From the NCBI GenBank assembly GCA_913060875.1, contig CAJXSL010000002.1, forward strand, positions 372,001 through 436,000: 64,000 bases of DNA, given 5' to 3'. The position numbers and the translations under genes were made by a program. Positions 1 through 64,000 of this stretch are shown piece after piece. The notes beneath the pieces were generated by a model. The model did no database searches. It saw only the letters and a list, made by a program, of their open reading frames with translations, and was not told the origin of the DNA. The stretch comes from an uncultured Desulfobacteraceae bacterium (GTDB lineage: Bacteria > Desulfobacterota > Desulfobacteria > Desulfobacterales > UBA5852). Position 1 is the first letter of the stretch. Each line of letters starts with the position of its first letter.

Positions 1-967
1 TGACCGGGGTAGACCACAGGGCCATCAGCAGGACCGCCCCCAGGGAACAGACCTTGGATGCCAGGGCCTTGTGTTTCAGGGTCAGCCACCCCAGGGCCCC
101 CAGAAATACGTTGGCGAGAATAGCCCCGGTATAGATGAGTCCCACGAAAACGCCCGCCGCCACGGCCGGGGCCACGCCCCCGAATTCGGTGGCATAGGCG
201 GCATAGAACGAGATGACCGTCACCACGATATAGAGCTCGAGATCGCTTCCCAGGAACATCAGAAAATTCCGGTTCCGGAACATGTGCCGCCGGGTGTTGC
301 GGATAAAATGCCTGAACGATGCACGCGCCGGCCGCCCGACCACCACGTCCCGCGATTCCCGGGTGAGAAAGAAAAACAGGGAGCCCAGCACGAAGAGGAG
401 CCCCACCACCATGAAAATGACGGCCGCGGCCGCCGGTGCAAAGGCGTAGTGCGCCACCACTTTGAGGATAATCAGGCTGCTGATGAGTTTGGCGGCGTTC
501 TGGGCGATCATCATATAGGCCAGGCCGGAAGTCGATTTTTCTTCCGATAGGATTTTCACCAGGTAATTCAGCCAGACCGGCTGGGTCATGCCGATGCAGA
601 CCGAAAAAACAGCGTAGCAGACAAAGAACAGCAGCAGAATGTCATCCGTTTGTTCAAGCAAAGCCAGCAAGCCGCCGAACACCAGGAGGGCCATGCCGGA
701 CACCAGATGCAGGATCACCACCGCGCGCCGTTTGAATACCATCCCCTCGGTCAAATAGCTCGACAGCAGGGCGAACACCGACATGCCGATAAAAAAGAAA
801 AAGGGAATCATGCCCAGGGCGAAACTGGAGGCCCCCAGGTTCTTGAGAAACAACTGGAGAAACGTGCTCTCCACCACCACCGGCAACCCCAGCCCCCAGA
901 GAAACTCCACCAGGGAAATGCCGACGACGTTGCGTGTGTAGTAGTGATCTTTGGTTTTGGATTCCAT
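1..967 (-). CDS. MFS transporter, 3' end beyond the left edge
   Basis: The minus-strand frame reads MESKTKDHYYTRN at its start and then a series of long hydrophobic helices with short charged loops. This is the pattern of a 12-helix major facilitator; about 322 residues are visible and the gene runs off the left edge. The chosen ATG at 965-967 has a GAGG seven bases upstream; an ATG two codons earlier (971-973) sits too close to that GAGG. The substrate cannot be told. It is separated from the rubredoxin gene by a 450-base spacer holding a palindromic element. Confidence 0.75.
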   Translation of the reverse strand, partial: MESKTKDHYYTRNVVGISLVEFLWGLGLPVVVESTFLQLFLKNLGASSFALGMIPFFFFIGMSVFALLSSYLTEGMVFKRRAVVILHLVSGMALLVFGGLLALLEQTDDILLLFFVCYAVFSVCIGMTQPVWLNYLVKILSEEKSTSGLAYMMIAQNAAKLISSLIILKVVAHYAFAPAAAAVIFMVVGLLFVLGSLFFFLTRESRDVVVGRPARASFRHFIRNTRRHMFRNRNFLMFLGSDLELYIVVTVISFYAAYATEFGGVAPAVAAGVFVGLIYTGAILANVFLGALGWLTLKHKALASKVCSLGAVLLMALWSTPV

Positions 968-1263
968 CGCCATGCCTCGATGAGCTTTGCGGCAATGCCG
1001 CCCCACCCCATCCAATTGAACGCCCTCCCCGGCAGCCGCGCCAACATCAAAACACGTCCGCCGAACAAGCAGCAAGTCACTCGCGCAGGCACTCTAAAGG
1101 GATAACGCCCCCCTGTCAACGCACCTCGTAATATTGAAATGGCTTCTAAACACCTGCCAATCGACGGAGTCGACGAATTGGGTGCTTGACGCTGTCCGGC
1201 GGCCGCATTAAGTTGACAGGGCATACCGTAGACCGTCAAACGACAACACCCGACCAACTAAGG

Positions 1264-1407
1264 AGTGTCCGTCCATAAATGGTGGATTTTGGTTCCTGGC
1301 AAGGCCCGAGTGAATTTTCAACCGGAGGAATAGCCCGCTATTTCGAGGATTGAAAACTCGCGAGAACGCCGCCAGGGGCCGAAAGATGCCTTTTAGGGAT
1401 GGGCGCT
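1264..1407. repeat. 144-nt imperfect palindromic element (MITE- or REP-like)
   Basis: The left arm begins AGTGTCCGTCCATAAA and the right arm, reverse-complemented, begins AGCGCCCATCCCTAAA. The two arms match imperfectly over about 70 bases each, around a centre AATAGC-CC-GCTATT at 1329-1342. It ends just before the ribosome-binding site of rubredoxin. The end sequence AGTGTCCGTCCA occurs again at about 19701-19712, suggesting a dispersed family. The rest of the 968-1418 spacer shows nothing else clear. Confidence 0.7.
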
Positions 1408-1418
1408 AAGGAGGATCA

Positions 1419-1577
1419 ATGGACAAGTGGGAATGCCCCTGCGGCTACATCTACGACCCGATGGAAGGCGATATCGAAAACAATGTCCAGGCGGAAACTG
1501 CTTTTGAAGACCTTCCGGACGACTGGGTCTGCCCCCTGTGCGGCGCCGAAAAGGAATACTTCGAAAAACTGGATTGA
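1419..1577 (+). CDS. Rubredoxin with a CxC first knuckle
   Basis: This 52-residue protein ([14 protein letters not shown]...[15 protein letters not shown]) is a cytoplasmic one-iron electron carrier. The second iron knuckle is the normal CPLCG. The first is C6-P-C8-G, one residue shorter than the usual CxxCG. The core landmarks GYIYDP, the acidic GD and the DDWVCP segment are otherwise standard, as is the length. AAGGAGG lies just upstream. The stop is 6 nt before the FAD oxidoreductase, so the two are very likely cotranscribed and may be redox partners. The short knuckle could be natural or a 3-base deletion. Confidence 0.9.
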
Positions 1578-1583
1578 TCCGGC

Positions 1584-2759
1584 ATGAGGGAATGGCTGAT
1601 CGTTGGTGGCGGAATCCACGGGACCTATCTGGCCAACCTGCTGCTCGACCAGCCGGGCCTGCCCGCTGAAAACATCGACATAATCGATCCCCACGATCAC
1701 CTGCTGGAAGCCTGGGATCGCATGACCGCCAACTGCGGCATGCGATACCTGCGTTCACCGGCCACCCATCATATCGATCTTCCCATCCTCTCCATCTACC
1801 AGTTTGCCAAGACACCCGCAGGGCGGTCCTTCGCAGGGTTTATCCCGCCCTACAACCGCCCTGCCCTGGGCCTCTTTCGGGAACACAGCCGTCATGTGAT
1901 CGCGCGCAGCCATCTTGACGAACGTCATATCCAGGGCCGGGGGCTGGCCCTGCACCGCGACGGCCCCGCATACGTGGTGGAGACCACCGCAGGTGACCTG
2001 CGGACCCGTCGCGTCCTCCTGGCCATCGGCATGAGCGAACAACCCTGCTGGCCTGCCTGGGCGCAGGACCTTCGCCGTCAAGGGGCCAGCGTCACCCATG
2101 TGTTCGATCCGGATTTCAAGCGTGATGCGGTTGCCCCGGCAGGCGCCACACTGGTGGTGGGCGGCGGCATCACGGCGGTCCAGACGGCGCTGGCCCTGGC
2201 GGCCGTCCCCGAAGCCGACGTCACGCTGGTGGCCCGCCGCCCCCTGCAGGAAAGCCAGTTCGATTTCAACCCCTGCTGGATCGGCCCCAAGTGCCTGCGG
2301 CGGTTTTATCAGGAAGACTATGCGGCGCGACGCGCCACCATCGACGAAGTCCGCCTGCCCGGCAGTCTGCCGGGAGAAGTCATGCAGGAATTCCAGGCGG
2401 CCCTCGACCCGTCGCATCTCACATTTCGGCAGGCCGCCATTCAGAAGGCTTCCTATGACCGGGACACCATCCGGCTCCAGACGGACGAGGGGCCCCTGAT
2501 CGCCCGGCGCATCGTCCTGGCCACCGGATTCCGCCAGGAACGCCCCGGCGGCCGTTTCGTCGACCGTCTGATCCAAGATTTCGACCTGCCCTGCAACCCC
2601 TGCGGCTACCCCATCGTGGGCCCTGACCTGCAATGGGGGCCAAATATCTTTGTCACCGGCCCCCTGGCCGAACTCCAGGTCGGCCCCTGCGCCCGCAATA
2701 TCGTAGGGGCCCGCAATGCCGGCCGCATGCTGCTGGCCGGTCTGGAACAGAAGCGATAG
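1584..2759 (+). CDS. FAD/NAD(P)-binding oxidoreductase
   Basis: A 391-residue protein begins with a dinucleotide-binding fold (REWLIVGGGIHGTYLA, residues 2-17). A second GxGxxx nucleotide site lies near residue 190 (ATLVVGGGITAVQTALAL). A conserved ATGF-type motif (IVLATGF) follows near 310 and precedes the FAD-contacting end. This two-fold layout is that of flavin monooxygenases and pyridine nucleotide-disulfide-type oxidoreductases. The gene starts 6 nt after rubredoxin, which suggests electrons pass between the two proteins. The substrate is unknown. An N-hydroxylase-like or rubredoxin-reducing role is possible but not shown. Confidence 0.75.
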   Translation: MREWLIVGGGIHGTYLANLLLDQPGLPAENIDIIDPHDHLLEAWDRMTANCGMRYLRSPATHHIDLPILSIYQFAKTPAGRSFAGFIPPYNRPALGLFREHSRHVIARSHLDERHIQGRGLALHRDGPAYVVETTAGDLRTRRVLLAIGMSEQPCWPAWAQDLRRQGASVTHVFDPDFKRDAVAPAGATLVVGGGITAVQTALALAAVPEADVTLVARRPLQESQFDFNPCWIGPKCLRRFYQEDYAARRATIDEVRLPGSLPGEVMQEFQAALDPSHLTFRQAAIQKASYDRDTIRLQTDEGPLIARRIVLATGFRQERPGGRFVDRLIQDFDLPCNPCGYPIVGPDLQWGPNIFVTGPLAELQVGPCARNIVGARNAGRMLLAGLEQKR

Positions 2760-2871
2760 GGTCTTCCCGCAGAGCTAAATCGTCCCGTCGCCCTCAAAGG
2801 AGGGCTTAAAAAGGGGCATTTCCCGCTTGAACATCATTCCACCGGAAACCGGAATCTATTGATGTCAGAGG

Positions 2872-3612
2872 TTAGAGATTCCGGATCAAAGTGGGAATCG
2901 CCGCGTCCCATCCCATACGGTTCAGGATGCGGGAAAAATCAGGATCGATTCTGGCGGTCAACCGGGTGGTCTCCCGGCTGCGGGGATGGGGAAACTGGAT
3001 TTCGGTGGCCGCCAGCAGCAGGCGCCGGCAGCCGATTTCCTCACTGAAAAAACGGTTGTGCTTGTTGTCGCCGTATTGGCGGTCGTTGATGATCGGGTGG
3101 CGCAGGTGGCGCATATGCCGGCGGATCTGATGCATGCGCCCGGTGGCCGGCATGGCCTGAATCAGGGAATAGCGCGCGGTGGCATACCGCCCGACAGGTA
3201 CCGGCAGCTCTACCGTGTCCAGACGGAGAAAGCGCGTCACCGCCGGCCGGGGGGGCTTGTCAAAGGCCTCGCCGGTTTCGCTGCGTTCCAGGGGGTAATC
3301 CACCTCGCCGGCTTCCGCAATGAAGCCCCGCACCACCGCCAGATAGGTTTTCTGCACCTGGCGTCGGGCAAACGATTTGGCCAGGGACCGCGCCGCCCCC
3401 GGATTGAGGGCGAACACCAGGATGCCCGAGGTGGGTTTGTCCAGACGATGGACCGGGTACAGATGCCGCCCCACCTGGTCCCGCACCAGTTGCAGGGCAA
3501 AACGCTCCCGGCGCGCATCGAATGCGCCGCGATGCACCTTGATGCCGGAGGGTTTGTTGACGGCAACGATATCGTCGTCCTGATGAATGATTTCCAGCAT
3601 TTGATCTGTCAT
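2872..3612 (-). CDS. truC: RluA-family pseudouridine synthase, TruC-like
   Basis: The protein isomerises uridine to pseudouridine in RNA; TruC acts on position 65 of tRNAs. The catalytic motif HRLDKPTSGILVFA contains the Asp of the RluA family. The start MLEIIHQDDDIVAVNKPSG matches TruC, which has no S4 domain, and the length of about 246 residues also fits. The ATG at 3610-3612 was chosen; an ATG four codons later or a GTG at 3636 are alternatives. The gene stands alone, with its stop facing the FAD oxidoreductase gene. Other small RluA enzymes cannot be excluded. Confidence 0.8.
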   Translation of the reverse strand: MTDQMLEIIHQDDDIVAVNKPSGIKVHRGAFDARRERFALQLVRDQVGRHLYPVHRLDKPTSGILVFALNPGAARSLAKSFARRQVQKTYLAVVRGFIAEAGEVDYPLERSETGEAFDKPPRPAVTRFLRLDTVELPVPVGRYATARYSLIQAMPATGRMHQIRRHMRHLRHPIINDRQYGDNKHNRFFSEEIGCRRLLLAATEIQFPHPRSRETTRLTARIDPDFSRILNRMGWDAAIPTLIRNL

Positions 3613-3636
3613 GGGCACTTGACCCGAATTTTTCAC

Positions 3637-4226
3637 GCGTTCGCAGGGTGAAATTTTATTCGGTCCAGAAAACCTGGTCCTGTAGGCCAGGTCAAATAAT
3701 TGGCTCCGCCGTAATCGTCGTATAGGAATTCAGGCGTCAGGATCCAGAAGTCAGAATAAGGTTTTCGCCTTCGGCGCATTCGATCTTTTTCAAAAGACAG
3801 AGCGAAGCGACATCATAATCCTTCTGGCACCTGAATTCTGTCTTCTGACGCCTATTGTTTCTCGCGATTGGAGCATCCCCCCTTCCAGGGGGAACCCAAA
3901 GCCGGGGCCTCCGGGCCCGGATATATACAGGATAGAAAAAAATTCATACCGTCAGCCGTATTAGCACACCCGTCCGTTTGACAATAGCCCGCGTCCCCAT
4001 CGCGGACGCGCCCGATACCTGAGTAACGCCCTAAATTTATGAAATAATTTAAGATACGGATATTGACAGCCCCATAGCCTTTCGCTATGGTAGCTTTCGG
4101 AATAACGTTCCGGACATTTCTGAACAGGCGCATCCGATCCCGTCAACGCCTGGTTTGGCGGTATCGTCGGCGCGCCCACGCATCTCCCCATAAAAGCACC
4201 CCTGGATCGGGGTAGAAAAGTGAATC
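3637..4226. other. Intergenic region with an inverted-repeat-rich stretch
   Basis: This 590-base spacer has no convincing gene. Bases 3725-3860 hold short related words on both strands: GAATTCAGGCGTCAGGA on the left, and CCTGAATTC and TTCTGACGCC on the right. They flank a segment with GCCTTCGGCGCATTCGATC. It looks like a dispersed intergenic repeat rather than a gene. The stretch close to 4100-4226 presumably carries the promoter of the efflux operon, but no clear -35/-10 pair was seen. Confidence 0.4.
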
Positions 4227-5684
4227 GTGTTGCGGAATCTGTTTCTCGGCGGGCTTATTTTCCTGGTGGTTTGCCAGGCGGGATGCATCACGCGTGAGCG
4301 GTATGCCTATGATGCCATCCAGCAGGACGTTCTGGCCGAGGGCAATCACCGCATCCGGGGGTTGGCCCATCCGGAAAAAATACTTCCCGACGGTCCTTTG
4401 GCCCTGAAAGAGGCCATCCACATCGCCGTTGTCAACAACCCCGACCGGCAGATGGCCGCCGCCCGGATACGCCAGACCGAAGCCCTCATCGCCAAATCCC
4501 GGGCCGCCTTCTACCCTGCTTTGAATTTCTATACCGAGTACCTGCGGGGCAATGCGCCCTCGGCTTACCTATTCAAACGGCTTGATCAACGGGAGTTCAA
4601 TTTTGCCGAGGATTTCAACGATCCGGATGTCTTCGACAATTTCGAATCCGGCCTGAACGCCCGCTGGAATATCTACCAGGGCGGTCGCGATCAGCTCGAC
4701 CATCAAATGGCGGCCGCCGGCCGGGAGATATCCCTTCAGGATCACCAGGCGGTCATCAACGCCCTGGTGGCCTCGGTGATCCAGACCTATTACGACTACC
4801 TCACCGCCGAAGCCTTTCTGGCCATTGCCCGGGACTCGGTGGCCACGGTGGATGACCAGCTGCGGGTCATGACGGTGCGCTACCAGGAAGGCGGCGCGCT
4901 CAAATCCGATGTGCTCTCCCTCCAGGTGCGGCGGTCCGAAGCCCGGGAAGAAGAAGTCCGCAGCCGCAACCGCATGGAACTGGCCCGCACCGCCCTGGCC
5001 AATATCCTGGGCATCGGCATCCGCCAGCCCCTGACGCTGAAAGAGACGGACGGTGCGGCGCTGGAAATCCCCGACCAGTTCGAGGCCGGGCTGGCCTATG
5101 CCCTGCAGGCACGGCCGGAGATTCGCGGCCTGCATGAAAAAGTCCGTCAAAGCCGCATGGCGGTGGACAAGGCCAAGACCGGCTATATCCCGAGCATCGA
5201 CGCCTTCGGCCGCCTCTATTACGATGATGAGGATATGGACTACGATTGGGACGAAGACAACTGGACCGCCGGTATCCTGTTCAACTGGGAGTTCTTCCGG
5301 GGGTTCAGCACCCGGGCCCAGACCCATGAAGCCCAGGCCGTTTTCGAAGAAATGCTTCACCGGGACCGCAAGACCACCCTGGCCGTCGAACTGGAGGTCA
5401 AGACCGCCTACCTTGCCCTGGAGGAGGCCCGGGCCCGCCTGGAAGTGGCCCGCAACCGGGTGGCCAATGCCGATGAGAGCCTCAAACTGGTGGGGCACCA
5501 GTACAAAGGCGGCTCTGCCACCATTACGCGCTATCTCGAGGCGGAGCTGGCCCGCAACCAGGCCCACATGAGCCAGGCGGCCGCCTTTTACGATCGCGAA
5601 AAAGCGATTGCCGATATTGCCCGGGCCATCGGCTACCTGGCCGCGGCCTATCCTGCCAACGACAACCCGGGGACAACACCATGA
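4227..5684 (+). CDS. TolC-family outer membrane efflux protein
   Basis: This 485-residue protein starts with a hydrophobic signal segment ending VCQAGC, which may be a weak lipobox, so it may be lipid-anchored. The mature part has two long helical OEP repeats with many Ala, Arg and Glu, typical of the TolC trans-periplasmic tunnel (for example near NPDRQMAAARIRQTEALIAK and the related C-terminal half). The start is GTG. It overlaps the adaptor gene by 4 nt (ATGA), making a three-gene tripartite RND pump operon. The exported compound is unknown. Confidence 0.85.
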   Translation: MLRNLFLGGLIFLVVCQAGCITRERYAYDAIQQDVLAEGNHRIRGLAHPEKILPDGPLALKEAIHIAVVNNPDRQMAAARIRQTEALIAKSRAAFYPALNFYTEYLRGNAPSAYLFKRLDQREFNFAEDFNDPDVFDNFESGLNARWNIYQGGRDQLDHQMAAAGREISLQDHQAVINALVASVIQTYYDYLTAEAFLAIARDSVATVDDQLRVMTVRYQEGGALKSDVLSLQVRRSEAREEEVRSRNRMELARTALANILGIGIRQPLTLKETDGAALEIPDQFEAGLAYALQARPEIRGLHEKVRQSRMAVDKAKTGYIPSIDAFGRLYYDDEDMDYDWDEDNWTAGILFNWEFFRGFSTRAQTHEAQAVFEEMLHRDRKTTLAVELEVKTAYLALEEARARLEVARNRVANADESLKLVGHQYKGGSATITRYLEAELARNQAHMSQAAAFYDREKAIADIARAIGYLAAAYPANDNPGTTP

Positions 5685-6736
5685 CGAGGAAAGTCACCGC
5701 CGGTGCCGCGCTCCTGATCATCGCCGTCGCAGCGGGAGCCTATTGGGCCGGCCGCGCCACCGCTCCCGCCCCTGGACCGCCGCCGGCCCCTTTGTCCACC
5801 GCAGTTACGTCGCCGCCGGCCCAGACCGTTCAGGCGGCCCGCAAAACCGTGACGGAATGGTACGAGGCCGTGGGCACCATCCGCCCCCGGGTGGAAAGCC
5901 GCATCAGCGCCCAGGTCACCGCGCAGGTGCTGGCGGTCAATGTCACCCCCGGGACCCGGGTTCAGAAAGACCAGGTATTGATCACCCTGGACAGCCGCCA
6001 GTTCGCCTCCCGCCTGGACGCTGCCAGGCAGACCGCCGTGGCCGCCCGCGCCGAATTGACGCGGGCCCGGTCCGAATACGACCGTATCAGGAAATACCTT
6101 GCCGCCGAAGCCGCCACCGCCCAGGAAATGGAACGCGCCCAGGAATCTTTGACCCGGGCCCGGGCCGGCCTGCGGCGGGCGGAAGAGCAGGTCCGGGAGG
6201 CCCAAACCGCTCTCGGCTACACGACCCTCCGGGCCCCCCAGGCAGGGGAGGTGCTCCAGCGGCTGGTGGAACCGGGCGATCTGGCCCTGCCCGGCAAAGC
6301 CTTGCTGGTGCTGCAAACCGAAGGGGCCCTGCGCCTGGAATCCCGCGTGCGCGAGGGGCTGATTCGCAAGGTCAGCCCCGGCCACACCCTGCCGGTGGTG
6401 GTGGACGCCCTGGACCTCCGGACCGAAGCGCTGGTGGAGGAAATCGTACCCTATGCCGATCCCCGTTCCCGAACCTTTCTGGTCAAGGCCGCCCTGCCCG
6501 ATACCACGGCTCTGTTTCCAGGCATGTATGGCAAGATGCTGATCCCCGTCACGGAAAACCAGGTGGTCATGATCCCCCGCCGGGCAGTTCGCCGCATCGG
6601 CCAGCTGGAACTGGTGGACGTGCAAACGGGTGACCGCTGGCAGCGCCGCCTGATCCAGACCGGCCAAGCCATGGACGACCAGGTGGAAGTGCTCTCCGGG
6701 CTGGAAGGCCATGAAACCATCGGGATGCCAAATTAA
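5681..6736 (+). CDS. RND efflux periplasmic adaptor (membrane fusion protein)
   Basis: The 351 residues begin with one N-terminal membrane anchor (LLIIAVAAGAYWAGRA). A lipoyl/barrel-sandwich half follows (ESRISAQVTAQVLAVNVTPG), then a coiled-coil hairpin rich in Ala, Arg and Glu. The second lipoyl half (TTLRAPQAGEVLQRLVEPGD) and a beta-barrel end the protein. It bridges the inner-membrane pump and the TolC partner. It overlaps both neighbours (4 nt and 1 nt), so translation is probably coupled. Family assignment is secure; the substrate is not. Confidence 0.9.
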   Translation: MTRKVTAGAALLIIAVAAGAYWAGRATAPAPGPPPAPLSTAVTSPPAQTVQAARKTVTEWYEAVGTIRPRVESRISAQVTAQVLAVNVTPGTRVQKDQVLITLDSRQFASRLDAARQTAVAARAELTRARSEYDRIRKYLAAEAATAQEMERAQESLTRARAGLRRAEEQVREAQTALGYTTLRAPQAGEVLQRLVEPGDLALPGKALLVLQTEGALRLESRVREGLIRKVSPGHTLPVVVDALDLRTEALVEEIVPYADPRSRTFLVKAALPDTTALFPGMYGKMLIPVTENQVVMIPRRAVRRIGQLELVDVQTGDRWQRRLIQTGQAMDDQVEVLSGLEGHETIGMPN

Positions 6737-9700
6737 TGCACAGCCAATCGCCATCGACATCCCCGGGCCTGATCACCCGAATCGTTCACCAGTTCCTGAC
6801 CTCCCAGCTGTCGATCATCCTGATCGTGGCCGCCCTGTGCATGGGAATTGCCGCCATCCTGGCAACCCCCCGGGAAGAAGAACCACAAATCGTCGTCCCC
6901 CTGGCGGATGTCTTCGTGCACGCCCCGGGCGCCAACCCCGAAGAAGTCGAAAAACTCGTGGCCACGCCGCTGGAACGCCTGCTCTGGCAGATCGACGGGG
7001 TCGAGTATGTCTACTCCATGTCCCGCCAGGACACGGCCGTGGTCACGGTGCGGTTTTTCGTGGGGCAGGACCGGGAAAAATCCCTGATCAAGCTTCACAA
7101 CAAGATCACCATGAACATCGATCTGGTCCCGCCCATCGTCAGCGGCTGGGTCATCAAGCCGGTGGAAATCGACGATGTCTCCATCGTGAATGCCACCCTC
7201 TACTCCGCATCCCACAGCGACTATGAGCTGCGGCGCATCGGCGAAGAAGTGCTGGAGCGGCTTTCCGCCGTCAAGGACCTCTCCCGCACCGAAATCGTGG
7301 GCGGGCGGCGGCGGGAAATCCGGGTCGAACTCCAGCCCGAACGCATGACCGCCCATGAAGTCACCCTGCTGGAAACCGTGCGGGCCCTGCAGGGGGCCGA
7401 CGCGTCGGTCACCGCCGGGGAGTTCAACCGCTTCAACCGGGCGTTCAACGTCACCAGCAATGCCTTTTTTACCTCGGCCGATGAAGTGGCCGCCCTGATG
7501 GTGGGGGTCCACCACGACCGGCCGGTCTACCTGCGGGACATCGCCGCGGTCCGCGACGGTCCGGAAGAAGTCCGGCACTACACCCGCATCCGTTTTTCCG
7601 AAACCTACCGGACCGCCCAAGGCCTGCCGCCCGCCCCGGAAGGCTACCCCGCGGTGACCCTGGCCCTGGCCAAGAAAAAAGGCACCAATGCCGTCGATGT
7701 GGCCCGCAATGTCCTGGGGGAACTGGAAAAGCTCCAGGCCACCGTCATCCCCCACGGTGTCGGAGTGGAAATCACCCGCAACTATGGCCAAACCGCCCAG
7801 CAGAAGGTCAACGGCCTGCTGAGTTCGCTGGCCTTTGCGGTGGCCAGCGTCGTCGTGCTGCTGGCGCTGACCCTGGGCTGGCGCGAAGCCCTCGTGGTGG
7901 CCCTGGCCGTACCGGTCAGCTTCGCCCTGGCCCTGTTCGTGAATTTTCTATTAGGCTACACCATCAACCGGGTTACCCTCTTCGCCCTGATTTTATCGCT
8001 GGGCCTGGTGGTGGACGATCCTATCACCAACGTGGACAACATCCAGCGCCACATCGGGATGGGACGCCTGAAGCCCGCGGCCGCCACCCTGGCCGCCGTC
8101 AACGAGGTCCTGCCCCCGGTGATCATGTCCACCCTGGCCATCATCATCTGTTTCACCCCCCTTTTCTTCATCACCGGCATGATGGGGCCTTACATGGCGC
8201 CCATGGCGGCCAACGTGCCGGTCACCGTGATTTTCTCCACCTTTTGCGCCCTGACCATCGTGCCCTGGCTGGCCCACCACCTGTTAAAAAACATGGCGCC
8301 CGCTCAGGGCAGCGGTGATACGCCCGCCGCACCCGGCCCCATCGACCGCATCTACCGCCGGGTGGTCAACCCCTTTCTGGATTCGCGTCGCAATCGCTAC
8401 CTGCTGCTGTTGGTCATTCTGCTCCTCCTTGCGGCCCCGGTCCTGCTGGCCCTTTTTCGGCTGGTGCCGCTCAAGATGCTGCCCTTCGACAACAAAAACG
8501 AATTCCAGATCGTGGTGGACATGCCCGAAGGCACCACCCTGGAGCACACCGACCAGGTTGTGCAGGCCCTGGAAACCTATCTGGAAAACGTTCCCGAAGT
8601 CACCAGCATCGTCAGCTATACAGGCATTGCCGCCCCCATGGACTTCAACGGCCTGGTGCGCCACTACTACCTGCGCCGGGGGGGCCACGTGGCAGACATG
8701 CGGGTCAACCTCCTGGACAAAGCCCAGCGCGACCAGCAGAGCCACGCCATCGTATTGCGGCTGCGATCGGATCTTGAAGCCGTGGCGGCCCGGACCGGCG
8801 CGCGCATCAAGATCGTGGAGGTGCCCCCCGGCCCGCCGGTGCTCTCCACCATCGTGGCGGAGCTCTACGGGCCGCCGGACATGCCCTATGACCGGCTCGT
8901 GGCCGCCTCGGACCATATCCAGGACATCATGGCCGCCGAGCCCTTTGTCGTGGATATCGACGACCTGGCGGAAGCCCACCGGACCAAGATCGACTTTCTG
9001 ATCGACAAGGAGAAAGCCGCCCTGCACGGCATCGCACCGGAGGTCATCACCCGGTCCCTGCATACGGCCCTCAGCGGCGTCACACCGGCCACGGTGCACA
9101 TGCCGGGCGAGCGCCAGCCCCTGGCGGTCCGCACCATCCTGCCGCGGGACAAACGCTCAGGCATGGCGGCTCTGGCCCGGATTCAAGTGAAGACCCCCGA
9201 GGGCGGTCTGGTGCCCCTGGCCGAGCTGACCCGGGCCGTGTCCGTACCGGAGCCCCAACCCATCTATCACAAAAACCTGGAGCGGGTCGTCTACGTGCTG
9301 GCGGAAATGGCCGGTCGCGCTCCGGCCGAAGCTGTCCTGGACATGCAGAAACGGCTGGCCGACCAGCCGGCGCCAAAGGACGTCCGGGTGCAGTGGGCCG
9401 GTGAAGGCGAATGGAAGATCACCCTGCGGGTGTTCCGGGACATGGGCCTTGCCTTTGCCGCGGCCCTGATGGGCATCTACATCCTAATGATCATCGAAAC
9501 GGGCTCCTTTTCCATGCCGCTTTTGATCATGATGGCCATTCCCCTCACCCTGATCGGCGCCATGCCCGGCTTCTGGCTCTTGAACCTGGTCACCGGGCAT
9601 CCGGTGGGCGGTTTCGACAACCCGGTCTTTTTTACCGCCACCGGCATGATCGGCATGATCGCCCTGGGGGGCATCGTGATCCGCAACGCCCTGGTGCTCA

Positions 9701-9966
9701 TCGAATTCATCCAGGAAGCGGTCAAGGAAGGACTGCCGCTGAAAGAGGCCATCCTGCAAAGCGGGGCCATCCGCATGCGCCCCATTTTGCTCACGGCCAC
9801 CACCACCGCCATCGGGGCCTGGCCCATCACCCTGGATCCGGTGTTCTCCGGGCTGGCCTGGACCCTGATTTTCGGCCTGCTGGCCTCCACCCTGTTCACC
9901 CTGCTGGTCATTCCGGTAACCTATTACGCCCTGTACCGTCCGAAATCCGAGGGGCCGCAAACCTGA
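6736..9966 (+). CDS. RND efflux pump permease (AcrB/CzcA superfamily)
   Basis: A 1076-residue inner-membrane proton antiporter with the duplicated RND plan. It has one N-terminal helix, a large periplasmic loop, a helix bundle carrying the proton-relay pair (SLGLVVDDPITNVDN), then a second loop and bundle. The start overlaps the adaptor stop by one base (TAATG). Pump, adaptor and TolC partner are complete, so a working tripartite exporter is likely. The sequence reads as a hydrophobe- or drug-type pump; I saw no CzcA-style metal motif, but the substrate remains open. Confidence 0.92.
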   Translation: MHSQSPSTSPGLITRIVHQFLTSQLSIILIVAALCMGIAAILATPREEEPQIVVPLADVFVHAPGANPEEVEKLVATPLERLLWQIDGVEYVYSMSRQDTAVVTVRFFVGQDREKSLIKLHNKITMNIDLVPPIVSGWVIKPVEIDDVSIVNATLYSASHSDYELRRIGEEVLERLSAVKDLSRTEIVGGRRREIRVELQPERMTAHEVTLLETVRALQGADASVTAGEFNRFNRAFNVTSNAFFTSADEVAALMVGVHHDRPVYLRDIAAVRDGPEEVRHYTRIRFSETYRTAQGLPPAPEGYPAVTLALAKKKGTNAVDVARNVLGELEKLQATVIPHGVGVEITRNYGQTAQQKVNGLLSSLAFAVASVVVLLALTLGWREALVVALAVPVSFALALFVNFLLGYTINRVTLFALILSLGLVVDDPITNVDNIQRHIGMGRLKPAAATLAAVNEVLPPVIMSTLAIIICFTPLFFITGMMGPYMAPMAANVPVTVIFSTFCALTIVPWLAHHLLKNMAPAQGSGDTPAAPGPIDRIYRRVVNPFLDSRRNRYLLLLVILLLLAAPVLLALFRLVPLKMLPFDNKNEFQIVVDMPEGTTLEHTDQVVQALETYLENVPEVTSIVSYTGIAAPMDFNGLVRHYYLRRGGHVADMRVNLLDKAQRDQQSHAIVLRLRSDLEAVAARTGARIKIVEVPPGPPVLSTIVAELYGPPDMPYDRLVAASDHIQDIMAAEPFVVDIDDLAEAHRTKIDFLIDKEKAALHGIAPEVITRSLHTALSGVTPATVHMPGERQPLAVRTILPRDKRSGMAALARIQVKTPEGGLVPLAELTRAVSVPEPQPIYHKNLERVVYVLAEMAGRAPAEAVLDMQKRLADQPAPKDVRVQWAGEGEWKITLRVFRDMGLAFAAALMGIYILMIIETGSFSMPLLIMMAIPLTLIGAMPGFWLLNLVTGHPVGGFDNPVFFTATGMIGMIALGGIVIRNALVLIEFIQEAVKEGLPLKEAILQSGAIRMRPILLTATTTAIGAWPITLDPVFSGLAWTLIFGLLASTLFTLLVIPVTYYALYRPKSEGPQT

Positions 9967-10036
9967 CCCTATCCCCTCCCCTTTCGTCGCAAGAATCGGG
10001 TTGCGCCCGTTCCGGTATCTTCTTAAAATGACATCA

Positions 10037-10064
10037 TCCTTTTCTTTTCCGGAAAAGAAAAGGA
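10037..10064. terminator. 28-bp perfect palindrome after the efflux operon
   Basis: The two arms of 14 bases (TCCTTTTCTTTTCC and its exact complement) abut with no loop, centred between 10050 and 10051. It lies 70 bases after the RND stop and before the Ada-like gene. It could form a strong hairpin and terminate or stabilise the efflux transcript. A protein-binding site is the alternative. Confidence 0.5.
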
Positions 10065-10132
10065 ATCATAATATCAATAACTCCGGATGAGTTTAACCTC
10101 TCAGAGTTTTCCGCCAGAGGGAGAGGACTTAG

Positions 10133-10158
10133 CCCGAATATTTAATGAAATGTTCGGG
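10133..10158 (+). promoter_or_regulatory. Leader hairpin before the Ada-like gene
   Basis: CCCGAATATTT at 10133-10143 pairs with AAATGTTCGGG at 10148-10158 around an AATG loop, with a single G-U pair. The stem ends 31 nt before the chosen ATG of the AraC/methyltransferase gene. It could be an operator palindrome or an RNA hairpin in the leader. A related word, ATGAAATATTCAGGTTA, occurs near 21578-21594. Confidence 0.4.
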
Positions 10159-10188
10159 TTAGGTCGATACCAGGAAAGGATACCGGCC

Positions 10189-11049
10189 ATGACCGATTAC
10201 CAGAACCTGTGCCGCGATTATGCCCGGGTGGAGGCCACCATCCGTTTTCTCGAAACCCGTCACCAGGACCAGCCCGGACTGGCCGACATTGCCGCGGCGG
10301 CCGGATTGAGCGAATACCACTTTCAAAAACTCTTCAGCCGCTGGGTGGGCATCAGTCCCAAGCGGTTTCTGCAGTTCCTCACCAAGGAACACGCCAAGAA
10401 ACTGATCGAGGGTTCCGGCACGGTGCTGGACACCACCTACGACAGCGGCCTTTCCAGCCCCGGCCGCCTGCACGACCTCTTTGTCACCTGCGAGGCCGTG
10501 ACCCCCGGGGAGTATAAAAAAAGGGGCGCCGGCCTGGACATCCGTTACGGCTTCCACGCCTCCCCCTTTGGCGAGTGCCTCCTGGCCGTGACCGACCGGG
10601 GCCTCTGCGCCCTCACCTTCGTGCAGGACGGCAATCGACGCCGGCCCGTGACCGACCTCGAACGCCAGTGGCCCCAGGCCCGCATCCGCCAAGACCCGGC
10701 CGCCTCGGCCGGCCTGCTGGACAGCATCTTCGGGTTCCCCCACGACCACCCGCCCGCCCCGCTTTATCTTTTCGTCAAGGGCACCAACTTCCAGATCAAG
10801 GTCTGGGAGGCCCTCCTGAAAATCCCACTGGGCCGGGCCGTGACCTATGAAGATATCGCCCGGCATATCGGCATGCCCAACGCCCAGCGGGCCGTTGGCA
10901 ATGCGGTGGGGCGCAACCCCATCCCCTTCCTGATCCCCTGCCACCGCGTCCTCCGTAAAATGGGGGCCTTTGGTTATTACGGCGGCGGTCCGTCCCGCAA
11001 AAAGGCCATGCTGGGATGGGAGTCGACCCTGGCCCGCAATGTTGGATGA
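10189..11049 (+). CDS. Ada-like AraC regulator fused to O6-alkylguanine-DNA methyltransferase
   Basis: The N-terminal half is an AraC helix-turn-helix (residues about 15-105, GLSEYHFQKLFSRWVGISPK). The C-terminal half is an MGMT/Ogt domain with the catalytic motif IPCHRVL, Cys at about residue 251. The protein would remove alkyl groups from guanine in DNA and regulate repair genes. It lacks the Cys4 zinc methyl-phosphotriester domain of E. coli Ada. The ATG at 10189 has AGGAAAGG upstream; an ATG 34 codons earlier lies in the hairpin-containing leader and was not chosen. Adaptive-response control is inferred from the domain pairing. Confidence 0.88.
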   Translation: MTDYQNLCRDYARVEATIRFLETRHQDQPGLADIAAAAGLSEYHFQKLFSRWVGISPKRFLQFLTKEHAKKLIEGSGTVLDTTYDSGLSSPGRLHDLFVTCEAVTPGEYKKRGAGLDIRYGFHASPFGECLLAVTDRGLCALTFVQDGNRRRPVTDLERQWPQARIRQDPAASAGLLDSIFGFPHDHPPAPLYLFVKGTNFQIKVWEALLKIPLGRAVTYEDIARHIGMPNAQRAVGNAVGRNPIPFLIPCHRVLRKMGAFGYYGGGPSRKKAMLGWESTLARNVG

Positions 11050-11196
11050 ACGCCGGTCCGCTTTCGCAGGCCCGCACCTTGTCATTGCCGACCGAGTGGT
11101 ATATGTAACACTCTTTATTTTTCCGGAGGGCGTCTTTACGGATGCCACCGTGGAAATCCGCCAATCAATCCGACCTGTCTTTACCGGGGGACGCAC

Positions 11197-12792
11197 ATGA
11201 TCACACTACTCGACTACGGCGCCGGCAATGTCCGCAGTGTCGTCAACGCCATCGAAAGCCTGGGGGAGACCGTCCGCCCGGTGGAAACCCCGGAAGACAT
11301 TCTCAAGGCCGAACGCCTGGTCTTCCCCGGCGTGGGCGCTTTCGGTGCCATGATGGAAATCCTGCAGGCCCGGGGCTATGTGGCGCCCCTGAAAAGCTAC
11401 CTGCAGTCCGGACGCCCCTTTTTGGGCATCTGCCTGGGCATGCACGCCCTCTTCGAGGAAAGCGAAGAAGCCCCGGGCCTCCCCGGACTGGGCCTTCTGA
11501 AAGGCAAGGTCAAGCGCTTTACCATCGACCGCGCTGTTCCCCACATCGGCTGGAACGGCATCAAGGCCCGCCAGGCCTCCCCCCTGTTCAACGGGCTGAC
11601 GGGAAACGAAAAATTTTATTTCGTACACTCCTACCACGTGGCCCCGAAAGATCCGGAAGTGGTTCTGACGGCCACGGACTACGGCTACGAGTTCGCCAGC
11701 GCAGTGCAGCAGGGCCCGGTCATGGGCACCCAGTTTCACCCCGAGAAAAGCGGGATTCACGGCCGCCGCATATTGGAAAACTTCCTGGCGGCCGATACCC
11801 CGGCGGTAACGCCGGCCCATGTGCCGGAGACCACCCAACTGGCCAAACGCATCATCGCCTGCCTGGACGTGCGCGCCAACGACCAGGGCGACCTGGTGGT
11901 CACCAAGGGCGACCAGTACGACGTGCGCGAAGAGGGCCAGGTGCGCAATCTGGGCCTGCCGGTGGAGCTGGCCGAACGCTATTACCGGGAAGGGGCCGAC
12001 GAGATCACCTTTCTCAACATCACCGGTTTCCGGGATTTTCCCCTGGAAGACATGCCCATGCTGGAAGTGCTCAAGCAGACTTCGCGCAACGTCTTCGTGC
12101 CCCTGACCATCGGCGGCGGCATCCGCAACTACACCGACAAGAACGGCCGGACCTACTCGGCCCTCGAAGTGGCCGCCGAATACTTCCGCTCGGGCGCGGA
12201 CAAAGTGTCCATCGGCAGCGACGCGGTCATAATCGCCGAGGCCTATTTGAATTCCGGCCAGATGACCGGTAAAAGTGCCATCGAAGAAATCTCACGCGTC
12301 TACGGCAGCCAGGCGGTGGTCATTTCGGTGGATCCCCGGCGCGTGTACGTGGCCGATCCCGGGGACGTGCCCCACGAGACCATCGCAACCGCCGATCCCG
12401 GCCCCAACGGGGAACACTACTGCTGGTACCAGTGCACCATCAAAGGCGGCCGCGAAGGCCGGGAGCTGGACGCCGTGACCCTGGCCAAGACCTGCGAAAA
12501 GCTCGGCGCCGGCGAAATCCTGTTGAATTGCATCGACCGTGACGGCACCAATGCCGGCTTCGACCTGGAACTGGTCAACGCGGTCAAAGGGGCCGTGTCC
12601 ATCCCGGTGATCGCCTCCAGCGGGGCCGGCTGCGAAGCCCATTTCCACGAAGTTTTCACCCGGACCGAGGCGGAATCCGCCCTGGCGGCCGGCATTTTCC
12701 ACCGCCGCGAAGTGCCCATCGGAGATGTCAAAGCCCACCTCCAGGGCAAGGTGGAGATTCGACCCAATCCCGATGCCGTCGGCCACGCGTGA
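11197..12792 (+). CDS. hisHF: Fused imidazole glycerol phosphate synthase (HisH-HisF)
   Basis: Residues 1-210 are a class I glutamine amidotransferase: DYGAGN start, nucleophile Cys about 79 in GICLGMHALF, and the His-Glu pair in TQFHPEKSG. From about residue 215 (KRIIACLDVRANDQGD) runs the HisF barrel that makes imidazole glycerol phosphate and AICAR from PRFAR. Bacteria usually encode these as two proteins. The cyclase carries the long insertions and wording of fungal/plant HIS7, such as VVTKGDQYDVRE and GPNGEHYCWYQCTIKGGRE. No other his gene is adjacent. The identification is firm; the eukaryote-like origin is inferred from remembered HIS7 sequence. Confidence 0.93.
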   Translation: MITLLDYGAGNVRSVVNAIESLGETVRPVETPEDILKAERLVFPGVGAFGAMMEILQARGYVAPLKSYLQSGRPFLGICLGMHALFEESEEAPGLPGLGLLKGKVKRFTIDRAVPHIGWNGIKARQASPLFNGLTGNEKFYFVHSYHVAPKDPEVVLTATDYGYEFASAVQQGPVMGTQFHPEKSGIHGRRILENFLAADTPAVTPAHVPETTQLAKRIIACLDVRANDQGDLVVTKGDQYDVREEGQVRNLGLPVELAERYYREGADEITFLNITGFRDFPLEDMPMLEVLKQTSRNVFVPLTIGGGIRNYTDKNGRTYSALEVAAEYFRSGADKVSIGSDAVIIAEAYLNSGQMTGKSAIEEISRVYGSQAVVISVDPRRVYVADPGDVPHETIATADPGPNGEHYCWYQCTIKGGREGRELDAVTLAKTCEKLGAGEILLNCIDRDGTNAGFDLELVNAVKGAVSIPVIASSGAGCEAHFHEVFTRTEAESALAAGIFHRREVPIGDVKAHLQGKVEIRPNPDAVGHA

Positions 12793-12829
12793 AATACGGG
12801 ATGCCAAGAGAATAACGACGGATGATATT

Positions 12830-13048
12830 GGTTTAAGTTGTAGTCTTCTCCCTTTGTCCCGCGCCGAGCATCGGCGGGGCGGACGGAAAAAAGCGCGCGG
12901 ACTGTCTGAACCCGCCGTAGCCTATGCGAAGGCGGGTGAGTTTCCGCGTGCTCCGGCCGCCGCGACGACGCGCAGGGAAGTGCGAAGCACCGCGGGACAC
13001 GGGCGGTTTCTTTTGGTTACTTTTCTTATCCCGTGAAAGAAAAGTAAC
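12830..13048. repeat. Interspersed GC-rich element ending in a long hairpin
   Basis: The 355-base spacer 12793-13147 has no gene. Within it the stretch from about 12840 ends with a 12-bp hairpin: GTTACTTTTCTT at 13016-13027 pairs exactly with 13037-13048 around a 9-base loop. The words TTTTGGTTACTTTTCTT and AAGAAAAGTAAC recall a dispersed element often seen between proteobacterial genes, which is from memory and unverified. It may also terminate the hisHF transcript. Confidence 0.45.
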
Positions 13049-13147
13049 GATTTAAATTAATGCAACAAATAATCTATGGTGCTACTGTTCCTACGGCTGC
13101 CATAGAAGGCTTCGATCCCAATAAGATTAAAGGATACCCCCATACCC

Positions 13148-13570
13148 ATGCTCCGCATCAACGCCGCCATCACCATCCCGGAAAGCGAACTCACTTTCAG
13201 CTTTGTCCGGGCCGACGGTCCCGGGGGGCAGCATGTGAACAAGACCGCCACGGCGGTCCAGCTGCGCTTCGATGCCCGGCACAGCCCTTCCCTGCCCGAC
13301 GATGTCCGGCAGCGCCTCATGGGCCTGGCCGGCCGCCGCATGACCGCCGAGGGTATCCTGGTGATCGACGCCCGCAGTCAGCGCTCCCAGAAGCAGAACC
13401 GCGAGGAGGCCCTGGACCGCCTGAAAAAACTGATCCTGGCCGCCGCGACACCGCCGCGCCCGCGGCGTCCCACCCGCCCCACCAAGGCTTCCCGCCAACG
13501 CCGGCTGGAGAACAAACGCCACCAGGCCCGCCTGAAGCGCTCCCGCCAGGCGGTCAGGGATATGGATTAA
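13148..13570 (+). CDS. arfB: Alternative ribosome-rescue factor ArfB (YaeJ/Pth4)
   Basis: This 140-residue protein releases stalled peptidyl-tRNA from ribosomes that lack a stop codon. The GGQ catalytic motif is at residues 26-28 (RADGPGGQHVNKTATAVQL). The tail is long and very basic (RQRRLENKRHQARLKRSRQ), as needed to enter the empty mRNA channel. The absence of a codon-recognition domain and the length match ArfB rather than RF1/RF2. The gene stands alone behind an intergenic repeat and 55 nt before the DUF3786 gene. Confidence 0.9.
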   Translation: MLRINAAITIPESELTFSFVRADGPGGQHVNKTATAVQLRFDARHSPSLPDDVRQRLMGLAGRRMTAEGILVIDARSQRSQKQNREEALDRLKKLILAAATPPRPRRPTRPTKASRQRRLENKRHQARLKRSRQAVRDMD

Positions 13571-13625
13571 AGACGTTCTTTTTCAGAAACTGAAAAGCGG
13601 AGTTTAGGAAAAGCAGGGAGAACTT

Positions 13626-14291
13626 ATGGCCGCGCCGCCCCCCGAAAAATCGAGCAGGGATTATGCGCCCGACGGTTCGCACCTCAAACCGAACGCCGTT
13701 CTGTGGGAGGATCTCGAAAAACGATCGCTGGATGAACTGGCCAACCTGACCCTGGCCCTGCCCCTGCCGGACCACCGCCTGCAGTTCCGTTTCCTCGATG
13801 CCGACATCCGTGTTGACATTCCCAACCAGCGCCTTGTGTACGATGACGGTTCGGGGTGGATCCCCCTGGAAGATCCCCTGCTGGAAATGGTGACCCTGGT
13901 TTACCTCAATCAGGTCAATGCCGTCTTCCCCCTGGACCGCGATATCGTGGGGCTGCAGGACCTTAAGGAGTCCCATTTCTTCGTGGGCCCCCATGAATTA
14001 CGTACGGCAGGCGTTCTGGAACGCTACGGCACCGACCCCGACGGATTCAAGCAGGCCGTCATGGCGCTTGGTGGTCAACCGGTAGACATGGCCGATGCGG
14101 CCGGGCGCCTCCTGCCCTTCCCGCGAATCCCCCTGTATTTTCTCATGTGGTTCGCGGACGAAGAATTTCCCGCCCGGCTGCGGGTCCTATTCGACCGCTC
14201 CATCGAAGCGTTCCTGCCCGCGGATGCCATTTGGGCCCTGGTCAACCGCGTGGCTACGGCCTTGAAGAACGGAACAGCTTTTGGTGATTAA
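13626..14291 (+). CDS. DUF3786-family protein
   Basis: This is a 221-residue protein of unknown function recognised as DUF3786 from its C-terminal block LLPFPRIPLYFLMWFADEEF and FDRSIEAFLPADAIWALVN. The family is common in anaerobic Desulfobacterota. No signal peptide or membrane segment is visible. GGGAG stands five bases before the ATG. Its last 38 nt overlap the end of the convergent DUF5131 gene. A decayed copy of its last 64 codons lies at 21625-21816. Confidence 0.8.
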   Translation: MAAPPPEKSSRDYAPDGSHLKPNAVLWEDLEKRSLDELANLTLALPLPDHRLQFRFLDADIRVDIPNQRLVYDDGSGWIPLEDPLLEMVTLVYLNQVNAVFPLDRDIVGLQDLKESHFFVGPHELRTAGVLERYGTDPDGFKQAVMALGGQPVDMADAAGRLLPFPRIPLYFLMWFADEEFPARLRVLFDRSIEAFLPADAIWALVNRVATALKNGTAFGD

Positions 14292-15093
14292 CCTTTATCT
14301 CCGAAAAGGGAACCTCACTTCTTGTGGAGTCTTGAACAGCCACGTTTTTAGGCAGGAGGTTTTTAGGAAACGACTGAAGCGCTTTACCGTTTACCAAATA
14401 GCCCGTTTTACCTTTTCCTTTGAAGACACCGTCCGGGCCATAGCTCCCCCACTGTTTCCAGTAAAAATGGACATTTTGTATCTGGCACTGACGGTGCAGA
14501 GATTCCACCCAGCTTAATTCCGCTTTGCGTGCCTTGTTACCGCTTTCGCCGCCACCAACGACTAGGCGTATTCCTGTCAAATCGATATCTTCAAGATCTT
14601 CCAGCAAAGGTTCGCAGCAGATATGTTTATTGACCGTTTCAATCGTTTGGAGGTCTTTGAGTCTGGGGAAACCATCTTTTTTATTTTCAACTGTCACACC
14701 TATCCACAAGTTGTCAGGAACAGCTTTATTCTTAAAATAGCCTTTCATTCTTTCGCTGCGTTTGGTGAGCATGTAAAAATTGTGCCAATGAGCCTTCTTA
14801 ACAATATTTAAAATCTGATCGATACTTTCCTCATCGGCGTCTTCATGAAAGGTATCGCTCATGTTGTTGATAAAATAGAGGGTCGGCTTTTTGCGTTTTA
14901 ACGGGACCGCTTTTTCCAACCTGTCCCGATGTACGGTAAATTGGAATTTGTTTTCGTATCCCGCGGTTCCCCATTTGTGGAGTTTTAATGCCAACCCTTC
15001 TGCATAACAGTTTTTGCAGGCAGGCGATATCTTTGTGCAGCCCGTAAAGGGGTTCCAGGACGTGGCCTCTAATTTTTTTCTTACTTTAACCAT
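14254..15093 (-). CDS. DUF5131 (phage Gp37/Gp68-like) radical-SAM-type protein
   Basis: The 279 residues start MVKVRKKLEATSWNPFTGCT. A Cys cluster follows, CTKISPACKNC, whose spacing suggests an iron-sulfur site of radical-SAM type. Later blocks such as LWIGVTVENKK and LVVGGGESG are typical of the Gp37/Gp68 family found in phages and bacterial genomes. The reaction is unknown. The ATG at 15091-15093 has GGAAG upstream and overlaps the preceding PPOX gene by 8 nt, so it is the last gene of a four-gene minus-strand operon. Confidence 0.8.
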   Translation of the reverse strand: MVKVRKKLEATSWNPFTGCTKISPACKNCYAEGLALKLHKWGTAGYENKFQFTVHRDRLEKAVPLKRKKPTLYFINNMSDTFHEDADEESIDQILNIVKKAHWHNFYMLTKRSERMKGYFKNKAVPDNLWIGVTVENKKDGFPRLKDLQTIETVNKHICCEPLLEDLEDIDLTGIRLVVGGGESGNKARKAELSWVESLHRQCQIQNVHFYWKQWGSYGPDGVFKGKGKTGYLVNGKALQSFPKNLLPKNVAVQDSTRSEVPFSEIKVNHQKLFRSSRP

Positions 15094-15679
15094 ATTGGAC
15101 TTCCCATTCCGCAAAATCACCTGTCCTAAACTGGACGTAGTCCCAGTGGCCATACCCCTTGGTGAAATCGAGGACGCAGCCCATTTCCGGCCTGAGGCGA
15201 TAGACCGCGACACCAGAGCCTGGATAAGCAGTATCTTCTTCGTACGCCGCAAACTGTTTCATGTGAGGGAGTCGCTTTAGAAACAGGTGGTAGAGATCAC
15301 CGATTTCCGCCTTGTCGGTTACTTTTTCAGCATGAGCTGCCATGGTGAGCCCCTGCATTTCTCCAAAGTCCTTGAAAGATGGGGTAAGCGTCAGTGAAAC
15401 GCGGGAATCCCGTTCAATATTCTGTACCTTGGACGAGGCTTCATAAGACTGAAAATAAAGCATCAAACCCAGATTCCAGATGTCGACAACGTTGGCTTGC
15501 GGCCAACCATCGGCCCGTACTGTGGCGAGAGATATTTCACTTTGGCGCTCGTACATACCAAGTATCGTTCTGCGCAGCGCATCATTCAAAAACTGCGGGC
15601 TGGATGTTGGATTCCAATTGGCCATGATCTCGGACATTTCGGCCTTGAAATCTCTTTCTCTGAGGTTCTGTTTGGTCAT
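15086..15679 (-). CDS. Pyridoxamine 5'-phosphate oxidase-family flavoprotein (PPOX A)
   Basis: A 197-residue split-barrel protein with the family pattern ISLATVRADGWPQANVV, then VQNIERDSRVSLTL. The family binds FMN or F420 and handles various redox reactions; the substrate here is unknown. The C-terminal VLDFTKGYGHWDYVQF matches its upstream neighbour (ISILDFEKGFGHADFVVV), so the two are tandem duplicates, 21 nt apart. It belongs to the operon led by the C_GCAxxG selenoprotein candidate. Confidence 0.82.
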   Translation of the reverse strand: MTKQNLRERDFKAEMSEIMANWNPTSSPQFLNDALRRTILGMYERQSEISLATVRADGWPQANVVDIWNLGLMLYFQSYEASSKVQNIERDSRVSLTLTPSFKDFGEMQGLTMAAHAEKVTDKAEIGDLYHLFLKRLPHMKQFAAYEEDTAYPGSGVAVYRLRPEMGCVLDFTKGYGHWDYVQFRTGDFAEWEVQYG

Positions 15680-15700
15680 AATTTTTTACCCTATTATGAA

Positions 15701-16273
15701 TTATTTTATTGCTCCATCTTCGACCACGACGAAGTCGGCATGGCCGAACCCTTTCTCGAAATCTAAAATGGAGATCACGGTGGGCCGGATACGATATCGG
15801 ATGGTATGGGGATCGGGGAAGACCGCATCGCCGTCATTATAGGTAATATCTGCCAGCTCCGGCATTTTTTCCAGCAAGAGTCGGTGGAATTCACTGGCCG
15901 TCTCCTCGTCTGTAACCTCTTCGGCATATCCCCCGATTGAGACACCGGAACCATTGGCTACATTCTCATAATACGGCCAGATGGCAAGGGAGACACGGTT
16001 GTCCCTGGCGATATTCTTTGCCTTTGATGTGGTTTTAAAGGTTTCAAAATAAACGTCCTCACCCATATTTACGAAGCCCACGGTGTTGACCTGGGGCCAC
16101 CCGTCTTCACGAAGGGTGGAAATGGCCATATCCTTGCACGATTCGAGGATTTCGATCATCTTGGCCCGCAGTTCTTCGGTCATTTCTGTGGCACCGTTGC
16201 CGTAGATCCTTTTTTTGATCACGTCATCCATTTCATTTTCAGCCTGGGTTAATTTGGCGTTCAGCTCGCTCAT
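15701..16273 (-). CDS. Pyridoxamine 5'-phosphate oxidase-family flavoprotein (PPOX B)
   Basis: This 190-residue paralogue of PPOX A has MAISTLREDGWPQVNTVGF and KNIARDNRVSLAIWPY, the split-barrel flavin-binding pattern. MSELNAK was taken as the start because AGGAAAG lies just before that ATG; an in-frame ATG 14 codons earlier is less likely. It lies 63 nt after the C_GCAxxG gene on the same strand. A redox partnership with that Cys/Sec protein is plausible from context only. Confidence 0.82.
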   Translation of the reverse strand: MSELNAKLTQAENEMDDVIKKRIYGNGATEMTEELRAKMIEILESCKDMAISTLREDGWPQVNTVGFVNMGEDVYFETFKTTSKAKNIARDNRVSLAIWPYYENVANGSGVSIGGYAEEVTDEETASEFHRLLLEKMPELADITYNDGDAVFPDPHTIRYRIRPTVISILDFEKGFGHADFVVVEDGAIK

Positions 16274-16336
16274 GATGCTTTCCTTTTCATTCTCAGGATA
16301 ATTTTTGTTCAGCACAGCTTTCTGTCTGATGCGTAT

Positions 16337-16774
16337 CTATGCGGCCTCGTTCAGTATCTCCATTGCAATCCGGTAAGCCGTGTCGACGGCTGGAGCGCAG
16401 ACGTTTTGGGGAATGTCGGAGTTCGCGTATTCTTCAAAATTTTCCGGTTTTGACAGATCGACCCCGGTCAATTCACGGCAGTTCATGGTGTTCATCTCTT
16501 TCTCGAAACGGCGGCGCAGTTCTTTTGCCAGGGGCATGGTTTGCAGAAATTCCTGCACATTGGCGACAGGCCCCTTGATGAGCCCGATGGCCATCACAGC
16601 TCCGGAAACAGCACCGCAAACAGCGCCTGTTAAACCAATCCCACCGCCAAAGCACATGGCCATGTGAGGACTGATTTCATTTTCAATTTTAAATTCCTGG
16701 CTCACGGCCATGAGCACGGATTCTGCTCACGTGTATCCTTCACTCAGGAATCGGGTGGCTCGGTTTGGATCCAT
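16337..16774 (-). CDS. C_GCAxxG_C_C family protein with in-frame UGA (candidate selenocysteine)
   Basis: Reading from the ATG at 16772-16774, which has AAGGAGA six bases upstream, gives MDPNRATRFLSEGYT, then TGA (16727-16729), then AESVLMAVSQEFKIENE and the family core MCFGGGIGLTGAVCGAVSG. In this family the residue at the TGA is the first conserved Cys (pattern GYNCAxxVL), so UGA most likely encodes selenocysteine at residue 16 of 145. A hairpin just downstream fits a bacterial SECIS. The family is thought to be redox-active; no substrate is known. It leads an operon with two PPOX proteins and a DUF5131 protein. The alternative is a truncated protein starting at the later ATG (16717). Confidence 0.78.
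16700..16729 (-). promoter_or_regulatory. Candidate bacterial SECIS hairpin with its UGA
   Basis: Eleven bases after the UGA the mRNA reads GCUCAUGGCCGUGAGC (16715 down to 16700). GCUCAU pairs with GUGAGC, including one G-U, leaving a GGCC loop. The loop starts 17 bases past UGA and has G at its first positions. Both features fit the loose bacterial SECIS rules, where the element lies inside the coding sequence. Confidence 0.6.
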
Positions 16775-17094
16775 TGGTGTCTCCTTCCAATTTGGTTTTC
16801 GTAAACATTCACAGGGCATCACGCCCATGCGTGACAGCGTTCCCGGGCATTTGGAGTACGATATGGTACGTCTGCATTCCCGGCGCCGCCATCTACGGCA
16901 CCCTGTAAACGCTTACCTTAAGAGGGTTTTGGAATTCATTGAACATCACCCTGTGGCCAGATACGTTTTGCCAGTTGCGCTAACCAGCATCTTGGACACA
17001 GCGTCAATTTTTCGCGGAAATTATCAGTTGTCTTTCTCTGACAGAAGTGGCATATACGGCATTAAAATGTTCGAATGCGTCAATTTGGAGGAAT
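16775..17094. other. Divergent regulatory region
   Basis: This 320-base spacer separates the minus-strand C_GCAxxG operon from the plus-strand GlxA-like regulator and should hold both promoters. No confident -10/-35 pair or gene was seen. Open frames here are shadows. The divergent arrangement makes the regulator a candidate controller of the C_GCAxxG/PPOX operon. Confidence 0.4.
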
Positions 17095-18063
17095 ATGAGA
17101 AAAATCACGATATTTTTGCATGACAATGTCATGCTGTCATCTCTCGCCATCCCGCTGGATGTTTTCAATGCCGCCGGTGTTTTCTGGAATATGCTCAATG
17201 AAAAAGCGCCCACGCCGTTTTTCGATGTCAAAACCGCCTCCTTCGACGGCCAACCGGTAAAGACCTATTTCGGGCATGAATTGAAACCGGACGCGTCCAT
17301 TCAGGATTCGGCGGACAGTGACACCATCATTATTCCGCCGTCCGATGCAGACGAAACGTTAGCACCTGACGTCCTTTCCTGGCTCATGCAATCCCATGAA
17401 AAAGGTGCGCATATCGCCAGTTTCTGCCTGGGCACCTTCCTGCTGGCGCAAACCGGCCTTCTGGACAACAAAAGCGCAACGACGCACTGGGGATATCTAA
17501 ACCGGTTCCGGAAACAATATCCCAGGGTCAACGTAAAACCGCACAAACTCATAACCGATGAGGGGGATCTTTTTACGGCCGGGGGGGCCAATGCCGGGGG
17601 CGACCTGGCTTTGTATCTCATTGCAAAATACGCCGGCAAGGAAGCCGCTTTTCAGACGGCAAGAATCATGGTGATGGATATGGACAGGAAATCCCAGTCT
17701 CCGTATTTGTTGCTACGGTTTGAAAAGGCCCATGGGGACCAGGATGTATTGAACATTCAGAACTGGCTGGAAAAAAACTTCCATGATGAGATCAAAGTGA
17801 ACCTGCTTGCCGACAAAGCAGGGATGAGCCGGCGGACATTTGAACGGCGGTTCAAGAATGCCACCGGTGATTCACCCCTGCGGTACCTTCAGCGGATCAG
17901 AATTGAAAATGCCAAGCAGCTCCTTGAAAAAGGCGGAAAAACATTTGATGAGATCACCTACATGGTGGGCTATGAAGACAGCAGCACTTTCAGCAGGATT
18001 TTCAAGAAAACCACCGGGCTGTCCCCCAATTTATATAGAAAGAAGTACAGTTTTGCTGCCTGA
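17095..18063 (+). CDS. GlxA-family AraC regulator with DJ-1/PfpI domain
   Basis: The N-terminal half is a DJ-1/PfpI-like domain carrying the nucleophile-elbow-like IASFCLGTFLLAQTGLLD (Cys about residue 111). The C-terminal half is an AraC helix-turn-helix with MSRRTFERRFKNATGDSP and ITYMVGYEDSSTFSRIFKK. The total of 322 residues is normal for GlxA-type regulators. The start ATG at 17095 follows GGAGG closely. Ligand and targets are unknown; the divergent C_GCAxxG operon is the obvious candidate. Confidence 0.87.
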   Translation: MRKITIFLHDNVMLSSLAIPLDVFNAAGVFWNMLNEKAPTPFFDVKTASFDGQPVKTYFGHELKPDASIQDSADSDTIIIPPSDADETLAPDVLSWLMQSHEKGAHIASFCLGTFLLAQTGLLDNKSATTHWGYLNRFRKQYPRVNVKPHKLITDEGDLFTAGGANAGGDLALYLIAKYAGKEAAFQTARIMVMDMDRKSQSPYLLLRFEKAHGDQDVLNIQNWLEKNFHDEIKVNLLADKAGMSRRTFERRFKNATGDSPLRYLQRIRIENAKQLLEKGGKTFDEITYMVGYEDSSTFSRIFKKTTGLSPNLYRKKYSFAA

Positions 18064-18153
18064 GAAAATGATCTATTGACACAACGACCTTTCCGATCTG
18101 CTCCTTGGCCCAGCCGACGAGGTCCTCCTCACTCAGGTTTTCCCCCTTCAGAA

Positions 18154-19644
18154 TTAGTTGCCTGCCCAAACCTTGTTGGTGTTACAGTGACCGGGCCACG
18201 GCCTGGAATCCCCGATGCCGGCCCATTCCTTGGCGATACCCATACGGTAGTCCAGATCGTAAAGGGAGCGGACCAGGATCTTGCCGGTGTGGGGGGAGCC
18301 CGAGGCGTTGACGCCCCAGCCCATGTAATAACCGGTGAACTCCGTGGCGGCCAGTTCCCGGCACAGGTAAAGCGCGCGTATCCTCTCCTCGGATGAGTAT
18401 TTGTCATTGCCGGCCAGGGTAAAATCCAGCAGCTTTTTCAGCCGGGGATCCCGATAGTCCTTTTCCGTGGGCATGGTCACGATGGCGCCGCCACCGATGT
18501 CGTGAAGCATCTGGATGTGCTCGCCGGTCAGGTCCTTGATGTAGTTGAGCCCGGCGTTGACCTTGAGGGGATCGGGCATGAAGACCCCGCTGGGATGCAG
18601 CTTACCGGCGGCCCCCGCTCCGAAGGCGCAGGCCTGGGCGACCTCGGCCATCTGGGCGCAGTGGGTCAGTTTGTCCTGGATGTGGGATTTGCCCAGAACA
18701 CCGTTGACGTCGGCCACCAGGGCGGCGATGCCGGCCACCAGGTCGCTGTGCCCGGCCAGGCAGCTGCACTTGCTCTGGCGCTGAATGGTGCCGAAATAAT
18801 GGGGATACAATCCGGCCATATCATACTCGCCGCAGAGGAAGACCTGCTCCCAGGGAACGAAGACGTCTTCGAAAAAGGTGGTCCCCTCCACAACGCCGAA
18901 GGCGTTGCTCATGGGGCACTGCATGGGCAAATCAATGTGGTCCGCATTGGGTGACGGTTTGGCGATCTGGCTGATGCCCGGTGTGTCGGTGCGGATCCAG
19001 AATGAAACGGCAAAATCCTTGTCCTCCTCGGTCATGGCCCGACACGGCATGATGGTCATGATCGGACAGCAGGGGCCGTAGGACGTGTGTACTTTGCATC
19101 CGCTGACGGTGATTCCTTTGGCGTCCTTTTTCACCACCCGAACGCCCGGGTAATTCTTCTGTTGGGCCGGCCGGACACTCCGGTCCCCTTTGGCGTCCAT
19201 TTTGGCAAGGGAGGAATCCCAGTCGTTTTTCTGGGACAACTCGACGTAGCGTTTGAGCCGCTGGTGATATTCCGTGCCGTATTTCCGGTCGGTCTCCCAG
19301 GTGGCGACCCAGACCAGGGAGATGACGTTGGTGCCGCACCAGGCGCAGATACGGCGGTTGGCGATGTCCCGGGTCAGGTCCAGCTTGAGCAACGAATCCT
19401 GCATGGTGGTCTGGACATGGTTGGTAATACGCCGGATCGGCTCGTTTACCTGGGGAGACTGGACGATGGCGACATCCTTGTGGGCTTCTTCGAAAACGAA
19501 ATCATGGTTCATGGCCAGGATTTTTTGGGTGGATTCGAACCGGGGGTCCTCCCAGATGTTGTCTACTTTCTCGCCGTTCATGTAGACGTTGGGTCGGGTT
19601 GCCTTCAATTCCTCCAGGTATTGCTTGCCGGTTTTAGTCGCCAT
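18154..19644 (-). CDS. 4-hydroxybutyryl-CoA dehydratase / 4-HPA 3-hydroxylase family flavoprotein
   Basis: The 496 residues match the AbfD/HpaB fold: DRKYGTEYHQRLKRYV, KGDRSVRPAQQ, IMPCRAMTEEDKDFAVSF and VFLCGEYDMAGLYPHYFG are family blocks. AbfD binds a [4Fe-4S] cluster through C99, C103, H292 and C299. Here C100 and C103 form a CxxC, the segment aligned with HRQSYGGC reads QRQSKCSC so the His is replaced, and a Cys is added (about 290-293). It is therefore probably a relative acting on another acyl-CoA or aromatic substrate, perhaps with a differently held cluster. The start has AGGAG seven bases upstream. The gene stands alone. Confidence 0.8.
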   Translation of the reverse strand: MATKTGKQYLEELKATRPNVYMNGEKVDNIWEDPRFESTQKILAMNHDFVFEEAHKDVAIVQSPQVNEPIRRITNHVQTTMQDSLLKLDLTRDIANRRICAWCGTNVISLVWVATWETDRKYGTEYHQRLKRYVELSQKNDWDSSLAKMDAKGDRSVRPAQQKNYPGVRVVKKDAKGITVSGCKVHTSYGPCCPIMTIMPCRAMTEEDKDFAVSFWIRTDTPGISQIAKPSPNADHIDLPMQCPMSNAFGVVEGTTFFEDVFVPWEQVFLCGEYDMAGLYPHYFGTIQRQSKCSCLAGHSDLVAGIAALVADVNGVLGKSHIQDKLTHCAQMAEVAQACAFGAGAAGKLHPSGVFMPDPLKVNAGLNYIKDLTGEHIQMLHDIGGGAIVTMPTEKDYRDPRLKKLLDFTLAGNDKYSSEERIRALYLCRELAATEFTGYYMGWGVNASGSPHTGKILVRSLYDLDYRMGIAKEWAGIGDSRPWPGHCNTNKVWAGN

Positions 19645-19730
19645 TGCACGTCTCCTTTCTTATGAGTGCCATCCATGCGTCGACAATTTGCCTGTTGCCT
19701 AGTGTCCGTCCAGAGCTCAACATTTTATCC

Positions 19731-19751
19731 TCATGATGTTTATCATCATGA
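19731..19751. promoter_or_regulatory. Short inverted repeat between divergent genes
   Basis: TCATGATG (19731-19738) and CATCATGA (19744-19751) are perfect complements around a 5-base loop. They lie midway in the 232-base divergent spacer between the dehydratase-like gene and the PAS/LuxR gene. This is the position and size of an operator; no poly-T follows on either strand, so a terminator is less likely. Confidence 0.35.
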
Positions 19752-19876
19752 ATGAAAGGACCAGTGAATGGTATCGGCACGCGGCTGAAATTTTTGTCGT
19801 CAAACGGGAAGGCTTTTGTAAGAATCTGGATGACAAGAACCTTGTTTCCACTTGAGGGGTATGGTAGGCAAGTGCC

Positions 19877-21559
19877 ATGGACCCATCACGACAAAAGTTC
19901 GCCGCTGTTCTTTTCGATGCCCTGGACGAAGCGGCCCAGAGCATTTTCTACGTGATCCAGGACGGGCATTTCGTCTACGGCAACAAGAGCGGATGCCGGA
20001 TCACCGGCCTGGATCCTGTCAAGGACGTTCAAGGCAAACCAGCCCTGACCTACGTTCATCCGGACGACAAACCATTGCTTATCCGCATGACCCGCCGGGC
20101 CATGCAGGGCGAACGCATCGAGCCGTTCGAGTGGCGCCTGCACACCGTGGACGGCGGGATCGTCTGGGTGATGGGACTGCTGATGAAGATCGAGTTCGAG
20201 GGAAGGCCGGCCCTGCTGGGCAACTATATCGATATCACCCCGGTCAAACAGACCCGCCAGGAACTGCGGCGCACCTCGGCAAAACTGGAAGAGATGGCCA
20301 TCGACCTGGAGTCGATCCGCCAGGAAGAGCGGGCCCAGATCGGCTGGGAACTCAAGGAAAACCTGGGGCAAACCCTGGCGGCCCTGCGGGAGGACATCGC
20401 CGCCGAGGCAGACGATGCGGACAAAAACGACCGGGGCCGGGAGCGGCGGGTTCACAAGGTGGATGCGGCCCTGGACACGATCGCACGGATCAGCGCTCAT
20501 CTTGTGCCCCCGGAGCCGCCCCATCATGACCTGATCGAGGCGATCCGCCGGTATGCCACGGAATTCAGGGACAAAACAGGAACCGTCCTGAAGCTGGCAT
20601 CCACAAAAGGCGGGTTAGATCTGACCAGAAAACAGGGCCAGGACATGTTCCACCTCTTCCAGGAAATGGTCAAAACCTTAGCCGCCTTGGGACGCTTTCC
20701 GGCCATGGCGGTTCGGCTTAGACAAAACCGGCAGCAGTTCGAACTGGGGGTGTCCGGCAAAGCCGAAGCGCTGGAACCGGATCTGGATCTCGGCGGACCG
20801 ACCGATCCCTTTGCCCCCCTGTCCGAGCGCATCAAGGTGAGAAAGGGCCGCCTGGAGGTCCGCCAAAAAGGAACCCGGATCGATCTGACCGCCCTATGCG
20901 ATCCAGGCGTCGGCTCGAGCGCCCACGCGACCCGCATCCTGTTCGCCGGCGCCCAGCCGATTCTGATGGAGGGGATAAGCCGAATGCTTTCCGGCCTGCC
21001 GGATCTCTTCATCTCCGATCAGGCCGCAACCTTCCTGGAACTGATGGAAAAGATACGATCCCCTGAGGTGGACATGGTATTGTTGGACACCCTCATCCTG
21101 GGCGACCGTACAACGGACAACCTGAAAAAGTTGAAAGAAGCCGCCCCGCATCTGCCGATCCTTGTGTTTCACACCACGGGGGATGACGACGATCTGGCCA
21201 TCCGGATGCTCCGCCGGGGCGCCTCGGGCTATCTCTCCCGTTCCAGCAGCACCAACGAATTGATCGCCGCCATCCACAAGGTGGCCGGCGGAAGAAAACA
21301 CATCAGCAACCGCATCGCCGAAAAACTGGCTTTCGAAGTGGATCTCTACGCCCCCAAACCCTTTCACCACAGGCTCTCGGACCGCGAACGCCAGGTGATG
21401 TTCATGATCGCCGAAGGCCAGACCATGCGGGAAATCGCCGAAGTTCTCAACCTCAGCTACAAAACCATCGCCACCTACCGAACCCGAATCTTCGAGAAAA
21501 TGAACATGCATACGGACAATGAAATTGTCCGCTACGTGGTATCCAAAGGTTTGATTTAA
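19877..21559 (+). CDS. PAS - degenerate kinase - receiver - LuxR transcription regulator
   Basis: This is 560 residues in one chain. A PAS domain spans about 10-130. A HisKA_3-like helix (EERAQIGWELKENLGQTL, about 148-165) follows, with Lys where NarX-type kinases have the phospho-accepting His. A receiver domain with VDMVLLDTLILGDR comes next, and the chain ends in a LuxR/NarL helix-turn-helix (LSDRERQVMFMIAEGQTMREIAEV). It resembles a NarX-like sensor fused to its NarL-like regulator with the kinase step lost. It may sense a ligand directly and switch genes. It diverges from the dehydratase-like gene, a possible target. Confidence 0.83.
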   Translation: MDPSRQKFAAVLFDALDEAAQSIFYVIQDGHFVYGNKSGCRITGLDPVKDVQGKPALTYVHPDDKPLLIRMTRRAMQGERIEPFEWRLHTVDGGIVWVMGLLMKIEFEGRPALLGNYIDITPVKQTRQELRRTSAKLEEMAIDLESIRQEERAQIGWELKENLGQTLAALREDIAAEADDADKNDRGRERRVHKVDAALDTIARISAHLVPPEPPHHDLIEAIRRYATEFRDKTGTVLKLASTKGGLDLTRKQGQDMFHLFQEMVKTLAALGRFPAMAVRLRQNRQQFELGVSGKAEALEPDLDLGGPTDPFAPLSERIKVRKGRLEVRQKGTRIDLTALCDPGVGSSAHATRILFAGAQPILMEGISRMLSGLPDLFISDQAATFLELMEKIRSPEVDMVLLDTLILGDRTTDNLKKLKEAAPHLPILVFHTTGDDDDLAIRMLRRGASGYLSRSSSTNELIAAIHKVAGGRKHISNRIAEKLAFEVDLYAPKPFHHRLSDRERQVMFMIAEGQTMREIAEVLNLSYKTIATYRTRIFEKMNMHTDNEIVRYVVSKGLI

Positions 21560-21624
21560 AAAAAACATTTCATGAAATATTCAGGTTAATCGCTTTGGGG
21601 CAGTAACCGGGCCAAGCATTTTCG

Positions 21625-21816
21625 GCCGGGCGCCTCTTGCCCTCCCTGCGAATATCCCTGTATTTTCTGACGTAGTTCGCGAACGAAACGTTTCCATCAG
21701 AGCTGCGAGTTCTATTCGACTGCTTGATAGAAAAAGCCTTGCCTGCTGATGCCATTTGGACTTTTATCAACCGGGTGGCCAGGCCCCTTGTCAATAGGCC
21801 GGCGTTCGGGAGATAA
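21625..21816 (+). pseudogene. Decayed C-terminal copy of DUF3786
   Basis: The plus strand translates as AGRLLPSLRISLYFLT, stop, FANETFPSELRVLFDCLIEK, then ALPADAIWTFINRVARP and a final stop. It follows the last 64 residues of the intact DUF3786 protein (13626-14291) nearly residue for residue. An in-frame TAG replaces a Trp codon and no start or N-terminal part is present. It is a relic of a duplication or of a second, eroded gene. Confidence 0.8.
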
Positions 21817-21829
21817 ACGCTATATCATA

Positions 21830-21998
21830 AAAATGCCCTACTCGGTTCACCGAGTAGGGCTCTCCTGTAATTCATCTGCTTTAACAGCGGTCTGTATAGA
21901 CAAACCTTTGTTGCTGTAGGTTAATTACAGATAATCTCTGACTATCAATTTCCCTTTATATTCGGGACAGCTGCCCATTAATAGCAGCTATACAATAT
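21830..21998 (-). ncRNA. Small structured RNA candidate, copy 1
   Basis: Read on the minus strand it begins GTATAGCTGCTATTAATG and ends with a perfect 11-bp hairpin (21835-21860, loop TGAA) followed by ATTTTT, a textbook intrinsic terminator. A second copy lies at 60888-61051, with the same order of conserved blocks and almost the same length. Internal pairings are visible: AGCTGC with GCAGCT near the 5' end, CTGTAATT with AATTACAG, and GGTTTGT with ACAGACC. A CTGACA and TATTGT pair 18 bases apart lies just upstream. It follows larC on the same strand. It matches no RNA family I know; an element of mobile origin is the alternative. Confidence 0.6.
21835..21860 (-). terminator. Intrinsic terminator of small RNA copy 1
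   Basis: On the minus strand GCCCTACTCGG, loop TGAA, CCGAGTAGGGC form 11 base pairs and are followed by A then five T. It would end the small RNA and any read-through transcript from larC. Confidence 0.8.
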
Positions 21999-22038
21999 CA
22001 GACATTTTGCAGATCTGTCAGCGTTATTGAAACTGCCA

Positions 22039-23247
22039 TTAGCGCAGTCCCGCATCACAATCTCCATCAAAGACCAGAAGCGCCCTAGCGCGGGCTTCTT
22101 CCAGGACAGTCTTCAAGGGTACCTTTTGATCGACGGCAGCGCGCTTGCATTCTTCATATTCCGGCATCACATTGACCAGCTCATTGTTTTGGGTTGCGGT
22201 TTTGCAAGAGATCTCGCCGAAGCGCGTTTTTACTCTCATGAAATCGCGCTCCAAGGTAAATCTGTTTTCCAGCCGCCAGCGCAGACCGATGGTGGTGGTT
22301 TCACGAAAAAGCAATTCGGCGAGGGATGTCACCCGCTCGGGCCTGCAGAGAATGGTAACCTTCGTTCCTCTTCGGTTTTTCTTCATCTGTACCGTTGTAC
22401 AAAAAATGTCCAGAGCTCCCATTTGAAGCACTCTTTCGATGAGATAGTCATAAATCTGAGGATTCATATCATCGATGGTCGCCTCGATGGCGGCCGTTTG
22501 CTCTACCGCAAACGTATTACCGGGTGGGGGGGGCTCACCAATAAAAACCCGCATCATGTTGGTAATGGGTCGATCGGCCGTCCCCGCACCATTGCCAATA
22601 TGATCGACCGTCATAGGCGGTAGAGGTCCGAAATCATGTGCCATGGCGGTTAAAATTGCGGCACCGGTTGGGGTTAGCAGTTCTCCCTGGACACCGGTGG
22701 CATAAACCGGTTTGCCCCGGACAAGTTCGGCCGTTACCGGGGCTGGCACCGGCAAAGTGACATGGGCGCATTCCACAGTGCCAGTGCCCACATTCAGTGG
22801 TGAACAGGTAATGGTACCGACACCCAACGTATGGAGGCCGATGACACTGCCAACCACATCGATGACGGCATTCATTGCATCTGTTTCATGGAAGTGAATT
22901 CTTTCCGGGGACGTATTGTGAACCTTGGCCTTGGCTTCGGCCAAGCGCATGAATATCCGGATGCTGTCTTTTTTTATGGCCGCTGCCAGGGTACTTTTTT
23001 CAATTATCGATAGGATTTCTGACAGCTGGTGATGATGGTGCTGGTGGCTCAGCGCCACATGCACTATAGCCTGGCTGCAACTGATCCCGTTTTTGACCCT
23101 AGCGGTTTTGGTAACATCGTAATGCGACAGCCTCAGTTTGCCCAATTCCTGCTTTAAATGCTTCAAAGACAGGCCGGCATCCAATAAAGCCCCTAAAATC
23201 ATGTCGCCGCTGGCCCCTGCAAAACAATCAAAATAGGCAATTTTCAT
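22039..23247 (-). CDS. larC: Full-length nickel-pincer cofactor nickel-insertion protein LarC
   Basis: A 402-residue LarC, the CTP-dependent cyclometallase that inserts nickel into the pincer nucleotide used by lactate racemase-type enzymes. The N-terminal domain opens MKIAYFDCFAGASGDM and has a His-rich HQHHHH. The C-terminal domain carries ATIDDMNPQIYDYLIERV and QMKKNRRGTKVTILCRPE. Both domains are in one frame, unlike the split pair at 42637-46285. It is the last gene of the run nudix, larE, phosphatase, larC and is followed by the small RNA candidate. Confidence 0.92.
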   Translation of the reverse strand: MKIAYFDCFAGASGDMILGALLDAGLSLKHLKQELGKLRLSHYDVTKTARVKNGISCSQAIVHVALSHQHHHHQLSEILSIIEKSTLAAAIKKDSIRIFMRLAEAKAKVHNTSPERIHFHETDAMNAVIDVVGSVIGLHTLGVGTITCSPLNVGTGTVECAHVTLPVPAPVTAELVRGKPVYATGVQGELLTPTGAAILTAMAHDFGPLPPMTVDHIGNGAGTADRPITNMMRVFIGEPPPPGNTFAVEQTAAIEATIDDMNPQIYDYLIERVLQMGALDIFCTTVQMKKNRRGTKVTILCRPERVTSLAELLFRETTTIGLRWRLENRFTLERDFMRVKTRFGEISCKTATQNNELVNVMPEYEECKRAAVDQKVPLKTVLEEARARALLVFDGDCDAGLR

Positions 23248-23365
23248 AGTAATTCCATTATTTTTGAGCGTTATGACCTTTTCTCTGGAGATGCTTTCTT
23301 CTCCGCTTGCCGGTTGTGAAATCAGGGTCGTCTTTGTTTTAAATTCAGAAGAAAACAGAGTGCCT

Positions 23366-24076
23366 TCACCGATAAGTCAGCAAAGCCTCATCGCCTGCCA
23401 TTTCAAGATGTGTAATATCGTTAAATCCTGCCAGGGCGATTTTATCTCCTTTATATTCCATGCGCGTTACAGATGCGTTCATCACTTGCCATGACAATGC
23501 CATGGTTTTCTCGTCCGATATATTCAGTGCCTGCCGAATGGCAAGTGCCACCGGTCCTCCGGATGTGAATACGGCAACCCTGCTTCCGCTTCCATGTTTT
23601 TTACCAAGGTCGTCGACACCCTCTGCAACGCGCTTTGTGAAATCCTTCCACCGTGGCCCCCCGTCCTCTTCGTATTTTCCCGATACCCAGCTAAACATAA
23701 GTCGGGAAAAAACCTTTTGAAAAATCTTCGGATCCGTTCGGATGCGGTCCATTTGGTTTTCAAGGGTGGGGTCTTCTCTTATCAGACGCGGCAGATATGC
23801 ATTCCAGACAGCAGTGGCATCGCACTCATTAAATGCGCTGGATATCTTCGGCGTAGGGATATCGCGTCCGAATTTTTCGTAGCAGTCGATGACGGTTTCA
23901 GCCGTCTGCCGTTGGCGGTCAAGGGTACCATGGTAGATTGTGTCAAACGTCAGGCCTATCCTCACCCAATGCTCACCGAGATGTCTGGCCTGTCGGAACC
24001 CGATGGCGGAAAGTTGATCATAGTTTTCTTCATTGAATGATGCCTGGCCATGCCTGATGAAATAAAAGATACCCAT
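23366..24076 (-). CDS. Histidine phosphatase family protein
   Basis: A 236-residue phosphoglycerate mutase-like phosphatase with the catalytic RHG motif at the start (GIFYFIRHGQASFNEENYD). The DRQRQTAE segment and a second catalytic region (AVFTSGGPVALAIRQAL) follow. In the latter the usual His is replaced by the Gly-Gly seen in some family branches. The substrate is unknown. It lies 59 nt after larE and 118 nt before larC, so a role in dephosphorylating a cofactor intermediate is possible from context only. Confidence 0.8.
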   Translation of the reverse strand: MGIFYFIRHGQASFNEENYDQLSAIGFRQARHLGEHWVRIGLTFDTIYHGTLDRQRQTAETVIDCYEKFGRDIPTPKISSAFNECDATAVWNAYLPRLIREDPTLENQMDRIRTDPKIFQKVFSRLMFSWVSGKYEEDGGPRWKDFTKRVAEGVDDLGKKHGSGSRVAVFTSGGPVALAIRQALNISDEKTMALSWQVMNASVTRMEYKGDKIALAGFNDITHLEMAGDEALLTYR

Positions 24077-24135
24077 ACCTTACCGCCAAAAATCAAAAAT
24101 TTTATGATGCGTTTCAGAATTCCTCAACGTGATCA

Positions 24136-24942
24136 TCAATCGTCCAAAATTAAACGATTGAGGCTCCCCCGAATGTATCCTTGCAGATCGACAGTCACAT
24201 AATCGAAGCCAATGGATTTAAAATAAGTTGTCAGCGGATTGCGCACCTCGGCGGACGTCAAAATGCTGATTTCCTCAGGATCCACTTCCAACCGGGCAGT
24301 CGGACCGTGATGCCGCACGCGGATGTCTCCCATAAGGTTCAATCCGCGCAAATAGCGTTCGCCCGCTTCAACCTGTTTCAGCTTTTCAGCAGTAATCGTT
24401 TGGTGGTAGGCAATGCGTGAAGCCAGACAGGCCAGGGCCGGCTTATCCCATGTCGGCAGGCCGAACGACCGCGATAACTGACGAATTTCATCCTTGTTAA
24501 GGCCCACTTCACACAGGGGGCTGATGATGCCCTGTTCCCTGTTCGCCTGCATCCCGGGTCGATAGTCCCCGAGGTCGTCATGGTTGGCGCCATCCACCAC
24601 CGTTTCGAACCCCCTGTCCCGGGCCCATTCCCGGATCAGGCGGAAACGCGCATTTTTGCAATGATAGCAACGGTTTTCGGGGTTTGCCACAAACAATGGA
24701 TTGGCAAGCTCGTCACCGGTAATTTTAAGATGTTCGACCCCAATGGACTGGGCCAGGCGGACCGACTCCTCCTGTTCATTGCGCGGGAATAATTCGGATA
24801 CGACGGTTACCGCCAGAAGGTTATCTCCCAGCACCTCCCTGGCGAGTTTCAGCAGCAGGGTACTGTCCACACCGCCGGAAAAGCACACGACCATCTTCTT
24901 CAAATCGGTTATTCGCGCTCTGAGCGCCTTCAATTTTTGCAT
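24136..24942 (-). CDS. larE: ATP-dependent sulfur transferase LarE
   Basis: This enzyme adenylates and sulfurates the pyridinium carboxylates of the nickel-pincer precursor. The PP-loop is VVCFSGGVDSTLL (residues 18-30). Three cysteines, C92 and C95 in RCYHCK and C172 in LACLASR, match the three-Cys LarE type, which has been proposed to use an iron-sulfur cluster rather than sacrificing its own Cys. Length 268 is normal. It follows the NUDIX gene by 66 nt. The identification is firm; which sulfur route it uses is inferred from the cysteines. Confidence 0.92.
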   Translation of the reverse strand: MQKLKALRARITDLKKMVVCFSGGVDSTLLLKLAREVLGDNLLAVTVVSELFPRNEQEESVRLAQSIGVEHLKITGDELANPLFVANPENRCYHCKNARFRLIREWARDRGFETVVDGANHDDLGDYRPGMQANREQGIISPLCEVGLNKDEIRQLSRSFGLPTWDKPALACLASRIAYHQTITAEKLKQVEAGERYLRGLNLMGDIRVRHHGPTARLEVDPEEISILTSAEVRNPLTTYFKSIGFDYVTVDLQGYIRGSLNRLILDD

Positions 24943-25008
24943 TGCTGTCTTCTCCGGGACCTCCCAAAAAAGAAGAAATCTCCGCTGCCTGCCAAACCGT
25001 CGGCCCGG

Positions 25009-25566
25009 TTAACAGGGGAGACAATCGTTCTGGTCCAGCCAGTTCACGGCGTAGTAGAGGGAACTCACATGCATGGCCTGCATGAATTCCCTCCGTTGCA
25101 GCATCGCCAGGGCATCCGCCCAAGGCACCAGAACGGTTTCGATTTCTTCGGTATCGTCGAGTTGAGGGGGCTGCACCCACTCAAGATCACGGGCCAGAAA
25201 ACAATAGGCCCGATTGTTGTGGTTGGACGGATTGGGGGAAACGATCCCGGTCTGGACGAAGGCGTCTCCCGCATAGCCGGTTTCTTCCAGCAACTCACGT
25301 CTGGCAGCGTCCTGGGGCGATTGGTCCTGGCTTTCGACCGTACCGCTGGGCAATTCAACCACTGTCTTTCCAAGCCCGTGCCGATACTGACGCACCAAAA
25401 CAACATCTTTTTTCACCGTGATGCCGACCACATTGATCCAGTCCGGATATTCCAGGACATAATACGGCGCCACGATCCGCCCACCGGGCATGCGGCATCG
25501 ATCGGAGCGGACCTTCAGCCACTTGTCATCAAAAACAATTTCCGATTTTTCAACTTCCCATTGCAT
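25009..25566 (-). CDS. NUDIX hydrolase, ADP-ribose pyrophosphatase-like
   Basis: The 185 residues contain a Nudix box: GTVESQDQSPQDAARRELLE continuing EETGY. The N-terminal block (MQWEVEKSEIVFDDKWLKVR) and the LVRQYRHGLG segment are typical of ADP-sugar pyrophosphatases. The ATG at 25564-25566 has AGGA eight bases upstream. It starts the nudix-larE-phosphatase-larC run, divergent from mfnB. Cleaning up or making a nucleotide intermediate of the pincer pathway is a guess. Confidence 0.85.
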   Translation of the reverse strand: MQWEVEKSEIVFDDKWLKVRSDRCRMPGGRIVAPYYVLEYPDWINVVGITVKKDVVLVRQYRHGLGKTVVELPSGTVESQDQSPQDAARRELLEETGYAGDAFVQTGIVSPNPSNHNNRAYCFLARDLEWVQPPQLDDTEEIETVLVPWADALAMLQRREFMQAMHVSSLYYAVNWLDQNDCLPC

Positions 25567-25719
25567 GGCGATATTCCTATCTTTTTCAACCGGTCCTGTC
25601 CATACCGCTTTACGGTAGACATGGGCATACGAGGGCGGTATAACGCTCAAGTTCTTAGGACCGATGTGTTACCCCAGCCCGAATCGTGACGTATAATTCC
25701 CGTCACCAGGAGATCGGCA

Positions 25720-26490
25720 ATGAAACTACTGATCAGCATTGCAGACACCAAGGAAATACCGGCCGCCCTGCAGGGCGGTGCGGATATCATCGATGTTAAA
25801 AACCCGGCCGAGGGAGCCCTTGGGGCCAATTTCCCTCATGTCATCCGTCAGGCGGTCGCGGCAACACCGCCCCCGATTCCCGTCAGTGCGGCCATCGGCG
25901 ATGTGCCGAACCTTCCCGGAATGGTTTCACTGGCAGCCCTGGGGGCCGCCACCTGCGGCGTCCATTATGTCAAGGCCGGCCTGTATGGCGTGCGAACGGC
26001 AAACGATGCCGTCAAATTGCTTCGGGCCGTTTGCCAAGCCGTGCGTGCCCACGACGCCGGCATCCGGATCATTGCCACCGCCTACGCTGATGCCAGGCAT
26101 TTCAATGCATTGCCGCCGCTGGAACTTCCACAAGTGGCCGCGGATGCCGGCGTTGACGGTTGCCTGCTGGACACGGCCGGCAAAGGCACCGGATCCCTGC
26201 TTACGAATCTGACCGAGAGCCAGCTTCTTTCCTTTGTATCCCAGTGCCGTGCAAACCAATTGTTGAGTGCGTTGGCCGGTTCCCTTCAGGCGGAAGATAT
26301 CGACCGCATACGCCCGACAGGCACTGACATCGTTGGGTTTCGAACCGCCGCCTGCCGCGATGGCCACCGCCAGGGGATCATCGATCCCCAGCGTGTAAAA
26401 CGCCTCAAAGCCCTGGTCGATCCAGACAAGTCCCCGTCGTCTGCCCTGTGGACAGCAGCATCTCAACCCGCTGGGGTTCCAGACCGTTGA
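25720..26490 (+). CDS. mfnB: (5-formylfuran-3-yl)methyl phosphate synthase MfnB
   Basis: MfnB joins two glyceraldehyde 3-phosphates to make the furan ring of methanofuran. The sequence LLISIADTKEIPAALQGGAD, then IIDVKNPAEGALGANFP, is the start of this small TIM-barrel family (DUF556), with the Schiff-base Lys expected in DVKNP. A second conserved KAG block follows (VHYVKAGLYG). AGGAG lies seven bases before the ATG. It is 256 residues, slightly longer than archaeal forms, and its last 86 nt overlap the convergent mfnE. It is on the plus strand while the other mfn genes are on the minus strand. Confidence 0.9.
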   Translation: MKLLISIADTKEIPAALQGGADIIDVKNPAEGALGANFPHVIRQAVAATPPPIPVSAAIGDVPNLPGMVSLAALGAATCGVHYVKAGLYGVRTANDAVKLLRAVCQAVRAHDAGIRIIATAYADARHFNALPPLELPQVAADAGVDGCLLDTAGKGTGSLLTNLTESQLLSFVSQCRANQLLSALAGSLQAEDIDRIRPTGTDIVGFRTAACRDGHRQGIIDPQRVKRLKALVDPDKSPSSALWTAASQPAGVPDR

Positions 26491-27094
26491 CGATCCATAA
26501 CGGGAATGTCACCGTTTCCATCAGGCGGGCCAGATATGGGTCTACGCCGCCATTCGCGGCCAGTTGTTCCAGCCGGATGGCTTTTAACAACCGCCGGCGT
26601 TGATTTTCCAATCCGGGTGATGCGTCGTACAGGCCATCGACATCCTTCACCAGCACCAGCATGGCAGCCCTTAACTGACGTGCAAACCAGGCGGCAATCG
26701 CATCGGAGGTAACCGACCAGCTATGCGGCAGGGGATCTTGACGGCAGATCATTTCAAACGGGAGCCATACGGGAATAAGCCGCCCTGCCAAAGCCGTCCG
26801 GATTTCTTCAATGGTGTGTACCCTTCGGCTACCGGGCATTCGGTCGGCAATCAGGTAGCCATACTGGTTCATGGCCAAAATGGCCATCCAGTGGGCAGCC
26901 TCGTCGGAAAGGTGATGGTTACGGTCGGCCTGGCGAACCGCATCGGCAAAAGAACCGCCGCCGGGTACGATCAGCATGGAATGGCGGGCCGCCATTCCAG
27001 ATAGGCGCGCACACAGGGCGTCAAGCCCTCCGGCCCGCATCATGCTGCCTCCGATCTTGATCACCGTGAGGCTTATGTCGCCATTTTCTCCCAT
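26405..27094 (-). CDS. mfnE: Amino acid kinase-family MfnE ([5-(aminomethyl)furan-3-yl]methyl phosphate kinase)
   Basis: The 229 residues have the amino acid kinase fold: LTVIKIGGSMMR near the start, LIVPGGGSFADAVR, and VLVKDVDGLYD. In methanofuran synthesis MfnE phosphorylates the aminomethylfuran phosphate to the diphosphate used for coupling. The start ATG lies inside the end of mfnF (22-nt overlap), making mfnD-mfnF-mfnE a tightly coupled unit. The assignment rests on the fold plus this neighbourhood; a generic uridylate-kinase-like role is much less likely. Confidence 0.85.
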   Translation of the reverse strand: MGENGDISLTVIKIGGSMMRAGGLDALCARLSGMAARHSMLIVPGGGSFADAVRQADRNHHLSDEAAHWMAILAMNQYGYLIADRMPGSRRVHTIEEIRTALAGRLIPVWLPFEMICRQDPLPHSWSVTSDAIAAWFARQLRAAMLVLVKDVDGLYDASPGLENQRRRLLKAIRLEQLAANGGVDPYLARLMETVTFPLWIVNGLEPQRVEMLLSTGQTTGTCLDRPGL

Positions 27095-28125
27095 TGCATT
27101 CCCATCAGCGCCGCCACAGCCAGGCATGGGAAAGCCTTGGCGGTCTCTCCCCCCACCTCCTCATCCAGTGCAATGACATGGAGGCCGGCCCGCCGACCGG
27201 TTTCCGCCGCCAGGAAATCCCCCGAACCGGCCGCCAGCAAAGGCCCTTGGTCACCGTCAGGTTGGGCGGACCGGACTTGCCACAAGGCATCGGTCATCAC
27301 CTGCAATTGCTTTTCCGCGAGATATCCCGCCATCTTAACCAATTCATGGCCATCCAATTGCCGGGTATCGGCACATACCAGCCGTGCCAGGCGTTCCATC
27401 GCGGCGGCCGGCGATTTGGCACGCCCGTCAGGCGTGCCGCAAGTATAGTCTTCGGTTGTCAAACGGCCCAGGAGTAGATAAACATCTCCCATATTGCAAA
27501 AGTACTCGGCCGCCGTCCGACAGGGGCGCCCCTGCACCGGGACCCATGGGGCCACGGTGTTGGGGTTGGATCGCATCACGCCGGTATACACCAGTTCGCC
27601 GGACGCCAGCCGCTCGGTGTCGTTGTACCCGACGGCCGCCACATGCCCATTTCTGACCGGGATAATGTCGGTGGTCGTGCTGCCCACATCCATGAAGATG
27701 AAATCGGAACGCCGACGGGCCAGATACTGCACACTTGCCAACCAGTTGGTGGCCGCCAGATCGACCGGGTCGATGACCGCCTCCGGCAGGACCAGATTGG
27801 CGTTGACATCAATATAATAAATCGGAACATGGGGAAATGCCCGTGCAAGGGCATCCTGCACGAACCGCACCCCTTCCCGTTTGTTTCGAAACGCATCGGC
27901 AAGTTCTGCCGTCATGGTCACAGCCATGGCCGTAGGCGTTTCAAGTCCCAGCGCCGCCCCCATTTCGCGCAGCGTTTCCGTGAGCGCATCGTAGGCATTC
28001 CACATCTCAAATGTTTGGGTAACAACCGTTTGGTTAACAGCCTCTCCATGATGCCATTCAATGCAACACCCCTTCAAATTGGCGCCCCCTATATCCCAGC
28101 CAATAAAGCAGCAGTTGTCAGGCAT
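27073..28125 (-). CDS. mfnF: Methanofuran biosynthesis coupling enzyme MfnF
   Basis: A 350-residue ASKHA/hydantoinase A-like protein starting CCFIGWDIGGANLKGC, with the second phosphate loop FIFMDVGSTTTDIIPV. MfnF couples the aminomethylfuran diphosphate to gamma-glutamyl-tyramine, forming the methanofuran core. It overlaps mfnD by 8 nt and mfnE by 22 nt. The family was formerly annotated as H4MPT-linked C1 transfer protein in methylotrophs, which fits the context. Confidence 0.9.
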   Translation of the reverse strand: MPDNCCFIGWDIGGANLKGCCIEWHHGEAVNQTVVTQTFEMWNAYDALTETLREMGAALGLETPTAMAVTMTAELADAFRNKREGVRFVQDALARAFPHVPIYYIDVNANLVLPEAVIDPVDLAATNWLASVQYLARRRSDFIFMDVGSTTTDIIPVRNGHVAAVGYNDTERLASGELVYTGVMRSNPNTVAPWVPVQGRPCRTAAEYFCNMGDVYLLLGRLTTEDYTCGTPDGRAKSPAAAMERLARLVCADTRQLDGHELVKMAGYLAEKQLQVMTDALWQVRSAQPDGDQGPLLAAGSGDFLAAETGRRAGLHVIALDEEVGGETAKAFPCLAVAALMGMQWEKMAT

Positions 28126-29149
28126 TTATCAATTTCTCCTTGTTAAAAATAATCTTTTTGTCTAACGTCACAGGGGCTTGGATTTCACCTTTGCGGCACG
28201 CCCGCCATATGGCTTCCGCGAGGTTTACCGTGACGGCTTGGCGCAACCCGACGTAAGCGGTCGTAATCCGGGGATTGATCTCGATCACATACCATTTACC
28301 CCCGGACAGGACCATATCGACGCCCACCCAGCCCCTGAGACCCGGCACAATCGAAACCGCACGTCGGGCTGTTTCTGCGGCGGGATTCCCCTGGAGGCTT
28401 GTTTCGAGAATGCGCCCGCCCTGGTAGGCAAAAGAGGTTCCGATATGGATATGCTGCTCGTTCAGGCTCAGGGCGACGGCTTCTTCATGTGACACGAGCA
28501 GGGAAACACTAAAATGCCGGCCATCGAGGTAACGCTGCAAGAGGAAGCTGCGATCCTTCAATATGGCGTTTTGCATGGCCCGGGTAAGGCTCGAAGGATC
28601 TTTGACCAGACCGACCCCTTCGCTGCCGGCGCCGTCAATCGGTTTAATGACAAGGGGAAACCCGGCCTCCCCGGCCACCCTGTGGGCCGTTTCGGCATTG
28701 GCGCGCCAGGTGGATGGTGTCGGTATACCGGCATTCGTCAATACCCGGTGACATTCCCATTTATCGCCGGCAATATCCGCACCGTTTGACAGCGCCCCCA
28801 ACAACGGCACCTCTGCTTGCTCGCAAAGCCTGCTCAGGGAGGATAGGATACCATCGTTCTCCGGGGCCACCAGCAGAACAAACCGGCTTTGGGCGATAAG
28901 GGCCGCCAGTGTATCCTGATACCCGACATGGTCGACCCGGACAACACGGTCTGCCGGGAGGCCGATATTTTGCAACCGGGCATCCAGCGTCGTCAGGGTG
29001 CGAAAGCGCCCCCAGCGGCGAAAATCCGACAGCAATGCCGTTAACATCGCCAGGCCTTCGCCGGCGATGTCCGGCGGTATGGTTGGTTCCTGACAACCAC
29101 CGCCCGAAAAAAATTCATGTACCAGAACAGATGGAGAATTCCACCTCAT
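28118..29149 (-). CDS. mfnD: Tyramine-L-glutamate ligase MfnD (ATP-grasp)
   Basis: This ATP-grasp ligase joins glutamate to tyramine for methanofuran. Visible blocks are VHEFFSGGGC at the start, FPLVIKPIDGAGSEGVGLV (ATP-binding strand and loop), and WYVIEINPRITTAYVGL, carrying the metal-binding Glu-Asn pair. The start taken is the ATG at 29147-29149, whose bases overlap the start codon of the opposite-strand HisA-like gene; an ATG three codons earlier (29158) is equally possible. About 343 residues. It heads the mfnD-mfnF-mfnE unit. Confidence 0.88.
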   Translation of the reverse strand: MRWNSPSVLVHEFFSGGGCQEPTIPPDIAGEGLAMLTALLSDFRRWGRFRTLTTLDARLQNIGLPADRVVRVDHVGYQDTLAALIAQSRFVLLVAPENDGILSSLSRLCEQAEVPLLGALSNGADIAGDKWECHRVLTNAGIPTPSTWRANAETAHRVAGEAGFPLVIKPIDGAGSEGVGLVKDPSSLTRAMQNAILKDRSFLLQRYLDGRHFSVSLLVSHEEAVALSLNEQHIHIGTSFAYQGGRILETSLQGNPAAETARRAVSIVPGLRGWVGVDMVLSGGKWYVIEINPRITTAYVGLRQAVTVNLAEAIWRACRKGEIQAPVTLDKKIIFNKEKLINA

Positions 29150-29879
29150 GCGTATCATTCCAGTTCTCGACTTAATGAAAGGAAGCGTCGTCCATGGGAT
29201 CAAGGGCGAACGCCACCGTTACCAGCCGGTGAAAAGCTGCCTGACCCCCAGTTCCGACCCCCTGGATGTCGCCCTGGCCCTGCAGACCGAAACCGATTGC
29301 CACGAGATGTATATTGCCGATTTGGACGCCCTCCAAAGCACCGGGGATCATTGCGGTCAGATCAGCCGGTTGGCCAGTCGATTGTCTGCGGAACTCTGGG
29401 TCGATATGGGCATTGCCAGTGCCGACGACGCACATAAATGTATCGCCTGCGGCACCGGCAAAATCATCCTGGGGTCAGAGACCCTGCCGGATCTGGCCGT
29501 ACTCGAAGCAATTGAAACGGAAATTCCTGATCGGTGCAGGGTATTCAGTTTAGACATCGTCAACGGCCAGGTGTGGTCCCAGGCATCCTTTCTGAGGTTG
29601 CGCTCGCCCCTCGAAGCAATTGCGTTCATTGCCAGCCGTGGATGGACCAGCATCATTCTTCTGGCGTTGGATCATGTCGGCACCGGAGCCGGGCCGGATT
29701 GGCAGATGCTGGAAAAAGCCCGTAGCCATTTCCCCCGGCTGTCGCTTTTTGCCGGCGGCGGGGTCCACAATCAGGATGATATTGAAAGGCTTTCATCCCT
29801 TGCCATCGACGGTGCGCTGGTTGCCACGGCACTCCACCAGGGCTGGATCCAGGTTCACAAGATGACGGATGGGAAGTGA
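29148..29879 (+). CDS. HisA/HisF-like barrel protein of the C1 island
   Basis: This 243-residue TIM-barrel paralogue of HisA (MRIIPVLDLMKGSVVHGIKG...LFAGGGVHNQDDIERL) is not expected to make histidine. HisA-like proteins sit in the H4MPT gene clusters of methylotrophs and methanogens and are presumed to act in cofactor synthesis; the reaction is unknown to me. The two catalytic Asp positions of HisA are suggested by PVLDL and SLDIVNGQV. Its start overlaps the mfnD start on the other strand, and its last 87 nt overlap the convergent CitG-like gene. Confidence 0.8.
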   Translation: MRIIPVLDLMKGSVVHGIKGERHRYQPVKSCLTPSSDPLDVALALQTETDCHEMYIADLDALQSTGDHCGQISRLASRLSAELWVDMGIASADDAHKCIACGTGKIILGSETLPDLAVLEAIETEIPDRCRVFSLDIVNGQVWSQASFLRLRSPLEAIAFIASRGWTSIILLALDHVGTGAGPDWQMLEKARSHFPRLSLFAGGGVHNQDDIERLSSLAIDGALVATALHQGWIQVHKMTDGK

Positions 29880-30731
29880 CCGGATTCGACCGGACAACCA
29901 AACGAAAAGGGCGGCCGCGATAAGATCGGCCGTCGTACCTGGATTGAGACGGTGGGCGGCATCGCGCAGGCGGGCGTCAAAGGCTTTGATCGCGGCGCGC
30001 CCGGGTGGTGTCATAATGCCGCCGGCATCCAGAACCGTCCGGGCCTGCATGGATATCTTTTCGGCCACAGGCATGCCGTTTTTTCGGGCAATCAGGGTAT
30101 CGGGAACCCGGGACAGTAATGTGAGAAAGGTCTGTACGACAGCATCATTCACGTTCAGTCCCTGATCTAACGATTGAACCAGGGCCGGATAGGTGATGTC
30201 AAATGTAATCTTGAAATCCGTTCCATACTCGCGGGCCACCGCGTCGCGATCCATAGCGGCCTGCATGGCCTCCAGAAGGGTAAGGGTGACGTCGGACTCC
30301 TCAACGTCATGCTGATCAACCCGCCCGAGTCCCCCGGGACACGCCAATCGAATGCCGGCATAGGCATGGCGGGCATCTCCGACATCCAGGGTTTGCAGAA
30401 CATGGGCCACTGCGGGCTGAAGCCCCCCGGCATGTCCAATGCTTGCCGCCTTGGCCAACGGTGCCAGCAGTAGAATCATCCCCAGGTTGGTGTTCGTTTC
30501 CGTGCGCCGGCGGGTGGCCTGAACCGCATGAAGTACCGTTTCGCCAACGGATGCACGGTCAATATTCTTGAAAACCGGCCCGATGGCTTCGGCACTGGCC
30601 ATGAAATCATCGAAGGTTGCATCGTGAAACGCGTGGTGGCGCGTCACGTTGCCGGGTTTGTCTGCACAAACCTCCAGGCGGCAGGCCGCTTGGCAGGCCC
30701 ATGCGATCTTCTGGCAGGATAACGGATTCAA
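29793..30731 (-). CDS. Triphosphoribosyl-dephospho-CoA synthase-like protein (CitG family)
   Basis: About 312 residues with CitG-family blocks: CQAACRLEVCADKPGNVTRHHAFHDATF at the start and NTNLGMILLLAPLAKAA. CitG makes a prosthetic group for citrate lyase, but no citrate lyase gene is here. In methylotroph H4MPT clusters a CitG-like gene is a regular companion and presumably transfers a ribose phosphate-like unit to a cofactor precursor. The start is TTG, sharing TTGA with the stop of the upstream ligase gene; GGGGG stands upstream. The specific reaction is unknown. Confidence 0.8.
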   Translation of the reverse strand: MNPLSCQKIAWACQAACRLEVCADKPGNVTRHHAFHDATFDDFMASAEAIGPVFKNIDRASVGETVLHAVQATRRRTETNTNLGMILLLAPLAKAASIGHAGGLQPAVAHVLQTLDVGDARHAYAGIRLACPGGLGRVDQHDVEESDVTLTLLEAMQAAMDRDAVAREYGTDFKITFDITYPALVQSLDQGLNVNDAVVQTFLTLLSRVPDTLIARKNGMPVAEKISMQARTVLDAGGIMTPPGRAAIKAFDARLRDAAHRLNPGTTADLIAAALFVWLSGRIRSLPIRHLVNLDPALVECRGNQRTVDGKG

Positions 30732-31600
30732 GAAGCCCCCAACAGTAGGTAATCGACCAGAGCATCCGCCGCATTGATACCGGTCGCCGCATAAAGGCCG
30801 CGCCAGGCCGGGATTCCATTGACTTCGATAAACCGGTATCCGCCGCCTTCCATCGGCAGTATATCGACGCCCGCATAGTCCGCCCCAAGCACTTTGGCCG
30901 CGCGGATGCTCAGTGCGCAAAGGGCTTCGTCCACTATGGCTTTTTCGCCCTTGGCGCCATTGGCGATATTGGTCTTCCACCCTTTCGAACGACGCGTCAT
31001 GGCGGCCACGACCCGGCCACCGACAACAAAAACGCGCAAATCATGACAACCGTGGGGAATAAACTCCTGGAGACAGTAGATATAGCGTCCCAGCTCGAGT
31101 GCCCGGAAAACACGGTAGGCGGTATCGCGATCACTGACACGCACCATGCCCCGGCCTTCGGAGCCGAACAGGGGTTTGACGACGATATCTTCCCCGAGTT
31201 CGGAAAAACCCTCCATGGCGGTTTCGAAATGTTCCGTCACCAGGGTCTTCGGCACGGGCAGCCCCTCCCTTTCCAGCAGGGAGAGGGTATAGTATTTATC
31301 AACGGTTTTTTCGATAGCGCCCGGCGGATTTAAAATCCGGATGCCCTGATTTTCCATCGCATGCAAGGCATCCACACGATAAATGATTTGCTCCAGAGAT
31401 CCACCGGGAATGGCCCTCACGAACAGGGCATCATAATCATCGAGCACTTCCCGTCCGATGCAGATCTGCGGTGAAGTCGACTGGCGGGCTGCCATGGCCG
31501 TTATCGGGAAACTGCCGGCTTTTATGCCGTGGCGTTCCAGCGCTTTCTGCAGGGATCTCTCATGCCAACCACCGCGTTGTCCTAAAATACCAACTTTCAT
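30728..31600 (-). CDS. RimK-type ATP-grasp ligase, MptN-like
   Basis: The 290-residue ATP-grasp protein starts KVGILGQRGGWHERSL and contains DIVVKPLFGSEGRGMVRV and YRFIEVNGIPAWRGL, the RimK pattern. Within an H4MPT cluster the best guess is MptN, tetrahydromethanopterin:L-glutamate ligase, which makes tetrahydrosarcinapterin. RimK-like genes in methylotroph clusters have not all been tested, so a ligation to methanofuran is also possible. It lies 119 nt after mch and overlaps the CitG-like gene by 4 nt. Confidence 0.78.
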   Translation of the reverse strand: MKVGILGQRGGWHERSLQKALERHGIKAGSFPITAMAARQSTSPQICIGREVLDDYDALFVRAIPGGSLEQIIYRVDALHAMENQGIRILNPPGAIEKTVDKYYTLSLLEREGLPVPKTLVTEHFETAMEGFSELGEDIVVKPLFGSEGRGMVRVSDRDTAYRVFRALELGRYIYCLQEFIPHGCHDLRVFVVGGRVVAAMTRRSKGWKTNIANGAKGEKAIVDEALCALSIRAAKVLGADYAGVDILPMEGGGYRFIEVNGIPAWRGLYAATGINAADALVDYLLLGAS

Positions 31601-31719
31601 GTTCTACCGCCAACCCGGACCCAGGGATTTACCCATCAACAAATTCAGGATGTCCGCCTGATAGTGGGACGATTCGCCTGTATCTGCCTTCCCGTCAAAA
31701 GAATTCAGCCCCCGCCTGA

Positions 31720-32685
31720 CTAGGGCATCAGGATGGATGCAACCAGACGGTCATCGATCCGACCGGCACGATACGTCTTGCCGCTGGCCATATTGTTGAT
31801 ACTCACCTGGGCAGGACTGAACAGCAATGGATCGATTTTGTAGAAATCACCGTCATAGCGTTTGAACAAATCGTAAAAGGAAACCCCGTAGTCGCTGGAT
31901 GCCGAAGACGGCAGGCGATCGATGACCGAGGTAATCGCATCGTCCTCGGTTCGCACCGTGTACCAGGCCTGGCCGCCATATAATACCGTATCATTCGTTC
32001 GACCGATGGCCTTCATATCTTTTTTGGCAATCGCCGCCAGCGGACAGGTTCCATACCCGGAAAGTATCGTATTGATGTCGAAACCAACTTCATGCATTTT
32101 GTGCAGGCCGGTTTCCACCACCCGGGCCGCCACCTGAATCGATCCGGCCAGGCTGGCCGTCGGCGCCGCCAGCAAATACACTTGATCGCTGGCGACACCG
32201 CACTTTTCCGCTACCCGTTCCGCCACCCGTTCATCGGGCAGTTTGCGACTCTCCAGCGCCAGTACGGCAATATCCGCCTGGTCCCGGTAGCCGATAGCGT
32301 CAAAAATGGCCTCCTTGGCGTAAAGCGCCCTGGCCGGACCGGACCCCATGGCAAAATAAGTATCCGCTTTCTCCTCGCCCTTCACTTTAAGGGCCCATCC
32401 GGCATATTGAGATCCCATGCAGGATACGGTCGGATGATCCACGGCCACACTTACACCGGGAAGCGTCTCCTCGCCGAAATTCAAATTGCAGAAATTAATC
32501 CGGGCCAGCCCTCCCAGGCAGACAGCCGCAAACAGTCGCCCGGCCTCTAAGCTGCCGGGCACGTTTATCCCGGTATCGATGACCGTCGCGCCGTTCTGCA
32601 ATGATTTGACTTCGATCGACAAGGCCGTTGCATCTCCCATCATACGGCGAACTATGGTCATCGCCCTTTGATTCACGCTAATCAT
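31720..32685 (-). CDS. mch: Methenyl-H4MPT cyclohydrolase Mch
   Basis: Mch interconverts N5-formyl-H4MPT and methenyl-H4MPT. The 321 residues start MISVNQRAMTIVRRM. They contain the family blocks SLEAGRLFAAVCLGGLARI, VDHPTVSCMGSQYAGW and the late SGYGTCPLAAIAKKD, matching bacterial and archaeal Mch throughout. The start overlaps fwdC by 8 nt, so it is translated in the main C1 operon between fwdC and the MptN-like ligase. It is cytoplasmic and needs no cofactor other than the pterin. Confidence 0.95.
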   Translation of the reverse strand: MISVNQRAMTIVRRMMGDATALSIEVKSLQNGATVIDTGINVPGSLEAGRLFAAVCLGGLARINFCNLNFGEETLPGVSVAVDHPTVSCMGSQYAGWALKVKGEEKADTYFAMGSGPARALYAKEAIFDAIGYRDQADIAVLALESRKLPDERVAERVAEKCGVASDQVYLLAAPTASLAGSIQVAARVVETGLHKMHEVGFDINTILSGYGTCPLAAIAKKDMKAIGRTNDTVLYGGQAWYTVRTEDDAITSVIDRLPSSASSDYGVSFYDLFKRYDGDFYKIDPLLFSPAQVSINNMASGKTYRAGRIDDRLVASILMP

Positions 32686-33538
32686 GGATTAGAATCTCCC
32701 CTTTGTTCAATGCGGTGACATCGCCGGAAAATCGCCGGAAAGACCCCTTCAGCAAATCGTCCGACACCGCAATGCCCCATTTGCGAATTTGTCTCAGATA
32801 CACGCCGAGAAAACCGAATTGGGCGCGACACTGGTACTGATAGGTTGGCAACATGGGCGCTGTTTCACCCAACGCCACGATGGAACCCCGCTTGTTGCCG
32901 GCCCCCGCCCGGGCCCCCAGTTTCCCAAAAACGAACACCGACCCCGCAATCATACCGGCGCCCGTGCATTCTCCCGTATGGCCCTCGACAACAATAAGCC
33001 CGCGCCGCATCCGGGCACCGGTTTCATTGCCCACATCGCCATGGACGATAATCGTTCCACGATTGACGCCCCGGATTTCCCCGGGATAGGCCGCCCCCGT
33101 AAAATGCCCGGCATTACCCCGGATCCGGATCATCCCGCCCGTCATATGGGCGCCGGTCCAGTCCCGGGTGTTACCCTCAACGCATATCTCACCGCCCTTC
33201 ATGTAGGCCCCGATATGCATGCCGCCGTCCCCCCTCAGGGTCAGGCGGCCGCGGGACATCCCCTGGCCGATGCGTTTGAAATGCGTCAAATCCCCTTCAA
33301 CGGTAATCCGGTCTGAAGCCTCTCCGCTGACCGAAAAAATATCTCCCAGCATCTTTCGCCGCCGACCGCAGAAAACCGGAAGGGCCAGGATCTCGGATTG
33401 TTGACAACCGACAAAACAATCCGGACAGATGCTTTCGGCTTCGACGGGAAGCGTTATCGGTGCTTTCAGACGAAGCGTCACACCGTCATCATTGATAGAA
33501 ACTGCTGTCGTTTTCTCCGAATTCAATTGACTGCCCAA
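32678..33538 (-). CDS. fwdC: Formylmethanofuran dehydrogenase subunit C
   Basis: A 286-residue right-handed parallel beta-helix of repeated Gly-rich coils (TLRGDGGMHIGAYMKGGEI, IRIRGNAGHFTGAAYPG, VVEGHTGECTGAGM), as in FwdC/FhcC and the C-terminal domain of glutamate synthase. It scaffolds the complex holding FwdA and FwdB. The start is a TTG with GGAGG nine bases upstream. It lies 27 nt after ftr and is split from the fwdDBA genes by the folK-mptA, DHPS-like and ftr genes. A Cys-rich N-terminal stretch (SICPDCFVGCQQ) is notable and may bind metal. Confidence 0.92.
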   Translation of the reverse strand: MGSQLNSEKTTAVSINDDGVTLRLKAPITLPVEAESICPDCFVGCQQSEILALPVFCGRRRKMLGDIFSVSGEASDRITVEGDLTHFKRIGQGMSRGRLTLRGDGGMHIGAYMKGGEICVEGNTRDWTGAHMTGGMIRIRGNAGHFTGAAYPGEIRGVNRGTIIVHGDVGNETGARMRRGLIVVEGHTGECTGAGMIAGSVFVFGKLGARAGAGNKRGSIVALGETAPMLPTYQYQCRAQFGFLGVYLRQIRKWGIAVSDDLLKGSFRRFSGDVTALNKGEILIHD

Positions 33539-33565
33539 GGCTCACTTCCTCCCGCAGTTTGCGGT

Positions 33566-34450
33566 TCATGCCATAATTTGTTTCAAATGGAACTGAAACT
33601 GTCCAAGCGTACCGCCATAGTTGCCTGCCGATATGCGGACCACCCCCGGTTGACAAGCTGCGGCAATGCCGTAGCGCATGGCCTCGGCAATGGCCCCTTC
33701 GGTGAGTCCGTCAATAACAATTTCCATTACACTGTTGACACCTTCCGGGAGAACGGATTCGACCTGTTGCCGGATGGTGGGACAGTAGGCCGTATTGGTC
33801 GAGGCGGTCATACCTTTGTAGATAGAACTCGTTTTACTGCCGCTCCTGACAATCCCGCCGGGAAAGGGCATAATGATGTCAGGGACCTGGCGCATGGCGG
33901 CAACCGCCTGTTCCGAGGCTTCCAGAGCGGCCGTCTGGCTTTCCGCCAGAATTAAAAAATTGCCGCCGCCCACGGATTTTTGCATGCCGAATTCTTCCTC
34001 GATCACGAACTCGCCGTCCATCACCGGTACACGCCAAAACCGACGCCCATCGATTAGTTTACTGCTCTGGAAACCGTCCCCGAAATAGCGCAGCTTGCCA
34101 CCGACCGCCACCGTTTTTTCCGCTGCAAGACCATTAAAGCAAGCAGATGTCGGGGCGGTCATAATACACTGTCCGACACGAACCAGAAGAACGGGTGCGA
34201 TACTTTTTTTGGATGTGGTAAAAAAAAGCACTTCGACCCCCGGACGGCCATCCGGCGTCTGATCCACCCCAAGAACCCGCCCGATCCCGGCCTCACACCC
34301 ACACCCGATAATCGACGTTCCAAAACCCGTTGCGGCCTGTGCTGTTGTCATCGCCCATTGTTCGGTCGCTGCCGTGATGATCAGGCGACTTCCCCACATT
34401 TTAAAGGCTTCTGCAAAGGTGTCTTCTATTGTAACACCATTAATCTCCAT
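33566..34450 (-). CDS. ftr: Formylmethanofuran:H4MPT formyltransferase Ftr
   Basis: Ftr moves the formyl group between methanofuran and H4MPT. The 294 residues begin MEINGVTIEDTFAEAFKMW and contain IGCGCEAGIGRVLGVDQTPDGRPG, CFNGL and IIMPFPGGIVRSGSKTSS, all Ftr/FhcD hallmarks. The start overlaps the end of the DHPS-like gene by 11 nt. In methylotrophs the equivalent subunit (FhcD) is part of the Fhc complex; in methanogens Ftr is free. Which applies here is unknown. Confidence 0.95.
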   Translation of the reverse strand: MEINGVTIEDTFAEAFKMWGSRLIITAATEQWAMTTAQAATGFGTSIIGCGCEAGIGRVLGVDQTPDGRPGVEVLFFTTSKKSIAPVLLVRVGQCIMTAPTSACFNGLAAEKTVAVGGKLRYFGDGFQSSKLIDGRRFWRVPVMDGEFVIEEEFGMQKSVGGGNFLILAESQTAALEASEQAVAAMRQVPDIIMPFPGGIVRSGSKTSSIYKGMTASTNTAYCPTIRQQVESVLPEGVNSVMEIVIDGLTEGAIAEAMRYGIAAACQPGVVRISAGNYGGTLGQFQFHLKQIMA

Positions 34451-35849
34451 CTTGCCTCCCCACCCGTGTCTCGCCTGCGCTCAACGAAGAACCATCAGGA
34501 CCATCCGGTAACGTATCATCGTTCCCACCCACCAGGTATCCCCACCGCAGATCGTTATCCTGGCTGTAGCGCTTTTTCAGGCGCACCGCCAGATAAGCAC
34601 GTTCCAATTCACGCCCCAGATAAAAGGCGTGGGCAGCATCCAGCGGCTCAATCTTCGGTAAAATGCCCCGGGGATGGGTGTCTTTGATGAAACAGTTGCT
34701 GTTAAACACATAAATATAGTTTTCATCCGTAAAGATGCGGTAATTCTTATCCTTCAATTCCTGCTGCATTGCCCGCAATTCCCCTTCACTGTAGAACTCA
34801 AAGGGGGGATCCTTGATCGTGATCAGTCGATCGTCGATCCGTTTGGGAACCGTCTGGCGTCTTTGGGCGTAAAACATCAGCTGCCGGGCCAGATCGAACT
34901 CCCGCACGGCATGGCGGGCCCAGGATATCACTTCGGTCGTGAGCACATAGTCGATGCCGAGCTCCGTCACAATCCCGGCCATGACCGCATTGATGCCGGT
35001 ACTGTCGGCATCGGTCATCTCCGTCAAATTTCCGATGCCCATCATCATCTCGGCTTCCGGATGCCGCTGCCGAACCGTATGGTAACGCTGGAGGGAATCC
35101 GTAAACCCCAGCCCCAGTGGATTCAGGATTGGATCCAGGACATAGGATACGCCGGCTTTTTCAAGCTTGCGGGCATTTTCTTCCAGAGAACGAATACCTT
35201 GATCCGGATCCGGAATGGCAACCACCTTGCATCGCAAATGGGATGCCAGATCGATGTTGGTTGAGTTAATACTCAGGAGTAAATCGATCCCGGCCCGGTC
35301 GGCCAGACGAATGGTGTCCGGATCGAAGCTGTCCAGGCTGACATTGAAATCCCTCGATTTCAACTTGCGCACGATGCGGTCGACGCCCTCGAACGTCCCC
35401 ATGGCGGGACCGCCCAGATCGATGATATCGGCACCGCTTCGCCGGTAGTATTCCGCCATTTCGATAACCGCTTCATCACTCATCTGGTAGGCTTCGGTAA
35501 TTTCAGCAATGATCTTGACCCGGTATTGACCGTAGTCTTTCCGATCCTGCTCACCGCCGAAAAAAACCGGGAGATCTTTAAGGTCCTTGGGGCCACGGAC
35601 GGCAAGGACCCCGCTCTGCGATTGAATTTCCGACAATCGCCCTTTACAGTCTCCGGGGATGACGATTTGCTTGCACCCTTCCGGAACGATCGGGGATACA
35701 TGCCTGGCAATCCATGCCGTATTCATCAGCGCGGCTACCGAGATATTCAGAATCTCGATCCGATAGGTAAAACTCGGCGCCATGTTTTCAAGCACCGCCT
35801 GAAGAGCGTTTGCGGCAAGCTTACCGGTTATGAAAAGATATTCGGACAA
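34440..35849 (-). CDS. Dihydropteroate synthase-like protein of H4MPT synthesis
   Basis: The 469 residues have a short N-terminal domain (YLFITGKLAANALQAVLENM), then a pterin-binding TIM barrel (DIIDLGGPAMGTFEGV, SLDSFDPDTIRLADRAGIDL, YVLDPILNPLGLGFTDSL). Such proteins (DUF6513 plus DHPS) occur in methanogens and methylotrophs and are the likely catalyst joining the pterin to ribofuranosylaniline phosphate. The start is TTG at 35847-35849 with no strong Shine-Dalgarno; the next in-frame ATGs would remove the conserved N-terminus. It follows folK-mptA by 65 nt. Confidence 0.85.
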   Translation of the reverse strand: MSEYLFITGKLAANALQAVLENMAPSFTYRIEILNISVAALMNTAWIARHVSPIVPEGCKQIVIPGDCKGRLSEIQSQSGVLAVRGPKDLKDLPVFFGGEQDRKDYGQYRVKIIAEITEAYQMSDEAVIEMAEYYRRSGADIIDLGGPAMGTFEGVDRIVRKLKSRDFNVSLDSFDPDTIRLADRAGIDLLLSINSTNIDLASHLRCKVVAIPDPDQGIRSLEENARKLEKAGVSYVLDPILNPLGLGFTDSLQRYHTVRQRHPEAEMMMGIGNLTEMTDADSTGINAVMAGIVTELGIDYVLTTEVISWARHAVREFDLARQLMFYAQRRQTVPKRIDDRLITIKDPPFEFYSEGELRAMQQELKDKNYRIFTDENYIYVFNSNCFIKDTHPRGILPKIEPLDAAHAFYLGRELERAYLAVRLKKRYSQDNDLRWGYLVGGNDDTLPDGPDGSSLSAGETRVGRQDGD

Positions 35850-35914
35850 TGGCTAATATCGACTGACGGGCCGTTGCACGCCGGCACGGGGTACCCGTCC
35901 TGCTTGGTGACGGA

Positions 35915-37387
35915 CTACTTTCGCAGCCAATCCTCCATGGTTGTCTGGTGAACGGCAGAGCCGGTGCTGTAAATCTCACTTCGAATTTCGCCGAACGTTC
36001 CATACCGCTCGGCAAACGCATTATGCTGGTGAATCCCTTCGAAGTTCTCCTGTTTGGCCATGACAAAAGCCGTTTCCGGCAAATCCGGATAAATCTCCAC
36101 GACATTCTGCAGCATTTCGCGAACGACATCTTCAACAAATCGCGGATTCCGGTGCGCCTTGTTCACCACGAAAAATTCATCCGGCCGTTTCAGCAGTTCA
36201 TAGGTTTCCGAGCTCATCGAAGCTTCGACGATGTGGACCAGGTGTTCCGCCCTGACGCGCTCGTCCGCACCGATCAGGAGTGTTCCCCGACCGCGTTGGT
36301 TATGGGAGACAACCGGCAGTAAATCAACAATGCGCTCCGCCTCGCTCTCACGGTAACCTTCATCCCGCAGTAGCCGAATCGAGTGATTCCTCACCATTTC
36401 CTGGGCGCAGGGGCAGGCGGTCATGCCCTGTGTTTCCACGCCGACGATATAGCGGGTCCGTTCGTTCGAACTGGCGGCAATGCCGATCAGCGTATACATC
36501 TCCTCCACGCGTTTACCGGTTACCGGGGTCCTCTTCACCATGGGCGATTGCGCCCGGATGTGCACTTCCGAGCAAACAGCGCCCTGGGTACGAACGACCT
36601 GCTGGGCCAGCCGGGCGGCAAGGGATTCAATATTCGGGGAGGGTTCAAGCGACAACTCCTCGGTCATGGTTTCAAGCACATCGGAAAAACGGGACATGTG
36701 AACGCCGCACTGGCTTGCATCCAAATCGGCAAACAAATCAATTCGGGCGGAAAATAACGCCTCCTGCCCCCCCTGGTTGATGCGGATATTCCGTTTCAGC
36801 CGGGTCACCCCGACGCGGCTGAGACTGACATGCACCGTCGGCTGGGAGGCCTGGATGTCGTTGTCGAGCCGAACTTTGAGGCTCCGGTCAACCTTCTCCA
36901 CGCCGCGATGGTCGGACCGATTGAGCAAGACCTGGAGGGGTTTGTTCAATCCCGGATGAATTTCTGAAGCGGCGATCTCCACCAGGGGCTTTAAATAAAA
37001 CGGGCTTTTATCGAGTCCCGGATAGGGAATGATAACACCACCGCCGTTGGATACGATCCCGTCATATAGAAGGATGTCGATGTTGATGGGGCGCGGTGCG
37101 TTTTTTTCCAATTGCCCGCGGCCCATGCGGCTCTCGATCCCCTTGACAAAACGGTCCAACTCGTCGAGCGTCAGCTCGGACTCGAGTTCGCATACCGCAT
37201 TGAGGTAGCGCGGCTGGCTGGGGTCGCCAACGGCAGGGGATTCGTAGAACGATGAAACTTTGGATACCATCGATCGCGTCTGAATATACTGGATAGCCTG
37301 GAGAATATTATCCTGGGCATGCCCGAGGTTGGCGCCCAGCCCCAGGAAGATCTTGTGCAACTGTTTCACTGACCTTAAGGCTTGCAT
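35915..37387 (-). CDS. Fusion of HPPK (FolK) and GTP cyclohydrolase IB (MptA/FolE2)
   Basis: Residues about 10-140 are 6-hydroxymethyl-dihydropterin pyrophosphokinase: KIFLGLGANLGHAQDNI and the signature APRPINIDILLY. Residues about 180-490 are a FolE2/MptA-type GTP cyclohydrolase with ASQCGVHMSRFSDVLE and the metal-site TACPCAQEMVRN. One chain would thus carry the first and a later step of pterin formation for H4MPT. The 490-residue length equals the sum of the two. It starts inside fwdA (13-nt overlap). Whether the product is cyclic phosphate (MptA) or triphosphate (FolE2) cannot be read from sequence. Confidence 0.9.
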   Translation of the reverse strand: MQALRSVKQLHKIFLGLGANLGHAQDNILQAIQYIQTRSMVSKVSSFYESPAVGDPSQPRYLNAVCELESELTLDELDRFVKGIESRMGRGQLEKNAPRPINIDILLYDGIVSNGGGVIIPYPGLDKSPFYLKPLVEIAASEIHPGLNKPLQVLLNRSDHRGVEKVDRSLKVRLDNDIQASQPTVHVSLSRVGVTRLKRNIRINQGGQEALFSARIDLFADLDASQCGVHMSRFSDVLETMTEELSLEPSPNIESLAARLAQQVVRTQGAVCSEVHIRAQSPMVKRTPVTGKRVEEMYTLIGIAASSNERTRYIVGVETQGMTACPCAQEMVRNHSIRLLRDEGYRESEAERIVDLLPVVSHNQRGRGTLLIGADERVRAEHLVHIVEASMSSETYELLKRPDEFFVVNKAHRNPRFVEDVVREMLQNVVEIYPDLPETAFVMAKQENFEGIHQHNAFAERYGTFGEIRSEIYSTGSAVHQTTMEDWLRK

Positions 37388-39030
37388 GCGACTTGCCTTC
37401 CGTTGGATAATTCTTTTTCACTGACAGCATAATGCTCGAAGGCAATGGTATAGTTGTCCTCGATATGCCGCCGAACCTCTTTTTCAATCGCGGTGTCATA
37501 GTCCGGCGAGACATAGACGGTCTGGCCCGGCCGCTCGCAGACGATTTGGCCGTCCCGGGCCACCAGGACGCCATCCTTGAAAACGTATCGGGGGCGAGCA
37601 AACATGGCCTCGCGATCTTCCATATCGGCATAAACGGTGATGTCGGCATCGGCGCCGACCCCCAGATGCCCCTTCCAGTCGAGACCGATGCGCTTCGCCG
37701 TCCCGGCCCTTGTAATGATCGCGATCTCGTACAACGAATACTCCCGGTCCAATTCCGGCAAAAGGGCGTTCTTGCGGGCCAGTTTGCTGATGCCCTCGAA
37801 GGCCTGCATGCGGAAATCACGGTCCATCAACATCCTGATGACCTGGGGATAGCAGGTAAACGGACCGCCGTTGGGATGATCCGTCGTGAGATAAACACGC
37901 CAGGGATCCTCGATCAGCAGGAACAGCTCCAGTCCCACCAGCCATTGAACAGCATTGAAGGGATTCGATTTGCGATAGACGCAAGGCGTGACCCCGCCGC
38001 CGGTTTCCGCCTCGACATCATCGTTGAACCATTTGTTGCCGGTCAAGGCATGCAGGCGGTATTGAACCGGACCGTCGGCCGTCATCGTCGTGGTGTCGCC
38101 AAAAACAACCTGGCCCACGTCCACGGTGATGTTTGGGTTAGCGTTGACGACCCGGGCCGTGACTTCGGCCGCCGAACGGACCGGTTTTCCCATTTCGCCG
38201 CCGTAACTCATGAACTGCAGATGGGTGAAATGGGCCTCGCGTCCCGTCATGGCTATCAGGGTTTCCGCCGTTATATCCGCATTCCCGTTCAACCCCAGGT
38301 TGAGGCCGTGGATGTGGGGCACATGGGGCAGCCCCAGCTCATCATTGATCCAGCTCAGGGTTTCAAGAATTCGACGGGGGGTAACGTCAAACCCGATGAC
38401 CTTGTCGTCCAGATCGGTGACATTTTGCTTGTACTTGAAATTCTCGACCCCCCCGGGGTTGACGATCTTGATGCCAAAACCTTTGGTGGCACCCAGCAGC
38501 CAGGCCACATAATCCCGGGCTTTCTCTTTTTCGTTCCGCCGGATGCAATCCATGATAAAATGGTTGTTGCCCATGAGGATATAGCCGCCCTTGTCCAAAA
38601 TCGGAATATCCTCAAATTCCTCGTGGGTGTGGCGGGCCATCAAGGGCGGCGAGGCCCCTTCCATAACCGTCGTATACCCCATCTCGACATAGTCGTAGGC
38701 CGTCTTGAAGGTGGACGCCACCGACCGTCCGGTCCCCGACCGGGTATATACACGGGGCGACTGCGACAGCTCTCGGCTGGGGCGCTCATGGCCCCTGGAA
38801 TCGTCAGGCCGCATCTTGCGGCCGGCATTGACCTTGCCGCCGGCGATATGGCTGTGGATATCCACCCCGCCGGGCATCACGACCATACCGTCAGCATCGA
38901 TGATATCCGCAGCGGAACGGTCCACCTCCGCCGGCGATACGATCCGGCCGTCTTTAACCCAGATATCGCGGACCTTGCCGTCTATTCCGTTGCAGGGGTC
39001 GTACACTCGTCCATTAATAATGCCGATCAT
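37375..39030 (-). CDS. fwdA: Formylmethanofuran dehydrogenase subunit A
   Basis: FwdA is the zinc amidohydrolase that condenses formate with methanofuran or hydrolyses formyl-MFR. The 551 residues begin MIGIINGRVYDPCNGIDGK. Metal ligands lie in VDIHSHIAGGKVNAGRKMRP (H59, H61), with later conserved PHIHGLNLG and LTTDHPNGGPFTCYP blocks. The ATG at 39028-39030 overlaps the fwdB stop by 4 nt; a much longer upstream frame is only fwdB in the wrong frame. Length fits FwdA/FhcA. Confidence 0.95.
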   Translation of the reverse strand: MIGIINGRVYDPCNGIDGKVRDIWVKDGRIVSPAEVDRSAADIIDADGMVVMPGGVDIHSHIAGGKVNAGRKMRPDDSRGHERPSRELSQSPRVYTRSGTGRSVASTFKTAYDYVEMGYTTVMEGASPPLMARHTHEEFEDIPILDKGGYILMGNNHFIMDCIRRNEKEKARDYVAWLLGATKGFGIKIVNPGGVENFKYKQNVTDLDDKVIGFDVTPRRILETLSWINDELGLPHVPHIHGLNLGLNGNADITAETLIAMTGREAHFTHLQFMSYGGEMGKPVRSAAEVTARVVNANPNITVDVGQVVFGDTTTMTADGPVQYRLHALTGNKWFNDDVEAETGGGVTPCVYRKSNPFNAVQWLVGLELFLLIEDPWRVYLTTDHPNGGPFTCYPQVIRMLMDRDFRMQAFEGISKLARKNALLPELDREYSLYEIAIITRAGTAKRIGLDWKGHLGVGADADITVYADMEDREAMFARPRYVFKDGVLVARDGQIVCERPGQTVYVSPDYDTAIEKEVRRHIEDNYTIAFEHYAVSEKELSNGRQVACKP

Positions 39031-40298
39031 GTTTGCATCGCCTCCATGATATCTTGCAGAATGTCCTGGTCCGTGGGACGCCCGGATGCAACGACGGCTT
39101 GCGCATGAATCGAAATGTTGTCCATCCGGTAAAACGTGCCGGAGGCATCGATCCCCGCACAAGCGGTTGGCAGAAAAATCTCGGCCGTCCGAGCGGTTAA
39201 ATTTTCCTCGGGATCCAGAACAATTGTCGGTATGGTTTCCAGGTAAGCGGCTGCTTTCCGGGGAAAATGGGCCGCCGGATCTGAAGCAATAATGAGCGCA
39301 GCATCGGCCTCCTTGCGGGCCAACACATCCACAGCGGTGAATTCGCCGGGCCCGTAGACCGGGTACCCCTTGGCGAAACTGACCGCAAACGGATAACCGG
39401 TTTGCCAGGTCATAACCTGATCGGCGCCGGCCACATTGGAATGCCCTCGCATCGGTACCACCGAGAAACGGGTCTGACTGTTCAGGTCGGCCACCAGCGC
39501 AAACAACTCCCGGACGTTGAGATCCCGCCCTCTTGTCATGGTGAGCCCCATCCCCATGCAGACCGCCCCGAAACGACAGGTCTTCATGGCGTGGGCCAGT
39601 TCCGTCAGTTGCGTCAACGGAACGCCGCCGATCTGCTCGGCCTCGATGCGGTATCCTTTCAGCATCGCCCGCAGGGTTGTCAGCACTTCGTAGTCGCTGC
39701 CCGGATCGATCTGGATAAAGTGGTCGACCATGCGCGAGGTTTTGGTGGGACGGACATCGACCCCCCACACGGTACGGTCCTTGCGCCCTTCAGGCACCAA
39801 GCGCCCTTTGGGTGTCAAGGAATAACGTGAAAAGTGGCGCATATGGGCTTCCGCGGGATTGCATCCCCAAAAAATAACGAGGTCCGCGCGGTTGGCAACC
39901 TCGCCCAGCGTGCAGGTCGCCTCGCCAAGAGCCTGCATGGCCAGCCCCGTAGGACCGTGACAGACGGATGAGGTGGTATCGATCATCGCCCCGATGCGAT
40001 CCGCCAAGGCGACCGTCTTTTTCTGGGCTTCGGTTGACGTGGAACTCAACCCGTAGATCAGGGGGCTTTCGGCATCATCGAGAATGCGGGCGCACGCTTT
40101 CACCGCCTGCTTCCAGGAAACCGCCTTTCCGGCAACCCGCGGTTTGCGGGGCGTGGGATCATAATCCATAAACATTCCGCGCCCGTTGGCACAAGCACGC
40201 TTGGCCTTGACAATCCGGTCGTTCTCGATCTCCACACGAATGTCGTCGCACAAACACCCGCAAAATGTACAAACGGCATTTTCAACGGTTGTCGTCAT
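39027..40298 (-). CDS. fwdB: Formylmethanofuran dehydrogenase subunit B, catalytic
   Basis: This is the molybdo- or tungstopterin subunit that reduces CO2 to formate or the reverse. It has 423 residues. An N-terminal iron-sulfur cluster is indicated by C10, C13 and C17 in CTFCGCLCDDI, and the metal-ligand Cys is C113 in SSVCHGPTGLA, where methanogens have Cys or Sec. Later blocks such as VIFWGCNPAEAHMRHF match the family. Methylotroph FhcB is known to have lost the metal-site residues, so this copy resembles true dehydrogenases. It overlaps fwdD and fwdA by 4 nt each. Confidence 0.93.
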   Translation of the reverse strand: MTTTVENAVCTFCGCLCDDIRVEIENDRIVKAKRACANGRGMFMDYDPTPRKPRVAGKAVSWKQAVKACARILDDAESPLIYGLSSTSTEAQKKTVALADRIGAMIDTTSSVCHGPTGLAMQALGEATCTLGEVANRADLVIFWGCNPAEAHMRHFSRYSLTPKGRLVPEGRKDRTVWGVDVRPTKTSRMVDHFIQIDPGSDYEVLTTLRAMLKGYRIEAEQIGGVPLTQLTELAHAMKTCRFGAVCMGMGLTMTRGRDLNVRELFALVADLNSQTRFSVVPMRGHSNVAGADQVMTWQTGYPFAVSFAKGYPVYGPGEFTAVDVLARKEADAALIIASDPAAHFPRKAAAYLETIPTIVLDPEENLTARTAEIFLPTACAGIDASGTFYRMDNISIHAQAVVASGRPTDQDILQDIMEAMQT

Positions 40299-40627
40299 AT
40301 TGTCTCGACCTCCACCTTCTGCCCCTTGTAGGATGGCATTCCTTTGCCCTGGGTGTCGGTGCCTATCAGCCGGTTCGCCTCCGGCCCCATGGGGATAAAA
40401 AGCATGCCGTCGGGAAGATTGGCCATGAACACCGGCATCTCCACCCGGCCGCTATCGTTTACAATCCTTACGCATTGACCTTCCGACAATCCCAGCCGCT
40501 CCATGTCAGGACCGCTCATTTCAGCGCGAACAACAGCCTGCCGGTAGGTTTCGCTGTGTTTGCCCTTGTGCATGCCTATCGCCTGTTTGCTGGTGCGCCC
40601 GGTAATCAATATGAATTGGTTCAGCAA
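40295..40627 (-). CDS. fwdD: Formylmethanofuran dehydrogenase subunit D
   Basis: The 110-residue molybdopterin-dinucleotide-binding barrel (LNQFILITGRTSKQAIGMHKGK, then DMERLGLSEGQCVRIVNDSG and NLPDGMLFIPMGPEANRLI) completes the FwdB active site. Fhc complexes of methylotrophs lack it. The start is TTG at 40625-40627 with GGAGGG nine bases upstream. It overlaps the end of the ATP-grasp gene by 7 nt and fwdB by 4 nt. Confidence 0.9.
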   Translation of the reverse strand: MLNQFILITGRTSKQAIGMHKGKHSETYRQAVVRAEMSGPDMERLGLSEGQCVRIVNDSGRVEMPVFMANLPDGMLFIPMGPEANRLIGTDTQGKGMPSYKGQKVEVETI

Positions 40628-41808
40628 GGTTCACGTCCCTCCAGTTTATCGCCGGCATCCATTCGAACGGCATCCGCCGCCGTCTGGAGTCGGTGCAAAC
40701 AACTTTTTCGGCTGTCTCCCCATGCGAAAACAGAACAAATCGGCGCCCCCGCCGCGACCCGGTCACCGGGAAAGGGGATGTCACGCCGCTGGCGGTCAAT
40801 CCATCCATCCGTCTGCTGGATCGTCAGGTTCCTTCGGGCAAAAACAATTCCTTTGGCAGAATAGGCCTTGGGACGATGAAGGGTGGGCGATACGGTCGGT
40901 AGGACACCGTCCGCACCCGCGATATGGAGAGAAAAGATATTAATGTTGCAGGCCTGCTCCAGCAGTTCCATAGCCGCCGTGTAGCGTGGATTGACTTCTA
41001 AAAAATAGACGGGCTTTTCAGCCGACATTCGATCCACCATGAAATCAATGCCGTTAACACCGCGCAGGCCAAATCGCTTTACAAAAGAAGAAACCATTGT
41101 TTCAAGATATCGCCGCAGGGGGCCGCCATCATGCGCATCCATCGAAACCAGGTTACCGCACCAGCGGTAGGGGGCATCGCAAAAATGGGGCCGCCCGATC
41201 AACTGCTCCGTAACCCCCAGGATGCGACTTTTCTTTCCGTCCGCCACGAAAAGGATCGAGGCCGGCTGCCCGTCCACCGCTTCCTGAAGAATATGGCCTT
41301 CCTGAAGGGACTTCCCTTGCCACGGGCGGATACCATGGCCGCCACCGCTATGCTCGGATTTCACCAGCCATTTGGTATCACCGCCGGCGAGGTTTTCCTC
41401 TCCCGGGAGGAGCGTCCTCGGAGTCCGTATACGGTTCTCGGCACAAAACCGGCGCAGAATCCCCCAACTACGGACCGCCTGGAGGCTTTGCGGTGAATTG
41501 CCCAGCACGTTGCCGTTTCGATCGAAGGCCGCGACCACCTCGGGATAATTTTCCAGATTCGAGGTATAAACAACCGACTGATAATCGATCTTACGGCTGG
41601 CGAGCAATAGATTGGCCGGGCTGAAATCGAGCCCCCAGTCACGTTTCAGAGAATAACCGGGGGCTCCCCCGGGCTTATCCCGGTCGCCAAAATAATCCAG
41701 AGCCACCACACGATGATTGCCGGCCACAGCAGAATCCGCCAGAGCCCGCGTGCTGATGCCGATAAGCAGTGTTCGCCTATTGGCCGATCTCTTTTTTGGC
41801 CGTTGCAA
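40621..41808 (-). CDS. ATP-grasp protein of the C1 island
   Basis: About 395 residues. TLLIGISTRALADSAVAGNH begins the N-terminal domain. KWLVKSEHSGGGHGIRPW carries the ATP loop, and NGIDFMVDR with VYFLEVNPRYTAAMELLEQ gives the metal-binding acidic residues. ATP-grasp proteins of this type accompany mtdB and fhc genes in methylotrophs and are presumed to make an amide or anhydride bond in H4MPT or methanofuran synthesis. The start is taken as TTG at 41806-41808 with GAGGAA six bases upstream, inside mtdB (32-nt overlap). The substrate is unknown. Confidence 0.8.
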   Translation of the reverse strand: MQRPKKRSANRRTLLIGISTRALADSAVAGNHRVVALDYFGDRDKPGGAPGYSLKRDWGLDFSPANLLLASRKIDYQSVVYTSNLENYPEVVAAFDRNGNVLGNSPQSLQAVRSWGILRRFCAENRIRTPRTLLPGEENLAGGDTKWLVKSEHSGGGHGIRPWQGKSLQEGHILQEAVDGQPASILFVADGKKSRILGVTEQLIGRPHFCDAPYRWCGNLVSMDAHDGGPLRRYLETMVSSFVKRFGLRGVNGIDFMVDRMSAEKPVYFLEVNPRYTAAMELLEQACNINIFSLHIAGADGVLPTVSPTLHRPKAYSAKGIVFARRNLTIQQTDGWIDRQRRDIPFPGDRVAAGAPICSVFAWGDSRKSCLHRLQTAADAVRMDAGDKLEGREPC

Positions 41809-42640
41809 AAATTTCCTCGGCTTCCAGCGCAAGATCGTTGCGCTCGAAGAGCCGCGCCACGCAGGCACGGTGAATTTTCATCTTCAAACCGCCGATGCCG
41901 AGCGCGCCGAAAATGATCTTGCCGTGCTTTTCCTTGCCATTCCAATTGGGTTTTATGCCCTCAATCCCGGTAGGCGGCACCGCATTGACATCGGCCAGCA
42001 CCTTAAGGCTGGCATGCTCTGTCCAGACGGCTTGAGGCACCAACAACACACCGGCAGCCCCTGCGCAAAGCACGCCGTAGGCATCTTCCAGAATGGCGGC
42101 ATTGGCATCCGCATCCGGGGCCGCCATCGGAGTGACTTCCTTATCAAACCGTTTTTTAATGGAAGCACAGGCCGCTTCCGCCCTGTCCAGACGGCGGGAG
42201 GTCAGGCATACCTGGGCGCCCTCCTGCGCCAGCATGGCCGCCGCACGAAGTCCCACCGGACCGGTACCGGACAGAACCGCAATTTTCTTCCCGGTCACAT
42301 CGCCCACCGAAAGGATCTTGGCCACCGCGGCGGCAGCGGTCGTATTGCAGCCGTTGGAATCCAGCATCACCGATACGCTGACCGGACCGAAAAATGATTT
42401 TTTGGCCTTCTTAAACATGGCCTCGCCCACGGCGACATCCGATCCGCCGACAAAGACCGCAGAATTTTTCAAGTCTTCTCCACCACGGGTAAACATGGCG
42501 CCATAAACCAGATTCTGTACGTCGTCCGGTTGAATGCCCCCATATTGCAGAATCCGGTCCACGCCGGCATCATAGGCTGTCACTGCATCAAACACGCTGG
42601 CAAATTTATCACTGTCCAACTGCACCAGTATCTTTTTCAT
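41777..42640 (-). CDS. mtdB: NAD(P)-dependent methylene-H4MPT dehydrogenase MtdB
   Basis: MtdB oxidises methylene-H4MPT to methenyl-H4MPT with NAD(P). The 287 residues begin KKILVQLDSDKFASVFDAVT, as in MtdA/MtdB. The Rossmann loop is KKIAVLSGTGPVGLRAA, and DSNGCNTTAAAAV and ADVNAVPPTGIEGI are conserved. A short C-terminal IFGALGIGGLKMKIHRACV also fits MtdB. Its start shares ATGA with the end of the larC2-like gene. Using NAD(P) instead of F420 is the usual bacterial version. Confidence 0.94.
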   Translation of the reverse strand: MKKILVQLDSDKFASVFDAVTAYDAGVDRILQYGGIQPDDVQNLVYGAMFTRGGEDLKNSAVFVGGSDVAVGEAMFKKAKKSFFGPVSVSVMLDSNGCNTTAAAAVAKILSVGDVTGKKIAVLSGTGPVGLRAAAMLAQEGAQVCLTSRRLDRAEAACASIKKRFDKEVTPMAAPDADANAAILEDAYGVLCAGAAGVLLVPQAVWTEHASLKVLADVNAVPPTGIEGIKPNWNGKEKHGKIIFGALGIGGLKMKIHRACVARLFERNDLALEAEEIFATAKKEIGQ

Positions 42641-43164
42641 GACTTCTGATCTCCCCTGTAGATGGCCTCGATGTCCCCGAGCGATCGGTCGGCGCAGGCC
42701 AGAGCAGCCTGCTCCGCCAATCCCTTCAATGCGGTAAACGCCAGGGTCTCATGGAGGCCGTCTTCCCTGATGAATTTCAGGGAAGACTGAATATCTTCAT
42801 AGTCTGCTTTCGCGGAAACCGTCTCTCCGTTGGCATTGATGACCTTTTTCACCCGAACGTCCAGCCGTCGATCGATGTCGGAACCCGCAACGCGCAGCCG
42901 AACCATTTCAATCCTATACTGGAAGGCAATATGGCGCGTTTCGAGGATCCGCATCCCGATGGTGCCCAGTTCCCGGGCCAAATAGGCGCCCAGAACGTCG
43001 ATCAAATCCTCCCGGGTGTCGACGTAAAACAGGTATTCCGGGCGCCCCTTCTTGGTGATGGCCGGCACGACGTGAACACTTTCCGCACCGATGGCCATCA
43101 ATTCGTCAATCACATGGGCAATCGTCTCGCCCGACACATCATCGACATTGACCATCAACAGCAT
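42637..43164 (-). CDS. LarC2-like protein: stand-alone C-terminal half of LarC
   Basis: The 175 residues correspond to the C-terminal LarC domain. LLMVNVDDVSGETIAHVIDE aligns with ATIDDMNPQIYDYLIE of the full LarC in this window, TKKGRPEYLFYVDTREDLI with MKKNRRGTKVTILCRPE, and LGTIGMRILETRHIAF with TTIGLRWRLENRFTL. In Lactiplantibacillus, LarC is made from larC1 and larC2 by frameshifting; here the halves are separate genes 2.3 kb apart. It overlaps mtdB by 4 nt, tying nickel-cofactor genes to the C1 operon. Activity of the split pair is unproven. Confidence 0.75.
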   Translation of the reverse strand: MLLMVNVDDVSGETIAHVIDELMAIGAESVHVVPAITKKGRPEYLFYVDTREDLIDVLGAYLARELGTIGMRILETRHIAFQYRIEMVRLRVAGSDIDRRLDVRVKKVINANGETVSAKADYEDIQSSLKFIREDGLHETLAFTALKGLAEQAALACADRSLGDIEAIYRGDQKS

Positions 43165-43268
43165 ATTCGACCATCACTCTTGGCTGTGGTGGCGGGCCGG
43201 CCACAAGGCCGTGCCCCCCACCGGTTTATCTATCATCTTGCCAGTTTCAACCGTGCAATCGCACGGGC

Positions 43269-45044
43269 TTACAGATCCTTGAGCAAGCGTTGGGCCAGTT
43301 GGGCCGTCTCAAGCGCTTTTTCTTTGGCGCCGGGGATGGCACGGGTCAATTCCGCGCCCTTGGTGGCGTACTTGGCCGCATCCTTCACGGACAGTTTTCC
43401 CATCGCCGCCGCCATGGTCGCCGGCACGATGATGTTGATGGCGCAGGCGCCCACATACATGAGTTCCTGGACAACTGCCGAAGCCACTGTGATGGGCAGG
43501 GAAAGCTCCGCCTTTTTATTCAGGACCGCGTCGGGAACGACTTTATGGGCCAGCCCCTCGAACACGACTTTCTCTCCGTCCACCGTCACCTCGGCATCTA
43601 TGTCGGCATCAAAGCCCCAGAACTTCTTGGCGAACTTATGATTCCGCCGGGCGCCACCGGTGAGTTTGGTAAACTTGATGGTAATGGTTTTGCCAAAGAA
43701 ACCGCTGAGGATATTGCCGGCGTCTTTTTCGACCCGGGCCTGGCGTTCCAAGTCGAGGGCCAGGCAGATGTCCTTCAGGTCTTTGCCGGCGTTGAGATCG
43801 TCATAGGTGCGTTGGGCTCTCTGGACAATGGCATTGGTCCGAACACCCTCGGTGGCCTTGATGATGGTTTCGGACACCGGGCCGCGCCGCAGTTGCTCGG
43901 ACTTCCGCGCCACGGTATTGGTGGCAAACGCCGCCAATTCGCCGTCCATCCATTGGGTCGCCTTCATTTCCCTGATGACGTCCGCAGAAGCCTCGATGTC
44001 GCCGCCGTTTTCCAGCAGCAGGTTCATGGCCACCACGCCATCGGCACACAAATGGGCCAACGGAGGGCTGACGGGGCCTGCGCCAAAACCGGCACCGATC
44101 ATGGGCCCCTCGGCAAACGCGGCCAGGATTTCATTGAAGGTCATCATGCCGACCACCGTGGGCGCGCCGACATCTTTCAGAATCATGCCCAGGTCCCCGA
44201 CCAGTTGTGCGGTGTCATACTCTTTGTTCGTACCGCGCAAATGGAGTTTTTCAGGCAGACCCGCCGCTTCGGCGGCTCCCTTACCGGCCAGATAACCGGT
44301 CCCCTGCATAAAAAACTCGCCGTGTTCTTCACCGATCATGCCGTCGGGGTTGAGAACCTCCAACGCCGCGGCCGCGCCCAGTGTGGCACACATGATGGGG
44401 CTGGGCAGAATGCCGGCGCCGCGATAGGCCTTAATCATTCCTTCCACCGCGACTTTGGCCCCTTTCATGCACATATCGACATACACCATATCTTCACCAA
44501 GAACGCTGTGTCCGTAGATCGCACCACCGGCCACAAAGGCCGGTACATCCATGCCGTCCACCCGCACTACCTCGCCCTTGGCCATGGCATCATAAAGGGC
44601 CTGAACTGCAGCGAATCCGGAAATCTTGAATGTGGTTTTACTTGTCGGCACAGCCTGCACGCCGGCCCGCTCGGCACCGGCTTTCATACGCGCCATGGCA
44701 CCCAGTTTACGGTTGCCCGCAGGCACACCCGCGCGTGACCCCGTCCCGGCGATATTAAGCAGCACGGCCGCAATCAGAGCCGCATTGGCCGGTGCCGCAC
44801 CGCCCTCCATCGCCGCCTTGATACCGCAGTCCATCACATAATCCAATTCCAGATCCACCATGTTTTCGTCATTGATGCTCGTACGACGACCCCGCAACAT
44901 TTCAACGGCCATGGCGTTTTCCGCCGCCATGGCGGCCAGGTTCAACATGCCATGGCCCTTGGTCAGTGCTTCGATTTTATCCGCCGTGGAATACTCCACG
45001 TTGGACGTGACGGCCGTCAAAGTCGCAATCATCTCTTTTTGCAT
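43269..45044 (-). CDS. Unrecognised 591-residue protein between larC1 and larC2
   Basis: I do not recognise this family. The protein is cytoplasmic-looking, with no signal peptide, and very rich in Ala, Gly and Met. Notable runs are [60 protein letters not shown] and [16 protein letters not shown]. His at 31, 179, 241 and 268 and several Cys could bind metal, but no known motif is clear. GGGAGG stands seven bases before the ATG. It is the first gene of the main C1 operon, with a promoter-like sequence and a 32-nt repeat in its 224-400-nt leader. Its place between larC1 and larC2 makes it a candidate nickel-pincer enzyme or C1 enzyme. Confidence 0.85.
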
Positions 45045-45297
45045 TTTTCACCCTCCCCTGTTTGCAGGTTTTTTATAAAACCCGTGTTGATTCATACGGC
45101 ACAACCGCGTGCCGAAATCGAGCCGTTCCCATTCACGTCGTTTCCGGGGGCATTACCTCTCCACCCGTTGCCTCCTGCATTCAACCAAACGGTTGCCCAT
45201 GCCAGATGAACCGAATGAAGCGGCCGGTTTTCTGAAATGGCGCCCATTGGCTGCGTGCCGGAATGAGCTCTGCAGGTTGTAAACATACCTCTAAATT

Positions 45298-45329
45298 ATC
45301 CGGGATTGAGTTCTTATGGTGTACCGCCG
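45298..45329 (-). repeat. 32-nt leader element, copy A
   Basis: The block starting ATCCGGGATTGAGTTCTTAT on the plus strand recurs with one difference (A or G at base 25) at 47296-47327. Both lie in the 5' leader of a minus-strand transcript: this one 253 nt before the 591-residue gene, the other 141 nt before larB. It may be a shared operator or RNA control element for the lar/C1 genes. The remaining spacer 45045-45487 holds a promoter candidate and nothing else clear. Confidence 0.65.
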
Positions 45330-45449
45330 GAATCATGCCGATTTTAATGATCCACCTCGCTGTCAGCCGCAGGGATACCCTTGGGGGAAGAGTCGCAATA
45401 AGTCAGCGATGCGGTGGCTGTTTATCGGCGCCTTAAAATATTATGAGAC

Positions 45450-45479
45450 ATATATCATATCAAAATTTTCCTCTGTCAA
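45450..45479 (-). promoter_or_regulatory. Sigma70-type promoter candidate for the main C1 operon
   Basis: On the minus strand a perfect TTGACA (45479-45474) is followed after 17 bases by GATATA, overlapping TATGAT- and TATATG-like words in an AT-rich stretch. It starts right after the larC1 stop and points at the 591-residue gene, giving a leader of about 400 nt that contains copy A of the 32-nt repeat. Confidence 0.5.
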
Positions 45480-45487
45480 GTATTTTT

Positions 45488-46285
45488 TCAACTTTCCGAA
45501 TGCCCCTCCGGCACTGAGTGGTGGTGATGGTGGTGGTGGTGGCCTGTCGTCGATTCCCTATCCAAGGCCTCGCCCACCGTGACCCTGAGCAGGTTGGGTA
45601 TTTTCGTTTCCAGAGAACCGGCGCCGTAGCCAATCGCCTCAATCCGCATGGGCGGCATAGGGCCGAAGCCGACGGCCTGCGTGGTCAGAATGGCCGCCCC
45701 GGTTGGCGTCAGCAACTCGCCCGTTCCCTCGGTGGCGTAGGCCGGCGCGCCACTGATCAGTTCAGCCGTCGCCGGTGCCGGAACTGGTAAAAGGCCGTGG
45801 GCACACTGGACCATGCCGCTGCCGACATTGAACGCCGAACAATAGATGTTTTCAACGCCCAACAGGGATAGTCCCGAGACCGCCCCAACCACATCGATGA
45901 TGGTGTCCATCGCGCCCACTTCGTGAAAATGAATATCTTCGATGGTGGTGCGATGCACTTTGGCTTCGGCCTCGGCCAGACGGGTAAAAATGGCGATACT
46001 CTTTGTCTTGATCGCATCGTCGATTTCGCTGCCTTCGATGATTTCCTTGATATCACTGAGCTTACGGTGATAATGGCCGTGATGTTCCTGATCGACGGCA
46101 ATCAGCGCTTTGCTGCCGCCGATGGCGCCTTTGATGACCGGCTCAACGTCAAGTTGATAATGGCTGAGATTGAGCTTGGACAGTTCATTCTTGAGCGCCT
46201 CCAGGTCCAACCCACTGTCCAGCAGCGCCCCAATGATCATGTCACCACTGGCGCCTGAAAAACAATCAAAGTAGGCAATCTTCAT
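45488..46285 (-). CDS. larC1: LarC1: N-terminal half of LarC with a native His8 tail
   Basis: The 265 residues cover the N-terminal LarC domain: MKIAYFDCFSGASGDMIIGA, IHFHEVGAMDTIIDVVGAV and ELLTPTGAAILTTQ. They stop where the full LarC in this window continues into its C-terminal domain. The end is Gly, eight His in a row, then SVPEGHSES. No C-terminal domain follows in any frame downstream; the missing half matches the separate gene at 42637-43164. LarC1 would bind the pincer nucleotide, and the His tail may hold or feed nickel. It starts 104 nt after larB. Confidence 0.88.
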   Translation of the reverse strand: MKIAYFDCFSGASGDMIIGALLDSGLDLEALKNELSKLNLSHYQLDVEPVIKGAIGGSKALIAVDQEHHGHYHRKLSDIKEIIEGSEIDDAIKTKSIAIFTRLAEAEAKVHRTTIEDIHFHEVGAMDTIIDVVGAVSGLSLLGVENIYCSAFNVGSGMVQCAHGLLPVPAPATAELISGAPAYATEGTGELLTPTGAAILTTQAVGFGPMPPMRIEAIGYGAGSLETKIPNLLRVTVGEALDRESTTGHHHHHHHHSVPEGHSES

Positions 46286-46389
46286 GATTGCGGTTCTCCC
46301 TTCCTGTAAAGCCTTCACATCGAACGTTTTAGTCTCTTGCGGCAATTGGCCGGATTAAAAACGAGAAGTGCCGGTTTCCCTGACCTTTC

Positions 46390-47154
46390 TCATGTCCTGA
46401 GGCCCTTGACGGCGAGCTTATTGATCAGGCTGGCCTGACATCCCGCACCGAAGCCATTGTCGATATTGACGACGGATACACCCGAGGCACAGCTATTGAG
46501 CATGCTCAGCAGCGCCGCAATACCGCCAAAACTGGCCCCATAACCTATACTGGTCGGGACACCGATGACTGGCACAGCAACCAGCCCCCCAACAACACTT
46601 GCCAAAGCCCCCTCCATACCGGCAATGACGATCACCACATTGGCTTTGTATATTTCTTCACAAGAAGCCAAGAGTCGATGCAGGCCGGCAACACCGACAT
46701 CGTAATGGCGAGACACCTCGTTCCCCATGGTTTCCGCTGTAATGCACGCCTCTTCAGCCACCGGGATATCGGAAGTCCCGGCGCACACCACGGCAATTTG
46801 GCCGACCTTTTCGATCGGCCGGGGATAGAAGAGAACAATCTGGGCCGCTTCATGATACCGGCAGTCCTCAATCTCCAGCTGGATCCTGGCAAACATGTCC
46901 GGGCTGACCCTTGTTCCCATGATATTGGTATGGTTCTGCGACATTGTTTTAACAATGCCCACCACTTGGCTGACCGTCTTTCCGGCGCAGTAGATCACCT
47001 CCGGGAAGCCGGTCCTGAGGCATCGGTGATTGTCGATCTTGGCGAACTCGAGGTTGTCGAAGGGCAGGGTTTTCAGCTTTGCGAGGACCGTATCCAGATC
47101 CGTATGACCGTCTTTGAATTGCCCCAAAAGCTGTTTCAGATTTTCTTTGTCCAT
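46390..47154 (-). CDS. larB: Pyridinium-3,5-biscarboxylic acid mononucleotide synthase LarB
   Basis: LarB carboxylates and hydrolyses nicotinic acid adenine dinucleotide, the first step to the nickel-pincer cofactor. The 254 residues have an N-terminal helical part and a PurE-like C-terminal domain: IAVVCAGTSDIPVAEEA, YDVGVAGLHRLL and VVIAGMEGALASVVGGL. GAGGAA lies just before the ATG. It is followed by larC1 on the same strand and diverges from the dmrB-like gene. Assignment is firm. Confidence 0.93.
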   Translation of the reverse strand: MDKENLKQLLGQFKDGHTDLDTVLAKLKTLPFDNLEFAKIDNHRCLRTGFPEVIYCAGKTVSQVVGIVKTMSQNHTNIMGTRVSPDMFARIQLEIEDCRYHEAAQIVLFYPRPIEKVGQIAVVCAGTSDIPVAEEACITAETMGNEVSRHYDVGVAGLHRLLASCEEIYKANVVIVIAGMEGALASVVGGLVAVPVIGVPTSIGYGASFGGIAALLSMLNSCASGVSVVNIDNGFGAGCQASLINKLAVKGLRT

Positions 47155-47295
47155 CGTTATTTCCTCTTGTGTTTCGTATCAATCGTTTGACGGATTCTTC
47201 CGGAAGCATACGGACGTCAAAACGGTCGTCCTCTCCATGCCCGCCGCATACAAACATTTTAGCGGGTGCTTAAAAAAGCTTTTAAAGCTCAACTG

Positions 47296-47327
47296 ATCCG
47301 GGATTGAGTTCTTATGGTGTGCCGCCG
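47296..47327 (-). repeat. 32-nt leader element, copy B
   Basis: This matches copy A at 45298-45329 at 31 of 32 bases and has the same orientation relative to the minus-strand gene downstream, larB. Similarity stops abruptly at the ends, so the conserved length is about 32 nt and is not part of a larger duplication. Confidence 0.65.
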
Positions 47328-47543
47328 AATATCGCAGGGAGAGCCGATGACAGATGGTTTGGAAACCCATCCAGTCCATCGGAATTGAATTTTGAAGAGA
47401 AGCACTACCTGCCCATAAAGGCGATGTCAACAATTATTAATTCGCATGGTCCAAATTGCATTTGCGTGACGGCTGTCGGTGCCCGGGTCGCACGATCCGG
47501 CGTTCGAAACGCTCCGGCGGCGGGTGGCACGCCATCAAATTCA

Positions 47544-47571
47544 TTGACAAATGAACAAATAATCCTAATAT
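47544..47571 (+). promoter_or_regulatory. Sigma70-type promoter for the dmrB-mptG unit
   Basis: TTGACA at 47544-47549 and TAATAT at 47566-47571 are separated by 16 bases. Transcription would start near 47578, giving an 80-nt leader before the dmrB-like gene. Confidence 0.6.
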
Positions 47572-47656
47572 TCCATCGCATTTCGTTGGTCGTCATACCA
47601 ATGCAAACATATTCATAACATTGATCATTTAAACCATGTAACCAAGGACACCTTCC

Positions 47657-48214
47657 ATGCCCTTTAAAATGGTCTGGGCGATCACCGGTGCCGGGGATCT
47701 GATCCGTGAAACCACCGCCATTATGGAAAAAATAGCACGGCAACATCCCATTGAAATTACGCTGGCCCTCTCCAAAGCAGGGCTAGAAGTCGTCACCTGG
47801 TACGGTCTGATGGATCGCCTGAACGGGCTCGGGGGTAAAGTCTTTATCGAGAAAAGCGCGAATAAACCCTTCATCGCCGGCCCGCTTCAGGCCGGGAAAT
47901 ACGGGTGTCTTCTGGTGGCGCCGGCAACGGCCAACACAGTGGCCAAAGTGGTGAGGGGGATTGCCGACAGCCTGGTGACGAACGCAGTTGCGCAGGCCAA
48001 TAAAACAAACATGCCCATATTGATTTTACCGGTTGACCGGCAAGTGGGAACCACGACGACGACGCTCCCGAACGGAAAGAAATTGACCCTGGCGGTCCGG
48101 CAGGTGGACGCGGATAATTTTGACCGGCTGCAGCGCATGGCGGGCATCCGGACTCTGGAAGCGCTCGACGAGATCCCGGAGCGGATTGGCCAACTGGCGT
48201 CAGCGGCGAGGTAA
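47657..48214 (+). CDS. Archaeal-type flavoprotein, dihydromethanopterin reductase-like (DmrB/AfpA)
   Basis: A 185-residue flavin-binding protein of the HFCD/archaeoflavoprotein group: MVWAITGAGDLIRETTAIME at the start and LLVAPATANTVAKVVRGIAD with SLVTNAVAQANKTN in the middle. Archaeal DmrB reduces dihydromethanopterin to H4MPT, and related flavoproteins (AfpA, DmrX) sit in bacterial H4MPT clusters. That is the likely job, as the last step of cofactor synthesis. It is followed by mptG after 7 nt. Which reductant it uses is not visible. Confidence 0.85.
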   Translation: MPFKMVWAITGAGDLIRETTAIMEKIARQHPIEITLALSKAGLEVVTWYGLMDRLNGLGGKVFIEKSANKPFIAGPLQAGKYGCLLVAPATANTVAKVVRGIADSLVTNAVAQANKTNMPILILPVDRQVGTTTTTLPNGKKLTLAVRQVDADNFDRLQRMAGIRTLEALDEIPERIGQLASAAR

Positions 48215-48221
48215 CGGTACG

Positions 48222-49238
48222 ATGGTGCATGGCGACGAAATAGCAAGAGTAGCGACCAACAGCCGTCTGCACTTCGGTTTTGTTGACATGCAGGGATCCA
48301 TGAACCGGCTGTACGGAAGCCTTGGCGTTGCCCTGCAGTCACCCCGAACTGTCCTGACGGCACGCAAAAGTACACAGCTGACCGTGGAAAACGGAAACGT
48401 CGCCAAAGTGACGGAATTCGTCCGGCGGTTTTCACAGCATTTCCGGATCGAGGCAACCGCCCTGTTCCGATTTGAGCAGCAGATACCCGAACATATCGGA
48501 TTGGGCACCGGCACGCAGCTTGGCATGGCGGTAGGTTCGGCGCTTGCCAAACTCTACCGCGTCGATACCGATAATCGGGAGATAGCGGTCGCCATGAACC
48601 GAGGAAAACGTTCGGGCATTGGCATTGCGGGTTTTACAAAAGGCGGTTTTTTTATCGATTCCGGCATCAAAACCGATTCTTCCGAAGGGTTTCAACCGCC
48701 ATCAGTCGTATTTCATCACCCATTCCCGGAAGAATGGTGTTTTGTGATTGCCGTGCCCAAAGCCGACAAGGGGCTGTCGGGAAAAAGAGAATACCAGGCG
48801 ATCCAGTCCGTCAAGCCCTCGGAAAAAATCGCAGGCGAAATAAGCCACCTCACACTGATGAAACTGATGCCGTCCCTCATCGAGAAGGATATCGAGGCCT
48901 TTGGCAGTGCCCTTATGGACATCGACCAGAAAAATGGCCTCTATTTCCAAAACTCCCAGGGGGGCATTTTTAAAGAGGCCATAGCGGAATCCATCATTCG
49001 GCACATGATGGAGGCCGGGTCTTTTGGCGCAGGGCAAAGTTCATGGGGGCCGGCGTTATACGGTCTTGCGAAATCCGACGATGCGGAAAACATCGCGCAA
49101 GGTACCCGGGCATTTTTCAAGCGACAGGGCATCACCGGTTGTGTAACGGTGTCCGCCTGCAGCAACCACGGTGCAAGCGTTTGCCTGGATAAGACAAATC
49201 CGGAATGCCCACAGAAGATGTCGGCAACGGGAATGTAG
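48222..49238 (+). CDS. mptG: Beta-ribofuranosylaminobenzene 5'-phosphate synthase MptG
   Basis: MptG condenses 4-aminobenzoate (or 4-hydroxybenzoate) with PRPP, the committing step of the methanopterin branch. The 338 residues belong to the GHMP kinase fold: VATNSRLHFGFVDMQGSMNR at the start and QIPEHIGLGTGTQLGMAVGS as the phosphate loop. GSFGAGQSSWGPALYGL follows near the end. The ATG at 48222 is 7 nt after the flavoprotein stop, with GAGG upstream; a longer frame to 48120 overlaps that gene and is not needed. Confidence 0.92.
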   Translation: MVHGDEIARVATNSRLHFGFVDMQGSMNRLYGSLGVALQSPRTVLTARKSTQLTVENGNVAKVTEFVRRFSQHFRIEATALFRFEQQIPEHIGLGTGTQLGMAVGSALAKLYRVDTDNREIAVAMNRGKRSGIGIAGFTKGGFFIDSGIKTDSSEGFQPPSVVFHHPFPEEWCFVIAVPKADKGLSGKREYQAIQSVKPSEKIAGEISHLTLMKLMPSLIEKDIEAFGSALMDIDQKNGLYFQNSQGGIFKEAIAESIIRHMMEAGSFGAGQSSWGPALYGLAKSDDAENIAQGTRAFFKRQGITGCVTVSACSNHGASVCLDKTNPECPQKMSATGM

Positions 49239-49252
49239 GAAAAACGTGTCGG

Positions 49253-49840
49253 CTAGCAGGGCAGACCCAGCTTTTTCTGCATGGACTCCGCCATGGTCTG
49301 AAAATCCGAATCAGGGGCCACCTTTCGGATCACCCGCAGGTTTTCGTTTAAACGGGCCTCCGCGACCGTCGGGCTCATGTGATGAATGCGTGTTGCCATA
49401 ACAAGGCTTTCCATCACCAAACTCTGAGCCCGGTTAAAAAGGCAAACACCTTCCCCCATCCGGGAATGGACGACAGACCCCTCTATCACGAATGATGTTT
49501 CCTTTTCTTCGATCCCTTTAACCGTCAACTCCAAACATGCCGCCGAATGATCCATCACAGGCGCATCGATTTTCCGGGAACGCAAAAAGGCCATCTGCTC
49601 TTCTTCAAACAAGGCCGTATAGAAAGGCCGTGTATCCCGCGGCAGATTGACGGCATAATTCCGAAAAGACAAAATATTATCTAACGTTTTGGATCCTTTA
49701 TAAAAATTGGATTTGATGGTGATGTAATCATCGGTCCAGATGCCAAAGGGGGCGGCATGCGGCAAACGGTAGCGACCGGTTGAGATAATCGTCTCATAAA
49801 CCCATCCCTGCTTCATTCCCAGCCGTTCAAGTTTTTTCAC
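49253..49840 (-). CDS. DUF447-family protein of H4MPT clusters
   Basis: About 195 residues (GMKQGWVYETIISTGRYRLP, then ASGIWTDDYITI-like APFGIWTDDYITIKSNFY) of the flavin-reductase-fold DUF447 family. This family follows H4MPT genes in methylotrophs and methanogens; its step is unknown. The start is uncertain: a GTG at 49838-49840 (MKKLERLGMKQGW) with GAGG upstream, or the ATG at 49814-49816. It faces mptG tail to tail with 14 nt between the stops and ends the ino1-led operon. Confidence 0.83.
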   Translation of the reverse strand: MKKLERLGMKQGWVYETIISTGRYRLPHAAPFGIWTDDYITIKSNFYKGSKTLDNILSFRNYAVNLPRDTRPFYTALFEEEQMAFLRSRKIDAPVMDHSAACLELTVKGIEEKETSFVIEGSVVHSRMGEGVCLFNRAQSLVMESLVMATRIHHMSPTVAEARLNENLRVIRKVAPDSDFQTMAESMQKKLGLPC

Positions 49841-49951
49841 CTTTTGATTTTCCTCTACCCCCCGGTTCAAACGGTTTCCGAGGCGTCGCTCAGGGACGGC
49901 TCCCCACCGCAATACCGCGTCATTACGATAGCCACCCACTTTTTCAATGGA

Positions 49952-51049
49952 TCAAACAGGCCGGATATATTCCCGGCGGCATTGACTTGCCGCACCCACA
50001 ATCAGTCTTCCCGGTTTGCCATCGATGGTTTCAACCTGACCGGCCGCTTCGATTCGACACCCCTCATCCGCAATGTCGCAAAACAGCCCCTCGTGGGAAA
50101 CAATTTCAGCAATTTGGGTCGCATCCGCCTGTCCGAACAAAACCTCGACATTGTCCACACCGTAGGTCGCCGGAAGAAAAATAGCGTCATCCTTCCGCAC
50201 CACCATCGCCCTTATCGTCGCTTCGCCGACGCTGCGATAGATATGGTCGCCATATTGCTCGGAAACCTCCGCATCCGACCGAACCGGGTGGATTGAAAAA
50301 TAGCGCTTCCCGAAATAGCCATAGTTCCATCTTCCTCCGGAGATCGCCCAGGCCTCGTCAACGGACAGCGGGAATCTTTCCGCTACCCGCCGGGACCATT
50401 TCAAGCGCTGTTCGTAATCCGGTTGGCCGATGGGGGCTACCCCCTGGTTACGAATAATAGCCTGCTTCAACAAACGCGCGTTGTCCCGTCCATAAACCAG
50501 CAGATCGATATCCGACCACTCTAGGTTGTGCATCCCGATAAGAATAGAGCCGGTCAGTCCAAAGGCATCCCGTCGAATCGATGCCAGTTCACTCAAATGG
50601 CCGACCAGTTCAGCGGCTTCCTGTTCCAAGGCGTCCCCGGGGTTTTTCATGATTGATGCCAATCGGCTCTGGGGGTCGTAATACGCAACAACGGATGACC
50701 GGGGGATCAGTGAAAAACGGATTCCCCTTACCGGACAGTCAGCCACGTAATCGGGGAAGTTCGCCTGAAGGTATTCCAGCGTATGGGCCACATTGCGGAC
50801 GTGGTAATAGGGCAACTCACGGCGATAGGCCACCGCACCGTTTTGCCACTTACCCCTGGAATCCGGTGAATATTTCAGATAGGCCGTGTACCGTTCCGGC
50901 GAATGCAAATGACCGGCAACACAGAAAAACATCCCCTCCCGGGTACGGAAAAAGTCACGATCCCCCGGTCGGTTACACTTGTCAGGCAAAGGCCCCTTGG
51001 CCGTATGGCTGGCCTCTTGCGAAACCGAGCCGGCATTCTTGTCATTCAT
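49952..51049 (-). CDS. Archaeal-type nucleotidyltransferase-fold protein B
   Basis: The 365 residues have an N-terminal part (DRDFFRTREGMFFCVAGHLH) and a central minimal nucleotidyltransferase motif, LTGSILIGMHNLEWSDIDLLVYG (Gly-Ser, then Asp-x-Asp). A C-terminal half follows with ATIRAMVVRKDDAIFLPATYG. Proteins of this layout occur in Euryarchaeota; their substrate is unknown to me. It is clearly related to the upstream gene (51068-52096). The chain ino1, two nucleotidyltransferases, DUF447 suggests transfer of a nucleotide to a sugar or inositol phosphate in an unknown cofactor or lipid step. Confidence 0.75.
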   Translation of the reverse strand: MNDKNAGSVSQEASHTAKGPLPDKCNRPGDRDFFRTREGMFFCVAGHLHSPERYTAYLKYSPDSRGKWQNGAVAYRRELPYYHVRNVAHTLEYLQANFPDYVADCPVRGIRFSLIPRSSVVAYYDPQSRLASIMKNPGDALEQEAAELVGHLSELASIRRDAFGLTGSILIGMHNLEWSDIDLLVYGRDNARLLKQAIIRNQGVAPIGQPDYEQRLKWSRRVAERFPLSVDEAWAISGGRWNYGYFGKRYFSIHPVRSDAEVSEQYGDHIYRSVGEATIRAMVVRKDDAIFLPATYGVDNVEVLFGQADATQIAEIVSHEGLFCDIADEGCRIEAAGQVETIDGKPGRLIVGAASQCRREYIRPV

Positions 51050-51067
51050 CCTGTAATGTCCCTTATG

Positions 51068-52096
51068 TCAATCGTCGGAACGCATCAAATAATCACCAAC
51101 GGTGCCGCCAATCACCACCCTGCTGTAGGCCGGGCCGGAATGCGGCGTCACCCGTTCAAGACTGCCGCGGGCCGTTGCCCGTTCTCCGATATGAACCTGG
51201 TCGGTAAACCGGCCGCGGAAAGACACAATCTCTTTCAAGCATGCTGTTTGCTTGCCTTGAACAAAATCAACCTGGTCGATGCCATAGGTGCAGGGGGTAA
51301 AAATCGCATCCCGGTCATCGACTACCCTGGCGCGAATCGTGACCGACCCAAGTTGCTGGAAACAGGCGTCGCCATAACGCTGGCCGGCCTCTTCAGGGGT
51401 TTTGATAAACCGGATAAAATAGGGCATTCCCCGGTACGTCCCCTCATTGACCTTCCGGTTTTGCTGCATTGCAAACGTTGCAAAACTCAGGGGCGTATCC
51501 TTCGCGTGGGCCTCGTGCAGACGGGTCAGTTCCTCCTGACGCAATCGGCGCACCGCGTCTTGAGACCGGTTGTCTAAAACGAGCGTCAATGCCTTGTGCA
51601 ACATCCGGGAGGGTTTATCCCCATAGACGACAAAATCGAGATCGGATTCGGGGCGATGCAAGGCAAAAAGCGCCGATCCCGATATACCGAGATGGCCTTT
51701 GGAAATACCGGCTGTCTTCTGGAGCCAGCCACCAAAATCGACAACAGCCTCCTCGACCGTATCCCGGGGCTGCGTGGCTGTCATGTCGGCCAGGCGCTGA
51801 ACCGGGTCATAGATTTTTTTAACCCGTTTTTTTTCAACCCATTGGACGGCTATACCAAGGCAGGGATCCTCTCCAAGGTACCAGGGGTAGTGCCGGGACA
51901 AAATGGTGTTCTGGTCGGCGAACTGGTAAATGCGCCGATAGACCATGCCGTTGCGGCGGCGATCACCCGACTGGTCCGGCAGATAACGAAGGTAGGCAAA
52001 CCACCGATCTTCCGGATGGACACACCCCTTAACCGTGAAAATCAACCCTTCCTGGGTTTCAAGGGCAAACCCCTCTGTAACAGAATGATCCTCCAT
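51068..52096 (-). CDS. Archaeal-type nucleotidyltransferase-fold protein A
   Basis: The 342 residues parallel protein B: EGFALETQEGLIFTVKGCVH at the start, GISGSALFALHRPESDLDFV with VYG as the nucleotidyltransferase motif, and VTIRARVVDDRDAIFTPCTY near the end. The two paralogues share domain order and may act as a pair or on two substrates. It lies 5 nt after ino1 and 18 nt before protein B, so all are cotranscribed. The function is unknown. Confidence 0.75.
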   Translation of the reverse strand: MEDHSVTEGFALETQEGLIFTVKGCVHPEDRWFAYLRYLPDQSGDRRRNGMVYRRIYQFADQNTILSRHYPWYLGEDPCLGIAVQWVEKKRVKKIYDPVQRLADMTATQPRDTVEEAVVDFGGWLQKTAGISKGHLGISGSALFALHRPESDLDFVVYGDKPSRMLHKALTLVLDNRSQDAVRRLRQEELTRLHEAHAKDTPLSFATFAMQQNRKVNEGTYRGMPYFIRFIKTPEEAGQRYGDACFQQLGSVTIRARVVDDRDAIFTPCTYGIDQVDFVQGKQTACLKEIVSFRGRFTDQVHIGERATARGSLERVTPHSGPAYSRVVIGGTVGDYLMRSDD

Positions 52097-52101
52097 GCCG
52101 A

Positions 52102-53208
52102 TCAGTGGCTCCGTTTCCCGGCGATAAATGCTTCCGTCATATCATAGGCTTGATCGTCCGTGTATTGCTGCGGAGGATGCTTCATAAAATATGCCGAGGG
52201 TGAGGAGAGAACCCCGCCCTGCCCGCGGTCGAGGGCGAGTTTACAGCATCGGATCGCATCGATAACAACGCCGCTTGAATTTGGAGAATCTTCGACAGAC
52301 AGTCGCATTTCAATATTAACCGGTGATTCGCCGAACAGTCGCCCTTCCATACGGATAAAGCAGACTTTGTTGTCCTTTTGCCATGGAACCCAATCGCTGG
52401 GTCCAATGTGGATATCGTCATCAGGTAATTGTTCGCCGGTTATCTGCGACTGGACGGATTCCGTTTTGGATATTTTTTTCAATACCAACCGGCTGCGGTC
52501 CAGCATGTTCAGAAAATCCGTGTTGCCCCCGGTGTTCAATTGGTAGGTTCGATCCAGTTTGACGCCCCGGCGTTGGAAAAGATTGGTCAACACCCGATGG
52601 ACAATCGTAGCACCAAGCTGGGATTTAATATCGTCCCCGATCAACGGTATGTTCCGATCGGCAAACCGCTGGCCCCATTCAGGATTGCTGGCGATAAAAA
52701 CGGGCATATTATTGATGAAGCCGATTCCGGCCATGAGGGCGCATTCGGCATAAAATGCGGTAGCTTTTTCCGAACCGACCGGCATATAGTTGAGCAGCAT
52801 GTCAGCACCCGACGCTTTGAGAATCTCGGCAACTGCCTCTTTGGAAGGTTCGGCATGCGCCGCGGGCACACAACGAACCTTCTCCTCATACTGCATCATA
52901 TGGCTGCTAAAGCCATCCAAGACAGGTCCCATGTTCACGACGGTCCCGCAATGCGGAATGTCCGGACAAAAAATTGTCGTACAGTTGGGTGGTTGAAAAA
53001 TTGCCTCGGCAACATCCAACCCCACTTTGCGCTGGTCAATGTCGAAAGCGGCAACGACCTCTATGTCACAGGGCCTGTACCCGCCAATCTCCCAATGCAT
53101 AAACCCGTCAGCTTGGCCGGCAGGCTTATGCTTGTAATATTCAATTCCTTGTATCAAAGAACTCGCGCAATTACCGACCCCGGCAATGGCAATTCTTATA
53201 TTGCGCAT
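52102..53208 (-). CDS. ino1: Myo-inositol-1-phosphate synthase (Ino1)
   Basis: This enzyme converts glucose 6-phosphate to inositol 3-phosphate with NAD. The 368 residues start NIRIAIAGVGNCASSLIQGI, the Rossmann loop, and contain VVAAFDIDQRKVGLDVAEAI, LLNYMPVGSEKATAFYAECA and IGDDIKSQLGATIVHRVL. They match the short archaeal/actinobacterial type. AGGAGG stands seven bases before the ATG. It leads the operon with two nucleotidyltransferase-like genes and DUF447. Inositol synthesis is uncommon in this bacterial group, so its presence beside H4MPT genes is notable. Confidence 0.93.
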   Translation of the reverse strand: MRNIRIAIAGVGNCASSLIQGIEYYKHKPAGQADGFMHWEIGGYRPCDIEVVAAFDIDQRKVGLDVAEAIFQPPNCTTIFCPDIPHCGTVVNMGPVLDGFSSHMMQYEEKVRCVPAAHAEPSKEAVAEILKASGADMLLNYMPVGSEKATAFYAECALMAGIGFINNMPVFIASNPEWGQRFADRNIPLIGDDIKSQLGATIVHRVLTNLFQRRGVKLDRTYQLNTGGNTDFLNMLDRSRLVLKKISKTESVQSQITGEQLPDDDIHIGPSDWVPWQKDNKVCFIRMEGRLFGESPVNIEMRLSVEDSPNSSGVVIDAIRCCKLALDRGQGGVLSSPSAYFMKHPPQQYTDDQAYDMTEAFIAGKRSH

Positions 53209-53905
53209 TGAATAGCCTCCTAAAATTTATCAAGTCGTTTCAAACACTTGCCAAGTAGCGCCTTGTGGCGCTACGGCACTGTAATAGTTCAATAAACATC
53301 CACCCTTTTCGGGGTATCGCAGAATAACGGATTCCAATGACAAATTCATCGCTAAAAATCAACTTATTATTTTGTGCTATATTTCGTAAAAAAATGATGC
53401 GAGGACCAGGGGGGAACGCATGAGTTCATACGTTTCGTGAGGATGGCCATCGGCCCTTAACCTGAGATGGCAATAAATATCAGATCCGGGACCGCGTTCG
53501 TGTCAAACCACTCTGCTTTTTTCACACAAAATTTCCCGAGGCTGTTCATCAGCAGCTCCTCCCCGGCAGCAAGGGTGCCTTTTTTGAATCCGAAAAGCTA
53601 ATTGGCAGCGCAGGAAGTTTGATTTTCGACAGGCTCGATTCCTTCGCGATATTCTGTATAAGGCCGGCTTTGGTAATGAAGTACAGTCGAAAATGGTCCA
53701 AAGACAGAGTTATGAAAAAATAGGTTGGATGACGGCTATTTTTTTCCGGATGGAATGCCTATTCCGACTGGGCAAATTGCAGATAAGGACTGACAATCAC
53801 ATCATTCTCAAGCCAATAAAAGAGAGCAAGGATTCCATTCGGTAATCCTCACCCTTTTGAATTTTCCATACCCGAGCACTACTGGTCGTAGTTCACATAT
53901 CTAAA
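53209..53905. other. Intergenic region with one hairpin
   Basis: This 697-base spacer has no convincing gene. GTAGCGCC (53255-53262) and GGCGCTAC (53267-53274) form a perfect 8-bp stem in the leader of ino1, 47 nt from its start. The rest is AT-rich, with no promoter or gene I can support. Confidence 0.45.
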
Positions 53906-54706
53906 TCAAGCCGAAAAATATTGACCGGGAGTTTTACCGAGTGCTTTTTTGAACATGGAAATAAATGCACTCGGACTGTCATAACCCAGATCCAAAGCGA
54001 CTGTCGTCACAGGATCATTCACAGCCAGCCGCCGGAGAGATTCAAGAATCCGGATCTGCTGCCGCCACTGCCCGAAGCTCATCCCGATTTCTGAATGAAA
54101 AAGCCGCGTCAATGTCCGCCGCGTGGCCCCCACCAACTTGCCCCACTCTTCAAGTGTTCTTTTGTTCCCCGGGTTTTCGGATAACTCCCGAAAAATTTTA
54201 TTGAGTCGGGGCTCCTTTGGGATTGCCAGGCTCAATGGCTTTACGTCCAAATGCTGAATTTGATCTAAAATGACGCGCATGATGCGTTCTTCCGGACTAT
54301 CCAGGGGGTAATCGGTCGGCATCTTGACGGCGTGTAAAATGAGTTCTTTCAATAAAGGCGAGACGGTAACCACACAACAATGCTCCGGTGTTCCATCGCA
54401 ATGCTCAGGGTCAATGTATAGCGTCCGCATTGACAAATTTCCGGACGCTTTGATTTGGTGCTGCGTTTGAGCCGGTATCCATACGGCCCGAAGCGGCGGA
54501 ACGACCCAAATGCCCTCATCTGTCATTACGGTCATGACCCCGGTGGAGGCATACAACAGTTGCGATCGCGTATGCCGATGTGACGCGATAAGATACCCCG
54601 AGGGGAATTCTTTGGCCAGTCCCACAACGGGGCGAGTGGCGTTCATCATATCTTGAGGGTCAGAATCCACACCCCTTGTCCCATTCTCGATATTTTTTGT
54701 CCTCAT
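53906..54706 (-). CDS. AraC-family regulator with cupin domain
   Basis: The 266 residues have an N-terminal cupin (GYLIASHRHTRSQLLYASTG) and a C-terminal AraC helix-turn-helix (TRRTLTRLFHSEIGMSFGQW, LGYDSPSAFISMFKKALG). The cupin-first layout is that of NimR-like regulators, which control a divergent MFS exporter, exactly as found here. The inducer is unknown. The 71-base gap to the MFS gene must hold both promoters. Confidence 0.87.
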   Translation of the reverse strand: MRTKNIENGTRGVDSDPQDMMNATRPVVGLAKEFPSGYLIASHRHTRSQLLYASTGVMTVMTDEGIWVVPPLRAVWIPAQTQHQIKASGNLSMRTLYIDPEHCDGTPEHCCVVTVSPLLKELILHAVKMPTDYPLDSPEERIMRVILDQIQHLDVKPLSLAIPKEPRLNKIFRELSENPGNKRTLEEWGKLVGATRRTLTRLFHSEIGMSFGQWRQQIRILESLRRLAVNDPVTTVALDLGYDSPSAFISMFKKALGKTPGQYFSA

Positions 54707-54777
54707 AACGCAAGATATATCTATATTTTCGTATTACCGTCAATAAACACTGAGACCAATCAATTTTGGATGCTGCC

Positions 54778-56067
54778 ATGAAGAACAGATCAATCTGGAT
54801 ATTGTCGTTAGGCCACCTGATAACGGATATCAATCAGGGCGCGCTGCCCGCCATGCTGCCATTCTTTATAGCCGCTTATGATCTTTCTTATACGGCCGCG
54901 GCAAGTATTGTGTTTGCCGCTAATTTAGCATCGAGTATTATCCAGCCGTTGTTCGGCTATGCCGCCGACCGCTTTTCAAAACCCTGGCTTCTGTCCATTG
55001 GTTTTATACTGGCCGGGGTTGGTCTGGGCCTGACAGGGTTATGCAAAAGCTACCAGCTGATAATGGTGCTGGCGGTTACCAGTGGCATTGGCATCGCCGC
55101 TTATCATCCAGAAGCCGCACGCCTGGTAAATTTTGAAGCGGGAAACCAAAAAAATACGGCCATGAGCATTTTTGGTGTTGGCGGAACCATAGGTTTTGCA
55201 ATCGGTCCTTTTCTGATTACGGCGGCACTTATTCAGTGGGATTTGAAAGGTACAATTATCCTTATTTTGCCGGTTTCAGTCATGGCCGTATTTATGACAA
55301 CCCAGTATCCGAACTTTAAATCGATTGTCCGAAAAAACAATTTCAGGAATTACAGCTTTTCAGGAAAGGAAGCCAAAGAAAATTGGTGGGCCTTTATGCG
55401 GTTGACCGTTGTTATCATCGGCCGATCCATAATATTTTATGGTTTAAACACGTTTATACCGATTTACTGGATCAGTTATTTGCATCAATCCAAAATGATG
55501 GGATCGATTGCGCTCACGACTTTTGCCGCATCGGGAATACTCGGCAACCTGATTGGCGGTAGTCTTGCGGATAAATATGGGCCCAAAAAGATACTCTTAT
55601 TCGGCTTTTCAGGATTGGCGGTGCTTTTACCGATCTTCTGCCTGGTCAATAGCGCCCTTATATCCTTACTTCTTATGTTTCCTATCGGGCTGATTCTATA
55701 TGCTTCATACAGTCCGTCTATTGTCCTGGGACAAAGTTATCTTCCGAATCGGGTTGGATTATCTTCTGGTATCACCTTGGGCGTTGCCATTTCGATTGGG
55801 GGCGCAGCTACCCCGATAATCGGGAAAATTGCTGACATTTATGGAATATGGACCGGAGTCATTACGGTTGCATGTTTACCTATGATATTTTTTCTAGTTG
55901 CCGCTGGCCTGCCTGATCTTCATTCAGGTGTCGAGAAGCAAAAAAAGATACAACTTCAGAACCGGGAAAAGTCGTATTCTGCTAAGCAAAAAAGTACGAC
56001 CAAACACTTGAGGTATTCATATCGGGATCGACATGTTTTGATACTGAAGCTAATGGCCAAACGATAG
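54778..56067 (+). CDS. MFS exporter, Fsr/fosmidomycin-resistance-like
   Basis: About 429 residues with 12 hydrophobic segments. The start WILSLGHLITDINQGALPAM and the motif LFGYAADRFSKPW (loop 2-3) are typical of the Fsr group, and the second-half equivalent is GSLADKYGPKK. The ATG at 54778 was taken; a TTG four codons earlier is possible. The C-terminal 40 residues are unusually basic and low in complexity (KQKSTTKHLRYSYRDRH). It is paired with the divergent AraC regulator and probably exports a toxic compound. Confidence 0.87.
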   Translation: MKNRSIWILSLGHLITDINQGALPAMLPFFIAAYDLSYTAAASIVFAANLASSIIQPLFGYAADRFSKPWLLSIGFILAGVGLGLTGLCKSYQLIMVLAVTSGIGIAAYHPEAARLVNFEAGNQKNTAMSIFGVGGTIGFAIGPFLITAALIQWDLKGTIILILPVSVMAVFMTTQYPNFKSIVRKNNFRNYSFSGKEAKENWWAFMRLTVVIIGRSIIFYGLNTFIPIYWISYLHQSKMMGSIALTTFAASGILGNLIGGSLADKYGPKKILLFGFSGLAVLLPIFCLVNSALISLLLMFPIGLILYASYSPSIVLGQSYLPNRVGLSSGITLGVAISIGGAATPIIGKIADIYGIWTGVITVACLPMIFFLVAAGLPDLHSGVEKQKKIQLQNREKSYSAKQKSTTKHLRYSYRDRHVLILKLMAKR

Positions 56068-56713
56068 CCCACTACGGACTGTTGCCAATAGAAGCCATCT
56101 CAAAAAAGTCTTTTCGCCCGATATCGGCGTTGTGCCCTCGTCTCAAGGCCTCGACATATATGCGTATGTACCCCATAGGCACTTCCTTCGGGAGCCTATG
56201 CGCGTTGCACCCACCGCTGAAGGCTCAATCAGATGGGAAGTCCCGCTTTGCGGGAATACCCGGCCACGCCTTGATCTCAGTCGAAAAATCCTAATTTTGA
56301 GGTTGTGCAATCTCATCCTGGATTCTGCTGACAATTCAGCATTCTGGATTAACAAGTTATTCTGATCTTATTTTAATTGACCTAAATCAATGCCTGTTCC
56401 CGCTCCGGTTGCTATGATGTATTCTGGCAACCCATAAATAGTGTTAATCCTATTCGTAAAATGGACCGATAGCCTATTTATCCCGTTGCGATATGCTTGT
56501 CGATATATCGGATGAGCAAAAGCAGGCAGGGCAATCATACCGCCTGTAGGCATCCTTTCCGTCTGTTTAATGCCGCCCTGCTATCGATAGGCGATGCATA
56601 GCACCCGTTGCGCCGAAATATTTTTTGTGAGAAAAAGGATTAATGTCAAAGCCGGCATTTCCCTTGCTAAAAAAACGCTGCATCGATTATAACCCTTCCG
56701 AATATTTGCAAAA
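56068..56713. other. Intergenic region with repeat-like DNA
   Basis: This is a 646-base spacer with no gene I can support. Bases 56090-56300 contain words such as TTCGCCCGATATCGGCGTTG, TCAAGGCCTCGACATATATG and CCCGCTTTGCGGGAATACC. They resemble dispersed intergenic repeats of Desulfobacterota from memory, unverified. CCCGCTTTGCGGG is itself a 5-bp hairpin. The region may terminate the MFS transcript. Confidence 0.35.
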
Positions 56714-59401
56714 ATGACAAATGCAAATCATAATGTATTGCGTACTTTTCGAGCCATGCCGTGGGTTCTTGTTTTTTTGGCGGCCCTGATTGCTGTTAAT
56801 CCCCACCTGGTTTGTGCCGAATCTAACCCTCGAATTGCGTTGACCCCGGCAGAGCAGGCCTGGATTGCCAAAAAGCATGCCATTCGCGTCCGCGTTGTTC
56901 ATTTTCCGCCCTTTTTCATTGTTAAAAATGACCGGCAGCCCACCGGCGTGTGTTTCGACTACCTTCAATTGATAGCCGAGCGCACCGGTGTCAATTTCCA
57001 ATACGACATTACAACCCAGCCTTTTACCGAGGCATTGGAAGGATTGAAACAGCATCGGGGCCCTGATTTAATTGCAACGATGATGCGCACGCCGGAACGC
57101 GCAATGGCGATTGCTTTTACGAATGAATATAACCGGACACCCCGCGTCATTTTCACCAGGGATGATGGCCCGTTTATTTCAGACGTGAGGGATTTGTCAG
57201 GTAAAGTCGTTTCACTTCAGAGAGGAAGTGTGGTTCATCAGGAAATCAAACAGAACCATGCTGATATAAGTCTGCTGCCTTTCGCTACGGACGCGGAATC
57301 CCTTAACGCGGTTTCAATGGGCGAGGCCGATGCTTACATCGGCAACTTGGCGGTAGGCTCTTATCTTATCCTGCAAAACGGATTGCTCAATCTCAGGGTT
57401 GCGGCACCCTCTAAAATGGAAGATCACGTGTTTTCCATGGGGATCCGAAACGACTGGCCCGAATTGAGCCGTATTTTAAACAAAGGGCTCGCTTCCATTT
57501 CCCCTGATGAGAGATTAAGGATCCGCAATAAATATCTTGCGGTGAGGTACGAACACGGAATTCGTGCGGTCGATATCGTCAAATGGGTTCTCGGTGTATC
57601 AAGCGTATTAACGATCATAATCCTGCTATTCTATTACGCCAATCGAAAATTGAAAACGGAAATCGCCGGACGGGAAATCGCCGAAGACAACTTTAAAAAG
57701 AGTGAAGATACGGCTGTCGCGCTTCTCAATGCCACAACTGAATCCGCCTTTCTGATCAAACCGGATGGTACGATCATCACAATGAATGACGTCACGGCCG
57801 AAAGACTAGGCGAGCCGATCGAGAAACTCATCGGTAAACGCAGCTATGACTTGGTCCCCCCCGACCTTGCAAGGTCAAGGAAAAAAATCATTGACGAAGC
57901 CATTCGCAGCAAAAAGGCGATTCGATTTGAGGATGAACGTTCAGGGATCATTCTCGACAACAATGTCTATCCTATTGTTGATCCGGATGGAAACGTTTCC
58001 CGTATCGCTGTCTTCGCCAGGGACATTACCAAACAAAAACAGGCAGAAGCGGCCATTCGGGAAAATGAGCGTTTTCTGGCGTCTATTTTAGATTCGATTC
58101 AAGACGGCATATGCGTGCTTAATCCCGATTTGACCATCGTACACGCCAACAAAACCATGCAAACCATGTATGCCCCCCATGTACCGATAGAAAATAAAAA
58201 GTGTTACGAAATCTATCGCGGTATTCAACAACCCTGCAAGGACTGCCCAACCCTTCAATCTATCCATACCCGCAAGCTCGAAATGCAGGAAGTTCCGTAT
58301 GTTAAGGACGGAAAGGAAATCGGGGTACTGGAAGTTTACGCCTTTCCTTTGTTCGATGAGGACAATAATTTGAAAGGGGCCGTGGAATATATCCGTGACA
58401 TATCATTGCGCAAGCAGGCCGAGGAAGCGCTCAAGGAAAGTGAAAATCGCTTGAAGAGCTTTTACCATGCGGCCTTTGAAGGTATCGCGATAACCGAGCA
58501 AGGCAAGATTGTCGATTATAATCGCCAATTTGCCGATATTTTTGGCTATACGAATGATGAATTGATTGGCAAAGAAACCATCGAACTGGTGGCTGAGGAG
58601 GACCGAGCCCTTGTATCGGAAAATATTCGCTCTGGATACGAAAAGCCTTACGATCACAAGGCGCTCACAAAGGATGGCGCCGTAATTTATGTTGAAGTAC
58701 ATGGTCAACCGATTCAATACGAGGGACGCCCGGCCAGAGTGACCGCAATTCACGATCTCACTGAAAAAAAGATTGCCGAGGAGGCTTTACAGAAAAGTGA
58801 ACGGAATATGTCCTCCGTATTGAACAATACACAGGATGCTGTTGTCAGAATCGATAAACATCTTCGACATATTTTTGCGAATCCCGCCCTTTACGAGGCC
58901 ACGGGCTTTTCCCCCGATCAGTATTTGGGAAAGACAAATGAAGAGATCGGTATGCCGGAGGATTTATGCGCTTTCTGGCGCGAAAAGCATGAAAGCGTTT
59001 TCCGGAACAAAGCCCCGCAGACGTTTGAATTCAATTTTCGCACAGCAAACAAAGGCGAAAGGGTTTATCAAGCGGTCGTTACGCCTGAATTCGACAAGAG
59101 CGATGCGGTGGAAACAATCGTTAGCTTTATGCGGGACATCACGGATTTAAAAGACGCCGAGTCGGAGAAGAATGCCATAATTGCCAAACTTGAGAGCGCT
59201 TTGGCTGAGATCAAAACGCTACGGGGTTTTATTCCGATTTGCGCCCAATGCAAAAACATCCGGGATGACAAGGGGTACTGGCAGCAGATCGAGGAATATA
59301 TACAGGACCGGTCCGATGCCCAATTCAGTCATAGCCTGTGCCCGAAATGTGCCCGGGAATTATATCCTGATATGGAGTTTCCTGACGATAGGGATGGTTG
59401 A
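56714..59401 (+). CDS. Membrane sensor: periplasmic binding domain, four PAS domains, Cys-rich tail, no kinase
   Basis: The 895 residues start with a signal segment (VLVFLAALIAVNPHLVCAES) and a family-3 solute-binding domain (about 45-275: ITPAEQAWIAKKHAIRV-like, TGVCFDYLQLIAERTGVNF). A membrane helix lies at about 287-308. Four PAS/PAC repeats follow (for example VFARDITKQKQAE, VEYIRDISLRKQAE), then a short coiled coil. The end carries PICAQCKNIRDDKGYWQQIE and SLCPKCARELYP, a paired CxxC tail seen in many deltaproteobacterial signalling proteins. No histidine-kinase or GGDEF domain is present, so output must pass to another protein. Small STAS-like genes follow directly. Confidence 0.85.
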   Translation: MTNANHNVLRTFRAMPWVLVFLAALIAVNPHLVCAESNPRIALTPAEQAWIAKKHAIRVRVVHFPPFFIVKNDRQPTGVCFDYLQLIAERTGVNFQYDITTQPFTEALEGLKQHRGPDLIATMMRTPERAMAIAFTNEYNRTPRVIFTRDDGPFISDVRDLSGKVVSLQRGSVVHQEIKQNHADISLLPFATDAESLNAVSMGEADAYIGNLAVGSYLILQNGLLNLRVAAPSKMEDHVFSMGIRNDWPELSRILNKGLASISPDERLRIRNKYLAVRYEHGIRAVDIVKWVLGVSSVLTIIILLFYYANRKLKTEIAGREIAEDNFKKSEDTAVALLNATTESAFLIKPDGTIITMNDVTAERLGEPIEKLIGKRSYDLVPPDLARSRKKIIDEAIRSKKAIRFEDERSGIILDNNVYPIVDPDGNVSRIAVFARDITKQKQAEAAIRENERFLASILDSIQDGICVLNPDLTIVHANKTMQTMYAPHVPIENKKCYEIYRGIQQPCKDCPTLQSIHTRKLEMQEVPYVKDGKEIGVLEVYAFPLFDEDNNLKGAVEYIRDISLRKQAEEALKESENRLKSFYHAAFEGIAITEQGKIVDYNRQFADIFGYTNDELIGKETIELVAEEDRALVSENIRSGYEKPYDHKALTKDGAVIYVEVHGQPIQYEGRPARVTAIHDLTEKKIAEEALQKSERNMSSVLNNTQDAVVRIDKHLRHIFANPALYEATGFSPDQYLGKTNEEIGMPEDLCAFWREKHESVFRNKAPQTFEFNFRTANKGERVYQAVVTPEFDKSDAVETIVSFMRDITDLKDAESEKNAIIAKLESALAEIKTLRGFIPICAQCKNIRDDKGYWQQIEEYIQDRSDAQFSHSLCPKCARELYPDMEFPDDRDG

Positions 59402-59484
59402 CCGGCACGACTATTACCGCTTAAAATCACTATCTGGGCGCTCAAAGCACCCTCTGAGAATCCTAAACATCATGACTGGACTGC

Positions 59485-59873
59485 ATGGGAACCATTGAAA
59501 CGACATACGACCTCACCAAGGACCTGACCGTCGTCAAAGCAACTGGCAAGATGGCTGAGGACGATTTCAGGGAATGGAGGACAAGTTACTACGCTGGTGA
59601 GCCTACCAAACTAATCCTGTGGGATATCAGTGAAACAGACCTTTCAGAGATCCCAAGTAAAAGCGTTGCGACTCATGCCAGTCTCATAAAAAAAACCTTT
59701 CTGACAGACGACGAGAAGGCGGCAAAACTGCTGTAGTGGTAGGTGACAACGTCCTTGCGAAGGGGTTAGCCCGAATGCGAGAAACTTATGGTGAAATTGA
59801 GGATACGCCCATATCGATTAAAACATTTACCAATATCGACGAAGCCAAACAATGGCTTGATTTTACGGGATGA
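59485..59873 (+). pseudogene. Frameshifted copy of a small STAS/SpoIIAA-like protein
   Basis: The first 83 codons (MGTIETTYDLTKDLTVVKAT...FLTDDEKAAKLL) end at a TAG. From about 59718 another frame continues GGKTAVVVGDNVLAKGLARM, then RETYGEIEDTPISIKTFTNI and a TGA at 59871-59873. Joined, they match the intact 124-residue paralogue at 60257-60631 from end to end, including GGKTAFVADKD. One missing base near GACGAGAAGGCGGC explains it. It may be a pseudogene, a sequencing error or, less likely, a programmed shift. It overlaps the next gene by 4 nt. Confidence 0.75.
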
Positions 59874-60250
59874 TGGCATTGGATATCAAGATCGACGACG
59901 ACAACAAAATCATCCATCGGACCGTGGTTGGTGGACTCTACACGGAACGCTCACTCAAACTGGTCCGTGAGTTGGCATGGTCTGTCAGTACCCACAAGAG
60001 TTACAATATCCTTATGGACATGAGAGAAACGGAAACCAAACCCGAGATGCTCGACCTGATGCAAATCGCATCGACATGTGCGACCCTCAGGTCCAATTTC
60101 GATAACAAAATCGCTTTCCTCATACCGAATTCGGAAGAGCGTGTCCGGTTCGCCCAACTTTTCAAATCTTGCATGGAAGCCCAAGGCTTCCGGTTCAAGC
60201 AGTTTTTCGACTATGATGCCGCTATTGAATGGCTGACGGTGGAGGAATAA
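59870..60250 (+). CDS. Small STAS/SpoIIAA-like protein
   Basis: The 126 residues (ALDIKIDDDNKIIHRTVVGG...YNILMDMRETETKPEMLDLM...GFRFKQFFDYDAAIEWLTVE) have an alternating strand-helix pattern. The LMDMRET strand end and final AAIEWL helix resemble STAS-like single-domain proteins. It has no catalytic motif. It starts with ATGATG overlapping the upstream frameshifted gene and is followed by its distant paralogue 6 nt later, so all three are cotranscribed behind the PAS sensor. A partner-switching role is a guess. Confidence 0.65.
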   Translation: MMALDIKIDDDNKIIHRTVVGGLYTERSLKLVRELAWSVSTHKSYNILMDMRETETKPEMLDLMQIASTCATLRSNFDNKIAFLIPNSEERVRFAQLFKSCMEAQGFRFKQFFDYDAAIEWLTVEE

Positions 60251-60256
60251 CCTGCA

Positions 60257-60631
60257 ATGGGAACCATCGAAACAACGTTCTACCTTGATAAAAACCTGAC
60301 CGTTTTCAAAGCACAGGGAAAGCTGATTCGGAATGATTTCAAGGAATGGCGAACAAATTATTATGCCGGAACAGTCACGTCACTGCATCTCTGGGATCTC
60401 TATGATGCGGATCTATCCGAGATTACAGCTGATCTCATTCAGTTGGACACCCAACGGACCAAACAGATCGCAGGGATGCGAGCGGGGGGCAAGACAGCGT
60501 TCGTAGCAGATAAGGATTTGGCGTTCGGCCTGAGTAGGATGAGAGAAATCTACTCCGAGATAGAAGAGCTGCAAATCGAATACAGGACGTTTCACAACAT
60601 CGCCGAAGCCAAAGAATGGCTCGGCGTTTGA
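60257..60631 (+). CDS. Small STAS/SpoIIAA-like protein, intact paralogue
   Basis: The 124 residues (MGTIETTFYLDKNLTVFKAQ...DFKEWRTNYYAGTVTSLHLW...FHNIAEAKEWLGV) are the intact version of the frameshifted gene at 59485-59873. It shares the start, the EWRT-YYAG centre and the AK-WL ending. GGAGG lies 11 bases before the ATG. It has no known domain beyond a likely STAS-type fold. It ends the sensor and small-protein run. Confidence 0.65.
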   Translation: MGTIETTFYLDKNLTVFKAQGKLIRNDFKEWRTNYYAGTVTSLHLWDLYDADLSEITADLIQLDTQRTKQIAGMRAGGKTAFVADKDLAFGLSRMREIYSEIEELQIEYRTFHNIAEAKEWLGV

Positions 60632-60887
60632 GGTGGACGGCAACTTTGCTATCAAGCCAGCCCCCGGCTGGCAATGAAATGCTTCATCGCTGACCGAAAC
60701 CTCCATAGCTCCGGGCATGTTGCACAAGGGGGATCAGGTCGGATTGGAGCGTGCCATGCCCTTTTTCTATATAAGCGTTTTTGGTATCAAAAATAAGATT
60801 ATAGGGCCTATATCAAGGTGAATATAGTCAATAATATAGAGCTCTTGTCGATGGTCCGGCATTCGGGGGACATACGCCCTTCCATAA

Positions 60888-61051
60888 AAATATCTTACTC
60901 ATTTCACCGAGTAAGGCTCTCCTGTAAATCATCTGCTTGAGTAGCGGTATTTTCAGATAAACATTTGTTGCTGTGGGTAAATAGCAGATAAGTTCTGCCT
61001 ATCAATTTGCATTCATAGTCAGAGGCAGTTACGCATTAATAGCAGCTATAC
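60888..61051 (-). ncRNA. Small structured RNA candidate, copy 2
   Basis: Read on the minus strand this starts with the same GTATAGCTGCTATTAATG as copy 1 and keeps the block order AAATTGATAG, TTATCTG, ACAGCAACAAA, AGCAGATGA, TTACAGGAGAGCC and TACTCGGTGAA. The terminal hairpin changes in step: copy 1 pairs CCCTACTC with GAGTAGGG, copy 2 TCTTACTC with GAGTAAGG. ATATTTTT follows. The compensating change and the kept terminator support a transcribed, folded RNA. It follows the C45-type lipoprotein gene on the same strand. The rest of the 60632-61177 spacer holds only a GCCAGC/GCTGGC hairpin near 60657. Confidence 0.6.
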
Positions 61052-61177
61052 GTAATCGAGCCGGATTGCAGGTAGGTTGGAGGTATCCAAATATTTTTGC
61101 GAAGCATATAGCCATCGATTTATAGCATTAGTTTATCTGTCACGGCTCTTCCAATCAGGCGAGTTCTAAAAAGCTAA

Positions 61178-62404
61178 TTAGTACGAAGGAATAGACTTCG
61201 GGTTTGGATCATGACCCGTGCCATAAAGCTCCTGCAACAGATTAAATCCAACATAAGGGCCGTAACTCGCCGGGATGTAATTTGATTCCGCTGGAATCGC
61301 AATCCAGAAGTCGAGGGTCGCTGGTGAAAAAATAATGGATTGACGGTTATGAGAAAATGGATTCCAGCGGCAGCTGATTCTGGAGGTTCTGGCAAGTTGG
61401 ATCGCTTTTTCAATATCCATATCTTCCAAATTTTCTTTCAAAAACTGATTTGCAAAGTCTAATCTTTTCTCCGAATGAGATCTAATGTTTTTAGAAGGGA
61501 TCATGCAGGCATGATTGGCCATTGCCAAATAACCGTTTTTCATATTGATGCTTGCGATTTCCTTGTTGGCAAATTCAAAGATTGATGCGCTTTTTTTGCT
61601 TGAGACAAAAATTAGCTTTGCAGGATACGTCTTTTGATTTCTTAAAATCATTCCAACATCATCGATTGATTTTGAATATTGCAACAATTTTCTCGATAGC
61701 TGATCAATGGGCATTACATCCCATTGGGTTTGTTGAATATGGATATTATTTTCCGAGACAGTGATCCCCTTTTCATTCATTCCAGTTTCGCCGGAAACCC
61801 ATCCTGGATTCAACAGTGCTGCAAATCCGTAACCGTTTTGCGGTTTAATTATGTATAGGATCATCTTCTTCCACAAGGGGATCCTATTGCTGATATCAAT
61901 TTGCCTAACGGTGATAATGTTTGATTCTGTCTGATTAAACGAAAATGCAAAACACTTACTGTGTTCAGAAATAGTTACAAGCGTATTTAAAAAGAGAATT
62001 TTGTCATATTCAATACCTGCACCGTCAGCGATTCCCTTCATTTCAGCAATGTATTCTTCAGGAATATATTTCTCTAAGCTTCTTGATAATGGGAGCCATT
62101 TTCCATCTGGAGTGTTTTTAAGCTTATCATATGCATCCCAACAATAGCGGTTGAAATTTATAATCTCATCTTTACATAATTTGCCATGAGCGAAACCTAT
62201 ATCATAAGGCGTACCCGTTAAATAAACAAAAGTAATCCCGGCCTTAATGTATTTTTTACTTTGATTAAAATTACCCGCATTCTTAACAGGTTGATTAAGT
62301 AAATCTTGAACATTTATTTTTTTCCCACCACACCCATATGCAACAAGTATAAATGCGCCAAATAGAATGGAAATGAATAATGCATTATTTTTTTTGAATT
62401 TCAT
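61178..62404 (-). CDS. C45-type (acyl-CoA:6-APA acyltransferase-like) lipoprotein hydrolase
   Basis: The 408 residues begin with a lipoprotein signal (ISILFGAFILVAYGC, Cys about 25), so it is anchored outside the inner membrane. The body has GTPYDIGFAHGKLCKDEI and NTLVTISEHSKCFAFSFNQ, whose Cys is the likely self-processing nucleophile of the C45/Ntn group. VSGETGMNEKGITVSEN and a late ANHACM also match the group. Such proteins cleave amide bonds of unknown substrates. It is AT-rich compared with the island genes. Small RNA copy 2 follows it. Confidence 0.8.
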   Translation of the reverse strand: MKFKKNNALFISILFGAFILVAYGCGGKKINVQDLLNQPVKNAGNFNQSKKYIKAGITFVYLTGTPYDIGFAHGKLCKDEIINFNRYCWDAYDKLKNTPDGKWLPLSRSLEKYIPEEYIAEMKGIADGAGIEYDKILFLNTLVTISEHSKCFAFSFNQTESNIITVRQIDISNRIPLWKKMILYIIKPQNGYGFAALLNPGWVSGETGMNEKGITVSENNIHIQQTQWDVMPIDQLSRKLLQYSKSIDDVGMILRNQKTYPAKLIFVSSKKSASIFEFANKEIASINMKNGYLAMANHACMIPSKNIRSHSEKRLDFANQFLKENLEDMDIEKAIQLARTSRISCRWNPFSHNRQSIIFSPATLDFWIAIPAESNYIPASYGPYVGFNLLQELYGTGHDPNPKSIPSY

Positions 62405-62614
62405 CGGTGAGCCATAGAGTTCAATGGTAATAGATTGAGACTAGTCCACGAAAAGCGATCCGATTAAAGTTTGGGATTACGTGCCATAACCACCTCAATC
62501 TGTTCTTTACTGGAATATACCAATTACAATTGATAACTCAACAGTATTGTCGATTTATCAAAATAGGTACCAAAGGCCAAGTTTGGACGAATAGAAGATT
62601 CACATCCTGAAAAC

Positions 62615-64000
62615 TTAGCTCCTCGCGTATCCTTCCCGGACAGCGTTTTCCATACGGGTCAACTCGTCGTCGGTTAGAACAGCGAAATGCGATTCCCTCT
62701 TCCTCGCAGAAAGACGACCATTGTTTTGCAGGCAGAGCTGAATAAAAAGATCGATGAGACGGTCAGGCATATCAACGATTTCCTGAATAGCCTGCTTCGT
62801 CCTGTCGTATTTCGCCAGAAAATCGAGTTCTTCCACCAGCTCTTGTTCGATTGTAAGTTTAACGAAATCGTACAGCGACTCCGCCTGAGCGGTCATGTCG
62901 ATATACCGGTACAGGCGCCCGGTCTCGCCCTGAACGGTCATTTCGCCAAGATGGTCCAGGTCGTATTCGATCATTCGCATTAGCGAGTTTGAGAACGACT
63001 CCAGGGAGTGACCATAAAGTGCCGGGTTTTTTTGCATGGCGGCCGATACCGGGAACATGAGCCCTTTCGGGATCGCCCCGTGTAGGAACAGAATGTTGTG
63101 GATGAGAAAACGGTGAATACGGCCGTTGCCGTCCTCGAACGGATGTATGAAGACGAAGCCGTAGGAAACGGCGGCGGCATGGATGATGGAGGGGACAGCG
63201 GCCTCCTTCATTATCTGGTGGGCTGTGATCAGTCCCGCCATCAGCTCAGGGAGATCGTCAGGCTTCGGGCAGACATAATGAACGAGCTGTTTCTGGTAGG
63301 CAATCGTCTGACCGACGTAGTTCTGGTTGGCCCGATAGTCCGCGTCCCGGAACCGGGGATCGACGATGAGGTTCTGCACGTCGATCAGGAGAGGTTTCTC
63401 GCAAAAGTCTTTGTGTTCGGCAATCTCCAGCAAACCGATAAATTTCTCCGTCCGGGAGGCACTTGGCTTGATGTTTTCGATCTCGAATGAGGATTTGGTC
63501 TCTTTGTTATAAAGATAGCTCAGTGCTCGCCTGAGAAGCTCTGGTGGATAGGAGGTCACGACCTCTTCGCATCGTTTCCGCAGGTCGATTCCCTCCATGG
63601 CAACAAGTTTTTCGGTGCGTCGGATAATGGGACAAAAATCTTTCCCGCCCAGCAGATTGTCGATGACCCTCTGACGCCGCATCCGGCGACCGGGCGTTGC
63701 GGTGTAGTAGCGGTCCGATTCCAGTAGTTCTACGTAATTCCCCTTGGTCAGATTCGTCAGTGGGAGCTCCCGTCCGGACAGAAATTCATACAGGAACCAG
63801 ATCTTGCGGGCGTATTTTCCGGTCGGTTTCGAGCTGATCCAGGCCACTATTTCGTCTACCGGGGCCACATCGAAAAGGGCCGACAACGTTCCTAAGTTGA
63901 TGCCATCATATTTGAGGGCGAACTCCAGGTGATCGCCCGTTCCTTCTCCAGGCCAATAGGATTGGGGATAGATAGATTCCACCTGCCCATCCTGAATGGT
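62615..64000 (-). CDS. Fic family protein, 5' end beyond the right edge
   Basis: At least 461 codons with the Fic motif HPFEDGNGRIHR, the site for AMP or other phosphate-group transfer to a target protein. An inhibitory helix motif, SFEIEN (S-x3-E-N), lies upstream of it, so this is a class II Fic expected to be self-restrained through the Glu. A winged-helix-like C-terminal region follows (LCLQNNGRLSARKRE). The frame stays open to base 64000; the apparent GTG at 63982 is not necessarily the start. The target is unknown. Confidence 0.88.
   Translation of the reverse strand, partial: TIQDGQVESIYPQSYWPGEGTGDHLEFALKYDGINLGTLSALFDVAPVDEIVAWISSKPTGKYARKIWFLYEFLSGRELPLTNLTKGNYVELLESDRYYTATPGRRMRRQRVIDNLLGGKDFCPIIRRTEKLVAMEGIDLRKRCEEVVTSYPPELLRRALSYLYNKETKSSFEIENIKPSASRTEKFIGLLEIAEHKDFCEKPLLIDVQNLIVDPRFRDADYRANQNYVGQTIAYQKQLVHYVCPKPDDLPELMAGLITAHQIMKEAAVPSIIHAAAVSYGFVFIHPFEDGNGRIHRFLIHNILFLHGAIPKGLMFPVSAAMQKNPALYGHSLESFSNSLMRMIEYDLDHLGEMTVQGETGRLYRYIDMTAQAESLYDFVKLTIEQELVEELDFLAKYDRTKQAIQEIVDMPDRLIDLFIQLCLQNNGRLSARKRESHFAVLTDDELTRMENAVREGYARS

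Follow-up and report, generated by a model that had tools for sequence, protein, structure and literature searches.

The window, that is, the whole stretch of 64,000 nucleotides analysed from an uncultured Desulfobacteraceae bacterium, carries a cassette of lar-type genes that sits within a tetrahydromethanopterin (H4MPT) gene cluster. The genes considered in this study are as follows.

22039..23247, minus strand: LarC in one piece, of the usual type (above the cut-offs of both TIGR00299 and NF052512)
24136..24942, minus strand: LarE (TIGR00268, 5.1e-95)
41777..42640, minus strand: MtdB-like methylene-tetrahydromethanopterin dehydrogenase (Pfam Mpt_N, 6.7e-33)
42637..43164, minus strand: LarC2L, a stand-alone LarC C-domain-like protein of 175 aa (NF052512, fold and tree)
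43269..45044, minus strand: U591, a 591-aa protein and candidate client enzyme of the cassette (open reading frame between LarC1 and LarC2L)
45488..46285, minus strand: LarC1, LarC N-terminal domain with a His8 tail, 265 aa (TIGR00299)
46390..47154, minus strand: LarB (NF033503, 9.9e-90, 299.8 bits, cut-off 175)

We observed that the genome of this bacterium harbors two LarBs over cut-off and two LarEs, the listed genes being one of each, as well as a LarA match and a third LarC, which is one-piece and lies with its own LarB on another contig (C7). The sequence-only reading had taken the window to hold a LarC split into two distant genes together with an intact one. The coordinates, strands and gene identities that it gave were confirmed, the one-piece larC contains both domains, with larE at the place listed, and the C-domain of this LarC clusters with other one-piece LarCs in the tree. 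Its further suggestion, that the two LarC sets have separate roles, is supported as the likely state.

With reference to LarC1, the match to TIGR00299 (E 1.3e-65, 220 bits, cut-off 90) identifies an N-domain, which spans positions 1-235 of 375 in Pfam Ni_insertion (PF01969); the protein itself ends in ...TTGHHHHHHHHSVPEGHSES. The open reading frame stops after this domain, and no C-domain was detected in the same chain. A decayed one-piece LarC with a leftover C-domain behind LarC1 was rejected, since no remnant was found between LarC1 and U591; when the entire genome was searched in six frames with stops read through, four LarC places only came up, and on the LarC1 strand several stops interrupt every one of the three frames of 45045-45500. 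In the tree, LarC1 forms a group (support 100/100) with four LarCs from its phylum that are in one piece, the one in the window included, and it shares 67% identity with L072. By sequence it is kin of ordinary one-piece LarCs, and it appears to have lost its C-domain. The AU test rejected a single common origin of all N-only LarC1s for 12 rows (p 7.4e-7) and again for 10 rows, L040 and L024 having been left out together with the own-genome L002 on the opposite side (p 0.006). Long branches may inflate this rejection.

The gene at 42637-43164 starts about 2.3 kb past the LarC1 stop, and it overlaps the mtdB-like gene by 4 bases, as had been described. The profile search proposed for it by the sequence-only reading identifies a stand-alone homologue of the LarC C-domain: LarC2L matches NF052512 (LarC2) with E 1e-21 and 77.2 bits against a curated cut-off of 50, and covers positions 247-362 of 375 in Ni_insertion with 78 bits. 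Its predicted model displays the LarC2 fold, with Z 13.4 and rmsd 2.7 A over 138 residues to LarC2 6bwq_B. In lactobacilli, the two larC halves are joined by programmed frameshift; here the halves are not adjacent, and, as was rightly argued, a frameshift cannot bridge 2.3 kb of DNA that holds a gene of 591 codons.

Though LarC2L is a LarC C-domain homologue, the sequence comparison places it in a group of its own. The tree's 26 stand-alone proteins all fall on one side of a branch with support 100/99, and in the alignment columns LarC2L does not carry the full set of residues that are invariant in 32 canonical C-domains. It keeps the canonical D, KK.R, G and K columns (D13, G32, K44, K45, R47, G76 and K115 are common to both groups) and has its own H and D; a number of the canonical E, D and R columns are missing. 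The canonical columns mostly replaced across LarC2L rows are E9, D14, D35, M43, R78, R90, C134 and A138; unlike most of these rows, the window LarC2L retains D14 and R78. A profile scan for LarC2L in 297 genomes of the phylum (E <= 1e-12) matched 104 of them, and the sole match above 100 bits was that of the window (179.6 bits, frame of 178 aa). One other short frame was noticed, in G095 (54 bits, 156 aa, f54 type), and the remaining matches lie in frames of at least 308 aa, which makes them one-piece LarCs by length.

The U591 family was found in 38 loci, including those of named isolates of Rhizobium, Sinorhizobium, Paracoccus, Eubacterium, Sporomusa and Anaerosphaera. LarC2L lies on the same strand at 35 of the 38 loci and within 200 bp at 34, and for the three loci lacking it the contig measures 3168-3530 bases, with U591 extending to its end. 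At 16 alphaproteobacterial loci the U591 and LarC2L genes overlap by one base, and at one locus by four. U591 had been regarded as a mere intervening gene; it is instead a nearly constant partner of LarC2L. Within the phylum genomes, U591 matches occurred in G000 and G077 only. The MAG G077 has a U591 fragment on the contig of 3.5 kb from which L043 also comes, and the LarC2L profile detected no LarC2L in this genome, hitting just a one-piece LarC in its C-domain (55 bits); as the contig breaks inside U591, a LarC2L neighbour may have been lost.

The pairing and the gene overlap would be expected if LarC2L, with a PII/CutA-like N-terminal half, served U591 as structural subunit or regulator and were not part of an insertase, and PII and CutA chains do match its residues 1-82 with Z about 9. 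The LarC2 match is longer and stronger, however, and 11 of the 12 loci with an N-only LarC1 (12/38) also harbor LarC2L, as if it filled in for the absent domain, so we consider such a role very improbable.

A complete LarC was found beside LarC2L in 17 of the 38 loci, all of them alphaproteobacterial, which indicates that LarC2L is not a lost half. The earlier claim of a split LarC thus stands as far as the C-domain homologue is concerned, and fails in that the two genes are not simply two halves of one LarC; two trees and the loci with both proteins reject a simple split as the whole story. It could still be supposed that LarC1 and LarC2L form the nickel insertase of an ordinary LarA, with U591 as nickel store, chaperone or passenger. 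The LarC2 fold and partly conserved core of LarC2L, the LarA of the window genome and the separated canonical halves in all five f54 genomes searched (see below) speak for this, but the 17 loci with complete LarC, the separate LarC2L group, the lack of a LarA match in 11 of 19 U591 genomes and the pairing of U591 with LarC2L in 35 loci against N-only LarC1 in 12 make it quite unlikely.

The sequence-only reading had asked for a search of other genomes for the order larB-larC1-unknown-larC2-mtdB; larB-larC1-U591-larC2L does recur in L044 (a Synergistaceae MAG) and L016 (Synergistota), with no mtdB directly behind, and U591-larC2L-mtdB recurs in Dethiosulfatarculus (L015), with neither larB nor larC1 within 10 kb. 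Within 10 kb of U591, LarB was found in 25, LarE in 18 and LarA in two of the 38 loci, several contigs being shorter than 10 kb, and any LarC was absent in nine. In 12 of the 17 alphaproteobacterial loci, larB is followed by a gene for a NixA-type nickel transporter (>500 bits against the protein of L012); four further loci score 40-118 bits against this protein and L023 has no match, and a Pfam NicO check covered two of the alphaproteobacterial loci. In five Rhizobium loci (L011, L028, L029, L030 and L038) larE lies in two open reading frames, which are separated by one TAA in the one genome searched, G306.

A LarA match (PF09861) was present in eight of the 19 U591 genomes searched, weakly so in G304. 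For five alphaproteobacterial genomes without a LarA match, the search extended to LarB and LarE, and the sole copies over cut-off lie in the cassette. As judged from sequence, our data establish the family membership of LarB, LarC1, LarC2L and LarE, the near-constant U591-LarC2L pairing, and the absence of LarA from many U591 genomes.

Two Anaerosphaera genomes harbor U591, LarC2L and LarC1 with no LarB or LarE over cut-off and no LarA. This would suit a repurposed LarC, in which U591, LarC1 and LarC2L would work as a CTP-dependent trio on a ligand other than the LarB/LarE product, adding a metal to it or modifying it, in one-carbon metabolism. In Anaerosphaera and UBA6113, LarC1 adjoins a DUF1893 gene and a gene for the S-component of an ECF transporter, and phmmer found these genes in no other U591 loci; the ECF component could instead import the finished precursor. 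Since LarB and LarE are both over cut-off in 14 of the 16 U591 genomes searched for both, and LarB shares the locus in 25 of 38, we regard a repurposed LarC as rather unlikely.

At E 0.001, U591 itself matched nothing in Pfam or NCBIfam, and among 27 family members the best Pfam match of any was only E 0.054; PF09861 (Lar_N) is absent from the 11 Pfam families matched by any of them at E <= 1. No archaeal titles occurred among the 33 U591 loci of one search. The AlphaFold2 model (pLDDT 88.4, pTM 0.90) found nothing in the PDB at E <= 0.001, and no LarA chains were among the structure matches listed. A search for a known fold gave as its best VIA row a chloride channel, with Z 4.8 over 69 residues. 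Four chains B of methyl-coenzyme M reductase gave Z 3.8-4.1 over 115-125 residues, values within the common range of the tool for helical proteins, so we claim no tie of U591 to that nickel enzyme. A viral origin was rejected, with no relative in one viral-contig scan, no PHROGs family (E 0.01) and no BFVD match (E <= 0.001). K136, K140 and H179 are invariant in all 27 rows of the U591 alignment; conserved Lys and His are widespread in enzymes generally, which limits the weight of these residues. LarA uses a Lys to tether the cofactor and a His to coordinate it (PMC11796402). The same paper describes a 450.2 Da adduct on LarA and Duet co-expression in E. coli.

Taken together, we lean slightly towards the cassette being a nickel-pincer system with U591 as a LarA-independent client, LarC2L as its metallation or delivery partner, and a link to one-carbon metabolism. 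LarB and LarE (here 18 kb off) would make the pyridinium dithiocarboxylate precursor, the His-rich tail of LarC1 may hold nickel, and the LarC1 N-domain would act in trans with LarC2L to insert it. The two proteins would then pass the nickel-pincer nucleotide, or a closely related compound, on to U591, a putative new enzyme family using this cofactor; we infer the cofactor binding and any reaction of U591, the joint action of LarC1 and LarC2L, and the delivery by LarC2L. Because the cassette lies inside the H4MPT gene cluster, the role of U591 in this bacterium, and in some others, is probably in one-carbon metabolism. To our knowledge, the nickel-pincer nucleotide is known from the LarA family alone. 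That U591 is the first non-LarA nickel-pincer enzyme family, with a fold new to the PDB, passing one-carbon units to tetrahydropterin carriers and with LarC2L as its private metallochaperone, is a tentative proposal that we hold at less than even probability.

Points against U591 as a client are the two Anaerosphaera genomes with neither LarB nor LarE over cut-off, the failure to find LarC2L in G077, LarA in eight of 19 genomes and in that of the window, no near LarC in nine of 38 loci, and the Rhizobium larE in two open reading frames. Gene proximity, too, is no substitute for biochemistry.

According to the available text of PMC11796402, about 15% of surveyed genomes carry larB, larC and larE without larA. 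Proteins other than LarA may be loaded with the cofactor there, and that text names no client for these genomes. U591 is a concrete, expressible candidate for such genomes, with matched biosynthetic genes in named isolates, and as a client it would help to explain why LarC occurs in more than one form. In the part of the literature covered, we found nothing tying nickel-pincer to Rhizobium or Anaerosphaera to creatine (a guessed substrate), no title about the protein MK0293, for LarC1 with LarC2 off-topic titles besides two on L. casei and Anaerobutyricum, and, for tetrahydromethanopterin with larB or nickel-pincer with tetrahydrofolate, just PMC8305020, on Haloferax annotation.

Comparatively, family f54 of the window's phylum also encodes the N and C pieces of canonical LarC by two genes far apart, which lie on different contigs in five of five genomes searched. 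PF01969 matched in 252 of the 297 phylum genomes, and separate halves were examined in the five f54 genomes; their C piece scores 141-161 bits to PF01969 against 78 for LarC2L, and U591 had no match in them. By profile (E 1.6e-15) and by Foldseek (3.8e-8), the best PDB match of LarC2L is MK0293 from Methanopyrus kandleri (3c19), which was crystallised as a whole protein and has the LarC2 fold (Z 12.2, 4.7 A over 158 residues), but is archaeal and titled uncharacterized. With LarC2 of Lactiplantibacillus plantarum (6bwo, 6bwq), LarC2L shares the fold (Z 13.2-13.4) and the D, KK.R, G and K columns; it differs in having about 25% identity, replaced canonical E, D and R columns and its own H and D, and in being encoded alone. 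In L. plantarum, larC spans lp_0106/lp_0107, as tabulated in PMC8305020. The LarB, LarE and LarC families of its nickel-pincer nucleotide pathway, in which LarA takes part, are common to the window, whereas in the window U591 separates the gene of the N-type piece from that of the C-type piece, the C-type one belongs to another group, and the candidate client at the locus is U591 and not LarA.

In this study, it was observed that the genes around the 591-codon gene U591 follow the minus-strand order larB, larC1 (encoding an N-domain-only LarC), U591, LarC2L (encoding a stand-alone LarC2-like protein) and an mtdB-like gene, in the same window as a one-piece LarC and a LarE:

46390-47154, minus strand: larB, first in cassette order
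45488-46285, minus strand: larC1, covering PF01969 positions 1-235
43269-45044, minus strand: U591, 591 codons, between larC1 and LarC2L
42637-43164, minus strand: LarC2L, 175 codons, covering PF01969 positions 247-362 and exceeding the NF052512 cut-off
41777-42640, minus strand: mtdB-like gene, with a four-base overlap with LarC2L
22039-23247: one-piece LarC
24136-24942: LarE

The sequence-only reading had described a LarC split into two distant genes with an intact LarC in the same island; all its coordinates proved correct, the profile check bore out a LarC C-domain-type match for the 175-codon gene, and the one-piece LarC and LarE are present. The LarC1 chain terminates in TTGHHHHHHHHSVPEGHSES. 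Elsewhere in this genome, contig C7 carries one more one-piece LarC, paired with its own LarB, C5 a second LarE and C13 a LarA; two weak LarA-like matches lie at other places. By eye, two of three short ORFs in a row (83-126 aa) at 59485-60631 resemble each other at the start, and an adjacent ORF pair at 15086-16315 has similar stretches.

U591 has no family in Pfam or NCBIfam, and its best sequence match in the PDB has an E value of 0.69. It is scarce in its own phylum (presumably Desulfobacterota), occurring in two of 297 genomes, the window's included. One scan of genome contigs gave 33 loci, relying on two short peptide patterns and so passing over relatives with neither of them; their titles name Dethiosulfatarculus, Synergistota, Bacillota, Alphaproteobacteria, and MAGs of Proteobacteria, Balneolaceae and Nitrospirales, plus a further MAG locus (L043) whose contig we took, from its matching length and start, as identical with that of the U591 fragment in genome G077. 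A plasmid search returned five Rhizobium or Ciceribacter records, four of which were counted; the two with annotated genes carry, in this order, U591, LarC2L, LarC, LarE, LarB and a nickel transporter, larE being two ORFs in one of them. In the MAG locus L047 (9956-11744), two overlapping ORFs make up U591, reflecting either a misassembly or a disrupted gene.

Together with the window these make 38 loci, which are not independent events because many alphaproteobacterial loci are near-copies. In 35 of the 38, LarC2L lies on the same strand as U591; the two genes are no more than 200 bp apart in 34 of these and 1.3 kb apart in L020. The three loci without it (L040, L043, L045) each come from a contig of 3168-3530 bases with U591 running to the contig end. 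In G077, LarC2L was not found anywhere in the assembly at E <= 1e-12, which counts against constant pairing. A one-piece LarC accompanies U591 in 17 loci, every one alphaproteobacterial, an N-only LarC1 in 12, and no LarC within 10 kb in nine; LarB, LarE and LarA occur in 25, 18 and 2 loci, respectively.

On balance, we lean slightly towards a role for U591 as client enzyme of a nickel-pincer-type cofactor, and for LarC2L as a partner private to it in metallation or delivery. LarB, LarE and a LarC activity would make the cofactor, LarC2L would metallate or deliver it for U591 alone, and U591 would use it; from the near-constant pairing we infer both binding and use. LarA, the known client, was searched for with PF09861 in 19 genomes, from 19 of the 33 scan loci, with plasmid hosts and most MAGs outside. 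None was detected in 11 (nine alphaproteobacteria and two Anaerosphaera), and at least one match in eight, G304 having no more than a partial match of 27 bits. In those 11, LarC matches outside the cassette are limited to C-domain fragments (G305, G313) and a 20-bit match (G309). Five of the LarA-less alphaproteobacterial genomes were searched for LarB and LarE as well, and in these five the copies over the cut-offs lie solely in the cassette. Of the 17 alphaproteobacterial loci, 12 have a HoxN/HupN/NixA-type gene after larB; family models were run for two of them, and L011 and L012 are annotated in this way.

Both LarB and LarE are present in 14 of the 16 U591 genomes searched for both, and neither was found in the two Anaerosphaera genomes. 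The strongest facts contrary to U591 being a client are these two genomes, the missing LarC2L match in G077, and the two-ORF larE of five Rhizobium loci. The cassette larE of L011 (18607-19413) is two ORFs in one frame, as in the same region of the related Rhizobium records L028, L029, L030 and L038, whereas it is intact in L012 and L014; a single TAA lies in the two-ORF larE of the one genome searched. DUF1893 (TM1506) and ECF transporter S-component genes stand immediately behind LarC1 in L017 (13198-14201), L018 (13135-14146) and, likewise, L019, which include the two genomes without LarB and LarE; as a guess, this could mean import of a ready-made precursor.

Of the 21 loci that are not alphaproteobacterial, 10 have one-carbon-type genes neighbouring U591, a raw count with no baseline alongside. 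Around U591 in the window, the H4MPT genes comprise the MtdB-like gene, a beta-RFAP-synthase family member, and FTR and MCH 10-12 kb off. An MtdB-like gene is near U591 in Dethiosulfatarculus (L015); MCH and relatives of the window's RFAP-synthase protein in L016 and L044, the latter with an MptN-like protein under its cut-off; formate-tetrahydrofolate ligase in L017, L018, L019 and L046, the first three also with FolD and cyclodeaminase; a B12-binding protein in L020 and L043; and MttB in L020. Several of these hosts are acetogens, a group where genes of this kind are commonplace. HxlR-type regulators occur in eight Bacillota loci (at least 66 bits; about 9 kb away in L036), with a weak match in L012.

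Two trees, both excluding nine near-duplicate loci, argue against simple fission of one LarC, the split that the sequence-only reading had described. The C-domain tree (66 rows: 26 stand-alone, 32 one-piece C-domains of the window's phylum, 8 alphaproteobacterial) sets the stand-alone proteins apart from the one-piece C-domains (support 100/99), though it is unrooted and the program warned that long branches meet at this split. The next branch (99/94) places the genome's own C7 LarC on the LarC2L side. This LarC belongs to a second larB-larC pair (L087, C7 76000-88000), and its C-domain, lying between LarC2L and the others, is the one-piece C-domain closest to LarC2L among the 297 genomes (96 bits to the LarC2L profile; next 74). 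In the N-domain tree (52 rows), the window's LarC1 falls in a group (100/100) with four one-piece LarCs from the same phylum, including the window's own. The best tree requires three changes for the N-only LarC1s, and well-supported branches force two. A single clade of N-only LarC1s was rejected (p 7.4e-7; p 0.006 after removing three long rows). Our reading is that ordinary LarCs shed the C-domain on more than one occasion, in settings where LarC2L was present. Each of the 12 N-only proteins stops no more than 70 residues past the N-domain, and three (window, L016, L044) have a His-rich tail. In the family f54 of this phylum, the LarC N and C pieces lie on different contigs in all five genomes searched (G059, G095, G123, G151, G265; L086, L089-L098), with no U591 match in them; this is a separate split of ordinary LarC.

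The U591 model (27 rows; pLDDT 88.4, pTM 0.90) is predicted to consist mainly of helices, along with a small sheet at residues 454-495. Foldseek against the PDB gave nothing at E <= 0.001, and a second structural comparison gave no row reaching Z 5; the lack of a PDB match for the whole predicted model does not prove a new fold. The predicted LarC2L model (pLDDT 93.9, pTM 0.72) resembles both LarC2 (Z 13.4) and MK0293 (Z 12.2). Frameshifting of LarC is known from lactobacilli. Compared with canonical LarC2, LarC2L has the D, KK.R, G and K columns in common and in most rows also retains glutamate at another two columns, at the second of which the window's protein has D; several other columns are replaced, and an H and a D are peculiar to LarC2L.
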